Assembly: GCF_900141765.1 (NCBI RefSeq) | Contig: NZ_FSRK01000001.1 | Coordinates: 2,418,001 to 2,482,000 of the forward strand | Direction: 5' to 3' | Length of the DNA stretch: 64,000 bases | Source of the DNA: Epilithonimonas zeae | Lineage (GTDB): Bacteria > Bacteroidota > Bacteroidia > Flavobacteriales > Weeksellaceae | In this document: piece by piece, positions 1 to 64,000 of the stretch | Position numbering within the stretch: the stretch's first letter is position 1 | Layout: each line of letters opens with the position of its first letter | Translations under genes and position numbers: made by a program | The notes under the pieces: model-generated | The model's input: only the letters and a program-made list of their open reading frames with translations | What the model was told of the DNA's origin: nothing | The model's database searches: none

Positions 1-480
1 TAATGATATAATTTTTAAAACTATTAATAAACAAAGAATTAGGATGTTAAAAAATATTAAATTTATAATATATAACTTAAGGTAAATGATGATAAGAATT
101 ATTTAAAATTAATCTTATTTTTTTTTAATAAATCAAAAATTAAGGGCAAAAAGCATTAAAAAATGTAATTTTAACACTTAATATTTTACCAAAATTTGTT
201 GCGAATATTCAATTTTACATTTTAGAGAAAAAAAATATTAATTTTTAGATATTTTGATTTTTCCTTAACTTAATACAATTGAGTTAAGGAATATCACAAA
301 ATTTATTACAAAATAATATCTTGTAAAGAGATTATCAAAACTTAATAAAAAAAATTAAAACACTTTGATTTGGTTATTTATGATTTTCCTATCAAAAACA
401 GAGAGTCCTTTCATATTTCTCATATCCACAACCGAAGCTATATTTTATCTTTTTTTTGCACTACATTTTTTTAGTATCCA
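1..480. other. AT-rich non-coding stretch
   Basis: No open frame with protein-like composition, no RNA gene and no clear terminator is visible here. The stretch is very rich in A/T homopolymer runs and borders the decayed gene remnants that follow. It is probably degenerate intergenic DNA. Confidence 0.5.
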
Positions 481-618
481 AACTTTTTATAGGTTGTAAG
501 ATTCCAATAAGCCAAAGTGTCTCCGTTATAAAATGTTCGAGATTCGAAATCAAATTTTGAAACTTTTATATAGTTCAATGTTAAATCTTGTTTCTTAAAA
601 AGTTTTTTCTTTAACTTA

Positions 619-1136
619 TCAATATTGATTCATACTTATTATACTATCATTTTTATATAAATCTATTTTGTTTGTATAGAAACCTCTAACATCTTCAAAA
701 CAATTTTCTTCCCAGACTCCTTCCTTTTTATTATTTATATAATTGCCTTTACGAGTACAATGTCCAAAACCTTCTATTCAAACCCCTTCTTTTTGATGTT
801 GGTTATAACCTTTACCATCATTAAAATCTATTTTAGGTTTCAATGGAAGTATTCTAAAATGTCTATATTTATTTCGGTGATAGAAATTTTTAACATACCT
901 ACCAACTGGTAGATTATCAACATAGTTACAATAAAATATTGTACCATTCTTATCAATATCAATTATTTTGAAAACGCCATTAAATGTACCTCTTTTCAAA
1001 GAAAATTGGGTCCTAAATTAGGATATATGAATATGCCTGTTCTTTTTTTTCATAAATTTTTTCTCAATTCCCATGCAATGTCTCAAGTTCCATCATTATT
1101 TGGATTTGGTTTTTCATTTATATATATTTTTGGTTT
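619..1136 (-). pseudogene. Decayed MORN-repeat-like gene
   Basis: Reading leftwards from 1136, two frames joined by one frameshift near 1000 give a continuous protein rich in G-x-W and Y-x-N-x-K-x-E-G units, for example GNYINNKKEGVWEEN at about 680-735. This resembles MORN / YwqK-like repeat proteins, which often accompany polymorphic toxins. The frame is broken by in-frame TGA codons at places where the repeat pattern predicts tryptophan: after KEGV at 778-780, and after NNDGT and RKNL further upstream. Intact TGG codons also occur, so this looks like decay and not recoding. The longest intact piece is 778-999. The end is taken as the TGA at 619-621. Confidence 0.55.
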
Positions 1137-1169
1137 ACATGCAAAAAAAAAGCAAAAAAAATTGCAGGA

Positions 1170-1470
1170 AAAACAAGCTACATATGTTTAAATTCTTCAT
1201 TGAGCTTTGTTATTATGTCAAATTGATAATCAAAAAACCATATTTAAAAGAATTATAATCCATAATGGTATCAGTCGTAGATTTATTAAAGTATATTTTA
1301 TGGTATTCCTCAATTCTTGTGTAAAATTTAATTATGGTTTCTGTAGAGATTATTTTATTTTCCAAGTCGATACTTTGTTTTTTAGACTCTGATTCTATTT
1401 CATCTATCTCTTTTTCCAATTGACCTTATCAGAAATAGTTTCTTCATCAAATATTAGTCGCATACTTTTA
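1170..1470 (-). pseudogene. Frameshifted fragment of an unknown gene
   Basis: An acidic, coiled-coil-like piece (EKEIDEIESESKKQ...) lies at 1213-1419. At its left end a shift in a T-run lets the sequence continue as FDYQFDIITKLNEEFKHM before a stop, and at its right end another shift connects to RLIFDEETISDKV. I do not recognise a family. The repeated homopolymer shifts match the state of the neighbouring MORN remnants, so this is probably another dead gene of the same accessory island. Confidence 0.4.
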
Positions 1471-1494
1471 ATAACCCCATTTTACAAACTAATT

Positions 1495-1870
1495 TCCCTG
1501 ACTTAATTGAAAATTTTTTTTTAATTGCTCTATCGAATTACATCCTGATGATTTTATATTACAAAATTCATATTCTTCTAAATTATCACACGTATTAAAA
1601 TTATATTCTTTCCTGTAAATAAGCTTGCCATTATCTCATTTTTCTTTTTTAATAAGCCTGTCTTTTTTTATCATAATACTTCCAAATTCCTTGATATTTG
1701 CCTTCTAAAAATTCTCCTTGTGCAAAGTTATAAGGTATAAGTCTAGGATTATCATCGTCTGATGTTTGGTAATATGAATTAATTGTTGGTTTTCCATCAA
1801 TTAAATGACATTCTTTATCTATTTTCCCAACAATATAAGCTGTCAATTTTAAAATTTTCAACAAAACCAT
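1495..1870 (-). pseudogene. Second decayed MORN-repeat-like gene
   Basis: The intact piece 1649-1870 contains GEFLEGKYQGIWKYYDKK, a typical MORN-type unit. A shift in the A7 run near 1665 moves the frame to KKDRLIKKEK, a TGA where tryptophan is expected, then DNGKLIYRKEYNFN and on to about 1495. The ATG at 1868-1870 may be the original start or an internal methionine. The role was probably the same as that of the remnant at 619-1136. Nothing suggests a functional product today. Confidence 0.5.
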
Positions 1871-2224
1871 TGTTAATTTGGCTTAACAAACTAAATCTTT
1901 TATAAAAAATACTTGAAGCAATTCCCAAAAAACTAAACCATGACATCCGTCATAAAAATTTATTAATCCCTTAATAATTTAACATTTTTTATAAAAATTA
2001 AAAAATATCAATACTGATATTCATCATCAATTAACGACCTAACAAATATCATCTCTGATTATTCTATAATCTTTACCCATAAACGACTTTAACTTATTGA
2101 CAAAACAAATTACTATTTGATTAAATCGATAAGTCATATTGATATTATTTATCAATATCACAACAGGCAAGTTTAATAAGATTTTTGTCATTGTAAAAAA
2201 ATAGCAAATTATTTATCATCCTTA

Positions 2225-2232
2225 TACCTTTG
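2225..2232 (+). promoter_or_regulatory. TAnnTTTG -7 element before the YceI/porin genes
   Basis: The sequence TACCTTTG matches the Bacteroidota -7 consensus TAnnTTTG exactly. Transcription would begin near 2238, leaving a leader of roughly 45 nt before the ATG at 2283. No convincing -33 TTTG was found at the expected spacing. Confidence 0.55.
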
Positions 2233-2282
2233 CCCTATCAATAACACAAGATACATAATAATAACAATTAATATTTAATAAA

Positions 2283-2819
2283 ATGAAAACAGCGAAAAAT
2301 CTAATTAGTCTTGGTTTAGTTTTAGGAGGCCTATTATTACCTCAATTATCAAATGCTCAAAAAATAACTCAAAAAACTACCACAATCACTATTTCAGGAA
2401 CTTCTCCAATGCACGATTGGGAAATGAAAGGTTCAACATCAACTTTCAGTGGAATAGTAGCCGGAAATGTAATTACAAATGTAAACCTTATAGTTCCAGT
2501 AAAGGCTTTGAATGCAGAAAAAGGTAAAACAATGGAAAAGAAAGCTTATGAAGCTTTAAAATCTGACAAAGCACCAAACGTAACCTTCACAGCAAGCTCA
2601 ATTAATATCGGGAAAAGCAATGTTACAGGAAAATTAACCATAGCAGGAACTGCTAAAAATGTTTCTTTCCCAGTGTCTGTAGTAAAAAAAGGAAATGCTT
2701 ACATCATAGACGGAACCGAAACGGTTAAATTATCTGAATTTGGGATGGATCGTCCAGGATTTATGGGAATCAAAACCGGAGATGCTGTCACTGTAAAAGT
2801 GAATGTTGTAGCAGAATAA
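2283..2819 (+). CDS. YceI-family periplasmic lipid-binding-like protein
   Basis: The product is a secreted protein of 178 residues with an N-terminal signal peptide (hydrophobic core about residues 7-20, cleavage after LSNA). The rest has the YceI/lipocalin-like layout: a TISGTSPMHDWEMKG opening, a central NVTFTASSI strand and a K-L-T-I-A-G-TAKNVSFP segment. YceI proteins form a beta-barrel that binds polyisoprenoid-like lipids; the exact ligand here is unknown. It is followed after 38 nt by a porin and then by a second YceI gene, so an envelope role is likely. Family assignment is strong, physiological role is not known. Confidence 0.85.
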   Translation: MKTAKNLISLGLVLGGLLLPQLSNAQKITQKTTTITISGTSPMHDWEMKGSTSTFSGIVAGNVITNVNLIVPVKALNAEKGKTMEKKAYEALKSDKAPNVTFTASSINIGKSNVTGKLTIAGTAKNVSFPVSVVKKGNAYIIDGTETVKLSEFGMDRPGFMGIKTGDAVTVKVNVVAE

Positions 2820-2857
2820 AAAATCAAACTGAATAATAACTGAATAATTTTAATATC

Positions 2858-4144
2858 ATGAAAAGAAATCTATTAAAAGTTAGCTTCATCGCTGCTTTAG
2901 CAATGGCAAACCTTGGCTTGGCTCAAGAATTTCCAATCGACAATCTTAATCCACGTGATCACAGAAGCATCAATGCTTTTGAAAACCCAAAAGATACTGT
3001 AAGTACTTTTGAAAAAATGAAAGTGAGAGTTGGAGGCGCATTCGCACTTCAGTTCCAGGCTATCCAGCACGAGAATAATGCAACACCTGTACTCAACGCT
3101 GCTGGAGTCAATACAAACCAATTGTATGATATCGGAAACAACTTCAACCTGGCAACTGCCAACCTTGATCTTGACGTGGCATTATACGACGGCGTTAACT
3201 TACACTTGAGAACTTTTTTATCTTCTCGTCACCATAACGAGACTTATGTAAAAGGTGGATATTTACAAATCAACAAATTAGACTTCATCAAGAAAGACTT
3301 TCTTAAAGATGTGATGAAGTATGCAACCATCAAATTTGGTCACGATGAGATCAACTATGGCGATGTCCATTTCAGAAGAAGTGATAATGCTTATGTTACA
3401 AACAATCCTTTTGTAGGCAACTATCTGATGGATGCTTTTGCAACAATGGTTTTTGCTGAGGTCTATTACAGAAGAGACGGATTTATAGGAATGGCAGGTA
3501 TAACCAACGGAAGACTGAACCAAACTGCTAATGGTGGAACGAGTCCTTCACTTTACGCCAAATTAGGCTATGACAAACAGCTCAATGAAGATCTTAGAGT
3601 GAGACTAACAGGATCTGTTTATAATACAGCGCACACCCAAAGACTCGACTTCTATGATGGCGACAGAGCAGGATCAAGATATTACTTTGTAATGGAAAAT
3701 ACAGCAGCAACTTCTTCTGCCAACTTCAGATCTGGACAGATTGTTCCTGACTTCAAAAACAAACTGACCTCATTTATGATCAACCCGTTTGTAAAATACA
3801 AAGGATTGGAATTCTTCGGAACTTATGAAAATGCGTCTGGCAGAAACTTCGCGGAGACAGACAGAAGAACATGGAACCAATACGCTGCAGAATTACTTTA
3901 CAGATTTGGAAATAACGAAAATCTATACGTTGCAGGAAGATACAATGGCGTAGACGGAAAATTGGCTACCGGAGAAAAAGTGGATGTCACAAGATTCAAT
4001 GTTGGGGGTGGATGGTTTATGACAAAAAATATCCTTACCAAACTGGAGTACGTCAACCAAAAATATGATGGGTATGCGCCAACCAACATCCTTTATGGTG
4101 GCAAATTCAATGGATTTGTATTAGAAGCAGCCATAGCTTTCTAA
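2858..4144 (+). CDS. Outer-membrane porin
   Basis: This 428-residue protein has a signal peptide (MKRNLLKVSFIAALAMANLGLAQ) followed by a long run of alternating amphipathic strands. It ends in an aromatic-rich strand finishing ...LEAAIAF, with the C-terminal phenylalanine typical of outer-membrane barrels. It resembles phosphate-selective or general porins of Bacteroidota; substrate selectivity cannot be read from the sequence. It lies between two YceI genes in the same direction and a strong terminator follows at 4163-4192, so it probably shares a transcript with the upstream YceI gene. Confidence 0.8.
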   Translation: MKRNLLKVSFIAALAMANLGLAQEFPIDNLNPRDHRSINAFENPKDTVSTFEKMKVRVGGAFALQFQAIQHENNATPVLNAAGVNTNQLYDIGNNFNLATANLDLDVALYDGVNLHLRTFLSSRHHNETYVKGGYLQINKLDFIKKDFLKDVMKYATIKFGHDEINYGDVHFRRSDNAYVTNNPFVGNYLMDAFATMVFAEVYYRRDGFIGMAGITNGRLNQTANGGTSPSLYAKLGYDKQLNEDLRVRLTGSVYNTAHTQRLDFYDGDRAGSRYYFVMENTAATSSANFRSGQIVPDFKNKLTSFMINPFVKYKGLEFFGTYENASGRNFAETDRRTWNQYAAELLYRFGNNENLYVAGRYNGVDGKLATGEKVDVTRFNVGGGWFMTKNILTKLEYVNQKYDGYAPTNILYGGKFNGFVLEAAIAF

Positions 4145-4162
4145 ATATTCAGTTAACAGAAG

Positions 4163-4192
4163 CAGAGGAAACTCTAGGGTTTCCTCTGTTTT
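4163..4192 (+). terminator. Rho-independent terminator after the porin
   Basis: A perfect 10-bp stem (CAGAGGAAAC pairing with GTTTCCTCTG) with a short loop is followed by TTTT. It separates the porin from the next YceI gene only 15 nt downstream, so that gene is either expressed by read-through or has its own start site. Confidence 0.75.
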
Positions 4193-4206
4193 AAAAAATT
4201 AAAATT

Positions 4207-4707
4207 ATGCGACTTCTTTATTTACTTTTCGGTTTTATGACGCTTTTTGCAAAGGCACAGGAAAACTTTGTTCAGATCAACGGAAGTACCAACGTCAACA
4301 AGTTTCAGTGTGTGAATAACAAATTCAAAGCAGAAACAGGCGTTTATACTTTCACAGAAAGAAGCCTCCCGAATATCATTCTGAAAGTCAACGAGTTTGA
4401 TTGTGGAAACAAAATGATGACCAAGGATTTTCAGAAAATACTGAATTCTGAAAAATACCCGAATATGATTATCAAGTTCATCAACTTCACCAAAGTTCAG
4501 AAAAATTATATCGCCATTGTAGAAGTCAAAATGATGAACCAAAGTAAAAGATACAACGTAGAATTTGAGATAGAAAACAACAAGTTAATCGGACGCAAAA
4601 ATGTTAAATTCAGTGATTTCAATATCACACCTCCGAAAAAAATGGGTGGAATGATCGTCGTAAAAGATGACTTGGACTTGACATTCAGCTTAGCAACAAA
4701 AATTTAA
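4207..4707 (+). CDS. YceI-like secreted protein
   Basis: The product has 166 residues: a short signal peptide (cleavage after AKAQ) and a YceI-type barrel marked by INGSTNVNKFQC near the start and FEIENNKLIGRKNVKFSDFNI near the end. It differs from the YceI gene at 2283 in carrying three cysteines in the N-terminal half and in being more divergent. The position just after the porin terminator suggests lower, read-through expression or a separate promoter. The role is probably periplasmic binding of a lipid or quinone-like compound; this is inference from the family. Confidence 0.7.
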   Translation: MRLLYLLFGFMTLFAKAQENFVQINGSTNVNKFQCVNNKFKAETGVYTFTERSLPNIILKVNEFDCGNKMMTKDFQKILNSEKYPNMIIKFINFTKVQKNYIAIVEVKMMNQSKRYNVEFEIENNKLIGRKNVKFSDFNITPPKKMGGMIVVKDDLDLTFSLATKI

Positions 4708-4783
4708 AATCAATCCAATAACTTTTTCATATAATTAGATTTTTCAACATCACAATATCGCGCTAGAAAGACATTGTGATTCG

Positions 4784-4817
4784 AGGAACTTGCAGACTCA
4801 GCTGTAGGTTCCTTTTT
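4784..4817 (+). terminator. Terminator after the second YceI gene
   Basis: A 12-bp stem (AGGAACTTGCAG with CTGTAGGTTCCT, including G-U pairs) is followed by TTTTT. It ends the YceI/porin group. Confidence 0.7.
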
Positions 4818-5039
4818 ATTTAACTTCACCGAACCACTCATTAGGTTTTGGGCGTCTTTATCGACGATTTCACTTTCAAATCAAACCAATCGAAGACAAA
4901 TAAAAAACTTAATTCTGAAGAAATTACCAAATAAAATATCGCACAATTTAGCAATCTATCAGTCTGAGGCTCTCGAAGACAAATTTCTGAAAGAAATTAT
5001 TCATCAAAAATTTTCAAAATTCATAATATTTCAAATTCG
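4818..5039. other. Intergenic stretch without visible gene
   Basis: Apart from the terminator on the left and the mutS2 promoter on the right, I see no conserved motif, small gene or repeat in this AT-rich gap. Confidence 0.4.
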
Positions 5040-5047
5040 TAAATTTG
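5040..5047 (+). promoter_or_regulatory. -7 element of mutS2, predicting a leaderless mRNA
   Basis: TAAATTTG matches TAnnTTTG and ends only four bases before the GTG start at 5052. In Bacteroidota the start site is usually about 5-7 bases beyond this element, which would put the transcript start at or next to the start codon. Confidence 0.5.
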
Positions 5048-5051
5048 CAAT

Positions 5052-7193
5052 GTGAATATTAATCAAGCAGACCTTAACGAATTAGAATTTCCGGAACTCC
5101 TTTCGGAAATTGCCCCTTTCGCTTACTCGCCGAAAACGGCAGACAAAATAATGGAACTTCGTCCAATGGAAATAGACGAGGCAGAAATCTCTTTGAAAAA
5201 AACCTCAGAATTCTTAACGAGTTTTGAAAGTTCCAACGCCATTCCTTTTGATGAGTATGAAGACATCGAAGAGGAACTAAAACTGATGCTGATAGAGAAT
5301 TACAGATTAGAGAATAAATCGTTTATCAAAATCAAAACAATTACCGAGCAAATCGGGAAATTGCAAAGATTCTTCCCTCAGCTTTCAGAAGCTTTTCCAA
5401 CATTATTGGAAGAAATCAAAGATTTGGAATTCCGAAAAGAAATTATCGATAAAGTGGATAAAGTTTTCAACCGATTCGGAGAAGTCAAAAGCGAAGCTTC
5501 AACGATTCTGAAAACCTTAAGAACAGAAATCCAACACGCCAGAAAAGCGATTGACGAAAACTTCAACCGATCTTTGGTTACTTATTCAGATTTTTTAGAA
5601 GATATCAGGGAAACAATTGTCGAAGACCAAAGAGTTTTAGCGGTAAAATCCGGTTTCAAAAAGAGAGTGAACGGGCGTGTTTTAGGTATTTCCAAAACAG
5701 GTTCTATCACTTACATTCAGCCGGAAAATGTTGTGAAACATTATTTCAAACTGAGAGAAAATCAGGAAGAAGAGAAAAAAGAAATCGATAAAATCCTTCG
5801 TCAACTAACTGCAGAGATTGCAGAATTCCAGCCACAACTTTCGGATTATCAAACTTATATTTTCGATTTGGATTTAATTCGAGCCAAAGCAAAATTTGCC
5901 GAAAAAGTCAACGGAATTTTACCGAAAATCAACAGACATCAAACCTTGCGTTTGAAAGATGCCTTTCATCCGTTGCTTTGGGTTAGGAATAAAAACGAAA
6001 ACAAAGAGATTTTCTCACAGACTTTAACTTTAACAGAACATAATCGAATCATCTGTATCTCCGGACCAAATGCCGGTGGAAAATCTATCACGTTAAAAAC
6101 CGTTGGATTATTACAATTAATGATTCAAAGTGGGATTTTAGTTCCTTGTCATCCAAAATCTGAGATGTTTTTCTTTGAAAAGATTATGACTGATATTGGA
6201 GACAATCAATCCATAGAAAATCACTTGTCAACCTACTCTTCCCGACTGAAAAAAATGTCCGGAATGATTCGTGAAGCGGATAACAAAACATTGTTATTGA
6301 TTGATGAATTCGGAACCGGTTCTGACCCGGAATTGGGCGGTGCTTTGGCAGAAAGTTTTATGGAATATTTCTACGACAAGAAAAGTTTCGGAATCATCAC
6401 AACGCATTACACCAATATCAAACTGGTTGTAGAACAATTGCCTGCAGCAACTAATGCAGCAATGCTTTTTGACGAACATTCTTTGGAACCGCTTTATAAA
6501 TTGGAAATCGGGCAAGCCGGAAGTTCTTTCACTTTTGAAGTGGCTGAAAAAAATAAGATTCCTAGATTTATTATTAAAAACGCAAGAAAGAAAGTAGAAC
6601 ACGATATTGTAAATCTTGACAAAACGATTGTAAAACTTCAGCAGGAAAAATTCGAAGTTGAAAAACTGAAATCTGATTTGTCGGAAAAACGTGATTCTGT
6701 AGAAGACAAACGTGATAATCTTCAAAAACTGAATGAACAGCTTCAGCAAAAGCTTTTCAATTTCCAAAAATTGTATGAAGAAGAACACAGAAAACTTCAG
6801 TTTGGAAACAAGATTGAAGCGTTTATCGACAGTTATGTGAAAGGTAAATCCCGAAAAGATGTGGTTAAAGATTTTGTGAAAATCCTGGAACAGGAAAAAT
6901 TCCGAAAATTGGGAACTGACAAAGATGAAACAAAACGTCTTCAGGTGGTGAAACGCAAAATCACGCAACAACTGAAGAAAGAAGACGTCATCGAAAAAAT
7001 TGCTGAAACCAACGAAAAGTTGGAAGAAAAACGTAAAGCAGAACGTGCCGTTTGGATGAAAGTCGGTCAACGCGTCCGAATCGCCGGAAGTACAAGTGTT
7101 GGGACCATTGAAAAGATTTCAAAAAACAAAGTGATTGTTAACTACGGAACCTTCAAAACCACGATTGATTCTGGAGAATTGGAAAGAATCTAA
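5052..7193 (+). CDS. mutS2: MutS2-type DNA-binding ATPase lacking the Smr domain
   Basis: This 713-residue protein has the MutS2 plan: an N-terminal lever/clamp region, an ABC-type ATPase with Walker A GPNAGGKS at about residues 338-345, Walker B LLLIDEFG at about 414-421, an STHY-like switch (ITTHYTNIK), then a long coiled coil at about 510-650 and a small KOW-like beta domain at the end. MutS2 proteins act on recombination intermediates or, as shown in Gram-positive bacteria, on collided ribosomes. The usual C-terminal Smr nuclease domain is absent: the protein stops at ...SGELERI, about 70-80 residues shorter than full-length members. The start is GTG at 5052 because the overlapping ATG at 5050 is followed at once by TGA. 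A bidirectional terminator follows. Confidence 0.9.
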   Translation: MNINQADLNELEFPELLSEIAPFAYSPKTADKIMELRPMEIDEAEISLKKTSEFLTSFESSNAIPFDEYEDIEEELKLMLIENYRLENKSFIKIKTITEQIGKLQRFFPQLSEAFPTLLEEIKDLEFRKEIIDKVDKVFNRFGEVKSEASTILKTLRTEIQHARKAIDENFNRSLVTYSDFLEDIRETIVEDQRVLAVKSGFKKRVNGRVLGISKTGSITYIQPENVVKHYFKLRENQEEEKKEIDKILRQLTAEIAEFQPQLSDYQTYIFDLDLIRAKAKFAEKVNGILPKINRHQTLRLKDAFHPLLWVRNKNENKEIFSQTLTLTEHNRIICISGPNAGGKSITLKTVGLLQLMIQSGILVPCHPKSEMFFFEKIMTDIGDNQSIENHLSTYSSRLKKMSGMIREADNKTLLLIDEFGTGSDPELGGALAESFMEYFYDKKSFGIITTHYTNIKLVVEQLPAATNAAMLFDEHSLEPLYKLEIGQAGSSFTFEVAEKNKIPRFIIKNARKKVEHDIVNLDKTIVKLQQEKFEVEKLKSDLSEKRDSVEDKRDNLQKLNEQLQQKLFNFQKLYEEEHRKLQFGNKIEAFIDSYVKGKSRKDVVKDFVKILEQEKFRKLGTDKDETKRLQVVKRKITQQLKKEDVIEKIAETNEKLEEKRKAERAVWMKVGQRVRIAGSTSVGTIEKISKNKVIVNYGTFKTTIDSGELERI

Positions 7194-7210
7194 AATCTCA
7201 AATTGTTAAT

Positions 7211-7252
7211 AAAAAAACCTTTCAAAGCTTAGAACTTGGAAAGGTTTTTTTA
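7211..7252. terminator. Bidirectional terminator between mutS2 and the DUF1684 gene
   Basis: The inverted repeat CCTTTC ... GAAAGG (7218-7223 and 7239-7244) is extended by A7 on the left and T8 on the right, so it can end transcripts from either side. It lies between the convergent mutS2 and DUF1684 genes. Confidence 0.8.
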
Positions 7253-7266
7253 TAATCAGCGAACAA

Positions 7267-7881
7267 TTAATGATGATAAACATCCTCATACATCACACCA
7301 GCCTCAATTCTTACTGGTAACTTATTTTCTTCCGGAACAATCGGACAGTTGTAATCAAAAGCATTATAAGCGCAAAAAGGCTGATAAGATTGATTAAAAT
7401 CCAGGACAATTTCGTTTCCTGATGGGATTTTCAAATCCATATATTTTCCGCCGCCATAAGTTTCTTTCTCATTTGTCAAATCCCGGAAAGGCAGAAAAAG
7501 ATAATCTTTATATTTCTCCATTTTCATGAGATCCAGACTTTGATATAAAGTCAATGTCAAAGATTGACCGTCCAACTCAAAAGTCGCTTTCCCATACTCC
7601 TGATATTGCTTGAATTTCCCAGAGGAAGTCGGCAATTCAAATGGAACAGGGTTTTCAGTTTTTACAAATTTAGCAGTAACTCTATATTTCAGATTGATTG
7701 GAAAGAACGGATGCTTTTTAAAATTCTTAAGATTATCTCCTCGTAAAGGCGATTCTTTTGGGTTTAGATATTCTGAATTCAGTTCTTTTTGGAATTTTTT
7801 TATCGATGCAATATTTTCTTTTTCAGTCTGAGCATTTAAAAATAAAGACAATATGAGGAATAGGAAACTTAATTTTTTCAT
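7267..7881 (-). CDS. DUF1684-family secreted protein
   Basis: The product has 204 residues with a signal peptide ending near FLNAQ. The mature part shows the DUF1684 signatures: L-T-L-YQS, FLPFRDLTNEKETYGGGKYMDL, DFNQSYQPFCAYN and CPIVPEENKLPVRIEAG. The family is widespread in Bacteroidota and Actinobacteria; its biochemical role is not established. It is separated by 16 nt from the upstream exporter gene on the same strand, so the two probably form one transcript ending at the 7211-7252 terminator. Confidence 0.85.
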   Translation of the reverse strand: MKKLSFLFLILSLFLNAQTEKENIASIKKFQKELNSEYLNPKESPLRGDNLKNFKKHPFFPINLKYRVTAKFVKTENPVPFELPTSSGKFKQYQEYGKATFELDGQSLTLTLYQSLDLMKMEKYKDYLFLPFRDLTNEKETYGGGKYMDLKIPSGNEIVLDFNQSYQPFCAYNAFDYNCPIVPEENKLPVRIEAGVMYEDVYHH

Positions 7882-7897
7882 AATTCAATTTAATTAT

Positions 7898-9046
7898 TTA
7901 GTCAGCAGATTCACTCTCAGAATCATCAACTTCATTAGACTTCAACTTAGCTTTTTTCATTTGAAAATACTTATCAAAAGTCGATTTGAAAACCGGAACT
8001 TCATCATCTTCACCCATTAGGAATCCCCAGGATTGGAGACCTTCCACTCTATCAAAAATAATTTTCAAAATTGCCAAAACCGGAATCGTCAAAAACATTC
8101 CCGCAATTCCCCAAAGCATTTCGCCAATTACAAGTCCAATAATAACAATCAAAGAATTGATTTTCACTTTGGAACCAACAACCCTTGGCATTATGATGTT
8201 TCCATCAATTGCGTGAATCACAACAATCGCAATCACAATAAACAAAACGTGACTGATTCCAGAAGTTGCAAACGTAATCAAAGCACCAATCAATAAAGCA
8301 ATAAAAATTCCGATGTAAGGAAGAATATTTAAGATTCCTGTAATGATTGCCAGCATAAAATTATATTTAACGCCGATAATCGTGTAAGCAATCAAAGATA
8401 AAATGGTCACAATAATCATTTGCAGAAACAATCCAACCAGATATTTTTTCACCATAAACTGAATACTGTGAACCACCTCAAAAACAGTTTTGTGATGTGC
8501 TTCTGTGAAACTTGCTACTAAAAATTTAAGTAAATGAGTTCTGTACAAAAGGAAAAATAAGGCAAACAAAAACGTAAAACCTGTCAACATCAAGATATAA
8601 CCAATCGACTTCAATGCTCTTTCCAAAATCGCAGTTCCTGTACTGATAGATTTTTTTGCTGTGTCATTTAAATACTCTAATTGGTCGCGTCTTCTGACTC
8701 CGAAAGTTTTGGAAATCCAGCTTTGCAAATCGTCCGTCAAAGTGATAAATTGTTTCTGAAACTGAGGCCAGTCATTCGACAATTTAGCCACTTGTATTGA
8801 AATTCCGTAAATTACGCCTGCAATAATTGCCAAAGCCAAAAGACTCGCCAAAATAGATGACAAACTTCTCGGGAATCTCAATCGCTTTTCCATAAAACGG
8901 GAAAGCGGTGTCAGTAAAATCGCCACAAGCAATCCCAAAATCATCGGAACAAAAATTTGCTCGCCGATAATCGCTAAAAATCCCAGAACAACAATACTGA
9001 TGAGAATACAAGATAACTTGAGGTAAAAAGGATAAGTCTGCTTCAT
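7898..9046 (-). CDS. AI-2E family (PerM-like) membrane transporter
   Basis: A 382-residue inner-membrane protein with about seven to eight hydrophobic segments: two near the N-terminus (residues about 10-48), one near 65-85, one near 150-170, and a C-terminal group at about 205-335. The segment GILNILPYIGIFIALLIGALI and the motif DGNIIMPRVVGSKVKINSLIVIIGL are characteristic of the PerM/AI-2E exporter family. Members have been linked to autoinducer-2 export, ion antiport or solute efflux, so the substrate is open. The charged C-terminal tail is rich in Lys and acidic residues. It is probably co-transcribed with the DUF1684 gene. Confidence 0.9.
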   Translation of the reverse strand: MKQTYPFYLKLSCILISIVVLGFLAIIGEQIFVPMILGLLVAILLTPLSRFMEKRLRFPRSLSSILASLLALAIIAGVIYGISIQVAKLSNDWPQFQKQFITLTDDLQSWISKTFGVRRRDQLEYLNDTAKKSISTGTAILERALKSIGYILMLTGFTFLFALFFLLYRTHLLKFLVASFTEAHHKTVFEVVHSIQFMVKKYLVGLFLQMIIVTILSLIAYTIIGVKYNFMLAIITGILNILPYIGIFIALLIGALITFATSGISHVLFIVIAIVVIHAIDGNIIMPRVVGSKVKINSLIVIIGLVIGEMLWGIAGMFLTIPVLAILKIIFDRVEGLQSWGFLMGEDDEVPVFKSTFDKYFQMKKAKLKSNEVDDSESESAD

Positions 9047-9064
9047 ATTATTAGATTTTAGTTT

Positions 9065-9108
9065 TTAGAAGTTAGATTTTGGACTAATTTCTAAAATCTA
9101 ACTTCTAA
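9065..9108. repeat. Intergenic 16-bp inverted repeat
   Basis: TTAGAAGTTAGATTTT at 9065-9080 is matched by its exact reverse complement at 9093-9108, with a 12-bp loop. There is no U-run, so it is not a classical terminator. It fills the gap between the exporter and methyltransferase genes and resembles other simple-sequence intergenic elements in this window. Confidence 0.7.
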
Positions 9109-9120
9109 TATCTTCTAAAT

Positions 9121-9819
9121 TTATTTTCCGATTAGAAAAACAGCTGGAATCTTATGCAATTCTGGTTTGTCTTTTTTCCAATCGTTAATCGTTTTTGTTT
9201 TGATAAATTCAGTTTCTGGGTCATTGATGTTGGCAGCGATGCACAATTTTGTATTTGGATTCAGAAATTTAGTTAAATCTTCGAATAATGGATTATTTCT
9301 GTAAGGTGTTTCCATAAAAATCTGCGTGAATCCAGTTTTCTCCACCATATTTTCCAAATGTTGAATTTCCTTTTTCTTTTTATCTTTTTCAATAGCCAAA
9401 TAACCATTGAATGAAAACTGTTGCCCATTGAATCCACTCGCAATCAAAGCTAAAACGAAAGAACTTGGCCCATTAACAGGAATCACTTTAATATTATTTT
9501 TGTGAGACCAACCAACAATAATATTTCCTGGGTCGCCAATGCAAGGCAAACCTGCTTCCGACAACAATCCGAAATCTACGCCTTCTTTCATTAGTTTCTG
9601 AGCTTCTTTCAAATCTGCCGTTTCAGAATATTTGTCAAGAAGAAACAATTTGAGTTCCGGTTGTTTTTTCTCGGGAGCAAAAAACTTGATGACCTTTCGG
9701 GCTGTCTTTTCGTTTTCCACAAAGTAATGGTCGACATTTATAATAATGTCTTTGATTGTCGATGCAAAATAATCAACAGGAGAATTTTCTGAAAGATAAG
9801 CTGGTAAAAGGTATAGCAT
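9121..9819 (-). CDS. SAM-dependent methyltransferase, tetrapyrrole-methylase fold (RsmI-related)
   Basis: With the start at ATG 9817-9819 the protein has 232 residues beginning MLYLLPAYLSE; the open frame extends 17 codons further upstream but that part lacks protein-like character. It has the tetrapyrrole-methylase layout with LLSEAGLPCIGDPG (about residues 88-101), related to the SDAGTPGISDPG motif of RsmI, followed by GPSSFVLALIASGFNGQQFSFNGYL and FMETPYRNNPL. RsmI methylates C1402 of 16S rRNA; this shorter paralogue is common in Bacteroidota and its substrate is uncertain. In related genomes I recall it next to a phosphatase and dnaA; here dctA stands between. Confidence 0.8.
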   Translation of the reverse strand: MLYLLPAYLSENSPVDYFASTIKDIIINVDHYFVENEKTARKVIKFFAPEKKQPELKLFLLDKYSETADLKEAQKLMKEGVDFGLLSEAGLPCIGDPGNIIVGWSHKNNIKVIPVNGPSSFVLALIASGFNGQQFSFNGYLAIEKDKKKKEIQHLENMVEKTGFTQIFMETPYRNNPLFEDLTKFLNPNTKLCIAANINDPETEFIKTKTINDWKKDKPELHKIPAVFLIGK

Positions 9820-10043
9820 TTTATGTTTATTAATTATGTTATGTTCTTTTTCTTGAAACAAAAGAACCAAAAATTCAAGACTGTGGAAACTCAGCTAAAA
9901 TATTGAATAAATTACTAAAAAATCTAAACTCGCTGCCAATGCTTTTCCAGCAACAGCTTCAAACAGTAGATTTTTCTTAAAGCAATTTTTTCAATATTTC
10001 TTAACGCTTCCGTTTCCAATGTCATTATTAAAGTCGAATCACT

Positions 10044-10172
10044 CGCAACCCGACTTGAGCGGAAATTCTTTTTTGCTAACCCTAAAGTTCTATTTAATCT
10101 GAAATCGTCTGCAAAAAAGATTGGGAGCCATTCGTCAAGCTCAGGATAAACTACAGGCGGATGAAGCTGCCC
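10044..10172 (+). repeat. Interspersed repeat, copy 1
   Basis: One end reads CGCAACCCGACTTGAGCGGA (10044-10063) and the other GGCGGATGAAGCTGCC (10156-10171). Both ends recur in inverted orientation at 23862-23941, with 17 of 20 and 15 of 16 matches. The interior is longer in this copy and differs. An 86-codon open frame (9924-10184, minus) runs through the element and is probably spurious. Confidence 0.75.
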
Positions 10173-10192
10173 AAATCCTAACAATTACAAAT

Positions 10193-11470
10193 TTAGTTCA
10201 AAACTTCTTTTAATCGGTCTTTGTCCAATCGATTTTCCCAATTGGAAACGACAACCGTTGCTACTGCATTCCCAATAACATTGGTCAAAGCACGACATTC
10301 CGACATAAATTTGTCAATCCCGAGAATCAAAGTCATTCCGGCAATCGGAACTTCGGGAACAACAGCCAAAGTCGCCGCCAAAGTGATAAATCCTGCACCT
10401 GTAACGCCAGCTGCACCTTTGGAACTCAACATTGCGACCAAAAGTAAACCTATCTGATGTTCCAAAGTCAAATCGATATTACAAGCCTGAGCGATGAACA
10501 ACGCCGCCAAAGTCATATAAATATTGGTTCCATCGAGATTGAAGGAATAGCCAGTCGGAACCACCAAACCAACGACGCCTTTATCACAGCCTGCATTTTC
10601 CATTTTTTTCATCAATCCTGGAAGTGCAGGTTCAGACGAACTTGTCCCTAAAACCAGAAAAATCTCTTCCTTGATATATTTCAGAAATTTGAAAATATTG
10701 AATCCATTATACCAAGCAACACTTCCCAAAATCAAAATCACAAACAACGCCGAGGTCACATAAAATGTTCCGACGAGCATCGCCAAGTTTTTTAACGATT
10801 CTACACCATATTTTCCAATCGTGAAAGCCATTGCCCCGAATGCTCCGATTGGCGCCAATTTCATTAAAATTTCTACAATTTTGAAAATTGGAATTGTTAA
10901 GGTTTGAAGAAAATCTTGAACTGGCTGACTTTTTTCCGACGTGACTGCCAAAGCGACCCCAAATAAAATTGCTACCAAAAGCACCTGCAAAATATTATCA
11001 CCTGTCAACGGACTAAATAACGTCTCTGGAATAATATTGAAAATAAAACTGACCAAAGAATTGTCGTGTGCCGCTTTTACATATTTCTCAACTTCTGCGC
11101 CGTTCAGCGTATTTGGATTGATGTTAAGACCTTTTCCCGGCTGAACAATATGACTGACAATCATTCCGATAATCAAAGCCAAAGTTGAAAATGTAAAAAA
11201 ATAAATGAATGCTTTTCCTGCTACTCTTCCGACTTTTTTAAGGTCGCTCATTCCGGCAATTCCGGTGGAAACGGTAAGAAAAATGACCGGCGCAATAATC
11301 ATTTTGACCAGCTTGATAAAGCCTTCGCCAAGAGGTTTCATTTTCTCACCCAAGTCAGGATAAAAATAACCGAGAGAAACACCGAAGACAATCGCAATCA
11401 GCACCTGAATGTAGAGAAGCTGGTAGAATTTTTTCGGTTTTAAAGGTTTTTGTTCAATGTCCAAATTCAT
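10193..11470 (-). CDS. dctA: Dicarboxylate:cation symporter, DctA type
   Basis: A 425-residue membrane protein of the dicarboxylate/amino acid:cation symporter family. The serine-rich hairpin [17 protein letters not shown] (about residues 275-291), [18 protein letters not shown] (about 308-325) and the C-terminal [21 protein letters not shown] are visible. The last motif, with D..R...N, is typical of C4-dicarboxylate carriers (succinate, fumarate, malate) and not of glutamate-only carriers. About eight transmembrane helices are predicted. It is monocistronic by appearance, with its own TAnnTTTG promoter at 11487-11494 and a repeat element downstream. Confidence 0.9.
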
Positions 11471-11486
11471 AAAAAGACTTATCTTA

Positions 11487-11494
11487 CAAATTTA
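11487..11494 (-). promoter_or_regulatory. -7 element of dctA
   Basis: On the minus strand the sequence reads TAAATTTG, a perfect TAnnTTTG, 16 bases before the dctA start codon. No clear -33 box was seen. Confidence 0.5.
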
Positions 11495-11508
11495 GAATTG
11501 TTTATGAA

Positions 11509-11949
11509 TTATATGGTGTTGTTCTTGATTTTTTCTGCAATTATTTCACAAGAATCATTGAGCATTTTGTAAACTTTATCAAAACCGTCTATTCCGCCGT
11601 AATAGGGATCAGGAACTTCTAATTCGTTATCAAGAATTAATCTGATTTTATGTTTTTGAGAATCGTCTGCCATTTTCAAAACATCTTTGTAATTATTTTT
11701 GTCCATACAGAAAATCAAATCAAAGTCATCCAAATCTGACTTTTTGATTGGCCTTGATTTCTGCATCGAGATATCTATTCCGTTTTTTAAAGCGGTTTTT
11801 ACAGAACGTTCGTCAGGTCCATTTCCTTCGTGGTAATTGATTGTTCCTGCACTATCAACAAAATAATTATCATCGAGTTTAGATTTTAAGATTCCTTCTG
11901 CCAAAGGACTTCTGCAAATATTCCCAAGACAGACCATTAATATTTTCAT
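11509..11949 (-). CDS. Low-molecular-weight protein-tyrosine phosphatase
   Basis: The 146-residue protein starts with the complete P-loop V-C7-L-G-N-I-C-R13-S-P, giving the nucleophilic cysteine and the phosphate-binding arginine, and carries the general-acid motif DPYYGG at about residue 115. These are all the residues needed for phosphotyrosine hydrolysis. Family members dephosphorylate tyrosine kinases of capsule or exopolysaccharide systems, or act as arginine phosphatases; no such partner is in this window. The gene follows dnaA on the same strand with a terminator in between. Confidence 0.93.
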   Translation of the reverse strand: MKILMVCLGNICRSPLAEGILKSKLDDNYFVDSAGTINYHEGNGPDERSVKTALKNGIDISMQKSRPIKKSDLDDFDLIFCMDKNNYKDVLKMADDSQKHKIRLILDNELEVPDPYYGGIDGFDKVYKMLNDSCEIIAEKIKNNTI

Positions 11950-12015
11950 TAATCAAATTTGTATTAAGTAAGATGTAAAAAGTATTATGACTTTAAAATT
12001 AAAAAAAATAAGATC

Positions 12016-12046
12016 ATAAAAAAAGGATTTAAAAACTTAAATCCTT
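12016..12046 (-). terminator. Terminator after dnaA
   Basis: On the minus strand a 10-bp stem, AAGGATTTAA with TTAAATCCTT, is followed by a T7 run just downstream of the dnaA stop. Confidence 0.75.
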
Positions 12047-12052
12047 GTATTG

Positions 12053-13507
12053 TTATTGTGCAATTTTATCTTTCAAATCCTTGATGTATTTCTTCAATTC
12101 TTTATCAATTTTTGAAACATCTCGAATCGTGTCGCAAGCATACATCACAGTTGAATGGTCTTTTCCGCCCATTTCTTCACCGATTTTTGTGAACGTTGCA
12201 TTGGTATATTCTTTTGCAAAATACATTGCTAATTGTCTCGGTAAAGCGATTTCTCTTTTTCTAGTTTTAGACAACAATTGTTCTCTCTGAATTCCGAAAT
12301 AATCACAAACAATCTCCTGAATGTAAGGAATATTGATGGTTTTCTTCTGAGTTGTCGCTAATTTGTTAATTGTATCTTTTAATAAATCAAGGCTGAAATC
12401 AGATTTATAAACCGTTGAATAAGCAATTACTGCATTCACAACACCAATCAGTTCTCTTACACCGTTGGTTTTAACTTCTGATGCTAAATAATCTAACATA
12501 TCGTCCGTTAATTCGATTCCGTCACGGCTTAATTTATCAACGATGATTTTTCTTCTTGTATCGAAGTTTGGCGATTTGATTTCTGCAGAAAGTCCCCATT
12601 TGAAACGGGAAATAATCCTTTCCTGAGTATCCAGAATATCTGCCGGTGCTTTATCAGAAGTTAAGATAATTTGTTTCCCGTTCTGATGCAAATAGTCAAA
12701 AATATGGAAGAAACTATCCTGAGTTGCCGCTTTTCCTGACAAGAACTGAATATCATCAATAATCAAAACATCAATCATCTGATAATAATGCTGGAAATCT
12801 GTTTTATTCTGAGATTTCGCCGCTTTCACAAAATCCTGAATGAATTTTTCAGAAGACTGATACAAAACTACTTTCTCAGGAAAAGAAGCTTTCACTTCAA
12901 GTCCAATCGCTTGCGCCAAATGAGTTTTACCAACTCCATATCCACCATAAACAAATAACGGGTTAAAAGCAGTTGAGCCTGGCCTTTTTGCAATCGATCT
13001 CGCAACAGTGGAAGCAAACTTATTACTTTCTCCTTCGATGAAATTATCAAAAGATTGATCCGCTTTCAAGTTAGAATCAATATTGATTTTTTTGATTCCC
13101 GGAACCGCAAAAGCATTGACATTATTATCCTTAAGAACCGGTCTGGCCTCCTGGATTTTTGGAGCCTGGGTAGAAATCCCTTTTACATTCATCGTAATTG
13201 GTTTTTCTTTTCCGGCAGGCTTATTTTCCATTACAGAATACCACAACTTCACACCTTTACCAATATTTTTCTTAAGCGCAGCAGACAGTAAAGACAAGTA
13301 ATTGTCCTCGATATATTCTTTGTAAAAATCACTAGGAACAAGCAACGTCAGATTATTGTTCACCAAAGAAATTGGTTGAACTTTATCAAACAATAAGTCG
13401 AAAGAATTTTCTAACTTTTTGAGGTCTGTATTATCCTCCGCTGCGTTTAGATTATCCCGCATAAACTGGATGCATCTATCCCAGATTAACTCTAAATTTT
13501 CATTCAT
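12053..13507 (-). CDS. dnaA: Chromosomal replication initiator DnaA
   Basis: The protein has 484 residues with all four DnaA domains. Domain I spans about residues 1-90 and a linker follows to about 150. The AAA+ domain carries Walker A GGYGVGKT (about 186-193), Walker B VLIIDDIQFL (about 247-256) and a sensor region with RFKWGL. The C-terminal DNA-binding domain carries the signature GGKDHSTVMYACDTI. It initiates replication by unwinding oriC. I looked for TTATCCACA-type DnaA boxes on both sides of the gene and saw no cluster, so the origin is probably elsewhere, as is often the case in Bacteroidota. It is divergent from the thioesterase gene. Confidence 0.97.
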   Translation of the reverse strand: MNENLELIWDRCIQFMRDNLNAAEDNTDLKKLENSFDLLFDKVQPISLVNNNLTLLVPSDFYKEYIEDNYLSLLSAALKKNIGKGVKLWYSVMENKPAGKEKPITMNVKGISTQAPKIQEARPVLKDNNVNAFAVPGIKKINIDSNLKADQSFDNFIEGESNKFASTVARSIAKRPGSTAFNPLFVYGGYGVGKTHLAQAIGLEVKASFPEKVVLYQSSEKFIQDFVKAAKSQNKTDFQHYYQMIDVLIIDDIQFLSGKAATQDSFFHIFDYLHQNGKQIILTSDKAPADILDTQERIISRFKWGLSAEIKSPNFDTRRKIIVDKLSRDGIELTDDMLDYLASEVKTNGVRELIGVVNAVIAYSTVYKSDFSLDLLKDTINKLATTQKKTINIPYIQEIVCDYFGIQREQLLSKTRKREIALPRQLAMYFAKEYTNATFTKIGEEMGGKDHSTVMYACDTIRDVSKIDKELKKYIKDLKDKIAQ

Positions 13508-13612
13508 TTTTCTGCTGCTATTTCCGGTGGGATTTTAGTTTTTTAAGAAGACAACAAATATCTAATTATTAATTTTCATAAAAAAATTTTTTCACTATTG
13601 ATTATTAAAAAA

Positions 13613-13620
13613 TATATTTG
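13613..13620 (+). promoter_or_regulatory. -7 element of the thioesterase gene
   Basis: TATATTTG matches TAnnTTTG exactly and lies 22 bases before the ATG at 13643, in the dnaA/thioesterase divergent gap. Confidence 0.5.
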
Positions 13621-13642
13621 TATGAATTATTAACGACTTAAA

Positions 13643-14053
13643 ATGATACACACAACCAACTCAATAAGAGTACGTTACGGAGAAACTGACCCAATGAAAT
13701 ATGTCTATTATGGTAACTACGCAGAATATTTTGAAGTAGCGAGAGTTGAACTTTTCCGCACCCTTGGGATGTCTTATGACGAAATAGAAAAGAGAGGAAT
13801 TTTTCTTCCCGTTTCCGAATATAAAATTAAGTATTTGAAACCAGGACTTTATGACCAACTTTTGGAAATTCATACTTATGTTAAAAAAATTCCGGGTGTT
13901 AAAATCGAATTCGATTATGAGATTTACAATGAAGATAAAGTCAAAATTACCGAAGCTTCTACTACTCTATTTTTTCTGGATGCAGAAACTAATAAAATCG
14001 TAAGATGTCCAGATTTCCTATTAGACTTGATTAAGGAAAATTGGAAGGAATAA
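13643..14053 (+). CDS. Acyl-CoA thioesterase, YbgC/FadM-like hotdog fold
   Basis: A 136-residue single hotdog domain with the 4HBT signature RVRYGETDPMKYVYYGNYAEYFEVAR at residues 8-33. The aspartate of ETDP and the following Y-x-x-YF residues are the usual catalytic and binding positions. Such enzymes hydrolyse acyl-CoA or acyl-ACP thioesters in the cytoplasm; substrate chain length cannot be read off. It has its own promoter and is followed 50 nt later by the GH43 gene. Confidence 0.9.
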   Translation: MIHTTNSIRVRYGETDPMKYVYYGNYAEYFEVARVELFRTLGMSYDEIEKRGIFLPVSEYKIKYLKPGLYDQLLEIHTYVKKIPGVKIEFDYEIYNEDKVKITEASTTLFFLDAETNKIVRCPDFLLDLIKENWKE

Positions 14054-14103
14054 ATTGCCCTTCTCCAAATTTTCAATATATTCGGAATTAAAATAAAACT
14101 TAA

Positions 14104-15858
14104 ATGAAAAAATTACTCGCAATAGTTTCATTATCTATTGTATCATTATTTTCAGCTCAGCAAAAAACCTATTGTAATCCTATTAACATCGATTATGGTT
14201 ACACGCCGTTTGAAGTTTTCTCCAAGCAAGGAAAACATCGTGCAACTGCGGACCCGGTAATCGTTAATTTTCAGAAAAAACTTTTCTTGTTTTCTACCAA
14301 TCAGGAAGGTTATTGGTACAGTGACAATATGCTGGACTGGAAATTTGTCTATCGAAAATTCCTAAGAGACAACAAATATACACACGACCTGAACGCACCT
14401 GCAGTTTGGGCAATGAAGGACACTTTATATGTTTTCGGTTCAACTTGGGAACAGGATTTTCCGATTTGGAAAAGCACCAACCCAACGAAAGACGATTGGA
14501 AAATCGCAGTCGATACTTTGAAAGTTGGCGCTTGGGACCCGGCATTTCATTATGATGAAGACAAAGATAAACTTTACCTCTATTGGGGTTCGAGCAACGA
14601 ATGGCCTCTTCTCGGAACCGAAGTCAAAACAAAAACTCTTCAATCTGAAGGTTTTGTAAAACCCGTCATCAGACTTAAACCAGAAGACCACGGCTGGGAA
14701 AGATTCGGAGAATACAATGATAATGTTTTCCTTCAGCCATTTGTGGAAGGTGCCTGGATGACAAAATATAAAGACAAATATTATCTTCAATACGGCGCGC
14801 CGGCAACGGAATTCAGTGGATATTCTGATGGTGTTTATGTTTCGAAAAATCCATTGGAAGGCTTTGAATATCAGCAACACAATCCGTTTTCTTACAAACC
14901 TGGCGGATTTGCAAGAGGAGCGGGACACGGTGCCACATTTCAGGATAACTACAATAATTGGTGGCACGTTTCCACGATTTTCATCTCGACCAAAAATAAT
15001 TTCGAAAGACGATTGGGAATCTGGCCAACCGGTTTTGACAAAGACGATGTAATGTACACCAACACGGCTTACGGCGATTATCCGACGCTTTTGCCACAAT
15101 TTGCTCAGGGCAAAGATTTTTCGAAAGGTTTATTTCCTGGTTGGATGTTGCTGAACTATAACAAACCCGTTCAGGTTTCCTCGACTTTAGGCGGATATCA
15201 ACCCAATCTTGCAGTAGATGAAGACATCAAGACTTATTGGTCTGCAAAAACTGGAAATTCAGGAGAATGGTTTCAGACAGATTTGGGAGAAGTTTCTACA
15301 ATCAATGCAATCCAAATTAATTATGCCGACCAAGATGTTGAGTTTATGGGAAAAACGCTTGGCAAAATGCATCAATACAAAATTTATGGCTCTAATGACG
15401 GCAAAAACTGGAAAGTAATTGTTGACAAATCAAAAAACCAAACCGATGTTCCGCACGATTATGTAGAATTGGAAACGCCAGCAAAAGCAAGATTCCTCAA
15501 AATGGAAAATCTGAAAATGCCGACAGGAAAATTTGCTTTGAGTGGATTCCGAGTTTTTGGAAAAGGTGCCGGAACAAAACCCGCAAAAGTTCAAAACTTC
15601 GTTCCATTGCGGGCTGACCCGAAAAAATATGGCGAGAGAAGAAGCATTTGGTTCAAGTGGCAACAAAACTCAGACGCTGACGGTTATGTCATTTATTGGG
15701 GAAAATCGCCTGACAAATTATATGGAAGTATTATGGTTTATGGTAAAAACGAATATTTTTTCACCGGAGCTGACAGAACAGACTCCTATTATTTCCAAAT
15801 TGAAGCATTCAACGCCAATGGAATCTCGGAAAGAACCGAGGTTGTAAAATCGGAATAA
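14104..15858 (+). CDS. Secreted glycoside hydrolase family 43 with F5/8-type C and Fn3-like domains
   Basis: This 584-residue protein has a signal peptide (cleavage after SLFSAQ) and a five-bladed propeller of the GH43 type at about residues 22-330. The triad is recognisable: base Asp50 in TADPV, Asp145 in GAWDPAFH and acid Glu215 in FVEGAW. A discoidin (F5/8 type C) carbohydrate-binding domain follows at about 355-475 (GGYQPNLAVDEDIKTYWSA...), then an Fn3-like module to the end. GH43 enzymes act on arabinose, xylose or galactose linkages in plant polysaccharides; specificity is not determinable here. No T9SS tail is present, so periplasmic or surface export by Sec is expected. Its last 20 bases are repeated at 17947-17966 (see finding). 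Confidence 0.85.
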   Translation: MKKLLAIVSLSIVSLFSAQQKTYCNPINIDYGYTPFEVFSKQGKHRATADPVIVNFQKKLFLFSTNQEGYWYSDNMLDWKFVYRKFLRDNKYTHDLNAPAVWAMKDTLYVFGSTWEQDFPIWKSTNPTKDDWKIAVDTLKVGAWDPAFHYDEDKDKLYLYWGSSNEWPLLGTEVKTKTLQSEGFVKPVIRLKPEDHGWERFGEYNDNVFLQPFVEGAWMTKYKDKYYLQYGAPATEFSGYSDGVYVSKNPLEGFEYQQHNPFSYKPGGFARGAGHGATFQDNYNNWWHVSTIFISTKNNFERRLGIWPTGFDKDDVMYTNTAYGDYPTLLPQFAQGKDFSKGLFPGWMLLNYNKPVQVSSTLGGYQPNLAVDEDIKTYWSAKTGNSGEWFQTDLGEVSTINAIQINYADQDVEFMGKTLGKMHQYKIYGSNDGKNWKVIVDKSKNQTDVPHDYVELETPAKARFLKMENLKMPTGKFALSGFRVFGKGAGTKPAKVQNFVPLRADPKKYGERRSIWFKWQQNSDADGYVIYWGKSPDKLYGSIMVYGKNEYFFTGADRTDSYYFQIEAFNANGISERTEVVKSE

Positions 15859-15860
15859 AT
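15841..15860 (+). repeat. Left copy of 20-bp direct repeat flanking the OLD-like gene
   Basis: GTTGTAAAATCGGAATAAAT spans the last codons and stop of the GH43 gene. The same sequence with one change (G to A at position 12) occurs at 17947-17966, on the other side of the OLD-like gene. Confidence 0.85.
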
Positions 15861-15879
15861 AAAACAAAGTTCACTTTTA

Positions 15880-15917
15880 AACCTCAGAATAATTGCAATT
15901 ATTCTGAGGTTTTTTTA
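15880..15917 (+). terminator. Terminator after GH43
   Basis: A perfect 14-bp palindromic stem (CCTCAGAATAATTG with CAATTATTCTGAGG) is followed by T7. It lies between the GH43 gene and the OLD-like gene. Confidence 0.85.
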
Positions 15918-15938
15918 TTTTTAACAAAAACGAATTCA

Positions 15939-17933
15939 ATGAAATATGACTTACTATTAAATGAAAACACAAATAATAAAATTATTGATAGATACTATTT
16001 ATTTGAGGATGAAAAAGTAATCCGGTTTTTACCAAATATCCGTACTGTAAACATTTTTGTAGGAGCTAATAACAGCGGAAAAAGTTGGATGATGAGACAT
16101 TTGATGCAAATAAAAGATTACAAAAGGATTCCTTTAAAAAAAATTGATGATTTAATTATAAATTTCAACAAGAGTATTACCAATGACATTATAACACGCC
16201 AACAAAAAAACATATTGCTTAGCGATGGTGCCTTGCCCCTTATAAATATAAAAAAGTTTGAAAATTTAAATTTTAACGATATTACAAAAACGACAAGGGT
16301 AAATAATGACGCATTTAGAGTTCTTGACAATATTCCTGAACATAAATGGGCATATTTCGATAAGCCTATCAAAAAAAATCTGATAACTATTTTAGATAAA
16401 ATAAATCTCCAAATTTTTGCTTTAATGACAGATATTGTCGAGCAGGAAAATACACAAAAAATTTACATCCCTACTCTGAGAACAGCCCATTCTCTATATA
16501 ATTCTGAAGGACATAAAATAGAAGATGACATTTTCTACAATACTTTACAAAAAAATTACCCAACTGAAAATGTAAAAACATTTACTGGGCTACATCTATA
16601 CAAATCCATTCTTAATGCTAGAAATGCAAGAAAAGAAATCAGAAAAAGGTTTGAAGATTTTGAAACGTTTGTACAAAATAATTTTTTCAGCGGAAAAAAG
16701 ATTGATATTGTTGCCGAATTTGACAAGGACAAAAGCTTAAATGGAGATAATTCTGGAGAAATAATTACAATTCATATTGATGGCGAAAATGACACAAGAA
16801 AATTATATGAACTTGGAGACGGAATACAAGCTATTATTATTTTGATGTATCAAATATTTATGGCTGAAAATGATTCTACAATTTTTATTGATGAACCAGA
16901 ACTTAATCTTCACCCAGGTATGCAAAGATTATTCTTTGAACAGATTTCATTAAATAATGATATCACTAAAAAAAATCTCACATATTTTATTTCCACGCAT
17001 TCAAATCATTTATTGGACTTAACATTAGAAAGCGACAATGTCTCAATTTATTCTTTCAATCCAGTTTTAGAAAAGGGAAATAAAAAAATCATTGTCAGAA
17101 ATGTAAACTCTGGAAATAATGAATTATTAAAAGATTTAGGAGTTAACAACACTTCAGTGTTTCTTGCTAACTCAAGTATTTGGGTCGAAGGAATTTCTGA
17201 CCGCAATTACATTAAATCATTTCTGAGAGCCTATTGCGATGATGATAACAAAAGAAACTATCCTAAAGAAGATATTGATTTCGCCTTTTTCGAATATGCG
17301 GGCGGAAATATAGAACATTACATTTTCGGAGACGAATTGGATGAAATTGACGATGATGAGAAATTCCTTAAAGAGATAAACACTTTAGCGTTATCCAATA
17401 AGATTTTTCTATTCGCCGATTCTGATATGGCAAAAGAAGGAACTAAAAAATTTGAGAGATTGAAATTACTCGAAGAAAAATTCTCTGCCGATAATAATTT
17501 AGAAGGTTTAATAATTAGAAATATACGAGAATCTGAAAATCTTTTATCAATAGAAGTTTGGAGAAAAATTTTGATTGAATTTTGTAATAAAAAAGAAGTA
17601 ACAGAAGAAACTCAAAATGAGATTGATAATTACTTTTCGACTATATCAGAACTAAACCAGACAGAATATGTTGGTAAATTTTTAAAAAAAATAAAAGATT
17701 CAGGAATCCCCTTAAATGAAGTTGCAAAAAAAATACCTCGAGGCGCTGGAGAAGAATGGCAAACGTTCAAAGACAAGGCTTCTCTTAGTAGAATCATTCT
17801 TGAAAAAACATTAAATAAAGAATTAACTTGGGATGATTTTAAAACGGTTCCGGAAGTTGTTGAGTTAACTGAAAAAATATATCAATTCATTTTAAAACGT
17901 GGAAAGAATATGCAAATCCATAATATAGATTAA
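15939..17933 (+). CDS. OLD-like ATPase with Toprim nuclease domain, likely defence gene
   Basis: The 664-residue protein has an N-terminal ABC-type ATPase with Walker A GANNSGKS at residues 42-49, signature region LGDGIQAIIILMYQI near 290, Walker B FIDEPELNLHPG near 317-328 and switch STHSNHLLDL. A C-terminal Toprim-like part follows, with WVEGISDRNYI (Glu near 417) and FADSDMAKEG (Asp near 493 and 495). This is the arrangement of OLD-family nucleases, found in phage P2 Old, Gabija GajA and retron/PARIS effectors. No UvrD-like GajB or other partner is next to it, so it appears to be a stand-alone OLD gene. It is more AT-rich than its neighbours and is flanked by a 20-bp direct repeat, both suggesting acquisition. 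Nuclease activity and defence role are inferred. Confidence 0.75.
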   Translation: MKYDLLLNENTNNKIIDRYYLFEDEKVIRFLPNIRTVNIFVGANNSGKSWMMRHLMQIKDYKRIPLKKIDDLIINFNKSITNDIITRQQKNILLSDGALPLINIKKFENLNFNDITKTTRVNNDAFRVLDNIPEHKWAYFDKPIKKNLITILDKINLQIFALMTDIVEQENTQKIYIPTLRTAHSLYNSEGHKIEDDIFYNTLQKNYPTENVKTFTGLHLYKSILNARNARKEIRKRFEDFETFVQNNFFSGKKIDIVAEFDKDKSLNGDNSGEIITIHIDGENDTRKLYELGDGIQAIIILMYQIFMAENDSTIFIDEPELNLHPGMQRLFFEQISLNNDITKKNLTYFISTHSNHLLDLTLESDNVSIYSFNPVLEKGNKKIIVRNVNSGNNELLKDLGVNNTSVFLANSSIWVEGISDRNYIKSFLRAYCDDDNKRNYPKEDIDFAFFEYAGGNIEHYIFGDELDEIDDDEKFLKEINTLALSNKIFLFADSDMAKEGTKKFERLKLLEEKFSADNNLEGLIIRNIRESENLLSIEVWRKILIEFCNKKEVTEETQNEIDNYFSTISELNQTEYVGKFLKKIKDSGIPLNEVAKKIPRGAGEEWQTFKDKASLSRIILEKTLNKELTWDDFKTVPEVVELTEKIYQFILKRGKNMQIHNID

Positions 17934-17946
17934 GTAACGGGCAAAA

Positions 17947-17966
17947 GTTGTAAAATCAGAATAAAT
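17947..17966 (+). repeat. Right copy of 20-bp direct repeat flanking the OLD-like gene
   Basis: GTTGTAAAATCAGAATAAAT matches the end of the GH43 gene (15841-15860) at 19 of 20 positions, including the stop codon. It lies 13 nt after the OLD-like stop codon and 25 nt before a terminator. Confidence 0.85.
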
Positions 17967-17991
17967 TTTAAAGTTTTTCAAACAAAAATTC

Positions 17992-18026
17992 AAGCTTTCG
18001 GAGTCAATCTTCGAAAGCTTTTTTAT
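17992..18026 (+). terminator. Terminator after the OLD-like gene
   Basis: AAGCTTTCG at 17992-18000 pairs with CGAAAGCTT at 18012-18020, followed by a T-rich run. It could originally have been the GH43 terminator before the insertion. Confidence 0.75.
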
Positions 18027-18194
18027 TTTTTCTGATTATTATTTCGAAATATTAAATTTTCATTAATTCAATGATTTTAAAAATTAGATTAATATTCATT
18101 AACAAACTTAAATTTTAAAAGAAAAATACTCAACATTTTTTCATCAATTGAAATAATTTTATAAATTTATAAGAAATAAGAGAATTAAAATAGA

Positions 18195-19328
18195 ATGGAG
18201 TTTTTTCTGACATCAGAAGATAATGATGACCGACCGATTTTCATTACCGGGAATTTCAACAAGTGGAATCCGAAAGATTCAAAGTTTGAATTGGAAAAAT
18301 TGAATGAGGATAATTATTACATCAATATTCCCGAAGAAATTTTAAATGATGAAATCGAATATAAGTTCACAAAAGGCGGTTGGGAAAATGTGGAAATTGA
18401 TAAATATGATAACATCACACCGAACAGAAAGACAAAAAAAGAGAAAAAGAAAGTACAAGATTCTGTAGAAAAATGGAGATTGAATTGGGGACCTTTCAAA
18501 CAAGAATTTTTCCCGATTGTAGAATTGATGGATGAAGAATTTTATATTCCTCAGCTCGACAAAACCAGAAAAGTCTGGGCGCTTTTGCCTTATGATTATT
18601 ATGATTCAGAGAAGAGTTATCCGGTTTTGTATCTTCAGGATGCGCAGAATTTGTTCAATGAAGGTTCGGCTTACGGAAATTGGGAAATCGATAAAAAATT
18701 GTCTTTGCTTGCAGAATATGGTCGCGGGGATTTGATTGTAATAGCTGTTGAACATGGCAACGATGATAGAATCAAGGAATATATTTTTGATAATGAAGAT
18801 GTGACAAAAAATGCTGAAGGCAAAAAATATTTGAGATTCATCACAGACACATTGAAACCTTGGATTGACAAAAATTACAGAACTAAAAAAGATAGAGAAA
18901 ACACAGGAATTGGTGGAAGTTCTTTGGGTGGATTGATCAGCATCTATGGGGGATTTCTTTATCCGGAAGTCTATTCCAAATTATTGATTTTTTCTCCGTC
19001 TCTTTGGGTTGAGCCTGAAAATGATTTTCCGATGATAAACTTCACTAATCCTTACAAGATCAAAGTTTATCTCTACGGCGGAAGATTAGAAGGCTCCCGA
19101 ATGGTTGGGAGAATCAGGTTATTTGAAAAAGCTTTGAAGAAATTGACAGCTCAGAAATCATTCGATTTTGAAGTCAGAACCAACATCAGCGACAAAGGAA
19201 CACATCAGGAATTTTTCTGGTCCCAGGAATTTCCAAGAGCAGTAGAATGGCTTTACATCGATAGTCTCGAAAGTCCTGTGAAAGCCAAGAATGAATTAGA
19301 AAATGACATCAATAGCATCGGGCTCTAG
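18195..19328 (+). CDS. Esterase (Fes/EsteraseD-like alpha/beta hydrolase) with N-terminal CBM48-like domain
   Basis: The 377-residue protein has no signal peptide. Residues about 1-75 look like the beta-sandwich CBM48/AMPK-glycogen-binding type domain (FITGNFNKWNP...EYKFTKGGWENVE). From about 100 onward there is an alpha/beta hydrolase of the esterase D / enterochelin-esterase type, with VLYLQDAQNLF, the nucleophile elbow GGSSLGG (Ser near 242) and GTHQEFFWSQEFPRAVEW containing the likely catalytic His. Substrate is unknown. The last codons and the TAG stop are inside an inverted repeat (19316-19335), so the C-terminal end has been changed by a repeat insertion. It precedes the aminopeptidase and amidoligase genes. 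Confidence 0.8.
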   Translation: MEFFLTSEDNDDRPIFITGNFNKWNPKDSKFELEKLNEDNYYINIPEEILNDEIEYKFTKGGWENVEIDKYDNITPNRKTKKEKKKVQDSVEKWRLNWGPFKQEFFPIVELMDEEFYIPQLDKTRKVWALLPYDYYDSEKSYPVLYLQDAQNLFNEGSAYGNWEIDKKLSLLAEYGRGDLIVIAVEHGNDDRIKEYIFDNEDVTKNAEGKKYLRFITDTLKPWIDKNYRTKKDRENTGIGGSSLGGLISIYGGFLYPEVYSKLLIFSPSLWVEPENDFPMINFTNPYKIKVYLYGGRLEGSRMVGRIRLFEKALKKLTAQKSFDFEVRTNISDKGTHQEFFWSQEFPRAVEWLYIDSLESPVKAKNELENDINSIGL

Positions 19329-19368
19329 CCCGATGAAGAATTAAATATTGTATTTGGCTTTAGCCAAA
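19316..19368. repeat. Two-hairpin intergenic repeat overlapping the esterase stop codon
   Basis: CATCGGGCT...AGCCCGATG (19316-19335) is followed by a second hairpin TTTGGCT...AGCCAAA (19353-19368). The esterase TAG stop is 19326-19328, within the first hairpin. Paired GGGCTNTAGCCC and TTGGCTTTAGCCAA hairpins are a repeat type I associate with Chryseobacterium/Flavobacterium intergenic DNA. Confidence 0.7.
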
Positions 19369-19380
19369 ACTTATAAAACT

Positions 19381-20784
19381 ATGATCAAAATTTACAATAA
19401 AAAAGAATCAACAATACAAAACATATATCTGTTCAGCGAAGATGATTGGGAACAGGAAAAAAGCTCGTATCCGAATGTTGAATTATTCTTCAATGGGAAA
19501 AAGAATGAAATTTTCATCAAAACTCAGTCTGATAAATTTGATTTCTTCATTGGAATCGGGAAAGATTCGAAAGGTTTTGAAATTCAGGCAATAGCCAACA
19601 AATTTGCGAATGATTACAAAAAAAATCTGCAGGCAGTTGCGACTTCGGTTCATTCAAAGTTAGGATTGAATTTGACGGAAGAATTTGTAAAAGGTTTATT
19701 CTTGGGAACGTACCTCTACCCTTTTGAGAAATCGCATCCGTTTTGGCAGGAGAATTTTGAACTTCATTTTGAAAATATTTCTGAGGAAGAAGGAAAAGAT
19801 CTAGCCTTGAAAACAGAAGCACTTTGCAACGGACAATTTGCCGGAATGGAATGGCTGAACAAACCAGCCAATCACAAAAAAGTGAATCAGATTTCAGATT
19901 TTTTGAAATCGACCGCAGATAGATATGGATTAAAATATAAATCATTCAACAGAGAAGAATCGATTAAGGAAGGTTTAGGTGCGTTTGTAGCTGTAAATCA
20001 AGGAAGTTCACAGGAAGCATCTTTCACGATTTTGGAATACAATTGCAGAAAAGATGATGCAAAAACTTTCGGCTTAGTGGGAAAATGTGTTTTGTTTGAC
20101 ACAGGCGGAATCTCCATCAAGCCATCTGACAATATGCATTATATGAAAAGCGATATGGGCGGAGCAAGCGCCGTTATCGGAGCGTTGATTACAGCTTCGG
20201 AACTGAAACTTCCAGTCAATATCATCGCTATTCTTCCGATTACAGATAATGCTGTTTCGGAAAATGCGTATTTGCCAAGCGATGTTGTAACGGCTTACAA
20301 TGGAAAAACAATTGAAGTGCTAAACACTGATGCAGAAGGAAGAATGACTTTAGCTGACGGACTTTCTTACTTGTCAAAAAATTACAAAACCGATGTTTTG
20401 ATAGATTTGGCAACACTTACCGGAAGTTCGGTTAGAATGTTTGGCTACACTTGTGGAGCTTATTTTTCTAACAATAATGATTTGAAAATCAAACTGGAAA
20501 AATCTGCGGATAAAACCAACCAAAGACTTTGGAATCTTCCACTTTGGGATATTTGGAAAGATGATTTCACTTCGGATGTTGCTGATTTTAAAAATATATC
20601 GATGAAACCTTTTGGAGACTGTATTATTGCAGGAAAATTTTTGGAACAGTTTATAGAAGGTCATCCAAATTGGGCGCATCTTGATATCGCAGGCGTTGCT
20701 TTTGGAAATGTTGGTTATGCCAAAGATAAAGCGGCGACTGGTTATGGCATTCAACTTTTATTAGATTTAATTGAAAACTATTAG
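19381..20784 (+). CDS. Leucyl aminopeptidase family (M17) metallopeptidase
   Basis: Starting at ATG 19381 (MIKIYNKKEST) the protein has 467 residues. An upstream TTG at 19348 would run through the repeat hairpin and is unlikely. The M17 catalytic domain shows FDTGGISIKPSDNMHYMKSDMGG, the signature NTDAEGRMTLADGLSYL and ATLTGSSVRMFG, so the two-metal ligands (Lys, three Asp, Glu) and the catalytic arginine are present. These enzymes remove N-terminal residues from peptides in the cytoplasm. It is 60 nt upstream of the first ATP-grasp gene; an aminopeptidase beside peptide-forming ligases could trim or recycle their product, though it may be housekeeping. Confidence 0.9.
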   Translation: MIKIYNKKESTIQNIYLFSEDDWEQEKSSYPNVELFFNGKKNEIFIKTQSDKFDFFIGIGKDSKGFEIQAIANKFANDYKKNLQAVATSVHSKLGLNLTEEFVKGLFLGTYLYPFEKSHPFWQENFELHFENISEEEGKDLALKTEALCNGQFAGMEWLNKPANHKKVNQISDFLKSTADRYGLKYKSFNREESIKEGLGAFVAVNQGSSQEASFTILEYNCRKDDAKTFGLVGKCVLFDTGGISIKPSDNMHYMKSDMGGASAVIGALITASELKLPVNIIAILPITDNAVSENAYLPSDVVTAYNGKTIEVLNTDAEGRMTLADGLSYLSKNYKTDVLIDLATLTGSSVRMFGYTCGAYFSNNNDLKIKLEKSADKTNQRLWNLPLWDIWKDDFTSDVADFKNISMKPFGDCIIAGKFLEQFIEGHPNWAHLDIAGVAFGNVGYAKDKAATGYGIQLLLDLIENY

Positions 20785-20844
20785 ACTAAAAATAAAGAAG
20801 TAAATCTTTGTAAATTTTACTTTTTACACAATACAATTTTGAAA

Positions 20845-22056
20845 ATGAATATGGAAAAAACGATTGTCTGTATCTCCTGTTATTACAAAGGTTACGATTT
20901 TATGGACGAGTGCAAAAAAATCGGGAACAAAGTCATTTTAATCACTTCGGAAAATCTGAAGGAAAGACCTTGGCCTTGGCACGCTATCGATGAAGTTTAT
21001 TATATGCCGGAACTGGAACCTTCGGTTTGGAATCTTGACCATTTGGTTCAGGGATTCGCATATTTGATGAAAAATCATCAGATCGATGCTGTGATTGCAT
21101 TAGATGATTTCGATGTGGAAAAAGCGGCGATGATTCGTGAAACTTACCGTATTCCTGGAATGGGACAGACAACGCATCGTTATTTCAGAGATAAATTGGC
21201 AATGCGCCAACAGGCAAAAGACAACGGAATTTCTGTACCAGAATTTTCATCAATTTTCAATGATGCAAAACTACATCAGTTCACACAAGATGTTCCCGGA
21301 CCTTGGGTCTTGAAACCTCGTTCCGAAGCTTCAGCCAGCGGCATTAAGAAAATCAATTCAGCCGAAGAACTTTGGCCGGCTGTGGAAAATCTTGGTGATG
21401 AACGTTACAAATTTCTTTTAGAATCTTTCAAGCCAGGCGATGTTTATCACGTGGATTGTCTGGTTTACAATAAAGAAATCGTGTTTTCCTGCTTTTCAAA
21501 ATATCTTTCTCCACCGATGAAAGTTTCTCACGAAGGCGGTGTTTTCCGTACCAAAACTCTGGACAAAAATTCAGAAGAAGCAAAAGGTTTAAACGAAATT
21601 AACAAACAAGTTCTGGACAAATTCGGAATCCAAAACGGCGCAACTCACAGCGAATATATCAGAGGAACTGACGGACGATATTATTTCCTGGAAACGTCTT
21701 CCAGAGTTGGCGGAGCACATATTCCTGATATGGTAGAAGCTGCGACTGGTGTCAACATCTGGAGAGAATGGGCAAAATTGGAAAACGCACTTTTAGATGG
21801 AACTCAATATTCTGTGGAAGAAACTCATAAATTATTTGGAGGATTGATTGTGGCATTAGCTAAAGATAAACATCCCGACACTCACAATTTGCAAAGTGAA
21901 GAAGTAGAAAAATTTTTACCAATCGATTATCACGTTGGGATTGTTTACAAAGCAAAAACAGCAGATATCATCGAGGAAAGATTAGACCAAGCAGCAGAAG
22001 TTGTCACAGAACAGATTCTAAATATTCTTCCTCCAAAAGATAAACCGACAAGTTAA
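20845..22056 (+). CDS. ATP-grasp carboxylate-amine ligase, BacD/PurK-like
   Basis: From ATG 20845 the protein has 403 residues; a second ATG at 20851 is equally possible. It has a pre-ATP-grasp Rossmann-like domain (about 1-95), then an ATP-grasp module: RDKLAMRQQAKDNGI, the ATP-binding lysine in WVLKPRSEASASGIKKI, and the metal-binding LETSSRVGGAHIPDMV near residue 290. Such enzymes activate a carboxylate as acyl-phosphate and join it to an amine, making dipeptides or similar amides. It opens a run of peptide-ligase-like genes and is 42 nt from the following hydrolase. Substrates are unknown. Confidence 0.87.
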   Translation: MNMEKTIVCISCYYKGYDFMDECKKIGNKVILITSENLKERPWPWHAIDEVYYMPELEPSVWNLDHLVQGFAYLMKNHQIDAVIALDDFDVEKAAMIRETYRIPGMGQTTHRYFRDKLAMRQQAKDNGISVPEFSSIFNDAKLHQFTQDVPGPWVLKPRSEASASGIKKINSAEELWPAVENLGDERYKFLLESFKPGDVYHVDCLVYNKEIVFSCFSKYLSPPMKVSHEGGVFRTKTLDKNSEEAKGLNEINKQVLDKFGIQNGATHSEYIRGTDGRYYFLETSSRVGGAHIPDMVEAATGVNIWREWAKLENALLDGTQYSVEETHKLFGGLIVALAKDKHPDTHNLQSEEVEKFLPIDYHVGIVYKAKTADIIEERLDQAAEVVTEQILNILPPKDKPTS

Positions 22057-22061
22057 GTTCT

Positions 22062-22096
22062 AAGTTTATCAATTATCATTCATCAATTATAAATAC
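22062..22096. repeat. Degenerate simple-sequence repeat in operon gap
   Basis: TTATCAATTATCATTCATCAATTATAAAT consists of short ATCAATTAT-like units. The reverse complement of the same pattern occurs at 35686-35716. It occupies almost the whole 42-nt gap between two genes. Confidence 0.45.
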
Positions 22097-22098
22097 AA

Positions 22099-22812
22099 AT
22101 GCCACAAATAACACATACAGATTATTATTCACACATTCTCGGGATGAGCCTTCAGGTCGAAGTTACAGGACATTTCGGTTACCCGATTATTATGTTTCCA
22201 ACTTCTCAAGGGTCTTATACTCAGAATGCAGATTTCCATTTGAACGGAAGCATTTCTCACTTCACAGACAATGGAATTTTAAAATTATTCAATGTTCAGA
22301 CGATTGATAAATTCAGTTTTTATGACAAAGGAATTTCTCCTTATGAAAGAATCAGAAACTACGAAATGTATGTTCAGTTTTTGGCTCAGGAGTTCATTCC
22401 TTACATCCAAAGAACCCACAACACACATCGCGTTGCCGTAGCAGGTGCAAGCTTCGGAGGTTATCACGCTGCGAATTTCGCGTTCAGATTTCCGGATTTG
22501 GTTTCGCATCTTTTCTGCCTGTCAGGCGCTTTTAACATCAGGAATTTTATGGACGGTTATCAAGACCAACTGATTTATTTCAATTGCCCAGACGAATTCG
22601 TGAAAAATGACGAAGCCTGGAAATATAAACATATGCATATTGTTCTCAGCACATCTGACCGTGACATTTGTTTGGAACCAACTAGAAAAATGGCAGGAAT
22701 CTTAACTGAAAAAGGAATCAATCATTGGTATGATGAACAAAAATGGATAGACCACGACTGGGTGCTTTGGAGAATGGTTTTTCCCAAGTTCATAGGTAGG
22801 TTTTTCGGGTAA
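22099..22812 (+). CDS. Alpha/beta hydrolase, esterase-D-like
   Basis: A 237-residue cytoplasmic alpha/beta hydrolase. The nucleophile elbow GASFGGYHAAN (Ser near residue 117), an Asp in STSDRDICLEP near 195 and a His in KWIDHDWVLWRMVF near 219 form a plausible catalytic triad. The fold is that of putative esterases related to esterase D. It sits between two ATP-grasp genes in the same direction, so it could remove a protecting ester or transfer or hydrolyse the product of the ligases. No exact substrate can be named. Confidence 0.85.
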   Translation: MPQITHTDYYSHILGMSLQVEVTGHFGYPIIMFPTSQGSYTQNADFHLNGSISHFTDNGILKLFNVQTIDKFSFYDKGISPYERIRNYEMYVQFLAQEFIPYIQRTHNTHRVAVAGASFGGYHAANFAFRFPDLVSHLFCLSGAFNIRNFMDGYQDQLIYFNCPDEFVKNDEAWKYKHMHIVLSTSDRDICLEPTRKMAGILTEKGINHWYDEQKWIDHDWVLWRMVFPKFIGRFFG

Positions 22813-22837
22813 TCAAAAATTTAAATTAATAAAATAA

Positions 22838-22880
22838 ACATACAAACTTCGGACTTCGGACATCCGTCTTCCGACCTTAA
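22838..22880. repeat. CTTCGGA-type simple repeat in operon gap
   Basis: ACTTCGGACTTCGGACATCCG at 22844 onward, followed by TCTTCCGAC, forms tandem CTTCGGA units and a partial inverted repeat. No gene or terminator is apparent in this gap. Confidence 0.45.
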
Positions 22881-22892
22881 AAAAACAAAATT

Positions 22893-23843
22893 ATGGCAAA
22901 AAAAATTGGAATTTTATTCGGAATGGAAGATACTTTTCCGTGGGCTTTTATTGATAAAGTCAATGAATTAGGAAAAGGAGAATATATCGCAGAACCGGTT
23001 CAAATAGATAAATTAGAACAAGGTGCAGATTATGGTTACGCTGTGATTATCGACAGGATTTCACAAGATGTTCCATTTTACAGAGCTTATCTTAAAAATG
23101 CGGCTGTTAACGGAACTTACGTTATCAATAATCCATTTTGGTGGAGTGCAGATGAAAAATTCTTCAACAATGCATTGATGTCAAAAATAGGGATTCCGTT
23201 GCCGAAAACCGTTTTACTACCTTCACACGAAAGACCAACAAACACTTCTGAAACATCTTTCAGAAATTTGAAATTCCCTCACGATTGGGAATACATTTTT
23301 AATTATATTGGTTTTCCTGCTTATATGAAACCTCACGACGGCGGTGGCTGGAGAAATGTCTATCGAGTTGAAAGTCCTGAAGATATGTGGGCAAAACACG
23401 CTGAGACAGAACAATTGGTAATGATGGTTCAAGAAGAGATTGTCTTTGAGGATTATTATAGAGTGTATTGTCTGGGCAGAAAATATGTTCACATTATGCC
23501 TTACGAGCCGAGAAACCCACACCATTTGAGATATGCAACTACACATCAAACAGAAGGAAAGGAACTCGAAAAGTTATTAAAAACAATTACGGATTATACC
23601 ATCAAAATGAATGAAGCTCTGGGTTACGATTTCAACACAGTGGAATTTGCTGTGAGAGACGGAATTCCTTATGCGATTGATTTCTGTAATCCGGCTCCTG
23701 ATGCAGATAGAAATTCAGTTGGAGAAGAAAATTTCCAATGGATTGTAGAACACGCTGCAAAACTAGCAATCGAAAAAGCTAAAGACTACAAGCCTGGCAA
23801 AATCAATATCGATTGGGGAAAATTTGTAACCAATCAGCTTTAA
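22893..23843 (+). CDS. Second ATP-grasp protein, RimK-like
   Basis: The 316-residue protein has the ATP-grasp core: adenine/phosphate lysine in AYMKPHDGGGWRNVYRV (about residues 148-164), VQEEIVFEDYYRVYCLGRKYVHIMPYEPR, and the metal site GYDFNTVEFAVRDG...AIDFCNPAPDADRN. The last motif, with D and N-P, is like RimK/glutathione-synthetase types that add amino acids to a carboxylate. Its sequence is quite different from the ATP-grasp gene at 20845, so the two probably catalyse separate steps. The gap to the next gene holds an interspersed repeat (23862-23941). Confidence 0.85.
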   Translation: MAKKIGILFGMEDTFPWAFIDKVNELGKGEYIAEPVQIDKLEQGADYGYAVIIDRISQDVPFYRAYLKNAAVNGTYVINNPFWWSADEKFFNNALMSKIGIPLPKTVLLPSHERPTNTSETSFRNLKFPHDWEYIFNYIGFPAYMKPHDGGGWRNVYRVESPEDMWAKHAETEQLVMMVQEEIVFEDYYRVYCLGRKYVHIMPYEPRNPHHLRYATTHQTEGKELEKLLKTITDYTIKMNEALGYDFNTVEFAVRDGIPYAIDFCNPAPDADRNSVGEENFQWIVEHAAKLAIEKAKDYKPGKINIDWGKFVTNQL

Positions 23844-23861
23844 AAAAATAATAATATTTAT

Positions 23862-23941
23862 GGCAGCTTAATCCGCCCTCCGTTCCCGCTTTTTTCTTTT
23901 TTATCAAAAAAGAAAAAGAGCTCCACTCAGGTCGGGCTGCG
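23862..23941 (-). repeat. Interspersed repeat, copy 2
   Basis: GGCAGCTTAATCCGCC (23862-23877) and TCCACTCAGGTCGGGCTGCG (23922-23941) are the inverted counterparts of the ends of the element at 10044-10172. The centre has a TTTTTTCTTTTTT / AAAAAAGAAAAA inverted repeat that could fold as a hairpin. It lies inside the amidoligase gene run. Confidence 0.75.
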
Positions 23942-24000
23942 TGTAATTCACTGTTAAACTAACTATTACTAACTTTAATTTACAAACACAAAGAAAAAAT

Positions 24001-25104
24001 ATGCACAGATTCACAATTGGTGTTGAGGAAGAATATCAAATCATCGATGCGGAAAGCCGCGATTTGGTTTCTCACGTTTCCAAAATAATAGAAGGAGGAA
24101 AAGCAGTTCTCAGCGAAAATCTAAAACACGAGATGCACGAGTCGGTCGTTGAAATGGAAACAGGCATCTGTGAAAATATCCAACAGGCGCGCCAGGAATT
24201 GACTGACCTTAGAAGACATCTTGTAAAAACGGCTCACGACCAAGGTTTGCGAGTTTCCGGAGGTGGAACACATCCATTCTCGCACTGGAAAGATAATATC
24301 ATTACAAAAGATGCCCGTTACGATAAAATCGTAAGCGATATGGGCGATGTTGCAAGATCGAATTTGATTTTTGGATTGCACGTTCACATCGGGATTCCTG
24401 ACCGAGAAGAAGGTATCAGAATCCAGAATGTGATGCGTTACTTTTTACCTCACGTATACGCTTTATCAACTAATTCCCCATTTTGGGTTGGACGATTGAC
24501 GGGTTTCAAATCTTACAGACAGGAAGTTTTTGCTAAATTCCCAAGAACGGGATTACCAAGTTATTTTAGCAGTGTTGCAGAATTTGATGCCTATGTCAAT
24601 CTGATGGTAAAAACCGGAACGATTGATAATGCGAAGAAAATCTGGTGGGATTTGAGAGTTCATCCTTTCTACCCGACCATTGAATTCAGGATTTGTGATA
24701 TGCCCTTGACTATTGATGAAACGGTTTGTCTTGCGGCAATTATGCAGGCTTTGGTTGCAAAAGTTTATAAAATGCACCAGCAAAATACAAGTTACAGAAG
24801 TTACAGAAGACTTCTACTAACTGAAAATAAATGGCGTGCTTCCAAAGATGGAATAGATGCACATCTGATTGATTTTGGAAAAGAAGCCAGCGTTCCATAT
24901 CGTGACCTTTTGGAAGAACTATTACTTTTTATTGATGATGTTGTTGATGATTTAGGCTGTCGAAAAGAAGTTGAATACGCCAGAGAAATTGTGAAAAACG
25001 GCACCGGTGCCGACAGACAATTGAAAGTTTTTCACGAAAGCGGCGGTGATATGAAGAAAGTTGTAGATTATATGATTTACGAAACCGAGAAAGGACTTTT
25101 GTAA
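24001..25104 (+). CDS. YbdK-type carboxylate-amine ligase (GCS2 family)
   Basis: The 367-residue protein belongs to the glutamate-cysteine ligase type 2 family. It starts GVEEEYQIID at residues 7-16 with the metal-binding glutamates, continues with ESVVEMETGICENIQQAR and SGGGTHPFSHW, and has FGLHVHIGIPDRE and WWDLRVHPFYPTIEFRICDMP further on. The E. coli relative YbdK has weak glutamate-cysteine ligase activity; the natural substrates in clusters like this are unknown. It is the third peptide-bond-forming enzyme type in the run and uses a glutamine-synthetase-like mechanism, not ATP-grasp. Confidence 0.92.
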   Translation: MHRFTIGVEEEYQIIDAESRDLVSHVSKIIEGGKAVLSENLKHEMHESVVEMETGICENIQQARQELTDLRRHLVKTAHDQGLRVSGGGTHPFSHWKDNIITKDARYDKIVSDMGDVARSNLIFGLHVHIGIPDREEGIRIQNVMRYFLPHVYALSTNSPFWVGRLTGFKSYRQEVFAKFPRTGLPSYFSSVAEFDAYVNLMVKTGTIDNAKKIWWDLRVHPFYPTIEFRICDMPLTIDETVCLAAIMQALVAKVYKMHQQNTSYRSYRRLLLTENKWRASKDGIDAHLIDFGKEASVPYRDLLEELLLFIDDVVDDLGCRKEVEYAREIVKNGTGADRQLKVFHESGGDMKKVVDYMIYETEKGLL

Positions 25105-25163
25105 TTATGGAGTATTAATTTTATTCTGTTATTTAATAAATTAAAGAAATATTTTCAATTTTG

Positions 25164-25171
25164 TAACTTTG
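25164..25171 (+). promoter_or_regulatory. -7 element of the toxin-antitoxin pair
   Basis: TAACTTTG matches TAnnTTTG exactly, 14 bases before the antitoxin ATG at 25186. It may also drive the amidotransferase and later genes, because the toxin is followed by them after only 8 nt. Confidence 0.55.
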
Positions 25172-25185
25172 CAAAAAGATTGGTT

Positions 25186-25416
25186 ATGAATATCGAAACA
25201 ACCAAATTAGAACTGATGAAACTACTTTTGAATACTCAGAAAGAAAGTGTTCTTGAGAAGATAAAAGAGATTTTCCAGAAAGAATCTTCGAAGGATTGGT
25301 GGGAAGAATTAAGTGAAGCGGAACATCAGGAAATTGAATTAGGACTAAAAGAAGCTGAAAACGGACAAGTTAAATCGAACCAAGATGTGATGAAATTGTT
25401 TGATGAATGGAAATAG
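25186..25416 (+). CDS. Antitoxin-like addiction module protein
   Basis: With ATG 25186 the product has 76 residues (MNIETTKLELMKLLLNTQ...). An earlier TTG at 25180 falls in the leader and is less likely. The short helical N-terminus and the tail ENGQVKSNQDVMKLFDEWK are typical of Bacteroidota antitoxins encoded just before ParE/RelE toxins, where the C-terminal region wraps the toxin. The reading frame overlaps the toxin start by 10 nt, as is usual for translationally coupled pairs. Confidence 0.8.
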   Translation: MNIETTKLELMKLLLNTQKESVLEKIKEIFQKESSKDWWEELSEAEHQEIELGLKEAENGQVKSNQDVMKLFDEWK

Positions 25417-25700
25417 AAATCGTCTGGACAGATCGTGCAGAAAAAGGGCTTTTCAAAACAATTGAATATCTAAAATCAAATTGGACAAAAAAGGAAATTC
25501 TGCGATTGGAAGACAATATCCATAAATTCATTGAACGAATCAAATTACAGCCAAGTCTATATCCTAAAACTATTAGATTCAAACATCTGCATAAAGGAAT
25601 GGTTGATGAAAATAACTATATCGTTTACAAAATAAATCCGAAAAAGAAACAAATTGTAATAATTAATTTCAGAGACGGTAAGCAAAAATCAATTTATTAA
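25407..25700 (+). CDS. RelE/ParE-superfamily toxin
   Basis: A 97-residue basic protein with the RelE/ParE fold signature: IVWTDRAEKGLFKTIEYL near the start, WTKKEILRLEDNIHKFIERI in the middle, and the strands YIVYKINPKKKQIVIINFRDGKQ at the end. ParE members poison gyrase, RelE members cleave mRNA on the ribosome; this one looks closer to ParE, but that is uncertain. It is coupled to the antitoxin and lies inside the amidoligase gene run, 8 nt before the glutamine amidotransferase. Confidence 0.85.
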   Translation: MEIEIVWTDRAEKGLFKTIEYLKSNWTKKEILRLEDNIHKFIERIKLQPSLYPKTIRFKHLHKGMVDENNYIVYKINPKKKQIVIINFRDGKQKSIY

Positions 25701-25708
25701 AGACAATT

Positions 25709-26551
25709 ATGAATATGAGTAAAAATGATGTAAGAATTGCACTTCTTGATATGAACAATAATCATCCAAATCAAGGGATGAGAAATATAAAAGAGCTATC
25801 GAAAGCCTTTCAGGAGCAGTCGGAATACGATGTTTCACTGGAGCTTTTTGATGTTCGTTATAAAAATGAAATGCCAAATATTGAAGATTTTGACATCTTC
25901 ATTTCTTCTGGTGGCCCGGGAAATCCACATCGCGAAGGTTATGAATGGGAGCAGAGATTTGCTGATTTTTTGAAGCAGATTTGGGAACACAACAAAACCA
26001 ATGAACAGAAAAAATATCTGTTTTTGGTTTGCCATTCTTTCCAATTAGCTGTTATTCATTTTGGGATTGCAAATGTATGCAAGAGAAAATCATATTCTTT
26101 CGGCGTGATGCCAATCCATAAATCGGAAGATGGCGAGCAGGAATTTTTATTTAAAAATCTACCCGATCCTTTCTACGGTGTTGATTCCAGAGCGTACCAA
26201 TGTATTGAACCAAATCAGGAAAAATTGGACGAGTTGGGAATGAAAATCGTGGCTTTGGAAAAAATCCGCCCAACAGTTCATCTGGAAAGAGCAATGATGG
26301 CAGTTCGTTTTTCTGACGAGATTTTCGGAACACAATTTCATCCGGAAGCTGACCCGCTTGGCTTCATCAAAAATCTGGAAGACGAAAAAAATAAGGAAGC
26401 GATGATTGAAACCTTTGGGATGGAAAAATATCTTGAAACAATTGACAGAATGGACGATGATGACAAAATCGTGTTAACCAGAGCACAAATTATCCCAAGA
26501 TTTTTACAGCTTGCTTCTGAGCAAATTATTAAAAACTTGGTATTTGGTTAA
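25709..26551 (+). CDS. Class I glutamine amidotransferase
   Basis: The 280-residue protein has the class I glutaminase triad: Cys in FLVCHSFQLA (near residue 113), and His and Glu in FGTQFHPEADP (near 211 and 213), with an oxyanion-type SSGGPGNPHREG near 71. These domains release ammonia from glutamine for an amidation partner. There is no fused synthetase domain, so a neighbouring ligase probably receives the ammonia. ATG 25709 and ATG 25715 are both possible starts. The region after residue 220 is an extra helical tail of about 60 residues. Confidence 0.87.
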   Translation: MNMSKNDVRIALLDMNNNHPNQGMRNIKELSKAFQEQSEYDVSLELFDVRYKNEMPNIEDFDIFISSGGPGNPHREGYEWEQRFADFLKQIWEHNKTNEQKKYLFLVCHSFQLAVIHFGIANVCKRKSYSFGVMPIHKSEDGEQEFLFKNLPDPFYGVDSRAYQCIEPNQEKLDELGMKIVALEKIRPTVHLERAMMAVRFSDEIFGTQFHPEADPLGFIKNLEDEKNKEAMIETFGMEKYLETIDRMDDDDKIVLTRAQIIPRFLQLASEQIIKNLVFG

Positions 26552-26596
26552 TTATAATTCTAACTAAAACCAAATACCTACAACCAAACACAAACT

Positions 26597-27778
26597 ATGA
26601 TTCCAAAATACAGAACTCAATTCAACGAAGAATTTTCTCAGGAAAAACACCAAAAAGTTAATGAATTAATAAAACAGAAATGCGGTCACGAAGCCGCGTT
26701 TCGGCTTTCTGAGAGCCCTATTTTTTTAACTAAAGATTTTCAGCAAAAGCTGGATGATGCTTCTCAGACAATCATTTCGCAAATCAAAGAGATGTCTGAT
26801 GAGGAATTAAGAAAAGCAATTCCTGCTAATTGTAATGTTCCAAATGACACTCAAAAACCACATTTTGTGGCGATAGATTTTGGAATCTGTCAGGATGAAA
26901 ATGGAAATGTGATTCCGCAATTGATAGAATTGCAGGCTTTTCCAAGTCTGTTTGGATTTCAAAAGTTGTTTGAAGAAGTCATTACCGAAGTTTATCCTTT
27001 TCTGAATGAATTGAAAAACTCGCTTCCGAAAGATGAATACATCAAAAAAATAAAACAGGTTATCGTCGGAAACGAAAATCCTGAAAATGTGATTCTTCTG
27101 GAAATCTATCCTGAAAAACAAAAAACAGCAATTGATTTTGTTTTGACAGAGCAATATCTTGGAATCAAAACGGTTTGTCTGACGAAAATCAAAAAAGAAG
27201 GCAAAAAGTTGTTTTATGAAAATGAGGGAAAACTAATCCAAATCAACCGAATTTATAATCGTGTGATTTTTGATGAATTGGATAAGATTGAAAGTTTGGA
27301 AACCGAATTTAATTTCCGAGAAGACGTTGATGTAGAATGGATCACACATCCGAATTGGTTTTTCAAAATCTCAAAATATATCCTTCCAAAATTGAAACAC
27401 GATTTTGTTCCAAAAAGTTATTTCTTGTCCGGTTTTACTGAAAATGAACAACTGGAAAATTTCGTTCTGAAACCGCTTTTCTCATTTGCAGGAAGTGGCG
27501 TGAATCTTAATCCAAGTCAGAAAATCATTAGTCAAATTGAAGATAAAGAAAATTATATCCTTCAAAGAAAAGTGACTTATGCGCCTCTTTTTGAAGACAT
27601 CAACGGAGAATTTTCCAAAGCCGAAATTCGTTTGCTTTTTGCGTGGAATCCAGAGGATGAAAATCCCGAACTACTTGTCAATCTTGTAAGAATGACTAAA
27701 GCTGCAATGGTAAATGTAGATTTTAATAAGAAAGATGCGATTTGGATTGGGAGTTCTATGGCATTTTTTGAGAAGTAA
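26597..27778 (+). CDS. Possible circularly permuted ATP-grasp protein
   Basis: The 393-residue protein is not one I recognise with certainty. Features: VAIDFGICQDENGNVIPQLIELQAFPSLFGFQ near residues 90-121, where the E-L-Q-A segment recalls the metal-binding strand of ATP-grasp enzymes; IYNRVIFDEL near 217; and NFVLKPLFSFAGSGVNLNP near 290-308, which has the lysine and glycine-rich loop that bind ATP. The metal strand coming before the ATP loop is the order of circularly permuted ATP-grasp proteins such as glutathionylspermidine synthetase. Its place in the amidoligase run fits that reading. It is 45 nt after the amidotransferase. Confidence 0.6.
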   Translation: MIPKYRTQFNEEFSQEKHQKVNELIKQKCGHEAAFRLSESPIFLTKDFQQKLDDASQTIISQIKEMSDEELRKAIPANCNVPNDTQKPHFVAIDFGICQDENGNVIPQLIELQAFPSLFGFQKLFEEVITEVYPFLNELKNSLPKDEYIKKIKQVIVGNENPENVILLEIYPEKQKTAIDFVLTEQYLGIKTVCLTKIKKEGKKLFYENEGKLIQINRIYNRVIFDELDKIESLETEFNFREDVDVEWITHPNWFFKISKYILPKLKHDFVPKSYFLSGFTENEQLENFVLKPLFSFAGSGVNLNPSQKIISQIEDKENYILQRKVTYAPLFEDINGEFSKAEIRLLFAWNPEDENPELLVNLVRMTKAAMVNVDFNKKDAIWIGSSMAFFEK

Positions 27779-27833
27779 GTTACTACTTGTCTTGTAGTTC
27801 TGGCTTATTTTTTGGACATAGCGATAAAAAACT

Positions 27834-28520
27834 ATGTTCGATTTTAAGCAAATTCTACTCGGTTCCGAAGATTGGAACTTCCTTCTAGAAACGGTTCTCA
27901 GGACTGGAATAATGTTCTTTGTCATCATTTTCGGACTTCGGCTTTTGGGAAAACGAGGCGTGAAACAATTATCAGTTTTTGAGCTTGTTGTGATTATCGG
28001 GCTCGGCTCTGCCGCTGGTGACCCGATGTTTTATAAAGATGTTGGAATAATGCCTGCGATTGTTGTTTTCACAATGATTATTAGCCTATATACTATTATT
28101 ACTTACTTAATTGGCAAAAGCAAAAAATTTGAAAAGTTGGTTGAAGGCAAACCGATTTGTTTGATTCAGGATGGAGTTTTTTGTATTGATGATTTCAAGA
28201 AAGAATCCCTTGGAGAAGACGAATTCTTTGCGGAGCTAAGACTGAAAGGCGTTTCGCAACTTGGTCAGGTTGAAAAAGCGATTGAGGAAATTTCCGGTGA
28301 AATTAGTGTTTTTTATTACGAAGATAAAGATGTAAAATATGGTTTACCGATTATGCCCAATTCATTAGAAAATCCACGAAAGACATTTACTAAAACCACT
28401 CATTATTCTTGTACTTTTTGTGGCTATACTCAGGAATTCAAATCCGGAGAACACAGCAATTGTAAGGTCTGCAAAAATGATGAATGGGTAGAATCTTCCA
28501 ATAAAAAAAGAGTCTCTTAA
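27834..28520 (+). CDS. DUF421 (YetF-like) membrane protein with C-terminal zinc ribbon
   Basis: A 228-residue protein with three N-terminal transmembrane segments (about residues 22-40, 48-62 and 68-90). A YetF-type cytoplasmic domain follows, recognisable by FGLRLLGKRGVKQLSVFELVVIIGLGSAAGDP and the later DEFFAELRLKGVSQLGQVEKAI. Unusually, a C-terminal extension carries CTFCGY...CKVCKNDEW, a C-x2-C / C-x2-C pattern like rubredoxin-type zinc ribbons (about 193-218). DUF421 function is unknown. It is 55 nt after the preceding gene, so it may belong to the same transcript. It overlaps the convergent HAD gene by 4 nt. Confidence 0.85.
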   Translation: MFDFKQILLGSEDWNFLLETVLRTGIMFFVIIFGLRLLGKRGVKQLSVFELVVIIGLGSAAGDPMFYKDVGIMPAIVVFTMIISLYTIITYLIGKSKKFEKLVEGKPICLIQDGVFCIDDFKKESLGEDEFFAELRLKGVSQLGQVEKAIEEISGEISVFYYEDKDVKYGLPIMPNSLENPRKTFTKTTHYSCTFCGYTQEFKSGEHSNCKVCKNDEWVESSNKKRVS

Positions 28521-29170
28521 ATCAATTTCAATTCATCAATTTTCAATTCATCAAAATGATGAATGACCAAATCGGCAGTTTCGTAATTCTGATTTTTGCT
28601 GTTCTCACTTTTGTAACCAATACAGAATATCTCTGCAGCATTTGCAGCCTGGATTCCGTTGGTGCTGTCTTCTATAATAATGCAATTTGATTTTTCACTA
28701 CCTGAGAGTCTTTGTGCTTCATTAAAAATAGCAGGATTTGGTTTAGATTCTGGGAAATCTTCTCCACTCACGAGATGTGAGAAAAATGGAAATAAATTGA
28801 ATCGTTTAAATACTCGGTCAATCGTAGATTTTGCAGCCGAAGAAGCTAATATCAACTGGAAATTAGAAGAATAAAGGTTTGTGATTAGAATTTCTACGCC
28901 ATCTAACAATTTCAAAGCTGGGTCACTATCGAATAAGTCGTAAAATAAGGTTCTTTTTCTTTGGATTAATTCCTCAACATTGGTATCGATCCCAAAAATT
29001 TCTTTAATCATTTGATAGACATTCCGGGTCGATTTGCCTGTAAATTTTGAGAATAATTCTGCGTCAACTTCGATATTCAGTTCCCCGAAGTGTTGATAGT
29101 AAGCTTTTTTGTGAAGTGGTTCTGTATCCACAATCACACCGTCCATATCAAAAATAACCGTATTTTTCAT
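28517..29170 (-). CDS. HAD-superfamily phosphatase, beta-phosphoglucomutase-like
   Basis: The 217-residue protein starts FDMDGVIVDTEPLHKKAYYQHF with the catalytic Asp8 and Asp10, a helical cap at about 16-85, LASSAAKSTIDRVFKRF as motif II/III region and IIEDSTNGIQAANAA as motif IV. It belongs to HAD subfamily IA, which includes beta-phosphoglucomutase and sugar-phosphate phosphatases. The substrate is not determinable. It is convergent with the DUF421 gene and has a TAnnTTTG promoter at 29195-29202. Confidence 0.9.
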   Translation of the reverse strand: MKNTVIFDMDGVIVDTEPLHKKAYYQHFGELNIEVDAELFSKFTGKSTRNVYQMIKEIFGIDTNVEELIQRKRTLFYDLFDSDPALKLLDGVEILITNLYSSNFQLILASSAAKSTIDRVFKRFNLFPFFSHLVSGEDFPESKPNPAIFNEAQRLSGSEKSNCIIIEDSTNGIQAANAAEIFCIGYKSENSKNQNYETADLVIHHFDELKIDELKLI

Positions 29171-29194
29171 TAACCTATTTCATTAATTTCGGTG

Positions 29195-29202
29195 CAAAAG
29201 TA
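29195..29202 (-). promoter_or_regulatory. -7 element of the HAD gene
   Basis: On the minus strand this reads TACTTTTG, a match to TAnnTTTG, 24 bases before the start codon of the HAD gene. Confidence 0.45.
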
Positions 29203-29356
29203 GGGATTCTAGAATTGTTGAATTTAATTTAAGGATTAATTTATTAAATTATAGCGTGTGATTCTAACTTTAAATTAACATTTCATCCGTCAACTTTAAT
29301 ATTTCATTATAACAATAAAATCAGGATTTAAAGTACTTTAGCTTTAAATTATAACC

Positions 29357-30520
29357 ATGAAAAAACTAATACTCTTATTGCAGTTTCCTATTATTGTTTT
29401 TAGTCAACAAAAAATTAAAATTGTTGATTCTGAAACATCGAAACCAATTCCTAATGCCAGAATCATCTCCAACCAAAATGTCTATTATTCCAATGATGAC
29501 GGCTATATTCTATTGCCTGAAAATAGTGATAAACAAGAGATCTCTGCAATTGGTTATTTGTCCGAAACAGTGAAAAATTACAAACCGATAATTAGTTTAA
29601 AACCAAAATATCAAAATATTGATGAATTAAAAATTGTTTCCATCGACATCAAAAAATTACTGAAAGATGTTTCTGACAATTACTCAAAAATCTATTATGA
29701 CCAACCTCAACTTTATGACATCACGATAAAACAAAGAGCTTTTGAAAATAACCAAATGAAACTTCTGATGATTGCAGATGGAAAATTCTGGAGTAAAGAT
29801 GGAACCTATTATCCAAAAGAAGCTATCAACAACAGATTTGATAATTTCGTTCAACTTCAGATAGATGATTTGCGATATTTGAAATCCGAAACTTATGAGA
29901 ATAAAATCAAAATAAAAAAACAAAATACTACTCAAGATAACATCGGAGATTTGTTCTTAAGTTTTGAACTTTTACGAACCTTGAGGTTTGCTGAATTGAA
30001 AAGGTCAAAAACATCTGGAAAGCTGTTAGACGATAATGGAACAGAACAAGATATTTCTTTTCTTATCAAATTAGATTCTACCCATATTTACAAAGGACGG
30101 ATTTTGTATAATAAAATAGATAAAGCCATCACGCATTTTGACTTACATTTCAATCAAAGTTCTACCAAACCTTTACCATTAAAAGATGAGGACGGTGTAG
30201 AATATCTAGTACAATTGGGAGATGGAATCCTTAGTTTTGATTATTATAAAAATGGGGATAAATATGTACCGTCGAAAATTGGTTTTGTGGTAGAAAATTT
30301 AAAAACTTTTGTCGGAGATAAAATTTATGAGAAACGTTCTGCAAGAGAGATTATTTTCAAAAATTTCGCAAAATCGGATTCAAAAGGAGTTCAAAATCCA
30401 GTCAAAATCAACCAAGATTATTGGCAATATTTGAAAATGAGCTATGATAAAGGCGACATACTTTTATCTAAGGAAGAGGAAGAATTCATCAATGAAAAAT
30501 CGAATGAAATACAGAATTAA
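29357..30520 (+). CDS. Secreted protein with carboxypeptidase-like regulatory domain
   Basis: The 387-residue protein has a signal peptide (LLLQFPIIVFSQQ) and an N-terminal CarboxypepD_reg-like beta-sandwich (IVDSETSKPIPNARIISNQNVYYSNDDGYILLPENSDKQEISAIGY), as at the N-terminus of many TonB-linked receptors, but no plug or barrel follows. The remainder is a mixed beta region without recognised family. It overlaps the start of the following GLPGLI gene; this pairing is common in flavobacteria, and both are probably envelope proteins of unknown role. Confidence 0.7.
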   Translation: MKKLILLLQFPIIVFSQQKIKIVDSETSKPIPNARIISNQNVYYSNDDGYILLPENSDKQEISAIGYLSETVKNYKPIISLKPKYQNIDELKIVSIDIKKLLKDVSDNYSKIYYDQPQLYDITIKQRAFENNQMKLLMIADGKFWSKDGTYYPKEAINNRFDNFVQLQIDDLRYLKSETYENKIKIKKQNTTQDNIGDLFLSFELLRTLRFAELKRSKTSGKLLDDNGTEQDISFLIKLDSTHIYKGRILYNKIDKAITHFDLHFNQSSTKPLPLKDEDGVEYLVQLGDGILSFDYYKNGDKYVPSKIGFVVENLKTFVGDKIYEKRSAREIIFKNFAKSDSKGVQNPVKINQDYWQYLKMSYDKGDILLSKEEEEFINEKSNEIQN

Positions 30521-31337
30521 TATTTTTTTAGCATTGGTAATGCTTACCAATTTTGCAAAGGCACAGACGCATCGTTTCATATATGATGTGATTTATAAAA
30601 AAGATTCTACATCTGAGGTTACTACGAAAGAAAATTACATCTTGGATATTAATAAGTCTGAAACGCTTTTCTACACTTGGGATTTTTATCTTGCAGACTC
30701 ATTAATCAACAACAATATCCCTTTCCCTAAGGATATGAAACTGAATACGTCTAACATCATCGTTCACAAGATTGGAAATAATCAGTTTGAGGAATATGAC
30801 CTGATAGAAAACACAGTTCTGAATCTAAAAACTGAGAACAGCCAAAACTGGAAATTGACCGATGAAAAGAGACAGATTAAAAATTTAACATTACAAAAAG
30901 CTACCACAACTTGGGGTGGAAGACATTGGATTGCTTGGTTCGCAACAAGTTTTCCTTTTCCAGAAGGTCCGCATAAATTTCACGGTTTGCCTGGTTTAAT
31001 TATTGAACTTTCTGATGATAAAAACAATTACCGTTTTGAATTGGCTAAATCTGAAAAAATCGCAAATCCCGAAGAGAATCAATTCATAGAAATGTCTAAA
31101 CAGATGAGCATCCCAGTAGACTGGAAAAAATATAAAGCAATGAAACTGAATTATTACGAATCTCCTTTCAACTTCATCAAAAACGGAATTGGTAATTCAA
31201 AAGTTGAAGATTTCTTTTTGAATGATGGAACAGTTGTCAACTCCAAAAACCAGAGAGAAATCAATAATCAACTGCGCAATGTTATCAAGAAATATAATAA
31301 TCCTATAGAATTGGACAAAGCTATAAACTATCCTTGA
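30492..31337 (+). CDS. GLPGLI-family protein
   Basis: The start is taken as ATG 30492 (MKNRMKYRINIFLALVML), giving 281 residues with a signal peptide cleaved after AKAQ; ATG 30504 is also possible. The family-naming motif HGLPGLIIEL is present near residue 175. GLPGLI proteins are secreted or periplasmic proteins restricted mainly to Bacteroidota and have no established function. The start lies inside the end of the preceding gene (29 nt overlap), suggesting translational coupling. Confidence 0.85.
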   Translation: MKNRMKYRINIFLALVMLTNFAKAQTHRFIYDVIYKKDSTSEVTTKENYILDINKSETLFYTWDFYLADSLINNNIPFPKDMKLNTSNIIVHKIGNNQFEEYDLIENTVLNLKTENSQNWKLTDEKRQIKNLTLQKATTTWGGRHWIAWFATSFPFPEGPHKFHGLPGLIIELSDDKNNYRFELAKSEKIANPEENQFIEMSKQMSIPVDWKKYKAMKLNYYESPFNFIKNGIGNSKVEDFFLNDGTVVNSKNQREINNQLRNVIKKYNNPIELDKAINYP

Positions 31338-31357
31338 TAGCCATAAAATCAATTTTT

Positions 31358-32368
31358 CTAATCGAAATTCAGTCTTATAATTTTATCTTTTCCAGCTAAA
31401 ATTAATATATTTTTATCGAGCCATTCGCAGGCGTAAAGATTTTTTTCGTCTGAAATTTTTGTCCAGGTCTTTCCATAATCTGATGAGAAACTAATGTGTT
31501 GGTCTCCGACCGCAACGATTTCTTTCCCATTTGTTTTTGGACGGAATTTAACGCAAGTCATGTAGCCTGCATTTTGTCCACTGGCTTGGATTTGCCAAGT
31601 TTGTCCACCATCGTTTGTCGTTGCGATATTATTGATATTCTCGGATTGTTTGGTGTAATCTCCGCCTACTGCAATTCCATTAGTTTCACTATAAAAATCA
31701 ATAGAATAGATTCCTTTAGAAGAAGTTCCTTGAACAAATGGTGTATCAAAAACTTCCCAATGTAAAGGATAATTCCAGCTAAATCTAAAAATTCTAGCTT
31801 TCGTTCCGCCAGTTGCAATCCATACCACACCTTTATTCATAGCAATATTAGTATTACTGGCTGCAAAATGAGCTTCACCTTTATCATATTTTGGATAATT
31901 CAAAAGTTCATAATTTTTGTTATTATTAAAATTGAAGTATCTCGGAAAACCATCTTCATTAGGATCACTTATAGCAATTCCTAAATTCTTCGATTGAATA
32001 ACAAATGAATCGTAAAAAGCTGTTTTTGCAGAATCAGTATGAAAAGTTTCTGACTTTAAAGTTTTCTTATCAATCTTAAAAAAATAAGCTGGACTTTCAA
32101 TATTAATTGTATAAAAGTCAGCTTTATCTTGTGCTAAAGTTCGAAACTGTAACTTTTTATCAGAAAGCAATATTTGTTTCTTATCCGCTTTATCTTTCAA
32201 ATTCACAAATCCAAATTTAGAATCCGTACCTGCGTACCAAACTTTTCCGTCCCAGAGTTGAATGGCTCTGATGCTGATTTTATCGGTCAATAAAGTATCG
32301 ACTGTGAATTTCTGAGATAGTAGAAATGACGAAATCATCGTCAGTGAAAATAGTACTAGTTTTTTCAT
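31358..32368 (-). CDS. Secreted beta-propeller protein (Ycf48/BNR-like)
   Basis: A 336-residue protein with a signal peptide (cleavage after SFLLSQ) and repeated beta-propeller blades. Two clear Asp-box motifs are visible, T-NDGGQTW near residue 250 and SSDYGKTW near 298. Such proteins are often labelled sialidase-like or photosynthesis-assembly (Ycf48)-like; no catalytic residues for a glycosidase are evident. The role is likely binding or scaffolding in the periplasm. It is convergent with the GLPGLI gene, with only 20 nt between. Confidence 0.75.
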   Translation of the reverse strand: MKKLVLFSLTMISSFLLSQKFTVDTLLTDKISIRAIQLWDGKVWYAGTDSKFGFVNLKDKADKKQILLSDKKLQFRTLAQDKADFYTINIESPAYFFKIDKKTLKSETFHTDSAKTAFYDSFVIQSKNLGIAISDPNEDGFPRYFNFNNNKNYELLNYPKYDKGEAHFAASNTNIAMNKGVVWIATGGTKARIFRFSWNYPLHWEVFDTPFVQGTSSKGIYSIDFYSETNGIAVGGDYTKQSENINNIATTNDGGQTWQIQASGQNAGYMTCVKFRPKTNGKEIVAVGDQHISFSSDYGKTWTKISDEKNLYACEWLDKNILILAGKDKIIRLNFD

Positions 32369-32436
32369 TTTATAAAATTAATGAAAGTTTGGGAATGTTG
32401 ATGATTGTTGATAAAATTTGATTATACAGACAAAAT

Positions 32437-32554
32437 CCCTAGCCCAGATAGGAACGGCATCCTTTTTTGTTATTGCGGGGTAAATGGTTCAAAAGATTGC
32501 TTCACTTCGTTCGCAATGATGAAAAAGATATAGTGGATAGCGGGATTAAGCTCC
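32437..32554 (+). repeat. Interspersed intergenic element with conserved ends
   Basis: The left end is CCCTAGCCCAGATAGGAACGGCATCC followed by a T-run, the right end is GATATAGTGGATAGCGGGATTAAGCTCC. This pattern matches a recurrent flavobacterial intergenic element I recall with those ends and a variable hairpin core. Here the core contains a second repeat-like unit, AAGATTGCTTCACTTCGTTCGCAATGA (32493-32519). The shared ...GGATTAAGCT(G/C)C ending suggests kinship with the element at 23862-23941. Confidence 0.55.
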
Positions 32555-32585
32555 AAAAAAAATTCCGCAAAAAGATGCGGAATTT
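32555..32585 (-). terminator. Terminator after the amino acid permease
   Basis: On the minus strand AAATTCCGCA pairs with TGCGGAATTT (32576-32585 and 32560-32569), followed by a T-run into the adjoining repeat element. Confidence 0.8.
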
Positions 32586-32590
32586 ATATT

Positions 32591-34132
32591 TTAGTGTTTG
32601 TTGTCGATGTCGATATCAACATCTTCCAAGGGTTCTTGTTCTGCCTTAAATGTCTCTCCAAAGCCTCCGTTCTGAAGTTTTGAATTTCTCTTACTGTACA
32701 AGAAATAGATAAAGAATCCGATAACCAACCAACCCAAAGAGTACATTTGCGCTTCTTTGCTCAGGTTGATAATCAAATAGATGTTGATGGCAATTCCTAA
32801 AACTGCAATAACCGGCAAAGCTGGCACCCTGAAGTTTCTTTGTAGATTCGGTTCTTTAACTCTCAAAACCCAAACTGCAACACATACCATTGTGAACGCA
32901 AACAAGGTTCCAAAACTGGTCATATGTGCCAAATCATTGATTGGTGTAAATGAAGCAATTACTGAAATCACACCACCTAAAATAATCAAGTTTTTAGAAG
33001 GAACACCTGTGATTGGATTTACTTTTGAGAAGGTTTTTGGAATTAATCCGTCTTTTGACATTCCTAAGAAGATTCTGGATTGTCCCATAATCATTACCAT
33101 TAATACGGAAATCAAACCAACTGTTGCTGCAATTGTAATGATATATCCAGCCCAAGCTTGTCCAGCAATATCAAATGCGTAAGCAACAGGCGCTTTGATT
33201 GCATCCGGATATTTACCCAATGGATTGAAGTCTGTATAATGCATCATTCCCGTTAAAACCAATGATACCAAAATGTATAATAATGTACAAATCACCAAAG
33301 ATGCAATGATTGCAAATGGAACGTCTTTTTTAGGGTCAATCGCTTCTCCCGCCTGTGTGGAAACGGCATCGAATCCTACATAAGCAAAGAAAATAGCAGA
33401 TGCACCGGCAACAACTCCCGCATAACCATAAGCTGAATGTGAAACGCCGTTTTCTGTAATTGTAGTTGCAGCAGGAATAAATGGTGACCAGTTTTCTGGA
33501 TTGATAAAAAATACTCCGGCAACAATTACGAAAATAATGGCTGAAACTTTCATCACAACAATGAAGTTATTGGCTTTTGCAGCACCCTTTGTTCCTCTTA
33601 AAAGAATCCCAATCACTACCCATACAATTAAAAATGCAGGTAGGTTCATAGAAAATCCAGAATTACCTGCAGCAAGATATGTTTGTGGGTCTGTTGTTAA
33701 CCAAGCCGGTAAATGCAGCCCAAACATCTTCAGTAATTTTCCAAAGTATCCGGACCATGAAACAGCTACTGTCATAGAGCCCATTGCATATTCCAGAATC
33801 AGTCCCCAGCCGATAATCCAAGCGAAAATCTCTCCTACCGTTCCGTAAGCATAAGCGTAAGCTGAACCTTCTACCGGAAGTATGGATGCAAATTCTGCGT
33901 AACACAATGCCGCAAAAACACAGGCTATCCCAGCGATGACAAAAGAAAGTGCTAAAGCAGGACCGGCATTATAGTAAGCACCTGTACCTGTTAAAACAAA
34001 AATACCACCTCCAATGATGGCACCAATCCCAATAGCTGTTAAACTCCATTTTCCCAATACACGCTTCAGCTGACTTTTTTTAATGTCTGCTTCATACGCT
34101 TCCATTGGCTTCTTAATCCAAATGTTTGCCAT
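32591..34132 (-). CDS. APC-superfamily amino acid permease
   Basis: A 513-residue transporter with twelve or more hydrophobic segments. The APC signature GIGAIIGGGIFVLTGTGAYYNAGPA at about residues 35-59 is followed by YAEFASILPVEGSAYAYAYGTVGE, and TM6 contains FFAYVGFDAVSTQAGEAIDPKKDVP, as in cationic amino acid transporters (CAT/YfnA type). The C-terminal tail is acidic (EPLEDVDIDIDNKH). It imports amino acids by proton-coupled transport; the exact substrate is open. It is monocistronic with a strong terminator. Confidence 0.92.
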   Translation of the reverse strand: MANIWIKKPMEAYEADIKKSQLKRVLGKWSLTAIGIGAIIGGGIFVLTGTGAYYNAGPALALSFVIAGIACVFAALCYAEFASILPVEGSAYAYAYGTVGEIFAWIIGWGLILEYAMGSMTVAVSWSGYFGKLLKMFGLHLPAWLTTDPQTYLAAGNSGFSMNLPAFLIVWVVIGILLRGTKGAAKANNFIVVMKVSAIIFVIVAGVFFINPENWSPFIPAATTITENGVSHSAYGYAGVVAGASAIFFAYVGFDAVSTQAGEAIDPKKDVPFAIIASLVICTLLYILVSLVLTGMMHYTDFNPLGKYPDAIKAPVAYAFDIAGQAWAGYIITIAATVGLISVLMVMIMGQSRIFLGMSKDGLIPKTFSKVNPITGVPSKNLIILGGVISVIASFTPINDLAHMTSFGTLFAFTMVCVAVWVLRVKEPNLQRNFRVPALPVIAVLGIAINIYLIINLSKEAQMYSLGWLVIGFFIYFLYSKRNSKLQNGGFGETFKAEQEPLEDVDIDIDNKH

Positions 34133-34302
34133 AATTTAAAATTTTTTTTATCCCCAAAAATTTAAAGGGGGCTTTTCTTCTATATTTATTTTTGAATTAC
34201 GAAAATATTAAAAAAATGCTTTCATTAACTTTTTTTAACTAATTAATTTTACTTATCTGTATTAATTATGAATAAGCCAACCCATTTTTGAACATTAATA
34301 AT

Positions 34303-34310
34303 TATCTTTG
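34303..34310 (+). promoter_or_regulatory. -7 element of pnuC, predicting a leaderless mRNA
   Basis: TATCTTTG matches TAnnTTTG and ends five bases before the ATG at 34316, so the predicted start site coincides with the start codon. Confidence 0.55.
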
Positions 34311-34315
34311 AGGAT

Positions 34316-34978
34316 ATGAATTTTCTCGAAGAACTCACTGCTCAATATCAATCTTACGAAACTTATTTGATTGTTTTAGAAGTCATTGCAACTGTATTCG
34401 GTTTACTTAGCGTTTACTTTTCCATCAAAAAAAACATCTGGGTTTATCCTACAGGGATCATTTCTACGGTCCTTTTCATTTATATTATGTTTGTCTTTGG
34501 ACTTTTGGGAGATATGCTCATCAATGTTTATTATACAGTTATGAGTATTTATGGCTGGATTCTTTGGTCAAAAAGTTCAGAAGACCACATCCACGTAGAA
34601 GTAAAAAAAGCAAGTAAGAACGATTGGAATTTCGGAAGTGCTTTATTTTTTGGAAGCCTCCTTTTTGTTGGATTAATCTATTACTTCAAACCTTTTATCG
34701 ATAATCAGTTTTCTATGGAAGGCGTCAAACTAGGACTTTATCACCTCGATTGGGCGAATTACACGGATATTGTCACCACCTCATTATTCCTTGTCGGAAT
34801 GTATTTTATGGCCAAAAGAAATCTTGAAAACTGGATATTCTGGATTGTTGCGGATATAGTTTGCGTTCCAATGATGCTTTACAAAGGTCTGGGATTTACA
34901 GCGCTGCAATATTTGATTTTCACAGCAATGGCAATCATTGGTTATCTGGAATGGAAGAAAAACTTAGTTAAGTCCTGA
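34316..34978 (+). CDS. pnuC: PnuC-family nicotinamide riboside/vitamin transporter
   Basis: A 220-residue membrane protein with about seven transmembrane helices and the PnuC pattern: IATVFGLLSVYFSIKKNIWVYPTGIIST at residues 25-52, NVYYTVMSIYGWILW near 71-85, and NWIFWIVADIVCVPMMLYKGLGFTALQYLIF near 175-205. PnuC carriers move nicotinamide riboside by facilitated diffusion; relatives take up thiamine or riboflavin. No riboswitch is possible upstream if the transcript is leaderless as predicted. Its last 15 nt overlap the convergent small gene. Confidence 0.9.
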   Translation: MNFLEELTAQYQSYETYLIVLEVIATVFGLLSVYFSIKKNIWVYPTGIISTVLFIYIMFVFGLLGDMLINVYYTVMSIYGWILWSKSSEDHIHVEVKKASKNDWNFGSALFFGSLLFVGLIYYFKPFIDNQFSMEGVKLGLYHLDWANYTDIVTTSLFLVGMYFMAKRNLENWIFWIVADIVCVPMMLYKGLGFTALQYLIFTAMAIIGYLEWKKNLVKS

Positions 34979-35200
34979 TAATTTCTCTACATATTCTTTA
35001 GCAAAAAGTGCTTTGTCTTCTTGTAATTTTTCCAGAGTTTTTGGAAGAATATAATGAAAGATATATTGATCGTGTTCATCTGTAAAACCGATTTCCTTTT
35101 CTTCGCCATCAATCATTTGTGCAAAAATATCCCACATCGATTGGTCTTTTAACTTCAGTAATTCAAAAAAATCGTTGGCTTTTATGGTGATGTTTTTCAT
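34964..35200 (-). CDS. Small conserved-looking protein of unknown function
   Basis: A 78-residue acidic soluble protein (MKNITIKANDFFELLKLKDQSMWDIFAQ...). It has no signal peptide or membrane segment and no family I recognise. It is 48 nt downstream of the DUF4268 gene on the same strand, so the two are probably co-transcribed; the convergent overlap with pnuC is at its 3' end. Confidence 0.6.
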   Translation of the reverse strand: MKNITIKANDFFELLKLKDQSMWDIFAQMIDGEEKEIGFTDEHDQYIFHYILPKTLEKLQEDKALFAKEYVEKLSGLN

Positions 35201-35248
35201 TAATGTAAAATGTATTTTGTAAAAAGTAAAATGTATTCTGAATGCTCA

Positions 35249-35677
35249 TTAAATATCTTTGATGAAATCCTCATATTCATAAAACAAACGTTCGAAGGCG
35301 TCCATTTTTTCTACAAAGAATTCGAAAATATCTGGCCACGTTTGCTTATTGAAAATACTGACTCCAGTTTTCTCCACCCAAATTCTGCTGATGACTTTTC
35401 CATTATCCAAAACATAAAACTCATCTTTTGTAAATTCTCCAATCTCATCTTCTAATATGGATTCCAGAGACCAAATCTTCTCGTAATAAGCATTACGGAA
35501 CAGTTCATCCTTCATCTCGATATCAATCGAAACCTCAGCTTTTTTATTATCTGCGTAAAATTTGAAAGAAAAATCTTTGATTTTGGTATCATACAACAGC
35601 CATTTTCTCGGAAAAGCTTTCCCGAAAGCCGTCCAGAATTCTGTTTTCAATTTTTGAGCTTCTTGTTTGGAAAACAC
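35249..35677 (-). CDS. DUF4268-domain protein
   Basis: A 142-residue protein with the DUF4268 pattern: TEFWTAFGKAFPRKWLLYDTKIKDFSFKF and KAEVSIDIEMKDELFRNAYYEKIWSLESIL. DUF4268 domains often accompany nuclease-like proteins but this one stands alone. Function unknown. A simple repeat lies directly upstream (35686-35716). Confidence 0.8.
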   Translation of the reverse strand: MFSKQEAQKLKTEFWTAFGKAFPRKWLLYDTKIKDFSFKFYADNKKAEVSIDIEMKDELFRNAYYEKIWSLESILEDEIGEFTKDEFYVLDNGKVISRIWVEKTGVSIFNKQTWPDIFEFFVEKMDAFERLFYEYEDFIKDI

Positions 35678-35685
35678 GTGGTTAA

Positions 35686-35716
35686 TTATAAATGATTAAT
35701 GATGAATTATAAATGA
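35686..35716. repeat. AATTATAAATGAT tandem repeat
   Basis: AATTATAAATGATTAATGATG is followed by AATTATAAATGATGA, two direct copies of a 13-bp unit. The reverse-complement pattern is seen at 22062-22096. Confidence 0.5.
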
Positions 35717-35740
35717 TGAGCAATCTGACTTACCTGGAAT

Positions 35741-36676
35741 TTACAAAGTCAAATCAACTTTTGCTTCATTGAATTCCTTAATTAAGTTTTCGAAGACTTT
35801 TTCAACTGGAAGAATTTCGTCTATCAAAGCAGAAACTTGTCCGATTTCCAGTTCGCCTTCTACCAAATCGCCCTCAAACATTCCGCGTTTTGCACGGGCT
35901 CTTCCGAGCGTTTCTTTCAGAGCTTCAATATTTCTACCCGTTTCGTAAAGATTTTCTAAGTCGTGAAAGAATTTATTTTTAATTAATCTAACCGGTGCTA
36001 ATTCCTTTAATGTCAATTGCGTATCGCCTTCTTTCAGTTCAACAATTTTATTTTTGAAATTGTCGTGAGAACTGGCTTCAACTGTTGCTGCAAAACGAGA
36101 ACCAATCTGAACACCGTCTGCACCTAAGGTCATCGCAGCACGCATCTGACTTCCCAAACCAATTCCTCCCGCAGCAATCAAAGGAATGTCGATATGCTTC
36201 CTGACATTCGGGATCAAACAAAGTGTTGTCGTTTCATCTCGTCCGTTATGTCCGCCGGCTTCAAAACCTTCTGCTACAACTGCATCTACGCCAGCTTCCT
36301 GACATTTTACAGCAAATTTCACACTCGACACAACGTGAGCGACTTTGATACCTTCTTTTTTCAAAGTCTCGGTATAAGTTTTCGGATTGCCAGCCGATGT
36401 AAAAACGATTTTTACGCCTTCTTCCAAAATGATATTGATGATTTCTTCAAGATTTGGGTAAAGCAAAGCGACATTCACTCCGAAAGGTTTGTCTGTTGCA
36501 GCTTTACATTTTCTGATATTTTCTCTCAGAATGTCGGGATACATACTCGCTGAACCAATCAATCCTAATCCGCCATTATTAGAAACCGCCGAAGCCAATC
36601 GCCATCCGGAATGCCAAATCATTCCACCTTGAACGATTGGATACTTTGTACCGAAAAGCTGCGAGATTCTATTCAT
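35741..36676 (-). CDS. NAD(P)H-dependent flavin oxidoreductase / nitronate monooxygenase
   Basis: Start taken at ATG 36674-36676 (MNRISQLFGTKYPIVQGGM), which is where family members begin; an earlier ATG at 36724 adds 16 residues without family match. The 311-residue TIM barrel shows PIVQGGMIW, GGLGLIGS, VVAEGFEAGGHNGRDE with the catalytic-type histidine, AAGGIGLGSQMRAAMTLGADGVQIGSRF for FMN phosphate binding. Class I members oxidise nitronates; others act on quinones or in enoyl-ACP reduction (FabK-like). The specific reaction is unknown. Confidence 0.88.
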   Translation of the reverse strand: MNRISQLFGTKYPIVQGGMIWHSGWRLASAVSNNGGLGLIGSASMYPDILRENIRKCKAATDKPFGVNVALLYPNLEEIINIILEEGVKIVFTSAGNPKTYTETLKKEGIKVAHVVSSVKFAVKCQEAGVDAVVAEGFEAGGHNGRDETTTLCLIPNVRKHIDIPLIAAGGIGLGSQMRAAMTLGADGVQIGSRFAATVEASSHDNFKNKIVELKEGDTQLTLKELAPVRLIKNKFFHDLENLYETGRNIEALKETLGRARAKRGMFEGDLVEGELEIGQVSALIDEILPVEKVFENLIKEFNEAKVDLTL

Positions 36677-36865
36677 TTTGTTGTATTGTTTTTGGGCAAT
36701 TCCAAAATCTATGAAGCTGGACATTTTTTATTTTTTTTCAAAAATAGCGATTCATTTTTTATTTTAAAGAATACCTAATATCAAAAAAATGACTTATATC
36801 TTAGTTTCATTGTATTAATAAAATAGCAAGCCCACTATCGGTTGACAGAAGGCTTAATATTAGGT

Positions 36866-36893
36866 AAAAGTAGGCTTAAGTAAGCCTACTTTT
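36866..36893 (-). terminator. Terminator after the SprB-repeat T9SS gene
   Basis: A 13-bp perfect stem, AAAAGTAGGCTTA with TAAGCCTACTTTT, and a 2-nt loop. It lies downstream of the gene ending at 36928 and works in either direction. Confidence 0.75.
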
Positions 36894-36927
36894 TATGGTG
36901 TTAGTTTAGTTGTTGATAAGAATAATT

Positions 36928-38457
36928 TTAATCCTTAACAAACTTGATGGTTTCTGCACCTTTTTCGGTAAAGATTTGAATAAGGTAAGTTCCTTTAACC
37001 AAAGATTGAACATCTACAATCTTACTACCATTCAAAGATTTTTCCAATAGTTTTCTTCCTGAATAATCGGAAATAATAACTTTATCCATTTTGCTTTCCG
37101 AAGCTAGATTCAAAACATCTTTTACCGGATTGGGATATAGTGTGATCTGAGAATTCTTATTAATGTCAGAAACGTTCAAGGTTTCATTATAAGCATTAAT
37201 TGCTAAAGCGATCTTGGATTCGCAACCATCGACAGTTTGTGTAGCGTAGTAAGTTGAATTGTTGCTGATTAATGTTGTACCAGGCAGTACGTTGGTATGA
37301 GCTATAGCATTGGCTTCTGTCGCATACCATTTGATACCTTGACCTATTACAGTAAACTTTGATAACGTTTCTCCATTGTTGAAGCTAAGTCTGATAGCCG
37401 GAGCAGATGGCAATTGTCCATTAATTTCAAAATTACGTGTAATAATACATCCTTTGGCATCTGTTATTGTAACACTATAATTCCCTGAAGCCAGATTGGA
37501 AACAGAACTAGTAATTGCTCCATTAGACCATAGATAAGTATAAGGAGATGTTCCACCACTTGGAGTTACCGAAGCTGTACCATTATTACTTCCACAACTT
37601 GCAGGTGAGGAACTTGTAGTTGCAGCCAAAACAGTAGGCTCCGTAATGGTAAAACTTTGAGTTTTTGTCGCATTAGCAGCATCTTTTACTGTGACAGTGT
37701 AATTTCCCGCAGCAAGTCCGCTAGCCGTAACATTAGTACCTCCACTTGGAGACCAGCTATAGGTGTAAGGTGCTGTTCCCCCAGAAACATTGACAGTAGC
37801 ACTACCATTGGATCCACCATTACAGCTAACATTTGTCTGCGCTCCGGCACTTACAGTAAGGGCATTAGGATCAATTACAATACCCGAATCCTTAACCCAA
37901 GTGAAGGCGTCTAAACCCGCATATCTAAAAGCTCCACCCAAAGTAATCTGAAGCTGATCTATGATGATATTAGAATAGTTCTGACCATTCAGATTTGTCA
38001 AATCAATTAAGGTATAACCATTTGAGCTTCCAAAAGAAGTAGCAAAACCATTCGTTTTGGTCTGAGTAAATTTGGTAATTCCAGATAATTTACCAGTAAT
38101 AGTAAGGGTTCCGGCAACATTTAAATCAAGATTTAATGCAGATAAAAACATCCAAAATCTATTAACTTTGAATAAATTAGATGTTGTTTTAATGCTAAAA
38201 GAAGCTGGACTATCTGTCGTGTATGAGTTATCAATGTATCTATTATCATTTGCTGTTCCGTTCCAGCCTGTTCCAGGAAAATTACCCTGTACTTGGAACG
38301 TACCTATGTGGGAAATAATATTGAAAATCACACCATTGTCCGTAAAAGAACTGCTTGCGTGCGATTCGGTTTCAAAATGTTCTGTACTTGTTTGTGCATC
38401 AAAAGCATTGGAAAAGATTAATAAAACCATTACCAACAAAGAATTGATTTTTTTCAT
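36928..38457 (-). CDS. T9SS cargo protein with SprB repeats
   Basis: A 509-residue secreted protein: signal peptide (cleavage near FDAQ), an N-terminal beta-rich region (about 20-190), two SprB-type repeats at about 205-345 (VSCNGGSNGSATVNVSGG and ...SCGSNNGTASVTPSGG, each followed by YTYLWS/YTYSWS and a GNY-V-T-x-D-A end), and a type A sorting domain at the C-terminus (ITLYPNPVKDVLNL ... ETIKFVKD). The sorting domain directs export through the type IX system and anchoring at the cell surface. SprB repeats occur in gliding adhesins. It probably binds surfaces or polysaccharide; no enzyme signature is seen. Confidence 0.87.
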   Translation of the reverse strand: MKKINSLLVMVLLIFSNAFDAQTSTEHFETESHASSSFTDNGVIFNIISHIGTFQVQGNFPGTGWNGTANDNRYIDNSYTTDSPASFSIKTTSNLFKVNRFWMFLSALNLDLNVAGTLTITGKLSGITKFTQTKTNGFATSFGSSNGYTLIDLTNLNGQNYSNIIIDQLQITLGGAFRYAGLDAFTWVKDSGIVIDPNALTVSAGAQTNVSCNGGSNGSATVNVSGGTAPYTYSWSPSGGTNVTASGLAAGNYTVTVKDAANATKTQSFTITEPTVLAATTSSSPASCGSNNGTASVTPSGGTSPYTYLWSNGAITSSVSNLASGNYSVTITDAKGCIITRNFEINGQLPSAPAIRLSFNNGETLSKFTVIGQGIKWYATEANAIAHTNVLPGTTLISNNSTYYATQTVDGCESKIALAINAYNETLNVSDINKNSQITLYPNPVKDVLNLASESKMDKVIISDYSGRKLLEKSLNGSKIVDVQSLVKGTYLIQIFTEKGAETIKFVKD

Positions 38458-38618
38458 AATGTTTACTTTTTAAGATTGTTAAATTTTTTTTCGATAAATG
38501 TAATTGTTATACTTAAAAATTTGAATTTTTCTGGGTGGACAATGGGAGGACAAATGATTTTACAAATAAACCAAGCTGATTATCTTTCATTTATCCCAAA
38601 GTGCTTTTTATTTTCAAA

Positions 38619-40301
38619 TTATTCTTTAATGAATTTGAAACTCTCAATATCTTTAGCAGTATAAATTTGAATTAGATAAATCCCCTTTGATAATGACTTC
38701 AGATCTACATTCATTTCGCCAGTCATATTTTTTGATATTATTTTTTTCCCTTCCAGTGATATAATTTCCACTTTCAATATTTTTTCCTGAGTTTTCAAGT
38801 TCAGAATGTCCTTTACAGGATTTGGGTAGATAGTGATACTTTTACCTTCATTAATATCCGAAATTGATAAAGTCGGCTGCAATTCAAAAGCGCCAATATC
38901 AATCGTTGTTTCTTCGATTCTGCTTTTATCTGAAAGGTCGTAATTACCATATTTTGAAGCATCGTAGAAAGAATTATTTCCATGGTTAATTCCGCTGCTA
39001 GAAGTTTGCAATGTGAAATCTTTTCCGGCAATATCTTTGAACAAAGGATCAGTTGTATAATTATTAGAACCGTTCAAAGTCACATTATACTTTGGGAGAA
39101 TAATTGAATTGTTCGCTGTTACAGTTGCCCCAGCACCATCAATTGTATTGACAGAATTGCCACCCATCCAAAAAATAGAGTTTTGTATCAAATTAAGAAT
39201 TGGATTTACAGTTGCCAGAATTGTCCCGCCATCTGGATTATAGACCGTGGAATTAATAAAACTGAGGGAAGAAGCATTATTATAAAAAGGAATATAAATC
39301 TGATCTGAATAAACGAGACTATTAACCAAAGTAACACTGGAGCCATTTCTCACCGCAATTGCTGTTCCTTTATAGGCTCCGGCATATTGGGTAAAAGGCC
39401 CTATTTTATTATTTATAAACTTACTTTTATTGATTAAAATATTATTATTACCATAAGCAAAAATGGCCGCCCCAAGTCCACCATTTGCTCCGCCTTGAGA
39501 ACCATTGTCTACAACATTTTCTTCAAAACGACAGCCTTTGATCTCAATATTTTGGTCCGTTCCATAATGATTAAAAACATCGAGCGCTCCACCTGCATAT
39601 TTTGCGTAATTGCTATAGAAAGAACAGTTCTCTACTCGCGTGACATTAGCTCCTGACGTATTAGCTTCGATTGCCAAAGCTCCTAACTGAAACTGCGAGT
39701 TATTCTTAAATATATTATTGGATATCAACGGAGAATTATTCGCAATCGAAGGATAAACCAGAATTGCGCTTCCTGTATATCTTGGAAAATAATTATTCAA
39801 AACAGATCCGGCGCTTGCATTTCCATCCTGAAAAATAAAACCATCTATCTGTGTAGAATTGTCAATCGCTGAATCATACGCATCGATAATCATGATATGA
39901 TAACTGTTATCAGAAGCAGATCCTACAGTTCCAATATCACCACTAAGAATCGTCTCGTTAGCAACAATATCTCTCTGTGACAAAGCAGTTTCTGTTCCTA
40001 TAAAACCGCCGTAAATCTTCAAATCATTTCGGGTAATGTAAAAAAACTCATCTCTGTTGGAAGTAATAGAAGGATAATAAGTTCCCTTGGCAACCCAGAT
40101 TTCTTTGATTGCTGGATTAGAGTTGGCAGCCGTAACGACCTGTTTCAAATTTTTAGAAGCATTGGACCACGAAGAACCCGTTTCTGCACCATCAATTACA
40201 GCCGCATTGACATAAACAATACCGTTAAGACTTGGTGAAATCTGCGCACCAACACAAGCAGGAATCAACAAACAAGAAAGAAAGAATAGAAATGTTTTCA
40301 T
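38619..40301 (-). CDS. T9SS cargo protein with right-handed beta-helix
   Basis: A 560-residue protein with signal peptide (cleavage near VGAQ). Residues about 25-460 have right-handed parallel beta-helix character: WVAKGTYYPSI-type opening as in polymorphic outer-membrane repeats, many I-x-N-x-x-F-x-N-N rungs, and an IDIGAFELQ end. A type A sorting domain follows (ITIYPNPVKDILNL ... ESFKFIKE). Beta-helices of this type are often polysaccharide-binding or lyase-like; no catalytic set is obvious. A candidate LytTR operator is 90 bp upstream (40391-40423). Confidence 0.85.
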   Translation of the reverse strand: MKTFLFFLSCLLIPACVGAQISPSLNGIVYVNAAVIDGAETGSSWSNASKNLKQVVTAANSNPAIKEIWVAKGTYYPSITSNRDEFFYITRNDLKIYGGFIGTETALSQRDIVANETILSGDIGTVGSASDNSYHIMIIDAYDSAIDNSTQIDGFIFQDGNASAGSVLNNYFPRYTGSAILVYPSIANNSPLISNNIFKNNSQFQLGALAIEANTSGANVTRVENCSFYSNYAKYAGGALDVFNHYGTDQNIEIKGCRFEENVVDNGSQGGANGGLGAAIFAYGNNNILINKSKFINNKIGPFTQYAGAYKGTAIAVRNGSSVTLVNSLVYSDQIYIPFYNNASSLSFINSTVYNPDGGTILATVNPILNLIQNSIFWMGGNSVNTIDGAGATVTANNSIILPKYNVTLNGSNNYTTDPLFKDIAGKDFTLQTSSSGINHGNNSFYDASKYGNYDLSDKSRIEETTIDIGAFELQPTLSISDINEGKSITIYPNPVKDILNLKTQEKILKVEIISLEGKKIISKNMTGEMNVDLKSLSKGIYLIQIYTAKDIESFKFIKE

Positions 40302-40390
40302 AATTTCAGTTTTAATAGATTAGAATTGAATGACGATGATTTAGCATTCATCCATTAAAATTAGAAATGATGAAATTTTTATCTTAAAAA

Positions 40391-40423
40391 ATGTTCTGAA
40401 ACTATGCTTTTTTGTTCTAAAAT
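40391..40423 (-). promoter_or_regulatory. Candidate LytTR operator, site 1
   Basis: Direct half-sites TGTTCTGAAA and TGTTCTAAAA (plus-strand reading) begin at 40392 and 40413, exactly 21 bp apart. The site is identical at 28 of 33 positions to 42861-42893, with all differences in the spacer. It is upstream of the T9SS gene at 38619-40301; a TAnnTTTA -7-like element at 40356-40363 has the same spacing as at site 2. Confidence 0.65.
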
Positions 40424-40427
40424 GAAA

Positions 40428-41078
40428 TTAGAAATGTTTGGAAATCTTGAAAACCTTATCTTCCAAATGCAATTTATCATTCACGATTTTTGAAATATGA
40501 TATGGATTAACGGCTACGCTTCGGTTAATCCGTTTAAAATATTTAGAAGGGAAAACCTCTTCCAGATAGGACATCGTTGTTCTTAGAATTTGATTTTTAC
40601 CGGACTTCAAATAGATTTCGACATAGATATGGTCAGCTTCTGCAAAAAGAAAATCTTTGGATTGGAAATAATAGACCTGTTTGCCAATCTCAATCTTGAA
40701 GATATTATCCTGATTGGCCAATGCAAGATTAATCGCTGTGATCAAATTCACACTTTCAACAGGTTTTGAAAGGTAGGCAGAAGGTTTCAGATTAGTCACT
40801 TTTTCGAGTGTACTTGGATCGGTCAAAGCGGTTGTAAAAATGAATGGAATCGAAATATTATTATTGATGAATTGCGCCAAATCCAATCCCGTCTTCTCTC
40901 CGGAAAGCGAAATATCAATCAAAACCAAATCAAATAATTTGTGAGACAACAACAGTTTTGCTTCTTCATAATCGTGGGCAATCTCGGACAAGAAAAACGG
41001 CTCCAGCATTCTTTTGACAGAGAACGAAATCAAGACCTCATCTTCTACAATCAGTATTCTGTTTTTATGCTCAGTCAT
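40428..41078 (-). CDS. LytTR-family response regulator
   Basis: The start is ATG 41076-41078 (MTEHKNRILIVEDEV), which overlaps the end of the kinase gene by 8 nt; an upstream ATG at 41105 lies deeper in the kinase gene. The 216-residue protein has a receiver domain (acidic pocket Glu12/Asp13, phosphoacceptor Asp55 in LVLIDISLSG, Lys in YLSKPVESV) and a C-terminal LytTR DNA-binding domain at about 120-216 (FAEADHIYVEIYLKSGKNQILRTTMSYLEEVFP...FKRINRSVAVN). LytTR proteins bind pairs of short direct repeats about two helical turns apart, which matches the two sites nearby. Confidence 0.92.
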   Translation of the reverse strand: MTEHKNRILIVEDEVLISFSVKRMLEPFFLSEIAHDYEEAKLLLSHKLFDLVLIDISLSGEKTGLDLAQFINNNISIPFIFTTALTDPSTLEKVTNLKPSAYLSKPVESVNLITAINLALANQDNIFKIEIGKQVYYFQSKDFLFAEADHIYVEIYLKSGKNQILRTTMSYLEEVFPSKYFKRINRSVAVNPYHISKIVNDKLHLEDKVFKISKHF

Positions 41079-42759
41079 TGAGAAATGTGATTTTGTAATT
41101 AGCATTATCTCTTATGTAATTCCCTTTCAGCTGCTTTACCATTCCTTCGATAATCAAAAGTCCGAGCGAATCTTTCTTATTTTCAAAATCGAAATCGGTT
41201 CCGTTATCCGAATATGACAATTCTATCTTATCATCAATCAAATTTAATTTTAAATTTAATATTAACGACTCTGTTTTTGCGTGCTTTATAGAATTAGTAA
41301 TCAATTCATTAAGAATCAAACCAAATGGTAATGCTTTGTCTACTTTCAGAGTGATATTTTCGATATCAATTTTATAATCAATAACTCTTTGTGAACTGTT
41401 TTGATGCGTTTCGAAAATCCTGTTCGTATAACTTTCGACCTCGATAAGTGCATTATCATTATGATTCACACTGTAAGAATACAGTTCGTGCGCAATCATT
41501 ATCGTTTTTATCCGTTGACGCAAGTCTTCGAATCTGTTTTTATACTCAGAACTATCAGCTTGGTCTTTCTGAAAATCTATCAGACTGAGAATCACAGCCA
41601 GATTATTTTTGACACGATGATTAAGTTCCTGAACCAAGAATTGTTTTTGCTCAAGATTGTTTTTCAAAGCAAGATTATTATCGGAAATTTCTTGTTTTTG
41701 AACTTCTATTTTCTTTTTATTTTTAAGAATCAACCAAAGTAAAAACGCTAAAACGAAAACAGAAATAAATAATGTGATATTAAGCTTTCGAGTGCCTGCA
41801 ATGTTCTTTTGTAGTTGTTCTTTCTCTGTTTTTTCCTTCTGAAAATTAAATTGAATTCCCAGTTCTTTAACTTTAAGATCTCTTTGCTGATTACGGAACT
41901 GATTGTACAAGTCTGAAGCAAGTTTATAGTAATGTAAAGCGGAATCAGATTGATTTTGCTTTTCCATAATTTCACTTTTCAATTGAAAAATATCCGCTCT
42001 GTAATTTAAAACTCTTGAATTTTTGGAATTAGCAATTGCAGAATCTATGTAAACATCAGCCATTTTATAATCCCGCTTTGAGAAATATAAAAACGAAATA
42101 TTATTATACATAGAATTAATCGCCTCGTTGTGATGAAGTCTTTTGTACAAATAAAGTGCACGCTGAAAATGTGCTAATCTTTTCTCAGGATTGTTCCGAT
42201 TTCCCAACCCGAGAATCAGTTCTACATCAGGAAGATTTGATTCATCATTGACTGATATCGCATATTTTTTAGCCTCGTTAGCTATTTCAAATGCAATTTC
42301 CCGATGACCATTCACCCTGTAATAAGATGATTTCCTGATAAGAAAATGAGTATAATTTTTAGGTTTAAGTTCGGGATGATTTTTGATTATCTGTTCCGCT
42401 TTATCAATTTCGATTTTGGAGGCTTTTTCATCATTATTAATTTCAAAAATCAATTCTCTTTCGATATGGATTTTGAGTTGCTGTTCAGGCGTTAATTTAT
42501 AATTAATGAGATTTTGAGACAGTTTGAAAGCTTCATCATAGAGTCCCAATTCTGTTAGAATTTTCACTTTTAAAACGTCCAAATTTACTTTTTCAGAATC
42601 TTTAAAACGTTCTCTATTTTGATTAATCAATTCTAAAGCAGTTGAATAATCTGAATTCTTAATCTTATTATCAAGACTTCTTTCCAATGACTGAATAGAT
42701 TCTTGCCCGAAACAAAAAACAATCAGAAAAAAAAGAAAAAAGCCAAAATAGATTCTCAC
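41071..42759 (-). CDS. TPR-containing sensor histidine kinase
   Basis: A 562-residue protein: signal peptide, tetratricopeptide-like helical repeats over about residues 25-310, one transmembrane segment near 327-346 (LNITLFISVFVLAFLLWLIL), a short coiled coil, and a HisKA_2 dimerisation domain with the phosphoacceptor His381 in ELNHRVKNNLAVILSL. The ATPase domain follows with LNELITNSIKHAK and SYSDNGTDFDF. The sensor part faces the periplasm. It forms a translationally coupled two-component system with the LytTR regulator and has its own promoter at 42826-42833 with an operator-like site upstream. Confidence 0.9.
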   Translation of the reverse strand: MRIYFGFFLFFLIVFCFGQESIQSLERSLDNKIKNSDYSTALELINQNRERFKDSEKVNLDVLKVKILTELGLYDEAFKLSQNLINYKLTPEQQLKIHIERELIFEINNDEKASKIEIDKAEQIIKNHPELKPKNYTHFLIRKSSYYRVNGHREIAFEIANEAKKYAISVNDESNLPDVELILGLGNRNNPEKRLAHFQRALYLYKRLHHNEAINSMYNNISFLYFSKRDYKMADVYIDSAIANSKNSRVLNYRADIFQLKSEIMEKQNQSDSALHYYKLASDLYNQFRNQQRDLKVKELGIQFNFQKEKTEKEQLQKNIAGTRKLNITLFISVFVLAFLLWLILKNKKKIEVQKQEISDNNLALKNNLEQKQFLVQELNHRVKNNLAVILSLIDFQKDQADSSEYKNRFEDLRQRIKTIMIAHELYSYSVNHNDNALIEVESYTNRIFETHQNSSQRVIDYKIDIENITLKVDKALPFGLILNELITNSIKHAKTESLILNLKLNLIDDKIELSYSDNGTDFDFENKKDSLGLLIIEGMVKQLKGNYIRDNANYKITFLND

Positions 42760-42825
42760 AGCCTAACAAAGATAAACAAATGCAGTCTCTATTTTTTATA
42801 TTGCCAACTACATTTTGTAAGGATT

Positions 42826-42833
42826 CAAATTTA
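42826..42833 (-). promoter_or_regulatory. -7 element of the two-component operon
   Basis: On the minus strand TAAATTTG matches TAnnTTTG, 66 bases before the kinase start. The candidate operator 42861-42893 lies 27 bp further upstream, just behind the -33 position. Confidence 0.6.
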
Positions 42834-42860
42834 TAATCTTCCGTGACCTATTCATTAAAA

Positions 42861-42893
42861 ATGTTCTGAAAGTAATGGTTTTTGTTCTAAAAT
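42861..42893 (-). promoter_or_regulatory. Candidate LytTR operator, site 2
   Basis: Half-sites TGTTCTGAAA and TGTTCTAAAA (plus-strand reading) begin at 42862 and 42883, 21 bp apart, as at 40391-40423. The site is in the gap between the kinase gene and the divergent T9SS gene at 43058, so it could govern both. Confidence 0.65.
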
Positions 42894-43057
42894 ATACGTT
42901 CAATCATTTATAATTAGAATACGAAATAACTACGCATTTTAACATTATTAATAAAATATTCCCAATGATTAAATAAATATTTTTAAAAATTAACACAAAT
43001 AATATCCGAATATTAAAAAACTATCATAAATTTACATTGAATTAAAAATTAACTATT

Positions 43058-44830
43058 ATGAAAAAAATTCTACTATTATTAACTGTAAGCGTTGCAGTTT
43101 CAAATTTGTATGCACAAGTTGACATTACCGCATCATCTGGTACAGCAACCGGAACCTACACGACATTGAAAGGAGCTTTTGACGCCATTAATACAGGAAC
43201 ACACCAAGGTGCTATCACCATTAGCATAACCGGAAATACAACCGAAACTGCTACAGCAATTCTAAATGCGAGCTCAGGCACTTCCAGTTACACATCGGTT
43301 CTTATCCAACCTGCAACAGGAGTTAACGCAACAATTACCAGCGCAAGTACTGTTGCAACTATCAAATTCAATGGTGCCGATAACGTAACAATTAACGGAA
43401 GCAATAATGGAAGCTCTTCAAGAAATTTGACTATTAGTAACACTTTTGTAGCAACAACAGGCACTACACCTGTCGTGCTTTGGGTTTCCAGCACTGCGAC
43501 GGATGGGTCAGAAAACATAACGCTTAGAAATACAAATTTTGCTGGATCCTCAGGAACAGGAACTATTGGTGGCGTTATTGTTTCAGGAACGACTCTAGGA
43601 GCTGCCGAAGTACCCAACAATAACTTCTCAGCCATCAACAACACTTTTATAAGAGCTCAAAATGGTATCTTTTTGGTTGGAAATGCAACAAATACCGACA
43701 CTGGGTGGATCGTAAGAAACAACGAAATAGGATCTACGGTTACTGCAGACAAAATGCTATTTAGAGGTATCGCAGTACAAAACGCCAAAAACTTTGAGGT
43801 AAGCGGAAACGTAATAAAAGGAGTAGCTCTTCCTGCAACTTCCACAAATACAACACAAGGTATTCTAGTTGGCGCCGCAGTAACTAACGGAAGTATTTTC
43901 AACAACAGAATTTCGGATATCAAACAACCCAACACTGCCGGATACGGCGCTGTAGGTCTTTATATCAATTCAGGCTCAGCTACATCTAATTTATTAATTT
44001 ACAACAATGTTATTAATGATATTGCAGGCACCGGATATTCAGCAGGCGGCGGATTAGCTGATAACGGCAACGGTATAGTAATTGGCAACGGCGCCGGTTT
44101 CAAGATTTACTACAATACGGTAGTTATGGACACCAACCAAACGAACGCAGGAAGACCTTCCGCATTTAACGTATTAAGCACAGTTACTGCAGCTGGAGCA
44201 ATAGATCTTCGAAATAATATTTTTGTAAATAAACAAACACAGACAGGAGAAAAGTACACGATCTATTCCGGTGCGGCTAATACCGTTTTTTCAAATATCG
44301 ACTATAATGACTACTACTCTTCAGGAGCTAATCTTGGATATATCGGTTCTGCTAGAGCCACTTTAGCTAATTTACAAACAGGCTTTGGAGGCAATGTGAA
44401 TTCAATCAATGTATTACCAGCATTTGTGTCTGCAACAGATTTAACCCCAGCAACAACAGGAAATGCTACCTTAGATAACAAAGGAACACCTGTAGCAGAC
44501 GTCACTCTAGATATGAACGGCAATACAAGAAGCGCTACAACACCAGATTTAGGCGGATACGAATTTACCGACACTACTTTAGCTGTTCAGGATGTTAATA
44601 AATCTAAAATTAATTACTATCCTAACCCAGTCGTTGACCAATTACAAATTAGCAATGACAAAAAGATTAATACTGTAGAAATTTACAATGCTTCTGGATC
44701 AGCAATTAGAAATGTTATTATCAATTCTGAAAAAGGATTTATTGATATGAGACAATTACCTGTTGGAGTTTATATTTTGAAAATTAATTCCGATAAGCAA
44801 TCAGAAACAATTAAAGTTATTAAAAACTAA
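43058..44830 (+). CDS. T9SS cargo protein with beta-helix
   Basis: A 590-residue secreted protein with signal peptide (cleavage after NLYAQ). A long Thr/Asn/Gly-rich beta-helix spans about residues 25-500 with repeated N-x-T-I-x-G and NN-x-I-x-x-rungs (FNGADNVTINGSNNG). It ends with a type A sorting domain (INYYPNPVVDQLQI ... SETIKVIKN). It shares architecture with the cargo at 38619 but not close sequence identity. The codons are richer in GCA/ACA than the neighbours, reflecting the amino acid bias. It is divergent from the two-component operon and followed by a terminator. Confidence 0.85.
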   Translation: MKKILLLLTVSVAVSNLYAQVDITASSGTATGTYTTLKGAFDAINTGTHQGAITISITGNTTETATAILNASSGTSSYTSVLIQPATGVNATITSASTVATIKFNGADNVTINGSNNGSSSRNLTISNTFVATTGTTPVVLWVSSTATDGSENITLRNTNFAGSSGTGTIGGVIVSGTTLGAAEVPNNNFSAINNTFIRAQNGIFLVGNATNTDTGWIVRNNEIGSTVTADKMLFRGIAVQNAKNFEVSGNVIKGVALPATSTNTTQGILVGAAVTNGSIFNNRISDIKQPNTAGYGAVGLYINSGSATSNLLIYNNVINDIAGTGYSAGGGLADNGNGIVIGNGAGFKIYYNTVVMDTNQTNAGRPSAFNVLSTVTAAGAIDLRNNIFVNKQTQTGEKYTIYSGAANTVFSNIDYNDYYSSGANLGYIGSARATLANLQTGFGGNVNSINVLPAFVSATDLTPATTGNATLDNKGTPVADVTLDMNGNTRSATTPDLGGYEFTDTTLAVQDVNKSKINYYPNPVVDQLQISNDKKINTVEIYNASGSAIRNVIINSEKGFIDMRQLPVGVYILKINSDKQSETIKVIKN

Positions 44831-44853
44831 AACAATAACTAATTTTAAATTTT

Positions 44854-44886
44854 AAGAGACCATTAATAGATGGTCTCTTTTTTTAT
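44854..44886 (+). terminator. Terminator after the beta-helix T9SS gene
   Basis: AAGAGACCAT pairs with ATGGTCTCTT across a 6-nt loop, followed by T7. Confidence 0.85.
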
Positions 44887-44948
44887 TTCAGCCTTTTAAT
44901 AATTATCATAACTCTAAACAAATCCCTATTTTTACGAAAAATTACAAA

Positions 44949-45737
44949 TTGGACTTATCTTTAAGAACAGTTACCGTCACACGTTACATCCTGCCATTAA
45001 GAGAAGGAGGCTCTTTGCCTGCTTTGGCAGAGGCTGATGACGATTTCAAATATGTACTGAAGTTCCGTGGCGCAGGACATGGCGTGAAAGCTTTGATATC
45101 AGAATTGATTGGAGGCAAAGTTTCTCAAGTTTTAGGATTTCGTATTCCGGAGTTGGTATTTGCTAATCTTTCCGAGGATTTTGGAAGAAGCGAAGCTGAT
45201 GAGGAAATTCAAGACTTATTGAAAAATAGCTGTGGACTGAATCTCGCTCTTCATTATCTTTCCGGCGCCATCACTTATGATCCGGGCGCAGTAAAAATCG
45301 ACCCGAAATTATCATCCGAAATTGTCTGGCTGGATGCATTTCTTACCAACATCGATCGTACTTTCCGCAATACCAATATGTTGATGTGGCATCAGGAATT
45401 GTGGTTAATAGATAACGGTGCTTCCCTATACTTCCATCACAACTGGGACAATTGGGAGAAGAACGCTGTAAGTCCTTTTGTGATGATAAAGGACCACGTC
45501 CTCCTTCCTCAAGCTTCAGAATTGGATGAAGTGAATCAACGATTCAAAGCGATATTGACAGATGATGTTTTGAGAGAAATCGTAGAACTGATTCCTGAAG
45601 ATTGGCTACAATGGAATGACACCGATTTAACTCCAACCGAAATCAAAGAGGTATATTTCCAATTCCTAATCCTGAGACGCGATAATTCTGACAACTTTTT
45701 AAATGAAGCCAAAAATGCAAGAGCAAAAGTTATATGA
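44949..45737 (+). CDS. HipA-like kinase domain protein
   Basis: The 262-residue protein starts at TTG 44949; no ATG is available in frame before the conserved RTVTVTRYILPLREGGSLPALAEADD. The kinase features are FKYVLKFRGAGHGVKALISELIGG near 32-55, LTNIDRTFRNTNMLMW near 138-153 (HipA-type D-R-x-x-x-N catalytic loop) and LWLIDNGASLYFHH near 156-169 (metal-binding aspartate). It lacks the N-terminal HipA domain and has no HipB-like antitoxin. It is followed, with overlap, by a DUF3037 gene, a conserved pairing in Bacteroidota. Whether it is a toxin or a regulatory kinase is unknown. Confidence 0.82.
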   Translation: MDLSLRTVTVTRYILPLREGGSLPALAEADDDFKYVLKFRGAGHGVKALISELIGGKVSQVLGFRIPELVFANLSEDFGRSEADEEIQDLLKNSCGLNLALHYLSGAITYDPGAVKIDPKLSSEIVWLDAFLTNIDRTFRNTNMLMWHQELWLIDNGASLYFHHNWDNWEKNAVSPFVMIKDHVLLPQASELDEVNQRFKAILTDDVLREIVELIPEDWLQWNDTDLTPTEIKEVYFQFLILRRDNSDNFLNEAKNARAKVI

Positions 45738-46098
45738 GTACGCGGTAATCCGTTTGGTTCCGAAACCTGAACGCGAAGAGTTCTTCAACGTTGGATTAAT
45801 TATGTTCTCCAAAAGAGAAAAATTCATTCAGGTAAAAATTCATCTTTGCGAGGAGAAGTTTCGCGTCATCCAATCGAAAATAGATTATAATGATGTGAAA
45901 AAACATTTGGAATCTTTTGTCAGTATTGCCAAAGGTGAAAAGTCTGCAGGCTCTATTGCTCAGCTTGAAATTCCGGAACGTTTCCGATGGTTAACTGCCG
46001 TGAAAAGTTCTATTATTCAAACCTCAAGACCTCATCCCGGATCAAGCCCAGATTTGGAAAAAACTTTTGAAAGATTGTTTGAAGAGTTGGTTTTGTAA
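45703..46098 (+). CDS. DUF3037-domain protein
   Basis: A 131-residue protein with the DUF3037 pattern YEYAVIRLVPKPEREEFFNVGLIMFSKREKFIQVKI and FERLFEELVL at the end. ATG 45703 overlaps the HipA-like gene by 35 nt; ATG 45715 is an alternative that shortens the overlap to 23 nt. DUF3037 proteins regularly follow HipA-like kinases and may regulate them or serve as substrate; this is inference from the pairing. It ends 2 nt before the convergent AraC gene. Confidence 0.85.
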   Translation: MKPKMQEQKLYEYAVIRLVPKPEREEFFNVGLIMFSKREKFIQVKIHLCEEKFRVIQSKIDYNDVKKHLESFVSIAKGEKSAGSIAQLEIPERFRWLTAVKSSIIQTSRPHPGSSPDLEKTFERLFEELVL

Positions 46099-46100
46099 AA

Positions 46101-47753
46101 TTAATTGTACACCAAAACTTCATCTTCTTTCAGACTCTGGATAAAATAAGACGGCGTAACACCATTGATCTTTTTAAAAGCCAAAACAAACACCTGAGGT
46201 GAGGCATAACCACATTCCTCAGCGAGATAACTGATTTTGCACTCTCTATATTTCGGCTCATTATATAACTTATGGACGATATAATTAATTCTTAGATTAT
46301 TGATATAATTGCTAAAATTCTGGGACTTGTTATTTTTGATAATTTCTGCCAGATATTTGGAATTGGTATTAAGATGAGTTGCCAAGTGACTGACTGTAAA
46401 ATCTTTTCTAAGAAATTTGTCAGATTTTTCGAAAGCTGATAGCCTTCTGAGAATTCGAGCTTCTGTTTCGGCGGAGATCAAGTTTTTGTTAGAAACTTCA
46501 AAATCATCAGTAAAATCTGGTTCAATTTGAGTATTATCTTCAGTTTCGTGAATGGCATTGGTTGAATTTTCAGTTTGAACCGATTCAACCTTAAGCCTAT
46601 CTATCATCGCCTCATAATTCTTGCGCAGTATCCTGTTATTTCTACGAACCAAGACCCAAGACCCAAACGCTATAATTACAATCACAATCCCGCCATAGAA
46701 CAAAAGCGTCTTTTTTGATTGCTCATTTTTGACATTGGCTTTTTTAATTTCATCTCTGGACTGATGAACAATTGCTCTTTTCTCCACAAAGTTGATACTG
46801 TCATTAAGCGCAGTGTACAACTTCATATACTTGTTTTCTTCTGCGGTATTTTTGAGAAAGCCGTACGCATTCTTCATATTGTTAAAAGCAAACAATCGAT
46901 TCCTCGGTTCACTTTTAGTCTTTTCAATTTCGAGTAACTTTTGAGAATAATCTATACTCTTTTGATAGTCGCCTTTTTCCAGATAAAAACCGCTAATTGC
47001 ATAATAAACATCGTTTTCGCAGATCTTAAAGTATTTTGGAGCAGTTGTCTGGAACTCTAAGGTTTTTACAAAATATTTTTCTGCTATATTAAAATCCGGA
47101 GGCTTCTGCCCATAGACATAATAACTGCCCATATTCATCAGTTCAAAAATATAGAGATAATAGTATTTTGATTTCTGATATTCCGTAAGATTATTGGTAG
47201 GTGTAGTTTCTATAGCATTAAGGCTCTTTTTGGTTGAAACATACCAATTCTTGGGATCATTTTCTCCCTCGTACATTCCTGCAAAATTTGCATAAATACG
47301 GCAAAGCTGAATATGTCTATCTGCAGGGTTTTCTATTTTCTCAGCATACCCAAGGGATTTGTTTAGAATTATTTCTGCTTCGGGTAATTTATCTAAAATA
47401 ATATTGATTTTTCCTCGGTACAAATAGATTGCACTAAGAGCAGAGTTATTTTTCAGTTTTTCAGCCAACACTTCTGCCTCGTCACTGTATTTTCCGGACA
47501 GGATGTAATCATTTTTCATCAAGGCAATCTTTTGCAACATCGTCAAACCTCTCAAAACACCTTGTTGAAAGTCTATTTTCTTGGATTGATCAGCCAGTTT
47601 TTTAACCTTATCCATACTGGCAATCTCTTTATCATCAATCTCAATCCTATCATAACTATTGATGATGTTTCTTTGAGTTTCCTTTCTGATTTGAGAATAA
47701 GAAACCGTATAAAAAGAAAAAAGAATAAGCATTAAGTAGAGCGACTTTTTCAT
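46101..47753 (-). CDS. Membrane-bound TPR protein with AraC-type DNA-binding domain
   Basis: A 550-residue one-component regulator: signal/anchor region, tetratricopeptide-like repeats over about 40-330, a transmembrane helix near 343-363 (TLLFYGGIVIVIIAFGSWVLV), and a C-terminal AraC/XylS helix-turn-helix pair (FTVSHLATHLNTNSKYLAEIIK near 455-476 and ISYLAEECGYASPQVFVLAFKKINGVTPSYF near 505-535). Such regulators sense a periplasmic condition through the TPR part and act on DNA from the membrane. Target genes are unknown. Confidence 0.88.
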   Translation of the reverse strand: MKKSLYLMLILFSFYTVSYSQIRKETQRNIINSYDRIEIDDKEIASMDKVKKLADQSKKIDFQQGVLRGLTMLQKIALMKNDYILSGKYSDEAEVLAEKLKNNSALSAIYLYRGKINIILDKLPEAEIILNKSLGYAEKIENPADRHIQLCRIYANFAGMYEGENDPKNWYVSTKKSLNAIETTPTNNLTEYQKSKYYYLYIFELMNMGSYYVYGQKPPDFNIAEKYFVKTLEFQTTAPKYFKICENDVYYAISGFYLEKGDYQKSIDYSQKLLEIEKTKSEPRNRLFAFNNMKNAYGFLKNTAEENKYMKLYTALNDSINFVEKRAIVHQSRDEIKKANVKNEQSKKTLLFYGGIVIVIIAFGSWVLVRRNNRILRKNYEAMIDRLKVESVQTENSTNAIHETEDNTQIEPDFTDDFEVSNKNLISAETEARILRRLSAFEKSDKFLRKDFTVSHLATHLNTNSKYLAEIIKNNKSQNFSNYINNLRINYIVHKLYNEPKYRECKISYLAEECGYASPQVFVLAFKKINGVTPSYFIQSLKEDEVLVYN

Positions 47754-47895
47754 AGAACTATCGTTTTATTTTGCAAATGAGCTCTGCTTATCCAACCAAA
47801 ACCCTTTCAAAAATACAATATTCTCATAAAAACATCATATAAATTATCCATATTTAATCCATAAAATAATATAAGAATATTTACTCACATTATCA

Positions 47896-48252
47896 CTACT
47901 CTCTGTTTACCAAATCCATAGAAAAAGCAGGCAAGCAAATCGCAATATATTCACAAGGATCATAAAAGGGATTAGAATAACGGACTCTGGCTCCTTTTTC
48001 TATCAGAATACTTTGTCCTCTTTCCAGAATTATAGAATCACCATCAATCTCGAAATGCTTTTTGCCTGAGATAATCAATGTAAATTCATCAAATTCCGGC
48101 GTTTGGTATGGTTCGCTCCAGTTGGGCGGTGCAACCATATGCGCAATGGAGATTTCTGAGTTTCTGGTAGAATTCCCCCAATGTTCTTCAATTAATTTCC
48201 CATCCGTTGTCGGAACAATAAAAGGGTTTGCCTGGATTCTGTACTTTTTCAT
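47896..48252 (-). CDS. Cupin-domain protein
   Basis: A 118-residue single-domain cupin. The second half reads ISGKKHFEIDGDSIILERGQSILIEKGARVRYSNP, the usual glycine-and-proline cupin motif, but the metal-binding histidines are largely replaced, so it may be a binding protein and not an enzyme. It overlaps the upstream acetyltransferase gene by 4 nt and is surely co-transcribed with it. Confidence 0.8.
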   Translation of the reverse strand: MKKYRIQANPFIVPTTDGKLIEEHWGNSTRNSEISIAHMVAPPNWSEPYQTPEFDEFTLIISGKKHFEIDGDSIILERGQSILIEKGARVRYSNPFYDPCEYIAICLPAFSMDLVNRE

Positions 48253-48773
48253 ATCAGATAATTTTCTTTTGTAATTTCAAAAACGACATTCAATCGTTCT
48301 GGTTCGCCAAAGTAAGCTACATTAACTTCATCTACTTTCTTCGCACCTAGCTTTTCCATTGCTTTCTGAGAACGGATATTATCTTTTCCAACATGGAAAT
48401 TAACTTTATCTACAAACTGAAAAATATAATCCAGCATCAGTTTTTTGACTTTTGGATTCAGTTTGGAACCCCAGAATTTGGTTGCATAAAATGTATAACC
48501 AATGAATATCGAGTTATCTTCCGGGTTATAATCATAAAATCTTGTGCTTCCGGCAATTTCTCCAGTATTTTTTTCTACAATTTTGAAAGCGCCCCGACTC
48601 TCCATTGCGCCTTGAAAAAAGTTTTGAAAAACCTCTTTTTTGTATCGGTCTTTATTCGGGTGTTGTTCCCAAATCTTTGGGTCAGAAGCCACTGAAAACA
48701 ATTGCTCAAAATCATTCTCTTCTAATGGAACTAATCTTACAAAGTCGTTCTCTAAAGTTGGTTGGATGTTCAT
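48249..48773 (-). CDS. GNAT-family N-acetyltransferase, RimJ/RimL type
   Basis: A 174-residue protein with the RimL-like pattern: LENDFVRLVPLEENDFEQLFSVASDPKIWEQHP at residues 5-37, GEIAGSTRFYDYNPEDNSIFIGYTFYATKFWGS with the acetyl-CoA strand, and DNIRSQKAMEKLGAKKVDE near 137-155. It acetylates an amino group of an unknown protein or small molecule. Coupled to the cupin gene by a 4-nt overlap. Confidence 0.9.
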   Translation of the reverse strand: MNIQPTLENDFVRLVPLEENDFEQLFSVASDPKIWEQHPNKDRYKKEVFQNFFQGAMESRGAFKIVEKNTGEIAGSTRFYDYNPEDNSIFIGYTFYATKFWGSKLNPKVKKLMLDYIFQFVDKVNFHVGKDNIRSQKAMEKLGAKKVDEVNVAYFGEPERLNVVFEITKENYLI

Positions 48774-48841
48774 ATGATAATTATGGTTGATAAATGTTAT
48801 ATTCTCTGTCAGGCTGAGGTTATCGAACCTTTTAATTATTT

Positions 48842-49204
48842 TCAGCCGTGATAGACTCTGGAGAAGACAATTTTTCCGTGTTTGATTTCCAGGACCTCTC
48901 CCACTTTCATATCTTCCTCGCCTTCCACTTTTCTGGTATATTCCATAAAAATCTGTTCAGAATCTGCGGTCAGCTTATTGACTTCATATTGCAAAGTCGG
49001 AAGCCTTTCAAAGCAATCTTTCCACCAAGTTCTCAAAGCGTTTTTACCTTTTATCAAACCATCTGTTTCCGGTTCTCTGATTTTAAGTTTCGGACTATAA
49101 TGTTCTGCTGAATCATGATAAAGTTCAAGCAGATTTTCCAAATTATGTTCATTGAAAGCTTTAAACCAAAGCATTGCGATATCTTTCAGGTTTTGTGGTA
49201 TCAT
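48842..49204 (-). CDS. NTF2/SnoaL-like protein
   Basis: A 120-residue protein with the cone-shaped NTF2-like fold pattern: WFKAFNEHNLENLLELYHDSAEHYSPK near the start, GKNALRTWWKDCFERLPTLQYEV in the middle and YTRKVEGEEDMKVGEVLEIKHGKIVFSRVYHG at the end. Such domains serve as small-molecule binding pockets, isomerases or carrier proteins. No catalytic pair can be assigned. Confidence 0.82.
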   Translation of the reverse strand: MIPQNLKDIAMLWFKAFNEHNLENLLELYHDSAEHYSPKLKIREPETDGLIKGKNALRTWWKDCFERLPTLQYEVNKLTADSEQIFMEYTRKVEGEEDMKVGEVLEIKHGKIVFSRVYHG

Positions 49205-49278
49205 ATTCTGTTTACTGATACCAAATTTAAAACAAAAAGCTGTTCATCAACATTATTATTTTCTAAACACAGATTATT

Positions 49279-49770
49279 CTAATTCATTTCAGTCTTATTA
49301 ATAGTGCGTTGTTTTCTAAACTGATACACTGAACCGGCAATAAAAAGTATGAAAAAGAACAGCAAAGTCTTTGCAATAATAGGATCAGTAGGTGCTTTTG
49401 CTAATGGATGACCAATTGGGACTCTTGTAAAAGTCTCGTTAACCGTCGGCACAAATGATAGAAAAAAGCTGAAAGACAGAAGAAAGTTTTCAAAATACCG
49501 AGCCTTATGATTATTAGATTTCTTTTCTGACAAATAAAAAGCAACCACAATTAATATGACGATAAATAACGAAAAAACATGTCCAGGATTGAAGCCGTGC
49601 TTCAACAATCCCAATGATGTGAGCGATGTGACGAGCGTACAATAAAAATAAATTTTGCCTGTAAGCTTTTTCAAATCAATTTTCCCTTGTTTTACAAAAG
49701 CGATGATGGCAGCTGCAATCGCTATAATACCGATGATGGTATGAAAAATCCCTAAACCAGATAGTCCCAT
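49279..49770 (-). CDS. Small integral membrane protein of unknown function
   Basis: A 163-residue protein with about five hydrophobic segments (residues about 7-26, 42-57, 66-84, 94-110 and 133-151). It has a conserved-looking lysine patch between the first two and a HGFNPGH sequence near 58. I do not assign a family with confidence; it may be related to DUF2306-like proteins. It lies next to an AraC-type regulator on the same strand, which could control it. Confidence 0.6.
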   Translation of the reverse strand: MGLSGLGIFHTIIGIIAIAAAIIAFVKQGKIDLKKLTGKIYFYCTLVTSLTSLGLLKHGFNPGHVFSLFIVILIVVAFYLSEKKSNNHKARYFENFLLSFSFFLSFVPTVNETFTRVPIGHPLAKAPTDPIIAKTLLFFFILFIAGSVYQFRKQRTINKTEMN

Positions 49771-49856
49771 TTTGTTTTAATTTCAAATTGTTGTGTCATT
49801 ATTGACAGTGCAAATTTGAGATATGAAAAAATGAAACATTTTGCAAAAAAGGTCAA

Positions 49857-50711
49857 TTATTTGTGCATTTGGTTCACTCGATAATTGGTTGGAGATGTAT
49901 TATACTTGTTATGAAAACTTTTGGTAAAATTCGCCAAATCATTAAAACCACATTCAAAAGCGATGTCTGTGATGCGATTGTCCGAGGTCAAAAGTAGTTC
50001 CGATGCTCTCTCAAGTCTTTTATTTCTGATATAATTGGCAGGAGAATTATTATACAATTTTGCAAATTCTCTTTTGAAAGAAGAGACACTCAGATTGGTC
50101 TTTTGTGCTAAATCTTCTACACTAACCTGAGAAAACAGATTGGCTTCTATGATTTGTTTGAAAGTATAAGTTACTGGCGAAAAAAGCTGTGATAAGATAA
50201 CATTTACGGTTTCTGCATTTTGGGTTTGAGATAATAGAATAATAATTTCTTTCAATTTTAGAATCAAAATATCATCATTTACAAGAGCTGGTGTTTCAAA
50301 ATAAAACAACAGTCCCTCTATATATTTCTGAATCAGGAAATCGTTGTTAATTTTTCCGCCCGATTGATTGCTGACAGCATTCTTTGGCGATTGTAGCAAA
50401 GCGGGAAATTCTCTTTCGTAGATTTTTTTCAGAATATCAGCGTGAAAAGTGACAATTACAATCTCGCTATTAGCGTCTGCATCCAATTGTTCTATCTTTT
50501 TTCCAGAATTGACACAATTTAAAAATAACGAATAATTTTGAGGAATATCCAAATATATTTCATCTGTTTTATATTGCATTCTGCCATTCTTCACATACAA
50601 AAAGCAGGCTTGTTCAGAAACAGGAAATACAAACTCAAAAGGTGGTTTCAACACTATCTTTTGGATAAATGATTTTTCATACAAATCAATTTTTTGGTAA
50701 TCTATTATCAT
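49857..50711 (-). CDS. AraC-family transcriptional regulator
   Basis: A 284-residue protein with an N-terminal cupin-like sensing region and a C-terminal AraC domain: VEDLAQKTNLSVSSFKREFAKLYNNSPANYIRNKRL near residues 203-238 and ITDIAFECGFNDLANFTKSFHNKYNTSPTNYR near 248-279. The N-terminal part has no recognised ligand motif. The downstream membrane protein and the upstream ada gene (28 nt away) are the nearest candidates for co-regulation. Confidence 0.9.
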   Translation of the reverse strand: MIIDYQKIDLYEKSFIQKIVLKPPFEFVFPVSEQACFLYVKNGRMQYKTDEIYLDIPQNYSLFLNCVNSGKKIEQLDADANSEIVIVTFHADILKKIYEREFPALLQSPKNAVSNQSGGKINNDFLIQKYIEGLLFYFETPALVNDDILILKLKEIIILLSQTQNAETVNVILSQLFSPVTYTFKQIIEANLFSQVSVEDLAQKTNLSVSSFKREFAKLYNNSPANYIRNKRLERASELLLTSDNRITDIAFECGFNDLANFTKSFHNKYNTSPTNYRVNQMHK

Positions 50712-50739
50712 ATTTCATCTGTGTTATCTGTTCTAATCA

Positions 50740-51783
50740 TTAAAAAAGTATCGCTTTCTCCAGTTCCAAAAGCTTTTGTTTTCGCCAGATTCCTCCACCA
50801 TAACCCGTCAAAGTTCCATTAGTTCCGATGACTCTGTGACACGGAATGATGATTGAGATTTTATTCAGTCCGTTCGCATTGGCTACCGCTCTTACAGCTT
50901 TTGGATTGCCAAGAATATCGGCTTGTTGCTGGTAACTCCTTGTTGTTCCGTAAGGAATAGTTCTCAGGATTTCCCAAACATTCTTTTGAAAGTCCGTGCC
51001 AACAGGCGCAAGCGGAACGGTGAAATCCAATCTTTTGCCGTCGAAATATTCCTCTAATTCTTTTTCTAATATTTTAAAATAAGGATTCTCTCCCTGAATA
51101 ATATTGGCTTTGAAATATTTTGAAATATCGTCCAGTTCTTTCGAAAGTGATTTTCTGTCGGAGAATTCCAGCATACAGATTCCGTTTTCGTTGGCGCAGG
51201 CAATCATTGTTCCCAGCGGTGTTTCGATTCTTTTGAGGTCAACAATCTTTTCCAATTTTGAGTTCTTTGGGGAAGTTCCGATGATTGATTTGAAACTGTC
51301 ATTGAAACCACTTAAACTTTCGTACCCGTTTTCCAAAGCTACATCCAGGACATTCTCTCCTTGCTGAAGTTTCTTGAAAGCCGAATTGATTTTGAAAGTT
51401 CTTTGAAATGCGTGAAAAGTCATTCCGTGATGTTTGAGAAACCAACGTCTTACAGTTGCAGGCTCCATTCCTCTATTTATCAAATCAATATCTTTGAATT
51501 TGAGTTCCGGATTTTCTGACAATTCATCCATCAGTTTTTGAATTTCGATTGGTGTTTCATCAGGATTTTCTAATGGTTTACAAACTTTGCACGGGCGATA
51601 ACCTTTCTGTATGGCATCTTTTGTATTATCAAAAAACTCCACATTTTCAGGTTTCGGTTTTCTCGCCGTACAAGTTGGTCGACAGAAAATCCCCGTCGTT
51701 TTTACACCCATCCAAAATACACCTTCGAATTCCGGATTCTTTTCAAACGATGCCTGATACATTATTTCGTTACTCAATTCCAT
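50740..51783 (-). CDS. ada: Ada: bifunctional alkyl-DNA repair protein and activator
   Basis: Start placed at ATG 51781-51783 (MELSNEIMYQ), because the upstream TTG at 51807 lies inside the -7 promoter element. The 347-residue protein has an Ada zinc domain with four cysteines (GIFCRPTC, Cys34 and Cys38, then YRPCKVC), where one cysteine accepts methyl from phosphotriesters. A single-pair AraC domain follows (about 90-175) and then an O6-methylguanine methyltransferase domain with the acceptor cysteine in IPCHRVIG near residue 314. It repairs alkylated DNA and activates its own expression when methylated. Confidence 0.95.
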   Translation of the reverse strand: MELSNEIMYQASFEKNPEFEGVFWMGVKTTGIFCRPTCTARKPKPENVEFFDNTKDAIQKGYRPCKVCKPLENPDETPIEIQKLMDELSENPELKFKDIDLINRGMEPATVRRWFLKHHGMTFHAFQRTFKINSAFKKLQQGENVLDVALENGYESLSGFNDSFKSIIGTSPKNSKLEKIVDLKRIETPLGTMIACANENGICMLEFSDRKSLSKELDDISKYFKANIIQGENPYFKILEKELEEYFDGKRLDFTVPLAPVGTDFQKNVWEILRTIPYGTTRSYQQQADILGNPKAVRAVANANGLNKISIIIPCHRVIGTNGTLTGYGGGIWRKQKLLELEKAILF

Positions 51784-51804
51784 AATTGATTGTCTTGAAT
51801 GATA

Positions 51805-51812
51805 CAAATTTA
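51805..51812 (-). promoter_or_regulatory. -7 element of ada, with -33 box
   Basis: On the minus strand TAAATTTG matches TAnnTTTG, and a TTGTTG at 51831-51836 provides a -33 box with an 18-bp spacer. The start site would fall near 51799, giving a leader of about 16 nt. Confidence 0.6.
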
Positions 51813-51916
51813 ATCGTTTTCGTAATCAGTCAACAACCGAAAAATGAACAAGTATTTTTTCTTTGCTAAGATTGGAGGAAAATATTTATCTTCCAAAACA
51901 CAAAATCAACAGTTTT

Positions 51917-53506
51917 ATGGACAAGAGAAAACTTCGCGAATCTATTTTCAGACATTTGGACGGCATCGTTACAGCACCTGTGATTTCGGCTTTGTCCAAG
52001 AAAAAAGTACTGAATTTTATTCTTGCTAATGACAATTTGGAACTTTCTGAAATCAACGAAAAATTTGAAGCTAACGAAGGTTATCTGAATGTCGCATTGC
52101 GGGTTTTGGCTTCTCAAGGATTTTTGAATTACGAATTGGATAATCAATCTGATATTGTAAAAATTTCTGTTAATTCTAAAAGCAAAGACGCTTTTTCTCA
52201 TCAGAATTTTTATGTTGATTTAGCAGAATTTTTAGCAGATGATGATGTTATTAATTCTAAAGAACTAACTGAAAATCTTTGTAAAAAATGGATTCGGCTT
52301 TTTGAAAAATACAAATCTTTTCTGAATGAAAACGCAGACGAATTTTCTCTGAATTACCAAATCCAGAAACATATCGAAGGAGCTCTTGTTGGACCAATTA
52401 TCATCAAACTCGGAATGAGCGGAATGTTTCACAAATACTTTATGGAAGCCAGTTTCAGCGCAGAAGAGTTCCATAAAACCCCTGAATATTTTGGGGAAAT
52501 CCTCGATTATCTTTCCGAGTTAGGTTGGTTTTCGAAAAAAGGAAAAAACTTCCAATTCACCGAAACAGGATTGTTCTTCGCAAGACGAGCAACTGCTTAT
52601 GGCGTAACAGTTTCTTATCTTCCGATGTTCTCAAAACTCGATAATTTGATTTTTGGAAAAGCTTCAGAAATCAGAGAAATTGAAGACGGCGAAGACGAAA
52701 TCCACGTGAACCGTGAAATGAATGTTTGGGGAAGCGGTGGCGCACATTTGACTTATTTCAAAGTGATTGATGAGTTTATCATTGATATTTTCAACCGACC
52801 TTTGAGCGAACAGCCAAAAGGAATTTTGGATATGGGCTGTGGAAACGGTGCACTTTTGCAACATCTTTACGAAGTCATCGAAAGGCAGACTTTACGTGGA
52901 AAACACCTCGAAGAAAATCCGTTGTTTTTGGTAGGTGCAGATTACAATCAGGCTGCGTTGAAAGTCACAAGAGCCAATCTCATTAAAAATGATATTTGGG
53001 CAAAAGTGATTTGGGGCGACATTGGAAATCCTCAAAAACTGGCAGAAGATTTACAATCCGATTATAATATTGAACTTAGCGAACTTTTAAATATCAGGAC
53101 TTTCCTTGACCATAACAGGATTTGGGAAGATGTTTTGGATATTAATTCTGATAGAATTAGTACATCAACTGGTGCTTTTGCTTTCCGAGGAAAACGATTG
53201 TCCAACAAAGATGTGGAAGAAAACCTGCTGAATCATCTTAAAAAATGGACACCTTATGTTGAGAAATTTGGACTGCTATTGATTGAACTTCATACGCTTT
53301 CGCCAGAAATCACTTCAAAAAATCTTGGTTTAACAGCATCAACAGCTTATGATGCAACACACGGATTTTCTGACCAATACATTGTAGAAGTGGATGTTTT
53401 TCACAGAATTTGTAAAGAATCCGGTTTGGAACCTGATACTAATCTTTTCAAGAAATTTCCAGATTCTGAATTGGCTACAGTGAGTATTAATCTTTTGAAG
53501 CGATAA
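51917..53506 (+). CDS. Large class I SAM-dependent methyltransferase
   Basis: From ATG 51917 (MDKRKLRESIFRHLDGIVTAPV) the protein has 529 residues; the frame extends upstream to 51863 but without methionine start. Residues about 1-280 are helical with two winged-helix-like parts, typical of O-methyltransferase dimerisation regions. The Rossmann domain begins at ILDMGCGNGALL near 301-312, then FLVGADYNQAALKVTRANL near 333-351 and IWGDIGNP. The C-terminal part contains FLDHNRIW and LLLIELHTL. Length and layout resemble methyltransferase parts of polyketide systems, but it is free-standing here. Substrate unknown. It is divergent from ada. Confidence 0.8.
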   Translation: MDKRKLRESIFRHLDGIVTAPVISALSKKKVLNFILANDNLELSEINEKFEANEGYLNVALRVLASQGFLNYELDNQSDIVKISVNSKSKDAFSHQNFYVDLAEFLADDDVINSKELTENLCKKWIRLFEKYKSFLNENADEFSLNYQIQKHIEGALVGPIIIKLGMSGMFHKYFMEASFSAEEFHKTPEYFGEILDYLSELGWFSKKGKNFQFTETGLFFARRATAYGVTVSYLPMFSKLDNLIFGKASEIREIEDGEDEIHVNREMNVWGSGGAHLTYFKVIDEFIIDIFNRPLSEQPKGILDMGCGNGALLQHLYEVIERQTLRGKHLEENPLFLVGADYNQAALKVTRANLIKNDIWAKVIWGDIGNPQKLAEDLQSDYNIELSELLNIRTFLDHNRIWEDVLDINSDRISTSTGAFAFRGKRLSNKDVEENLLNHLKKWTPYVEKFGLLLIELHTLSPEITSKNLGLTASTAYDATHGFSDQYIVEVDVFHRICKESGLEPDTNLFKKFPDSELATVSINLLKR

Positions 53507-53535
53507 TTTTGTATCTTGAAGCAACATAAAATCGT

Positions 53536-54327
53536 ATGAAAAACAGTCTAACAATCATTATTATTTTAATGGCTTCACTATTTACTTTTGGACAGAATCT
53601 AGAGTCGCCAGATTATAAAGAAACGAAAATCGAAAGTGGAAGCACGTTCAAAAAATATAAAAATGGAAAGCTGGATAGCATTGTCGTAGCAATGTACGCT
53701 GTCAATTACGGTAATGCTCTAATCTTTGCCAAGAAAAACAACGAAATCAGAATTACAAATGCTGATGATGAAAATTCTGTCATTAAAATTGAATTAAAAA
53801 ATAATAAACAAGTCCGAACTTTTTTCTATAAAGACAAACCTGCAATCGTTGTTGAAAGTATTGATTTTGATATCAATCAGTTACCAAAAAACACGATGAT
53901 TAATCGTTTTTTCTTTGATAATATTATCCAAAATGTAAGTATCAAAACAGATTATGAGGTTTTTGGCAATGATAATCCAGACAAGACCTTTAAACTTTTT
54001 TATAGACTGAATATCCGAACCGACTTGGATAATCTGGACGCAATTTTTGAAAATATTGGAGCATTTTTCAGTGAAGAAGATGCACTTTTGAAAATTTTCT
54101 ATGGAAATTATGCGGAAAAGTTTGCACCAAAGATTTTGACCTATTTAAAAACTAATGATTCGGGAATAATTACGGATGGGATTACTCTAGACTATCAAAA
54201 TAAAAACGCCAAGGAACCCAATCCTTACAACATCTACAAAAACGGAAAAATTATCAAATCCGGAAAAGCAAACTTAGCTGATTTCCAAAAAATTTACCAA
54301 GATTACATTATCAAATTGCAAGAGTAA
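53536..54327 (+). CDS. Secreted protein of unknown function
   Basis: A 263-residue protein with signal peptide (cleavage after LFTFGQ). The mature part is hydrophilic with mixed strands and helices, containing MINRFFFDNIIQNVSIKTDYEVFGN and FENIGAFFSEEDALLKIFYGNYAEKF. No family is recognised. It follows the methyltransferase gene after 29 nt. Confidence 0.65.
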   Translation: MKNSLTIIIILMASLFTFGQNLESPDYKETKIESGSTFKKYKNGKLDSIVVAMYAVNYGNALIFAKKNNEIRITNADDENSVIKIELKNNKQVRTFFYKDKPAIVVESIDFDINQLPKNTMINRFFFDNIIQNVSIKTDYEVFGNDNPDKTFKLFYRLNIRTDLDNLDAIFENIGAFFSEEDALLKIFYGNYAEKFAPKILTYLKTNDSGIITDGITLDYQNKNAKEPNPYNIYKNGKIIKSGKANLADFQKIYQDYIIKLQE

Positions 54328-54331
54328 TTCA

Positions 54332-54904
54332 TCAATTTACTCCGATTTGAATACTTTTCAGAATATTCTCAGCTTGTTTGATATGTCTCAAATTGTGATA
54401 AATTACGAAGCGGAAAGTATCGCCTAATTTCAGTTTAATGAGTTTTGAAATACTGATTGAAGTTTTCGTTTTCTCCAAATCAACATTTTTTGCTTTTCCC
54501 AAAAGTTCAAGCATTTTATTCTGTTGGCTGATAAATTCTTCGATGATAGATTTGTCCAAAAGTTTATGAATTGGATTGGATATTTTCAAAGTCTTCATCT
54601 TATTGAGTTTCTCTTTCGGAAGCATCATATTGGCAAAATAATTTCCTAAAACTCCACTTTTAAAATAGGATTTAGTTGTTTGAAACCGGCTTTCACTGAT
54701 TCGATTTTCGATTTCCGAAAGATAGAAATCACCATAAAAATTGAGATGTTCCATGCATTCCAAAATACTCCAGCTGTCTTCTGATTTTCGAAAATTTAAA
54801 GTTCTATTATTTTGATTGAGTAATGATTCAGCAAACTCAATATTATTCTCTGTGATAGTTTTAAGTTCGTTAAGTAATTGATTAATTGGAATCGTCATCG
54901 TCAA
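54332..54904 (-). CDS. DinB-family protein
   Basis: A 190-residue helical protein. The DinB/YfiT four-helix bundle pattern includes SWSILECMEHLNFYGDFYL near residues 47-65 and TFRFVIYHNLRHIKQAENILK near 162-182, supplying candidate metal-binding histidines. DinB proteins include thiol transferases and other metal-dependent enzymes; activity is not known here. ATG 54904 or ATG 54898 may start translation. Confidence 0.82.
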   Translation of the reverse strand: MTMTIPINQLLNELKTITENNIEFAESLLNQNNRTLNFRKSEDSWSILECMEHLNFYGDFYLSEIENRISESRFQTTKSYFKSGVLGNYFANMMLPKEKLNKMKTLKISNPIHKLLDKSIIEEFISQQNKMLELLGKAKNVDLEKTKTSISISKLIKLKLGDTFRFVIYHNLRHIKQAENILKSIQIGVN

Positions 54905-54953
54905 AATTTTTCACAAAAGTCCAAATCTTCATTTATAAAAAGATTGATTGAAG

Positions 54954-55472
54954 TCAAGATTTTTTCAATCTCGATAATGTTTCCGGCGACATCCTGAGAT
55001 AGTTTGCAATATACTTATTTGGTATTTCCTGAAAAAGCTTCGGACTGCGTTTCAGAACTCTTTCGTAACGGATTTTTGGTGAACTGTACAGCAAATCTTT
55101 TTCACGCTCCATCTGTTGCAAAACAAGATCTTCCAGAATCGAATTCCATAACTTCAGATTCTCATTACTGGAATTAATAAATTCATAAAAATCCTTTTTG
55201 GAAGCCATTTTTACCGTTGAAGCTTTGATTGCCTGAATATAAAACTCAGAAGGCTTTCCAGACAAAAAAGAATCCAACGAAACAATGATATTGCCTTGAT
55301 AACCGAAACGAATAATCCGTTCTTCATCCTCATCTACGATAAAAATCCGGACACTTCCCTCTTCTACAAAATAAATGTTCGTATCGGTAGTTCCGGACGT
55401 TTTGAGAAATTCATTCCGCTTCAATTCTTTCGTTTGCCAGGAAAGTTGGGTTTGCAACAATTCTAAAATCAT
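54954..55472 (-). CDS. Crp/Fnr-family cyclic-nucleotide-binding-type regulator
   Basis: A 172-residue protein with a cyclic-nucleotide-binding beta-roll (NIYFVEEGSVRIFIVDEDEERIIRFGYQGNIIVSLDSFL at about 32-70). Its shortened C-terminal DNA-binding part includes KYIANYLRMSPETLSRL. It lacks the Arg-Ser pair needed for cAMP, as do most Bacteroidota members of this group, so the ligand is unknown. It is next to the DinB gene on the same strand and may control it. Confidence 0.85.
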   Translation of the reverse strand: MILELLQTQLSWQTKELKRNEFLKTSGTTDTNIYFVEEGSVRIFIVDEDEERIIRFGYQGNIIVSLDSFLSGKPSEFYIQAIKASTVKMASKKDFYEFINSSNENLKLWNSILEDLVLQQMEREKDLLYSSPKIRYERVLKRSPKLFQEIPNKYIANYLRMSPETLSRLKKS

Positions 55473-55521
55473 AGGTGTTCCAGAAATTTCAAATTAAATC
55501 TAAATGTATAATTAATTTTAT

Positions 55522-55529
55522 TAAATTTG
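55522..55529 (+). promoter_or_regulatory. -7 element of the retropepsin-like gene
   Basis: TAAATTTG matches TAnnTTTG. The expected start site near 55535 rules out the TTG at 55527 as start codon and supports the TTG at 55560. Confidence 0.5.
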
Positions 55530-55559
55530 AGATTAACAACCATTGACAACTTTAAAACA

Positions 55560-56411
55560 TTGAAAAAAATCTATTTCTTTTTATGCACTGCTTTATTCAT
55601 TAATTCAATTAATGCGCAGGAAAAGATTCCGTTCAGAATTACCAAGTACAACAATATCATTGTAAAAACGTTGGTCAATGACAAAGATTCTCTGGACTTG
55701 ATGTTTCAAATCGCAATGCAGGATGCCTCTGTTTCTCCCGAAAGACTGAAACCGGCAAAAAGTATTGTATTCAAAAATGAAATCAGTGAAAATAATTCGG
55801 TTAAGATTGGAAACCTGGAATGGAAAAATGTGAAATTCTATGACAACGAACTGACCGGACCAGAAGCTGACGGAAAAATCGGAACAGGAATGTTCAAAGG
55901 AAAAACTTATAAAATAGATTATGACAACAATCAATTTGTAATTTATGATAAACAACCTGACATCAAAGGTTACAAAGAAGTTTCTTATATATCTAACCAG
56001 GAAGGACAAATATTTTTATCCTGTGATAATTTGATAGACAACGAAACTTATGAATCAAATTTCCTTCTACAATCGGGTTATGCTGGTGGCTTGCTTTATA
56101 ACAATCAGTTTGCGGACACAAAAGATCTGAATAAAAAACTGAAAATAACAGGCGAAAAAACATTAAAAAATTCTGCAGGAAAAAGCATTATAACTAAACA
56201 GGGAATCTTGCCAATGTTGACAATTATTGATAACATTACTTTAAAGAATGTATCGGCTGGATTTTTCAGTGGGGAAATTAAAAATCAATCTACCAGCTAT
56301 TTTGGAGCTGATTTGATAAGAAGATTCAATTGGATTTTCGATGCGGAAACAAAACACATTTACATCAAGCCTAGTAAATATTTTGACGCACCATATTTCA
56401 AATTTAATTAA
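55560..56411 (+). CDS. Retropepsin-like secreted protein, apparently without catalytic Asp
   Basis: With TTG 55560 the protein has 283 residues and a good signal peptide (KKIYFFLCTALFINSINAQ); the longer frame starting at 55527 would overlap the promoter. The layout resembles Bacteroidota retropepsin-like aspartic proteases: two homologous beta halves, with segments DSLDLMFQIAMQDAS and SNFLLQSGYAGG where D-T/S-G-A would be expected, and GADLIRRFNWIFDAETKHIYIKP near the end. Neither half keeps the D-(T/S)-G triplet, so it may be a binding protein derived from a protease. This is a tentative assignment. Confidence 0.55.
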   Translation: MKKIYFFLCTALFINSINAQEKIPFRITKYNNIIVKTLVNDKDSLDLMFQIAMQDASVSPERLKPAKSIVFKNEISENNSVKIGNLEWKNVKFYDNELTGPEADGKIGTGMFKGKTYKIDYDNNQFVIYDKQPDIKGYKEVSYISNQEGQIFLSCDNLIDNETYESNFLLQSGYAGGLLYNNQFADTKDLNKKLKITGEKTLKNSAGKSIITKQGILPMLTIIDNITLKNVSAGFFSGEIKNQSTSYFGADLIRRFNWIFDAETKHIYIKPSKYFDAPYFKFN

Positions 56412-56416
56412 GAGCA

Positions 56417-56456
56417 AATCCCCCATAAACATTAATAATGAGGGATTTTATTTTAT
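56417..56456. terminator. Bidirectional terminator
   Basis: AAATCCCCCAT and ATGAGGGATTT form an 11-bp stem with one mismatch, with A and T runs on both sides. It lies between convergent genes ending at 56411 and 56456. Confidence 0.7.
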
Positions 56457-56758
56457 TATTTCACGCTTTTAACACGAATCATTCCTTTGCTTTCGTGGTA
56501 CATCATACACATAATTTTGCCGTCTCTTTCTTTGCATTCTTTGGTGTAATCGTAAACCAATGACACTTTTTCGCCCTCTTTTTTAGATTCCAGAATTTCG
56601 GCATTACAAACCAGGTAATCTTCATTTTCTCCGACTCTGAGGTAAGTTCCTGTGCAATCTCTTACAATGGTTCCTGTTTGCAATCTGTCGTGAACAGTGG
56701 CGCAGGAAAATAACAATGTTGAGAAAATTCCTAAAGATAAAATGTGTGATACTTTCAT
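56456..56758 (-). CDS. Small lipoprotein
   Basis: A 100-residue protein with a signal peptide ending in the lipobox LLFSC (Cys19). The mature part has three more cysteines (DCTGTYLRV, LVCNAE, KECKERDGKIMCMMYHE). No known family. It is expected to be anchored to the inner or outer membrane. Confidence 0.7.
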   Translation of the reverse strand: MKVSHILSLGIFSTLLFSCATVHDRLQTGTIVRDCTGTYLRVGENEDYLVCNAEILESKKEGEKVSLVYDYTKECKERDGKIMCMMYHESKGMIRVKSVK

Positions 56759-56829
56759 AGATTTTTATTTGGATTAAAGGTATAAATAAATTAACTAGCT
56801 TTTGAAACAAATTTTGGCTTCCTTAATAG

Positions 56830-57645
56830 TTAAAAATCAATTTCCCCGCCCATTTTATCAGTGATTTCTTTCATTATCCTGTAAGGAAATTTATCCATAA
56901 AATTATATAATAAAACCTGTTTTACATTCTCTCTTTGTGTTTTTAAATCTGATTCCAGAAGAAAAGCAATATCAGATTTGTAAAAAGAATGTCCTTTTTT
57001 TAATCTGGTATATATTTTTTCTATTTCAAAATCTTCGAACAAGTCTTCATTTTCTGAAGTAATGAAAGTGGAAAAAATTTCAAGATATTCATCAAGATAT
57101 ATTTTTCTTTTTCCCTTATACTTGTCTTTAAAAAAATAAATTAACCACTTGTTCAAAGTTCTTTTGTTGATTCCAAATTCTTCTGTTATATCATCCTTAT
57201 TTACTGTAAACTTTTTAATCAGAAAAATCTTCTTCTCATCATTTGTCATTTTCTTTAAATTTACATTGAAAAGAATCGTAAAGTTTTCATCGATAATTTT
57301 TTGTTCATCTTTTTCATCGATATTAAAAAAATTATGAAGGTTATCCTCATTGGTAATAAAAGATTGTAAATCGATTTCGGATAGTTTTTTAAGTCCAGAA
57401 ATTATCTCAGTAATATTAACTGGTTTTATTAGTGGCTCTGCTAATTTCATCAAAAAATCAACATTCAACTCATTTATTAACAGTTGTTCAAAATCATTAT
57501 CTGAGTCTGCCGTCTCTTTTATTTGTTTTATTCTCTCACCTGCAATTTCTTGCGAACCATAGATTCTAGCGAGATTGTTTTCAATTAACCTTTCTTGTTT
57601 TTCGAGAGGAAGATTTTGAAATATTTTAACAATATGTTTCATCAT
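56830..57645 (-). CDS. Helical HTH-containing protein of unknown function
   Basis: With ATG 57643-57645 the protein has 271 residues (MMKHIVKIFQNLP...); the next ATG at 57642 is nearly equivalent. It is soluble and acidic-basic mixed, and mostly helical. A helix-turn-helix-like segment is visible at about residues 147-172 (NKDDITEEFGINKRTLNKWL). No family is recognised. Its promoter -7 element lies inside a perfect 10-bp inverted repeat (57654-57681), as in autoregulated genes. Compared with neighbours it is more AT-rich and may be acquired. Confidence 0.6.
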   Translation of the reverse strand: MMKHIVKIFQNLPLEKQERLIENNLARIYGSQEIAGERIKQIKETADSDNDFEQLLINELNVDFLMKLAEPLIKPVNITEIISGLKKLSEIDLQSFITNEDNLHNFFNIDEKDEQKIIDENFTILFNVNLKKMTNDEKKIFLIKKFTVNKDDITEEFGINKRTLNKWLIYFFKDKYKGKRKIYLDEYLEIFSTFITSENEDLFEDFEIEKIYTRLKKGHSFYKSDIAFLLESDLKTQRENVKQVLLYNFMDKFPYRIMKEITDKMGGEIDF

Positions 57646-57681
57646 AATAAAAAAATCGTTTATCAAAAATAATAAACGATT
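57646..57681 (-). promoter_or_regulatory. Palindrome around a -7 element (operator or terminator)
   Basis: AATCGTTTAT (57654-57663) and ATAAACGATT (57672-57681) are exact inverted repeats. Between them, on the minus strand, is TATTTTTG, a TAnnTTTG match at 57664-57671. The stem is also followed by a T-rich run up to the ATG at 57645, so it could terminate the upstream 46-codon gene. Confidence 0.55.
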
Positions 57682-57696
57682 ACAAAATTTTAAATT

Positions 57697-57837
57697 TTAT
57701 TTCTTCTTTGGTTGAAAAATTTTATTATTAGGATTTAATTGATTTGCATGATTGTTATTTGCTGTTTTAAAAGTAGTATTCAACCCTTTTGTTCCGATGT
57801 TTTTGTTGCTGATATCAGCTTTGTGATTTTTTGACAT
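57697..57837 (-). CDS. 46-residue Asn/Lys-rich small protein
   Basis: From ATG 57835-57837 to TAA 57697-57699 the product is MSKNHKADISNKNIGTKGLN followed by TTFKTANNNHANQLNPNNKIFQPKKK. It is too short for usual gene calling. I recall a family of tiny Bacteroidota proteins with the same MSxNHxADxxNxNxGTxGxN pattern and a Q-L-N-P-N end, sometimes mislabelled in databases. The resemblance supports a real gene. Function is unknown. It is on the same strand as, and just upstream of, the HTH-like gene. Confidence 0.6.
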   Translation of the reverse strand: MSKNHKADISNKNIGTKGLNTTFKTANNNHANQLNPNNKIFQPKKK

Positions 57838-57934
57838 TTTTTTTAATTTGTTTAGTTAAAATTTTATTGTTTGTTAATTAACAGGACAAATGTATATTGA
57901 ATAAAAAAAAGCTTTCCAAATTATGCACGGTAAT

Positions 57935-57964
57935 TAAAAAAACCTCGTAAGTTATCTTACGAGG
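57935..57964 (-). terminator. Terminator after carB
   Basis: On the minus strand CCTCGTAAG and CTTACGAGG form a 9-bp stem with a 4-nt loop, followed by T8. It closes the pyrB-carA-carB operon. Confidence 0.88.
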
Positions 57965-57989
57965 CTTCAAATATATTTTATTTTGAAAA

Positions 57990-60900
57990 CTACATCGTCT
58001 CCATTTTAAAACTCATACTTTCGATCACTTTCAGAATCGCTTCCACCGTATCCATTGATGTCAGACAAGGAACGCCGTTTTCTACGGACATTCTTCGGAT
58101 CTGGAAACCGTCCCTTTCGGATTGTTTTCCTTTCGTGGTCGTATTCACAACATATTGTACCTTTCCTTTCTGAATAAGATCTATCAAATTCACATCTTCT
58201 TCTCCAATCTTATAACCGATTTTCGTCTGGATTCCTTTTTCCTCGAAGTATTTCGCTGTTCCTTCTGTCGCCCAGATCCTGAAGCCGATAGTATGAAATC
58301 TTCTTGCAATTTCAGCAGCTTCCTCTTTGTCCTGATCTGCAACGGTGAACAAAATAGAACCGTGAGTCGGAACTTTTCTCCCTGCTCCAATCAATCCTTT
58401 GTACAAAGCCTTTTCGAAAGTTGAATCTTTACCCATTACTTCTCCTGTCGATTTCATTTCCGGGCCGAGAGAAATATCAACTTTTGTTAATTTACTGAAA
58501 GAGAAAACCGGAACTTTTACAAAAATTCCATCTTTATTCGGAACCAAACCTGATTGGTAACCAAGGTCTTTCAATTTCGTTCCAAGAATTGCTTTCGTTG
58601 CCAAATTTGCCATCGGAACATCTGTGATTTTCGATAAGAAAGGAACGGTTCTGGACGAACGCGGATTCACTTCGATGACGAAAACTTCTCCGCCAGAAAT
58701 CACGTATTGGATGTTCATTAACCCAATAACGTTCAAGCCTTTTGCTAATCTAATGGTGTAATCTTCAAGCGTTTTGATTTGAGTTTCCGTCAAAGTCTGA
58801 GGCGGATAAACCGCAATCGAATCTCCGGAGTGAACACCTGCTCTTTCGATATGTTCCATAATCCCTGGAATTATTGTCGTTTCGCCGTCACAAATGGCGT
58901 CTACTTCCACTTCTTTTCCTGTCAGATAACGGTCAATCAAAACTGGCTGATCTGGACTAGCTTCCACCGCATTTTCCATATAATGGGCGAGTTCTTTTTC
59001 AGAATAAACGATTTCCATCGCTCTTCCTCCTAAAACATAACTTGGACGAACTAAAACCGGATAACCAATCTCGTTGGCAATCACAATCGCTTCTTCTTTT
59101 GAAGTCGAAGTTTTCCCCAATGGTTGAGGAATTCCTAAATCTTGTAAAGCTTTTTCAAATTTATCTCTGTTCTCAGCTCTGTCCAGATCTTCAAGGGAAG
59201 TTCCCAAAATCTGTACACCGTGCGCTGCCAATTTATCCGCTAAATTAATCGCTGTCTGTCCTCCGAATTGTACCACAACTCCTTTTGGTTTTTCGAGTTC
59301 GATGATGTTCATCACATCTTCTTCTGCCAAAGGTTCGAAGTATAATTTGTCTGAAATCGAGAAGTCTGTAGAAACCGTTTCAGGATTGGAGTTGATGATA
59401 ATCGCCTCGTAACCCATCTGCTGTATTGCCCAAACCGAATGAACCGTTGCATAATCGAATTCAACACCTTGACCAATTCTGATTGGACCAGAACCCAAAA
59501 CGATGATTTTCTCTTTGTCAGAAACGATACTTTCATTTTCATCTTCGTAAGTTCCGTAGAAATAAGGTGTTTCTGATTCAAATTCTGCGGCGCAAGTGTC
59601 TACCATTTTGTAAACTGGCATTATTCCGTTGTCTTTTCTGAACTGGAACACTTCTTTCTGAGTGGTTTCCCAAAGATGCGCGATATTCAAGTCTGCGAAA
59701 CCTAATTTCTTAGCTTCGAGAAGAATGTCTTTATTGAATTTATTTTCTTTGATTTTCGTTTCAAAATCAATTAATTTTTTGATTTTCCAGATGAAGAATT
59801 TATCAATTTTGCTCCACTCTACAATCTGTTCCCAATCGTACCCTCTTCGTAAAGCATCACCAATAATGAATAATCTTTCGTCATCACAAACCCGGATCCT
59901 TCTTTCGATTTCTTCGGCTGTTAAAGCATCTGCCTGTTTTTTCTTAAGTCCAAGATGTCTCAATCCCGTTTCCAAAGAACGAATCGCTTTTTGCAAAGAT
60001 TCTTCGAAGTTTCTTCCGATTGCCATTACTTCGCCTGTTGCTTTCATCTGAGTCGACAATCTTCTGTCAGCTGTTTCAAACTTATCGAATGGGAATCTAG
60101 GAAACTTGGTTACCACATAATCCAAAGCCGGTTCGAAACAAGCATAAGAAGTTCCTGTTACCGGATTTTTGATTTCGTCCAATGTCAAACCAACTGCGAT
60201 TTTTGCTGCGATTTTTGCAATCGGATAACCTGTTGCCTTACTCGCCAAAGCCGATGAACGCGAAACTCTAGGATTTACCTCGATGATATAATAATTGAAT
60301 GAATGTGGGTCTAATGCCAACTGAACATTACATCCACCTTCGATTCCTAAAGCTCTGATGATTTTTAGGGAAGCATTTCTCAACAACTGATATTCTCTGT
60401 CAGAAAGTGTCTGCGAAGGCGCAACTACAATAGAATCTCCTGTGTGAACACCGACTGGGTCGATGTTTTCCATATTACAAACCACAATGGCGTTGTCGTT
60501 GGAATCACGCATTACTTCGTATTCAATTTCTTTGAAACCGGCGATTGACCTTTCAATCAAACATTGTGTCACAGGTGAATATTTAAGTCCCAATTCCGCA
60601 ATTTCACGAAGCTCAGTTTCGTTGGACGCAATTCCGCCTCCTGTTCCTCCCATTGTAAAAGCAGGGCGAACAATCACCGGATAACCTAATCCATCAGCAA
60701 AATCTACAGCACCTTGAACTGTTGTCACGATATCTGATTCTGGAACTGGTTCGTTCAATTCTCTCATCAATTCTCGGAACAAATCTCTGTCTTCTGCTTG
60801 ATTGATTGCTGAAAGTTTCGTTCCTAAAACTTCCACTTTGCATTCTTCAAGAATTCCTGACTTCTGTAATTCAACCGCCATATTGAGTCCGGTTTGTCCT

Positions 60901-61172
60901 CCCAAAGTTGGAAGAAGCGCATCCGGACGTTCTTTGCGAATGATTCTGGAAACAAATTCCAAAGAAATCGGTTCAATATAAACTTTGTCGGCAATCTCCA
61001 CATCCGTCATTATCGTCGCAGGATTAGAATTAATCAAAATCACTTTGTAACCTTCCTCTCTAAGTGAAAGGCAAGCCTGTGTTCCCGAATAATCAAATTC
61101 CGCAGCCTGACCAATAATGATTGGGCCTGAGCCTATTACTAAAATTGTTTGTATATCTGTACGCTTTGCCAT
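57990..61172 (-). CDS. carB: Carbamoyl-phosphate synthase large subunit
   Basis: The 1060-residue protein has the full CarB architecture: two homologous ATP-grasp halves (first starting [22 protein letters not shown], second [22 protein letters not shown] near residue 565). The ATP sites contain [14 protein letters not shown] and [14 protein letters not shown], metal-binding [20 protein letters not shown] and [20 protein letters not shown] are present, an oligomerisation region lies at about 400-550, and an MGS-like allosteric domain covers about 930-1060. It makes carbamoyl phosphate from bicarbonate, ammonia and two ATP for pyrimidine (and arginine) synthesis. It starts one base after the carA stop. 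Confidence 0.98.
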
Positions 61173-61173
61173 T

Positions 61174-62262
61174 TTAATTTTTTACTTGATTAGATTTAAA
61201 CTCCTCCATTAATTCAATAAAATCATCAAAAAGATAATTCGCATCTTCCGGACCCGGACTTGCTTCCGGATGATATTGAACTGAGAAACAAGGATGAATT
61301 TTGTGTTTTACACCTTCATTCGTTCTATCGTTCAAAGCAATATGGGTTTCAACTAAATCTGTATTTTTCAAAGATTCCTGATCAATCGCATAACCGTGAT
61401 TCTGAGAAGTAATCGCTACTTTATTTTTTTCTAAATCCAAAACCGGATGATTTCCACCTCTGTGACCGAATTTCAGTTTGTAAGTTTTTGCGCCACAAGC
61501 CAAACCAATCAATTGGTGGCCTAAACAAATCCCGAAAATCGGAACTTTCCCAAGCAATTTCTGAATCATTACCAAAGCTTCTGCATTATCTTCCGGGTCG
61601 CCGGGACCGTTGGAAAGCATAATTCCGTCCGGGTCCATTAATAGAATTTCTTCAGCAGTTGTGTCGTGAGAAACTACGATGATGTCACAGTTTCTTTGAG
61701 ATAATTCTCTGATGATTCCCAATTTGGAGCCGAAATCTACTAACACCACTTTGAAACCTCTTCCCGGACTTGCATAAGACGTTTTTGTAGAAACCTGCTC
61801 TACTTGGTTAGTTGGAAAAGTTGTTGATTTCAGTTCTTCGATAACAGTTTGTTCGTCTGCATCTGCATTGACGATTTTTCCTTTTTCAACACCTTTGTTT
61901 CTAAGGATTCTTGTCAATCTTCTAGTGTCAATTCCAGAAATTCCTGACAGATTTTTCTTTTGGAACAATTCGTCCAAAGTGATTTGAGTTCTGAAATTGG
62001 AAGGTAAATCACATAGTTCTTTTACAATCAAACCTTTGATTGCAGGCTCGATGCTTTCGTAATCGTCACGATTAATTCCGTAATTTCCAATCAAAGGATA
62101 CGTCATACAAACAATTTGTCCACAATAACTTGGGTCGGAAATCAATTCCTGATAACCCGTCATTCCCGTATTGAAAACCACTTCTCCAGCAGTGTCCTGC
62201 TCTGCTCCGAATCCCGTTCCGTAAAAAACTTCGCCGGATTCTAATATTAATTTCTTTTTCAT
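61174..62262 (-). CDS. carA: Carbamoyl-phosphate synthase small (glutaminase) subunit
   Basis: A 362-residue protein with the CarA N-terminal domain ([35 protein letters not shown]...) and a class I glutaminase domain. Catalytic Cys is in [11 protein letters not shown] near residue 246; His and Glu are in [12 protein letters not shown] near 331. It releases ammonia from glutamine and channels it to CarB. The start is 130 nt downstream of pyrB, with a hairpin terminator in the gap, so expression may depend on partial read-through. Confidence 0.97.
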
Positions 62263-62274
62263 TTTTACTTTTTT

Positions 62275-62330
62275 AGATTCAAGAACCGAGACTTCAGATT
62301 TCAGACTTTTCTTGATTCTTGAATCTTTCT
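62275..62330. repeat. Simple repeat between pyrB and carA
   Basis: The minus strand contains AGATTCAAGAATCAAGAAAAG, a GTCTGAAATCTGAAGTCT segment and a closing TTCTTGAATCT, so the ends form an inverted repeat. This style of low-complexity gap filler recurs in the window. Confidence 0.5.
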
Positions 62331-62358
62331 TCTTGTTTCTTTATTTCAATTTTTACTC

Positions 62359-62382
62359 AAAAAAAACACGCCCGAAAGCGTG
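62359..62382 (-). terminator. Hairpin terminator between pyrB and carA
   Basis: On the minus strand CACGC and GCGTG form a stem with a TTTCGG loop, followed by T8. Its position inside the operon suggests partial termination. Confidence 0.7.
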
Positions 62383-62392
62383 AATAAATATT

Positions 62393-63295
62393 TTAATTTT
62401 TGGAGTCGATGAATTCGAATCCTTTGTTTTCCAAATCATATTTAAGGATTGCCATTCTCGCAAAAACGCCGTTCTGCATTTGTTTGAAAATTCTCGACCT
62501 TTCGCATTCAACTAATTCCGAATCAATTTCCACGCCTCTGTTGATTGGCGCCGGATGCATAATGATGGCGCCGGGCTTCATCTTTGCTTCTCTTTCTTTT
62601 GTCAAACCAAATTTTTTCAGATAATCTTCCGGTTTGAAACTGAAATTTCTCTCGTGGCGTTCGTGCTGGATTCTCAACAGAATCAAAACATCAACTTCTT
62701 TCACAAGATCATCGAACTGCATATAAGTTCCGTTGACCAGCATTCCTTCATCAAACCAAAATTCTGGTCCGGAGAAATAAACTTTCGCACCCAATCTTCT
62801 GAATAGTCCTGCGTCAGAATTCGCAACACGGCTGTGCTTTACATCGCCAACAATTCCGATTTTAAGACCTTCGATCTTTCCAAATTCCTGAATGATTGTC
62901 AGCGCATCCAGAATCGCTTGTGAAGGATGGCTCCCTACGCCGTCGCCCGCATTTATAATACTTAGTTTAGCATCTTTCAATGCATCGTAATAACGCTTTT
63001 CAGAATGTCTGATAACCGCTACTTCCACGCCAATTGCTTCCAGTGTTTTGATAGTGTCCAAAAGTGTTTCTCCTTTTGCAATCGAACTTTTATCGGCTTC
63101 GAAGTCGATAACCTTAAGTCCGAGTTTCTTTTCAGCAACCTCAAAACTTGTTTTTGTTCTTGTACTATTCTCAAAAAACAGGTTCGCTGCAAAAACGTCG
63201 CCTTTGATCTTACTTATTTTACCATCGGCAAACTGTTGTGTTTCTTGTAAAATTTTCTCAATACTATCAGTAGAAATGCGTGAAAGCTTAATCAT
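62393..63295 (-). CDS. pyrB: Aspartate carbamoyltransferase catalytic chain
   Basis: A 300-residue protein with the carbamoyl-phosphate motif [20 protein letters not shown] at about residues 45-64, [18 protein letters not shown] near 117-134, and [15 protein letters not shown] near 251-265. These bind carbamoyl phosphate and aspartate, so the enzyme makes N-carbamoyl-aspartate in the second step of pyrimidine synthesis. No pyrI regulatory chain is adjacent. Its leader contains an apparent intrinsic attenuator. It is first in the operon pyrB-carA-carB. Confidence 0.97.
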
Positions 63296-63312
63296 AATTC
63301 AAATTTTTAAAT

Positions 63313-63341
63313 AAAAAAAACGAAGCCTAAAAGACTTCGTT
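63313..63341 (-). promoter_or_regulatory. Putative transcription attenuator in the pyrB leader
   Basis: On the minus strand AACGAAG pairs with CTTCGTT, followed by T8, ending 17 bases before the pyrB start. The only upstream gene is divergent, so the terminator cannot belong to another transcript and must act within the pyrB leader. Confidence 0.75.
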
Positions 63342-63420
63342 AAATATAAAAAATATTGTTGTTGTCGGCAAACTTGCCAATTGTTTTTGTCGCTAAATTC
63401 TGTACCAGATTCATTGGGTG

Positions 63421-63428
63421 CAAAGATA
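63421..63428 (-). promoter_or_regulatory. -7 element of the pyrimidine operon
   Basis: On the minus strand TATCTTTG matches TAnnTTTG exactly. A start near 63415 gives a leader of about 120 nt that includes a GGCAA-GT-TTGCC hairpin near 63370 and the attenuator at 63313-63341. Confidence 0.65.
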
Positions 63429-63522
63429 CCAATATTTTTGATATTATGAAATCTTCTTCACAATATTTTATGTTAAATCAATGAACTTCTATTCTCGAAT
63501 TGTTGCCTTCAATTTTTTTCTT

Positions 63523-63530
63523 TACTTTTG
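63523..63530 (+). promoter_or_regulatory. -7 element of the Lrp-type gene, with -33 box
   Basis: TACTTTTG matches TAnnTTTG, and TTG at 63503-63505 lies 17 bases upstream, a normal spacing. The ATG at 63549 follows after a leader of about 13 nt. Confidence 0.6.
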
Positions 63531-63548
63531 AAAGAATGATTACCCATT

Positions 63549-64000
63549 ATGAGTTTGGATAAAAAAGACAAATTAATTCTTTCGCTTCTACAAGAGGATT
63601 CTACATTATCTGTAAAAGAAATCTCCGAAAAAATCGGACTGACTTTCACACCTACTTACGAGCGCATCAAAAATCTTGAAAAACAAGGCGTTGTAGAGAA
63701 ATATGTAGCAATTTTAAACCGTGAAAAACTCGGAATCAACATTGTTGTTTACTGCAATATCCGCCTGAAAGAACAATCTCAAAAAACTTTGAAAGAATTT
63801 GAAGATTACATTTCTAAATATGATGAAATTCAGGAAATTACAAGTCTTTCCGGCGAATATGATTATCAATTAAAAATCCTTGCCAACGACATCAATTCTT
63901 ATAACGAATTCACTGTAAATGTGATTTCAAACAGTCCTCACATTGGTCAATATCACAGTTCTATAGTTCTTGCTGAAGTCAAAAAAACGACTAAGTTTAA
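63549..64000 (+). CDS. Lrp/AsnC-family transcriptional regulator (runs off the window)
   Basis: From ATG 63549 the frame is open to the window end (150 complete codons, no stop), so the gene is nearly complete but cut by the edge. Residues about 4-60 are a winged helix-turn-helix (DKLILSLLQEDSTLSVKEISEKIGLTFTPTYERIKNLEKQGVVEKY). An RAM-like ligand-binding domain covers about 65-145 (YDEIQEITSLSGEYDYQLKILANDINSYNEF). Lrp-type regulators respond to amino acids. The ATG at 63536 is excluded because it stops after eight codons. It is divergent from pyrB. Confidence 0.88.
   Translation, partial: MSLDKKDKLILSLLQEDSTLSVKEISEKIGLTFTPTYERIKNLEKQGVVEKYVAILNREKLGINIVVYCNIRLKEQSQKTLKEFEDYISKYDEIQEITSLSGEYDYQLKILANDINSYNEFTVNVISNSPHIGQYHSSIVLAEVKKTTKF

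Follow-up and report, generated by a model that had tools for sequence, protein, structure and literature searches.

The window, a stretch of 64,000 nucleotides of the Epilithonimonas zeae genome, carries on its minus strand, in this order, an operator (operator 2), a sensor kinase gene, a response regulator gene, a further operator (operator 1) and a gene for a T9SS cargo protein. The kinase gene (41071..42759, minus strand, listed with a GTG start) codes for a TPR/HisKA_2 protein; Pfam gave HisKA_2 with 53.4 bits and a TPR_12 match under the Pfam cut-off. The regulator gene (40428..41105, minus strand) is listed with 225 amino acids, and its orthologues start at an ATG equivalent to position 41078, which would give 216 amino acids. 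Response_reg (50.5 bits, cut-off 30.2) and LytTR (37.3 bits, cut-off 22.6) identify its product as a LytTR response regulator; the genome holds 14 LytTR domains. Pfam thus confirmed the LytTR regulator and the TPR kinase, the latter with its TPR part sub-threshold, that a preliminary description of this DNA had named as neighbours of the two sites. The predicted target gene (38619..40301, minus strand) encodes T9SS cargo with a Por_Secre_tail domain (46.6 bits, cut-off 27). It had been described as T9SS beta-helix cargo, of which the T9SS part stands; Pfam returned the sorting domain alone, and the beta-helix remains a reading of the preliminary description. A gene for SprB-repeat T9SS cargo (36928..38457, minus strand) follows in the same direction and is a possible second target by putative co-transcription. 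No terminator-like site was seen between the regulator gene and the T9SS gene, which means that read-through might suffice to express the cargo.

Operator 2 (42862..42892, minus strand) is located upstream of the kinase-regulator operon and operator 1 (40392..40422, minus strand) between the regulator and the T9SS gene. Both read TTTTAGAACA-N11-TTTCAGAACA, a direct repeat of 31 bp in which two 10-bp half-sites are separated by an 11-bp spacer and start 21 bp apart. The preliminary description had counted 28 identical positions of 33 between the blocks 40391-40423 and 42861-42893 and half-site starts 21 bp apart on one strand; coordinates and counts were reproduced, and all five differences fall in the spacer. 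The canonical LytTR half-site is [TA][AC][CA]GTTN[AG][TG]. Compared by eye, the half-sites do not match it (AATGTTCTG differs at 2 of 9 positions and TTTGTTCTA at 4 of 9), and because of this departure we claim only that the repeat works like a LytTR operator, with a half-site of its own. The spacing agrees with the LytTR-type definition of ~9-bp direct repeats spaced 10-13 bp (PMC11347149). A third half-site-like stretch, TTTCCAAACA, was seen 22 bp before operator 1 in the last codons of the regulator gene (40413-40444); it is kept in orthologues, possibly just as coding sequence. A second T9SS gene (43058-44830) runs divergently from the kinase gene and starts 165 bp past operator 2, which points away from it.

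Scanning the window with up to 3 mismatches returned two matches, both with 0 mismatches, compared to a mean of 0.16 in shuffled sequence; at least two matches at this threshold occurred in 2 of 100 shuffles. Within the 4.08-Mb genome, operators 1 and 2 are the only sites with 0 mismatches and the next best has 2. The random scatter that would have spoken against the motif was therefore not found: two exact sites exist in 4.08 Mb, both at the module. With up to 3 mismatches the genome gave 24 matches versus 16 for a pattern read backward, so these weak matches are mostly noise and were dismissed as targets. One of them, the site with 2 mismatches (L003), extends across the start of a different gene, shows no -7 element at 28 bp and was likewise rejected. 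Since the site set of the genome comprises these two sites only, the data point to a local circuit and not to a broad T9SS regulon.

Octamers of the form TAnnTTT(G/A), resembling a -7 element, are present on the minus strand at both positions named in the preliminary description: TAAATTTG at 42826..42833, 28 bp downstream of operator 2, and TAATTTTA at 40356..40363, 28 bp downstream of operator 1. Among 28 flavobacterial sites, comprising those of Weeksellaceae-type and Flavobacterium modules, TAnnTTT(A/G) starts 28 bp past the site in 21 and 29 bp past it in 6, while all other offsets from 10 to 59 together gave 1 match. The exception is the kinase site of L041, which has CATTTTTG at 28 bp. 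Two of the three sites in the distant loci L173 and L177 also carry a -7 element at 28 bp. As orthologous sites share descent, independent evidence comes from comparing operator 1 with operator 2 and, in addition, from L041, L173 and L177. For 43 Saprospiraceae sites, a set that excludes the fourth operator of L205 (score 16), a strict -7 element was found at 38-39 bp in 10 and at other, scattered offsets in 6. The position at 38-39 bp is one helical turn further. Three rows are not part of these operator statistics: L059 shares its contig with L040, L179 is a near copy of L060, and G770 is the genome of L061.

Conservation together with the regulator was assessed in 23 genomes of the genus, 9 of which (own included) have a regulator match at E <=1e-20: our own, four close orthologues (86-96%), one at 42% and three near 32%. 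The four close orthologues have both operators in the same places, with 0-1 mismatch in the site after the regulator and 2 in the site before the kinase. Both operators are also found with the 42% homologue (G020, L041), there with 20-bp instead of 21-bp spacing, so the sites are conserved with the system in these five relatives; beside the regulators of the three ~32% homologues no operator was found. The position of operator 2 is matched in L037-L041, L060, L174, L176, L179 and L286-L290. The gene upstream of the kinase varies, being a divergent T9SS gene in the window, a co-directional SprB-type gene in L037 and L038 and directly a HipA-like gene in L039, which argues that operator 2 serves the kinase. 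Allowing up to 1 mismatch, the genus yielded 9 sites in 8 of 23 genomes, none of them a further site in our own genome, and the reversed pattern yielded 0. Three of these sites (G006, G009, G020) are not at a regulator. In L031 and L035 (G006 and G020), an operator-like repeat with 1 mismatch lies at ~1501-1531, upstream of a HipA-like gene and facing away from it; by eye, a -7-like element is located at 22 and not 28 bp. G006 has no regulator and G020 has one elsewhere, and the repeat might be what remains of a lost module.

Across the family, 6 of 320 genomes contain the regulator at E 1e-35. The exact pattern TTYAGAACA-N12-TTYAGAACA occurs in 8 of 395 Bacteroidota genomes and its reverse in 0 of 395. 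In a search with the regulator profile, run on equally many genomes drawn in the same way and with only 7 candidates scored per genome, these eight rank first with E values of 2e-41 or better; the next genome follows at 9e-38, and 23 genomes pass E 1e-30. Operator and regulator thus pick the same eight of 395 genomes, which supports the earlier proposal that the repeats are operators of the LytTR system. Ten of the 13 exact sites in the eight genomes adjoin a kinase-regulator pair, 2 lie elsewhere in G512 and 1 is intragenic. Exact matches were found in 10 of 199 genomes of Flavobacterium, to which G671 belongs judging from L060, and the reversed pattern gave 0. The full order operator-kinase-regulator-operator is present in G671, G356, G909, G930, G1024, G876 and G947, as well as in Flavobacterium beibuense RSKm HC5 (L060). 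Matches in L175 (G356), L178 (Aequorivita) and L291 (G925) and one in L277 (G792) lie inside coding genes and were set aside as chance, and those in G906, G954 and G865, themselves 21-bp tandem repeats, were judged artefacts from their spacing.

Among 150 Saprospiraceae-type genomes, 37 have matches with up to 1 mismatch, in total 75 versus 19 for the reversed pattern, so the single-mismatch matches are partly noise. Most concentrated are the exact sites in G855 (7), G829, G792, G789, G844 and others. At the loci that were read, many sites adjoin a kinase or regulator gene or precede genes for lipoprotein-like or secreted proteins. The seven exact operators of G855 (L266-L272) lie on seven contigs, have a spacer consensus near TATTTCCTACCA and in several cases precede lipoprotein-like genes; judging from these positions, they are candidates for a larger regulon in Saprospiraceae. 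At homologous LytTR loci of ~30% identity (L206-L217 and others), the regulator has no such operator next to it; these loci were kept as the operator-free set.

A maximum-likelihood tree was calculated for 63 regulators, of which 29 have an operator beside them and 34 do not. Here, loci of our own genome without operator span 1.5 kb on each side, and three of its LytTR loci (L045, L055, L056) were left out because they gave no regulator match. The operator label needs 2 changes on this tree; shuffled labels need 21.1 on average, and 0 of 500 shuffles were as low as 2. The operator-bearing regulators are not strictly one clade and form one in 8% of the bootstrap trees. All 29 of them carry a His-(Val/Ile) pair in the LytTR domain, in the motif [AS][DEQ]H[VI]Y, versus 0 of 34 regulators without operator; the His by itself occurs in all 29 and in 1 of the others (L064). 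In the window, this residue is His159 in the numbering of the 225-residue protein, encoded at 40629..40631 (minus strand). In 19 of the 29 cases the DNA pattern had led to the locus in the first place, so selection for the residue played no part there, and the Fisher value of 4e-17 overstates the association because the rows of the tree are related. The regulator was modelled with a mean pLDDT of 88.3, and the predicted structure places His159 in a loop between two strands; comparison of this model with the PDB listed receiver-domain chains only and is uninformative on the LytTR part. The LytTR profile matches a chain of AgrA (E 2e-7) and of ComE (E 4.5e-6). Aligned to AgrA, the loop His precedes L171 by a few residues, with the numbering of the AgrA loop being partly our assumption. 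L171 of AgrA is proximal to DNA, and the FhRhHRS motif is typical of LytTR regulators more than strictly defining (both from PMC4227749). At the position of this motif, the window regulator has FKRINRS, Saprospiraceae relatives mostly have (C/T/V)HRS and AgrA itself has FFRCHNS.

The genes behind the second operator differ between modules. They encode T9SS or SprB-repeat proteins in the window, L037-L040, L286, L287 and L290, phospholipase C-like proteins in L060 and L174 with ricin-type lectin, in L176 and L288, and in L289 (called from a similar N-terminus only), and a class 3 lipase in L041. Pfam assigned Por_Secre_tail to 6, a PI-PLC domain to 4 and Lipase_3 to 1 of 17 downstream proteins and gave no family for 3 (L272, L274, L172). 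Genes for T9SS proteins, lectins, phospholipases and lipases thus follow the sites, answering the question of the preliminary description whether they precede T9SS or surface genes. The order operator-kinase-regulator-operator-cargo is constant while the cargo changes. With L041 aside, the regulators of the window genus nest within those of Flavobacterium (5 rows plus L288, support 99/88), which suggests, from the tree of the regulator only, that the module spread by horizontal transfer. In L041 (3188-10294, G020), a kinase-regulator-lipase-T9SS module lies between two genes that we take to be nusG and rplK.

Very probably, the 31-bp repeats are the operators of the LytTR regulator encoded between them, which would activate its own operon and the cargo gene. 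The sites, their places, the fixed distance to the -7 element and the co-inheritance with one LytTR clade are properties read from the sequences. From these we infer that the regulator is phosphorylated in response to a signal read by the TPR/HisKA_2 kinase. A pair of regulators would then bind next to each other, immediately upstream of the -33 region, with one LytTR domain per half-site, two helical turns apart on the same face. Two TAnnTTTG-type promoters would be activated, that of the own operon, resulting in positive feedback, and that of the secreted or surface cargo gene, whose product may be exported by the T9SS. The location upstream of the expected -33 region corresponds to that of published LytTR activators.

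A bound dimer might instead block the promoter until the signal relieves repression; CoxC, a LytTR protein, represses and has repeats that overlap the -35 box (PMC11347149). In our case, however, 28-29 bp separate the end of the sites from the -7 element, and the sites lie upstream of, not over, the expected -33 region, and the Saprospiraceae alternative one helical turn further upstream suits an activator. We therefore regard repression as unlikely. It is far less probable that another regulator uses the sites. A TPR-AraC protein is encoded nearby, here at 46101-47753 and likewise in L037 and L039, but at the same thresholds no match was found in L038, L040 (a short contig piece) and L041, where both operators are present, and the presence of the operator tracks the LytTR regulator both in the 395 genomes and on the tree. 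The repeats also bracket the two genes almost exactly, and the tree suggests transfer between lineages, as could be expected of a non-regulatory scar left by insertion or duplication of a kinase-regulator cassette. Against such an origin, conservation is restricted to the half-sites and the -7 distance, with divergent spacers, and copies stand alone on the separate contigs of G855 (7 exact sites) or form arrays in L063 and L205; we consider a scar hardly credible. Activation by the LytTR regulator remains the preferred reading.

The preliminary description knew of no target site for this kind of flavobacterial regulator, and our search likewise found none for a HisKA_2/LytTR pair in Bacteroidota, in a mostly open-access literature. 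PorX is not known to be a LytTR protein. The PorX-PorY-SigP system is likewise a two-component control linked to T9SS but acts on the secretion machine via a sigma factor, whereas here a cargo gene adjoins its own regulator (PMC4800418). The operators of LytTR Regulatory Systems (LRS), including predicted repeats of Bacteroides thetaiotaomicron and B. ovatus, share direct repeats ~21-22 bp apart and a TAnnTTTG promoter with our sites, and autoregulation by the LytTR protein is as proposed here. Their half-sites, in contrast, are TCCGGTATTCA/ACCGGAAATCA-like and not TTYAGAACA, and the -7 element follows after 34 bp (11+4+19) and not after 28-29 bp. The LRS partner is a membrane inhibitor with no kinase, so the HisKA_2 kinase places our system outside the LRS definition, and the second operator at a cargo gene is unlike the published LRS (PMC6193735). 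AgrA of Staphylococcus aureus, also a receiver-LytTR protein, has two direct repeats immediately upstream of its own promoter and a second target, but the neighbouring target is a secreted protein here and not RNAIII; AgrA differs in half-site and kinase class, and the diagnostic loop His is a feature of our regulators (PMC4227749). CoxC and RcoM also use direct repeats two helical turns apart, but there are three of them (TTCNNGCA/TTNNNGCN), the regulators are one-component and CoxC represses (PMC11347149). By this comparison of sequences, the element would work like a known LytTR operator, and its half-site, promoter distance, kinase class and cargo operator appear new. Bacteroidota have many LytTR regulators and, in the literature searched, few assigned targets. 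Recognition site, promoter geometry and marker residue together would make the targets of this clade readable from sequence. The module may be a switch devoted to single surface proteins, lectins and phospholipases, and it could serve as a natural series for how LytTR domains choose DNA.

A different arrangement was found in the Neolewinella branch, where short units, each headed by an operator, stand in tandem (L063:1541-4073, L205:2871-4877, L171:8052-8828). All five sites of the Neolewinella litorea genome with up to 1 mismatch (L063) lie in a row before the kinase; in G512, five sites precede the kinase (L205) and another two follow each other at a separate locus (L171). A GC hairpin followed by a T-run closes 10 of the 12 units, and the last unit before each kinase is without one. 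A strict TAnnTTT(A/G) at 38-39 bp is present in four of the five units of N. litorea and in two of the seven of G512. ATG frames, the longest of 75 codons, occur in some units; several begin upstream of the -7 element, inside the terminator or beyond it. An Rfam scan of the three array loci returned 0 matches. The units are likely noncoding and, by their layout, candidates for LytTR-driven small RNAs. Tentatively, and with considerable doubt, one might see in all this a phylum-wide DNA code of one LytTR clade, read by the His-(Val/Ile) loop and borne on cassettes with exchangeable effectors, and used in Neolewinella to drive arrays of short regulatory RNAs with GAGAGAC motifs, one of which could pair with GTCTCTC in the kinase leader and provide feedback on the sensor. 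The motif GAGAGAC, spotted by eye and post hoc, has 14 copies within the arrays (5.3 kb) and 0 in the surrounding 37 kb. It occurs in 7 of 12 units, in one of these past the terminator of the unit, and GTCTCTC is present in the kinase leader of G512 and in unit 1 of N. litorea.
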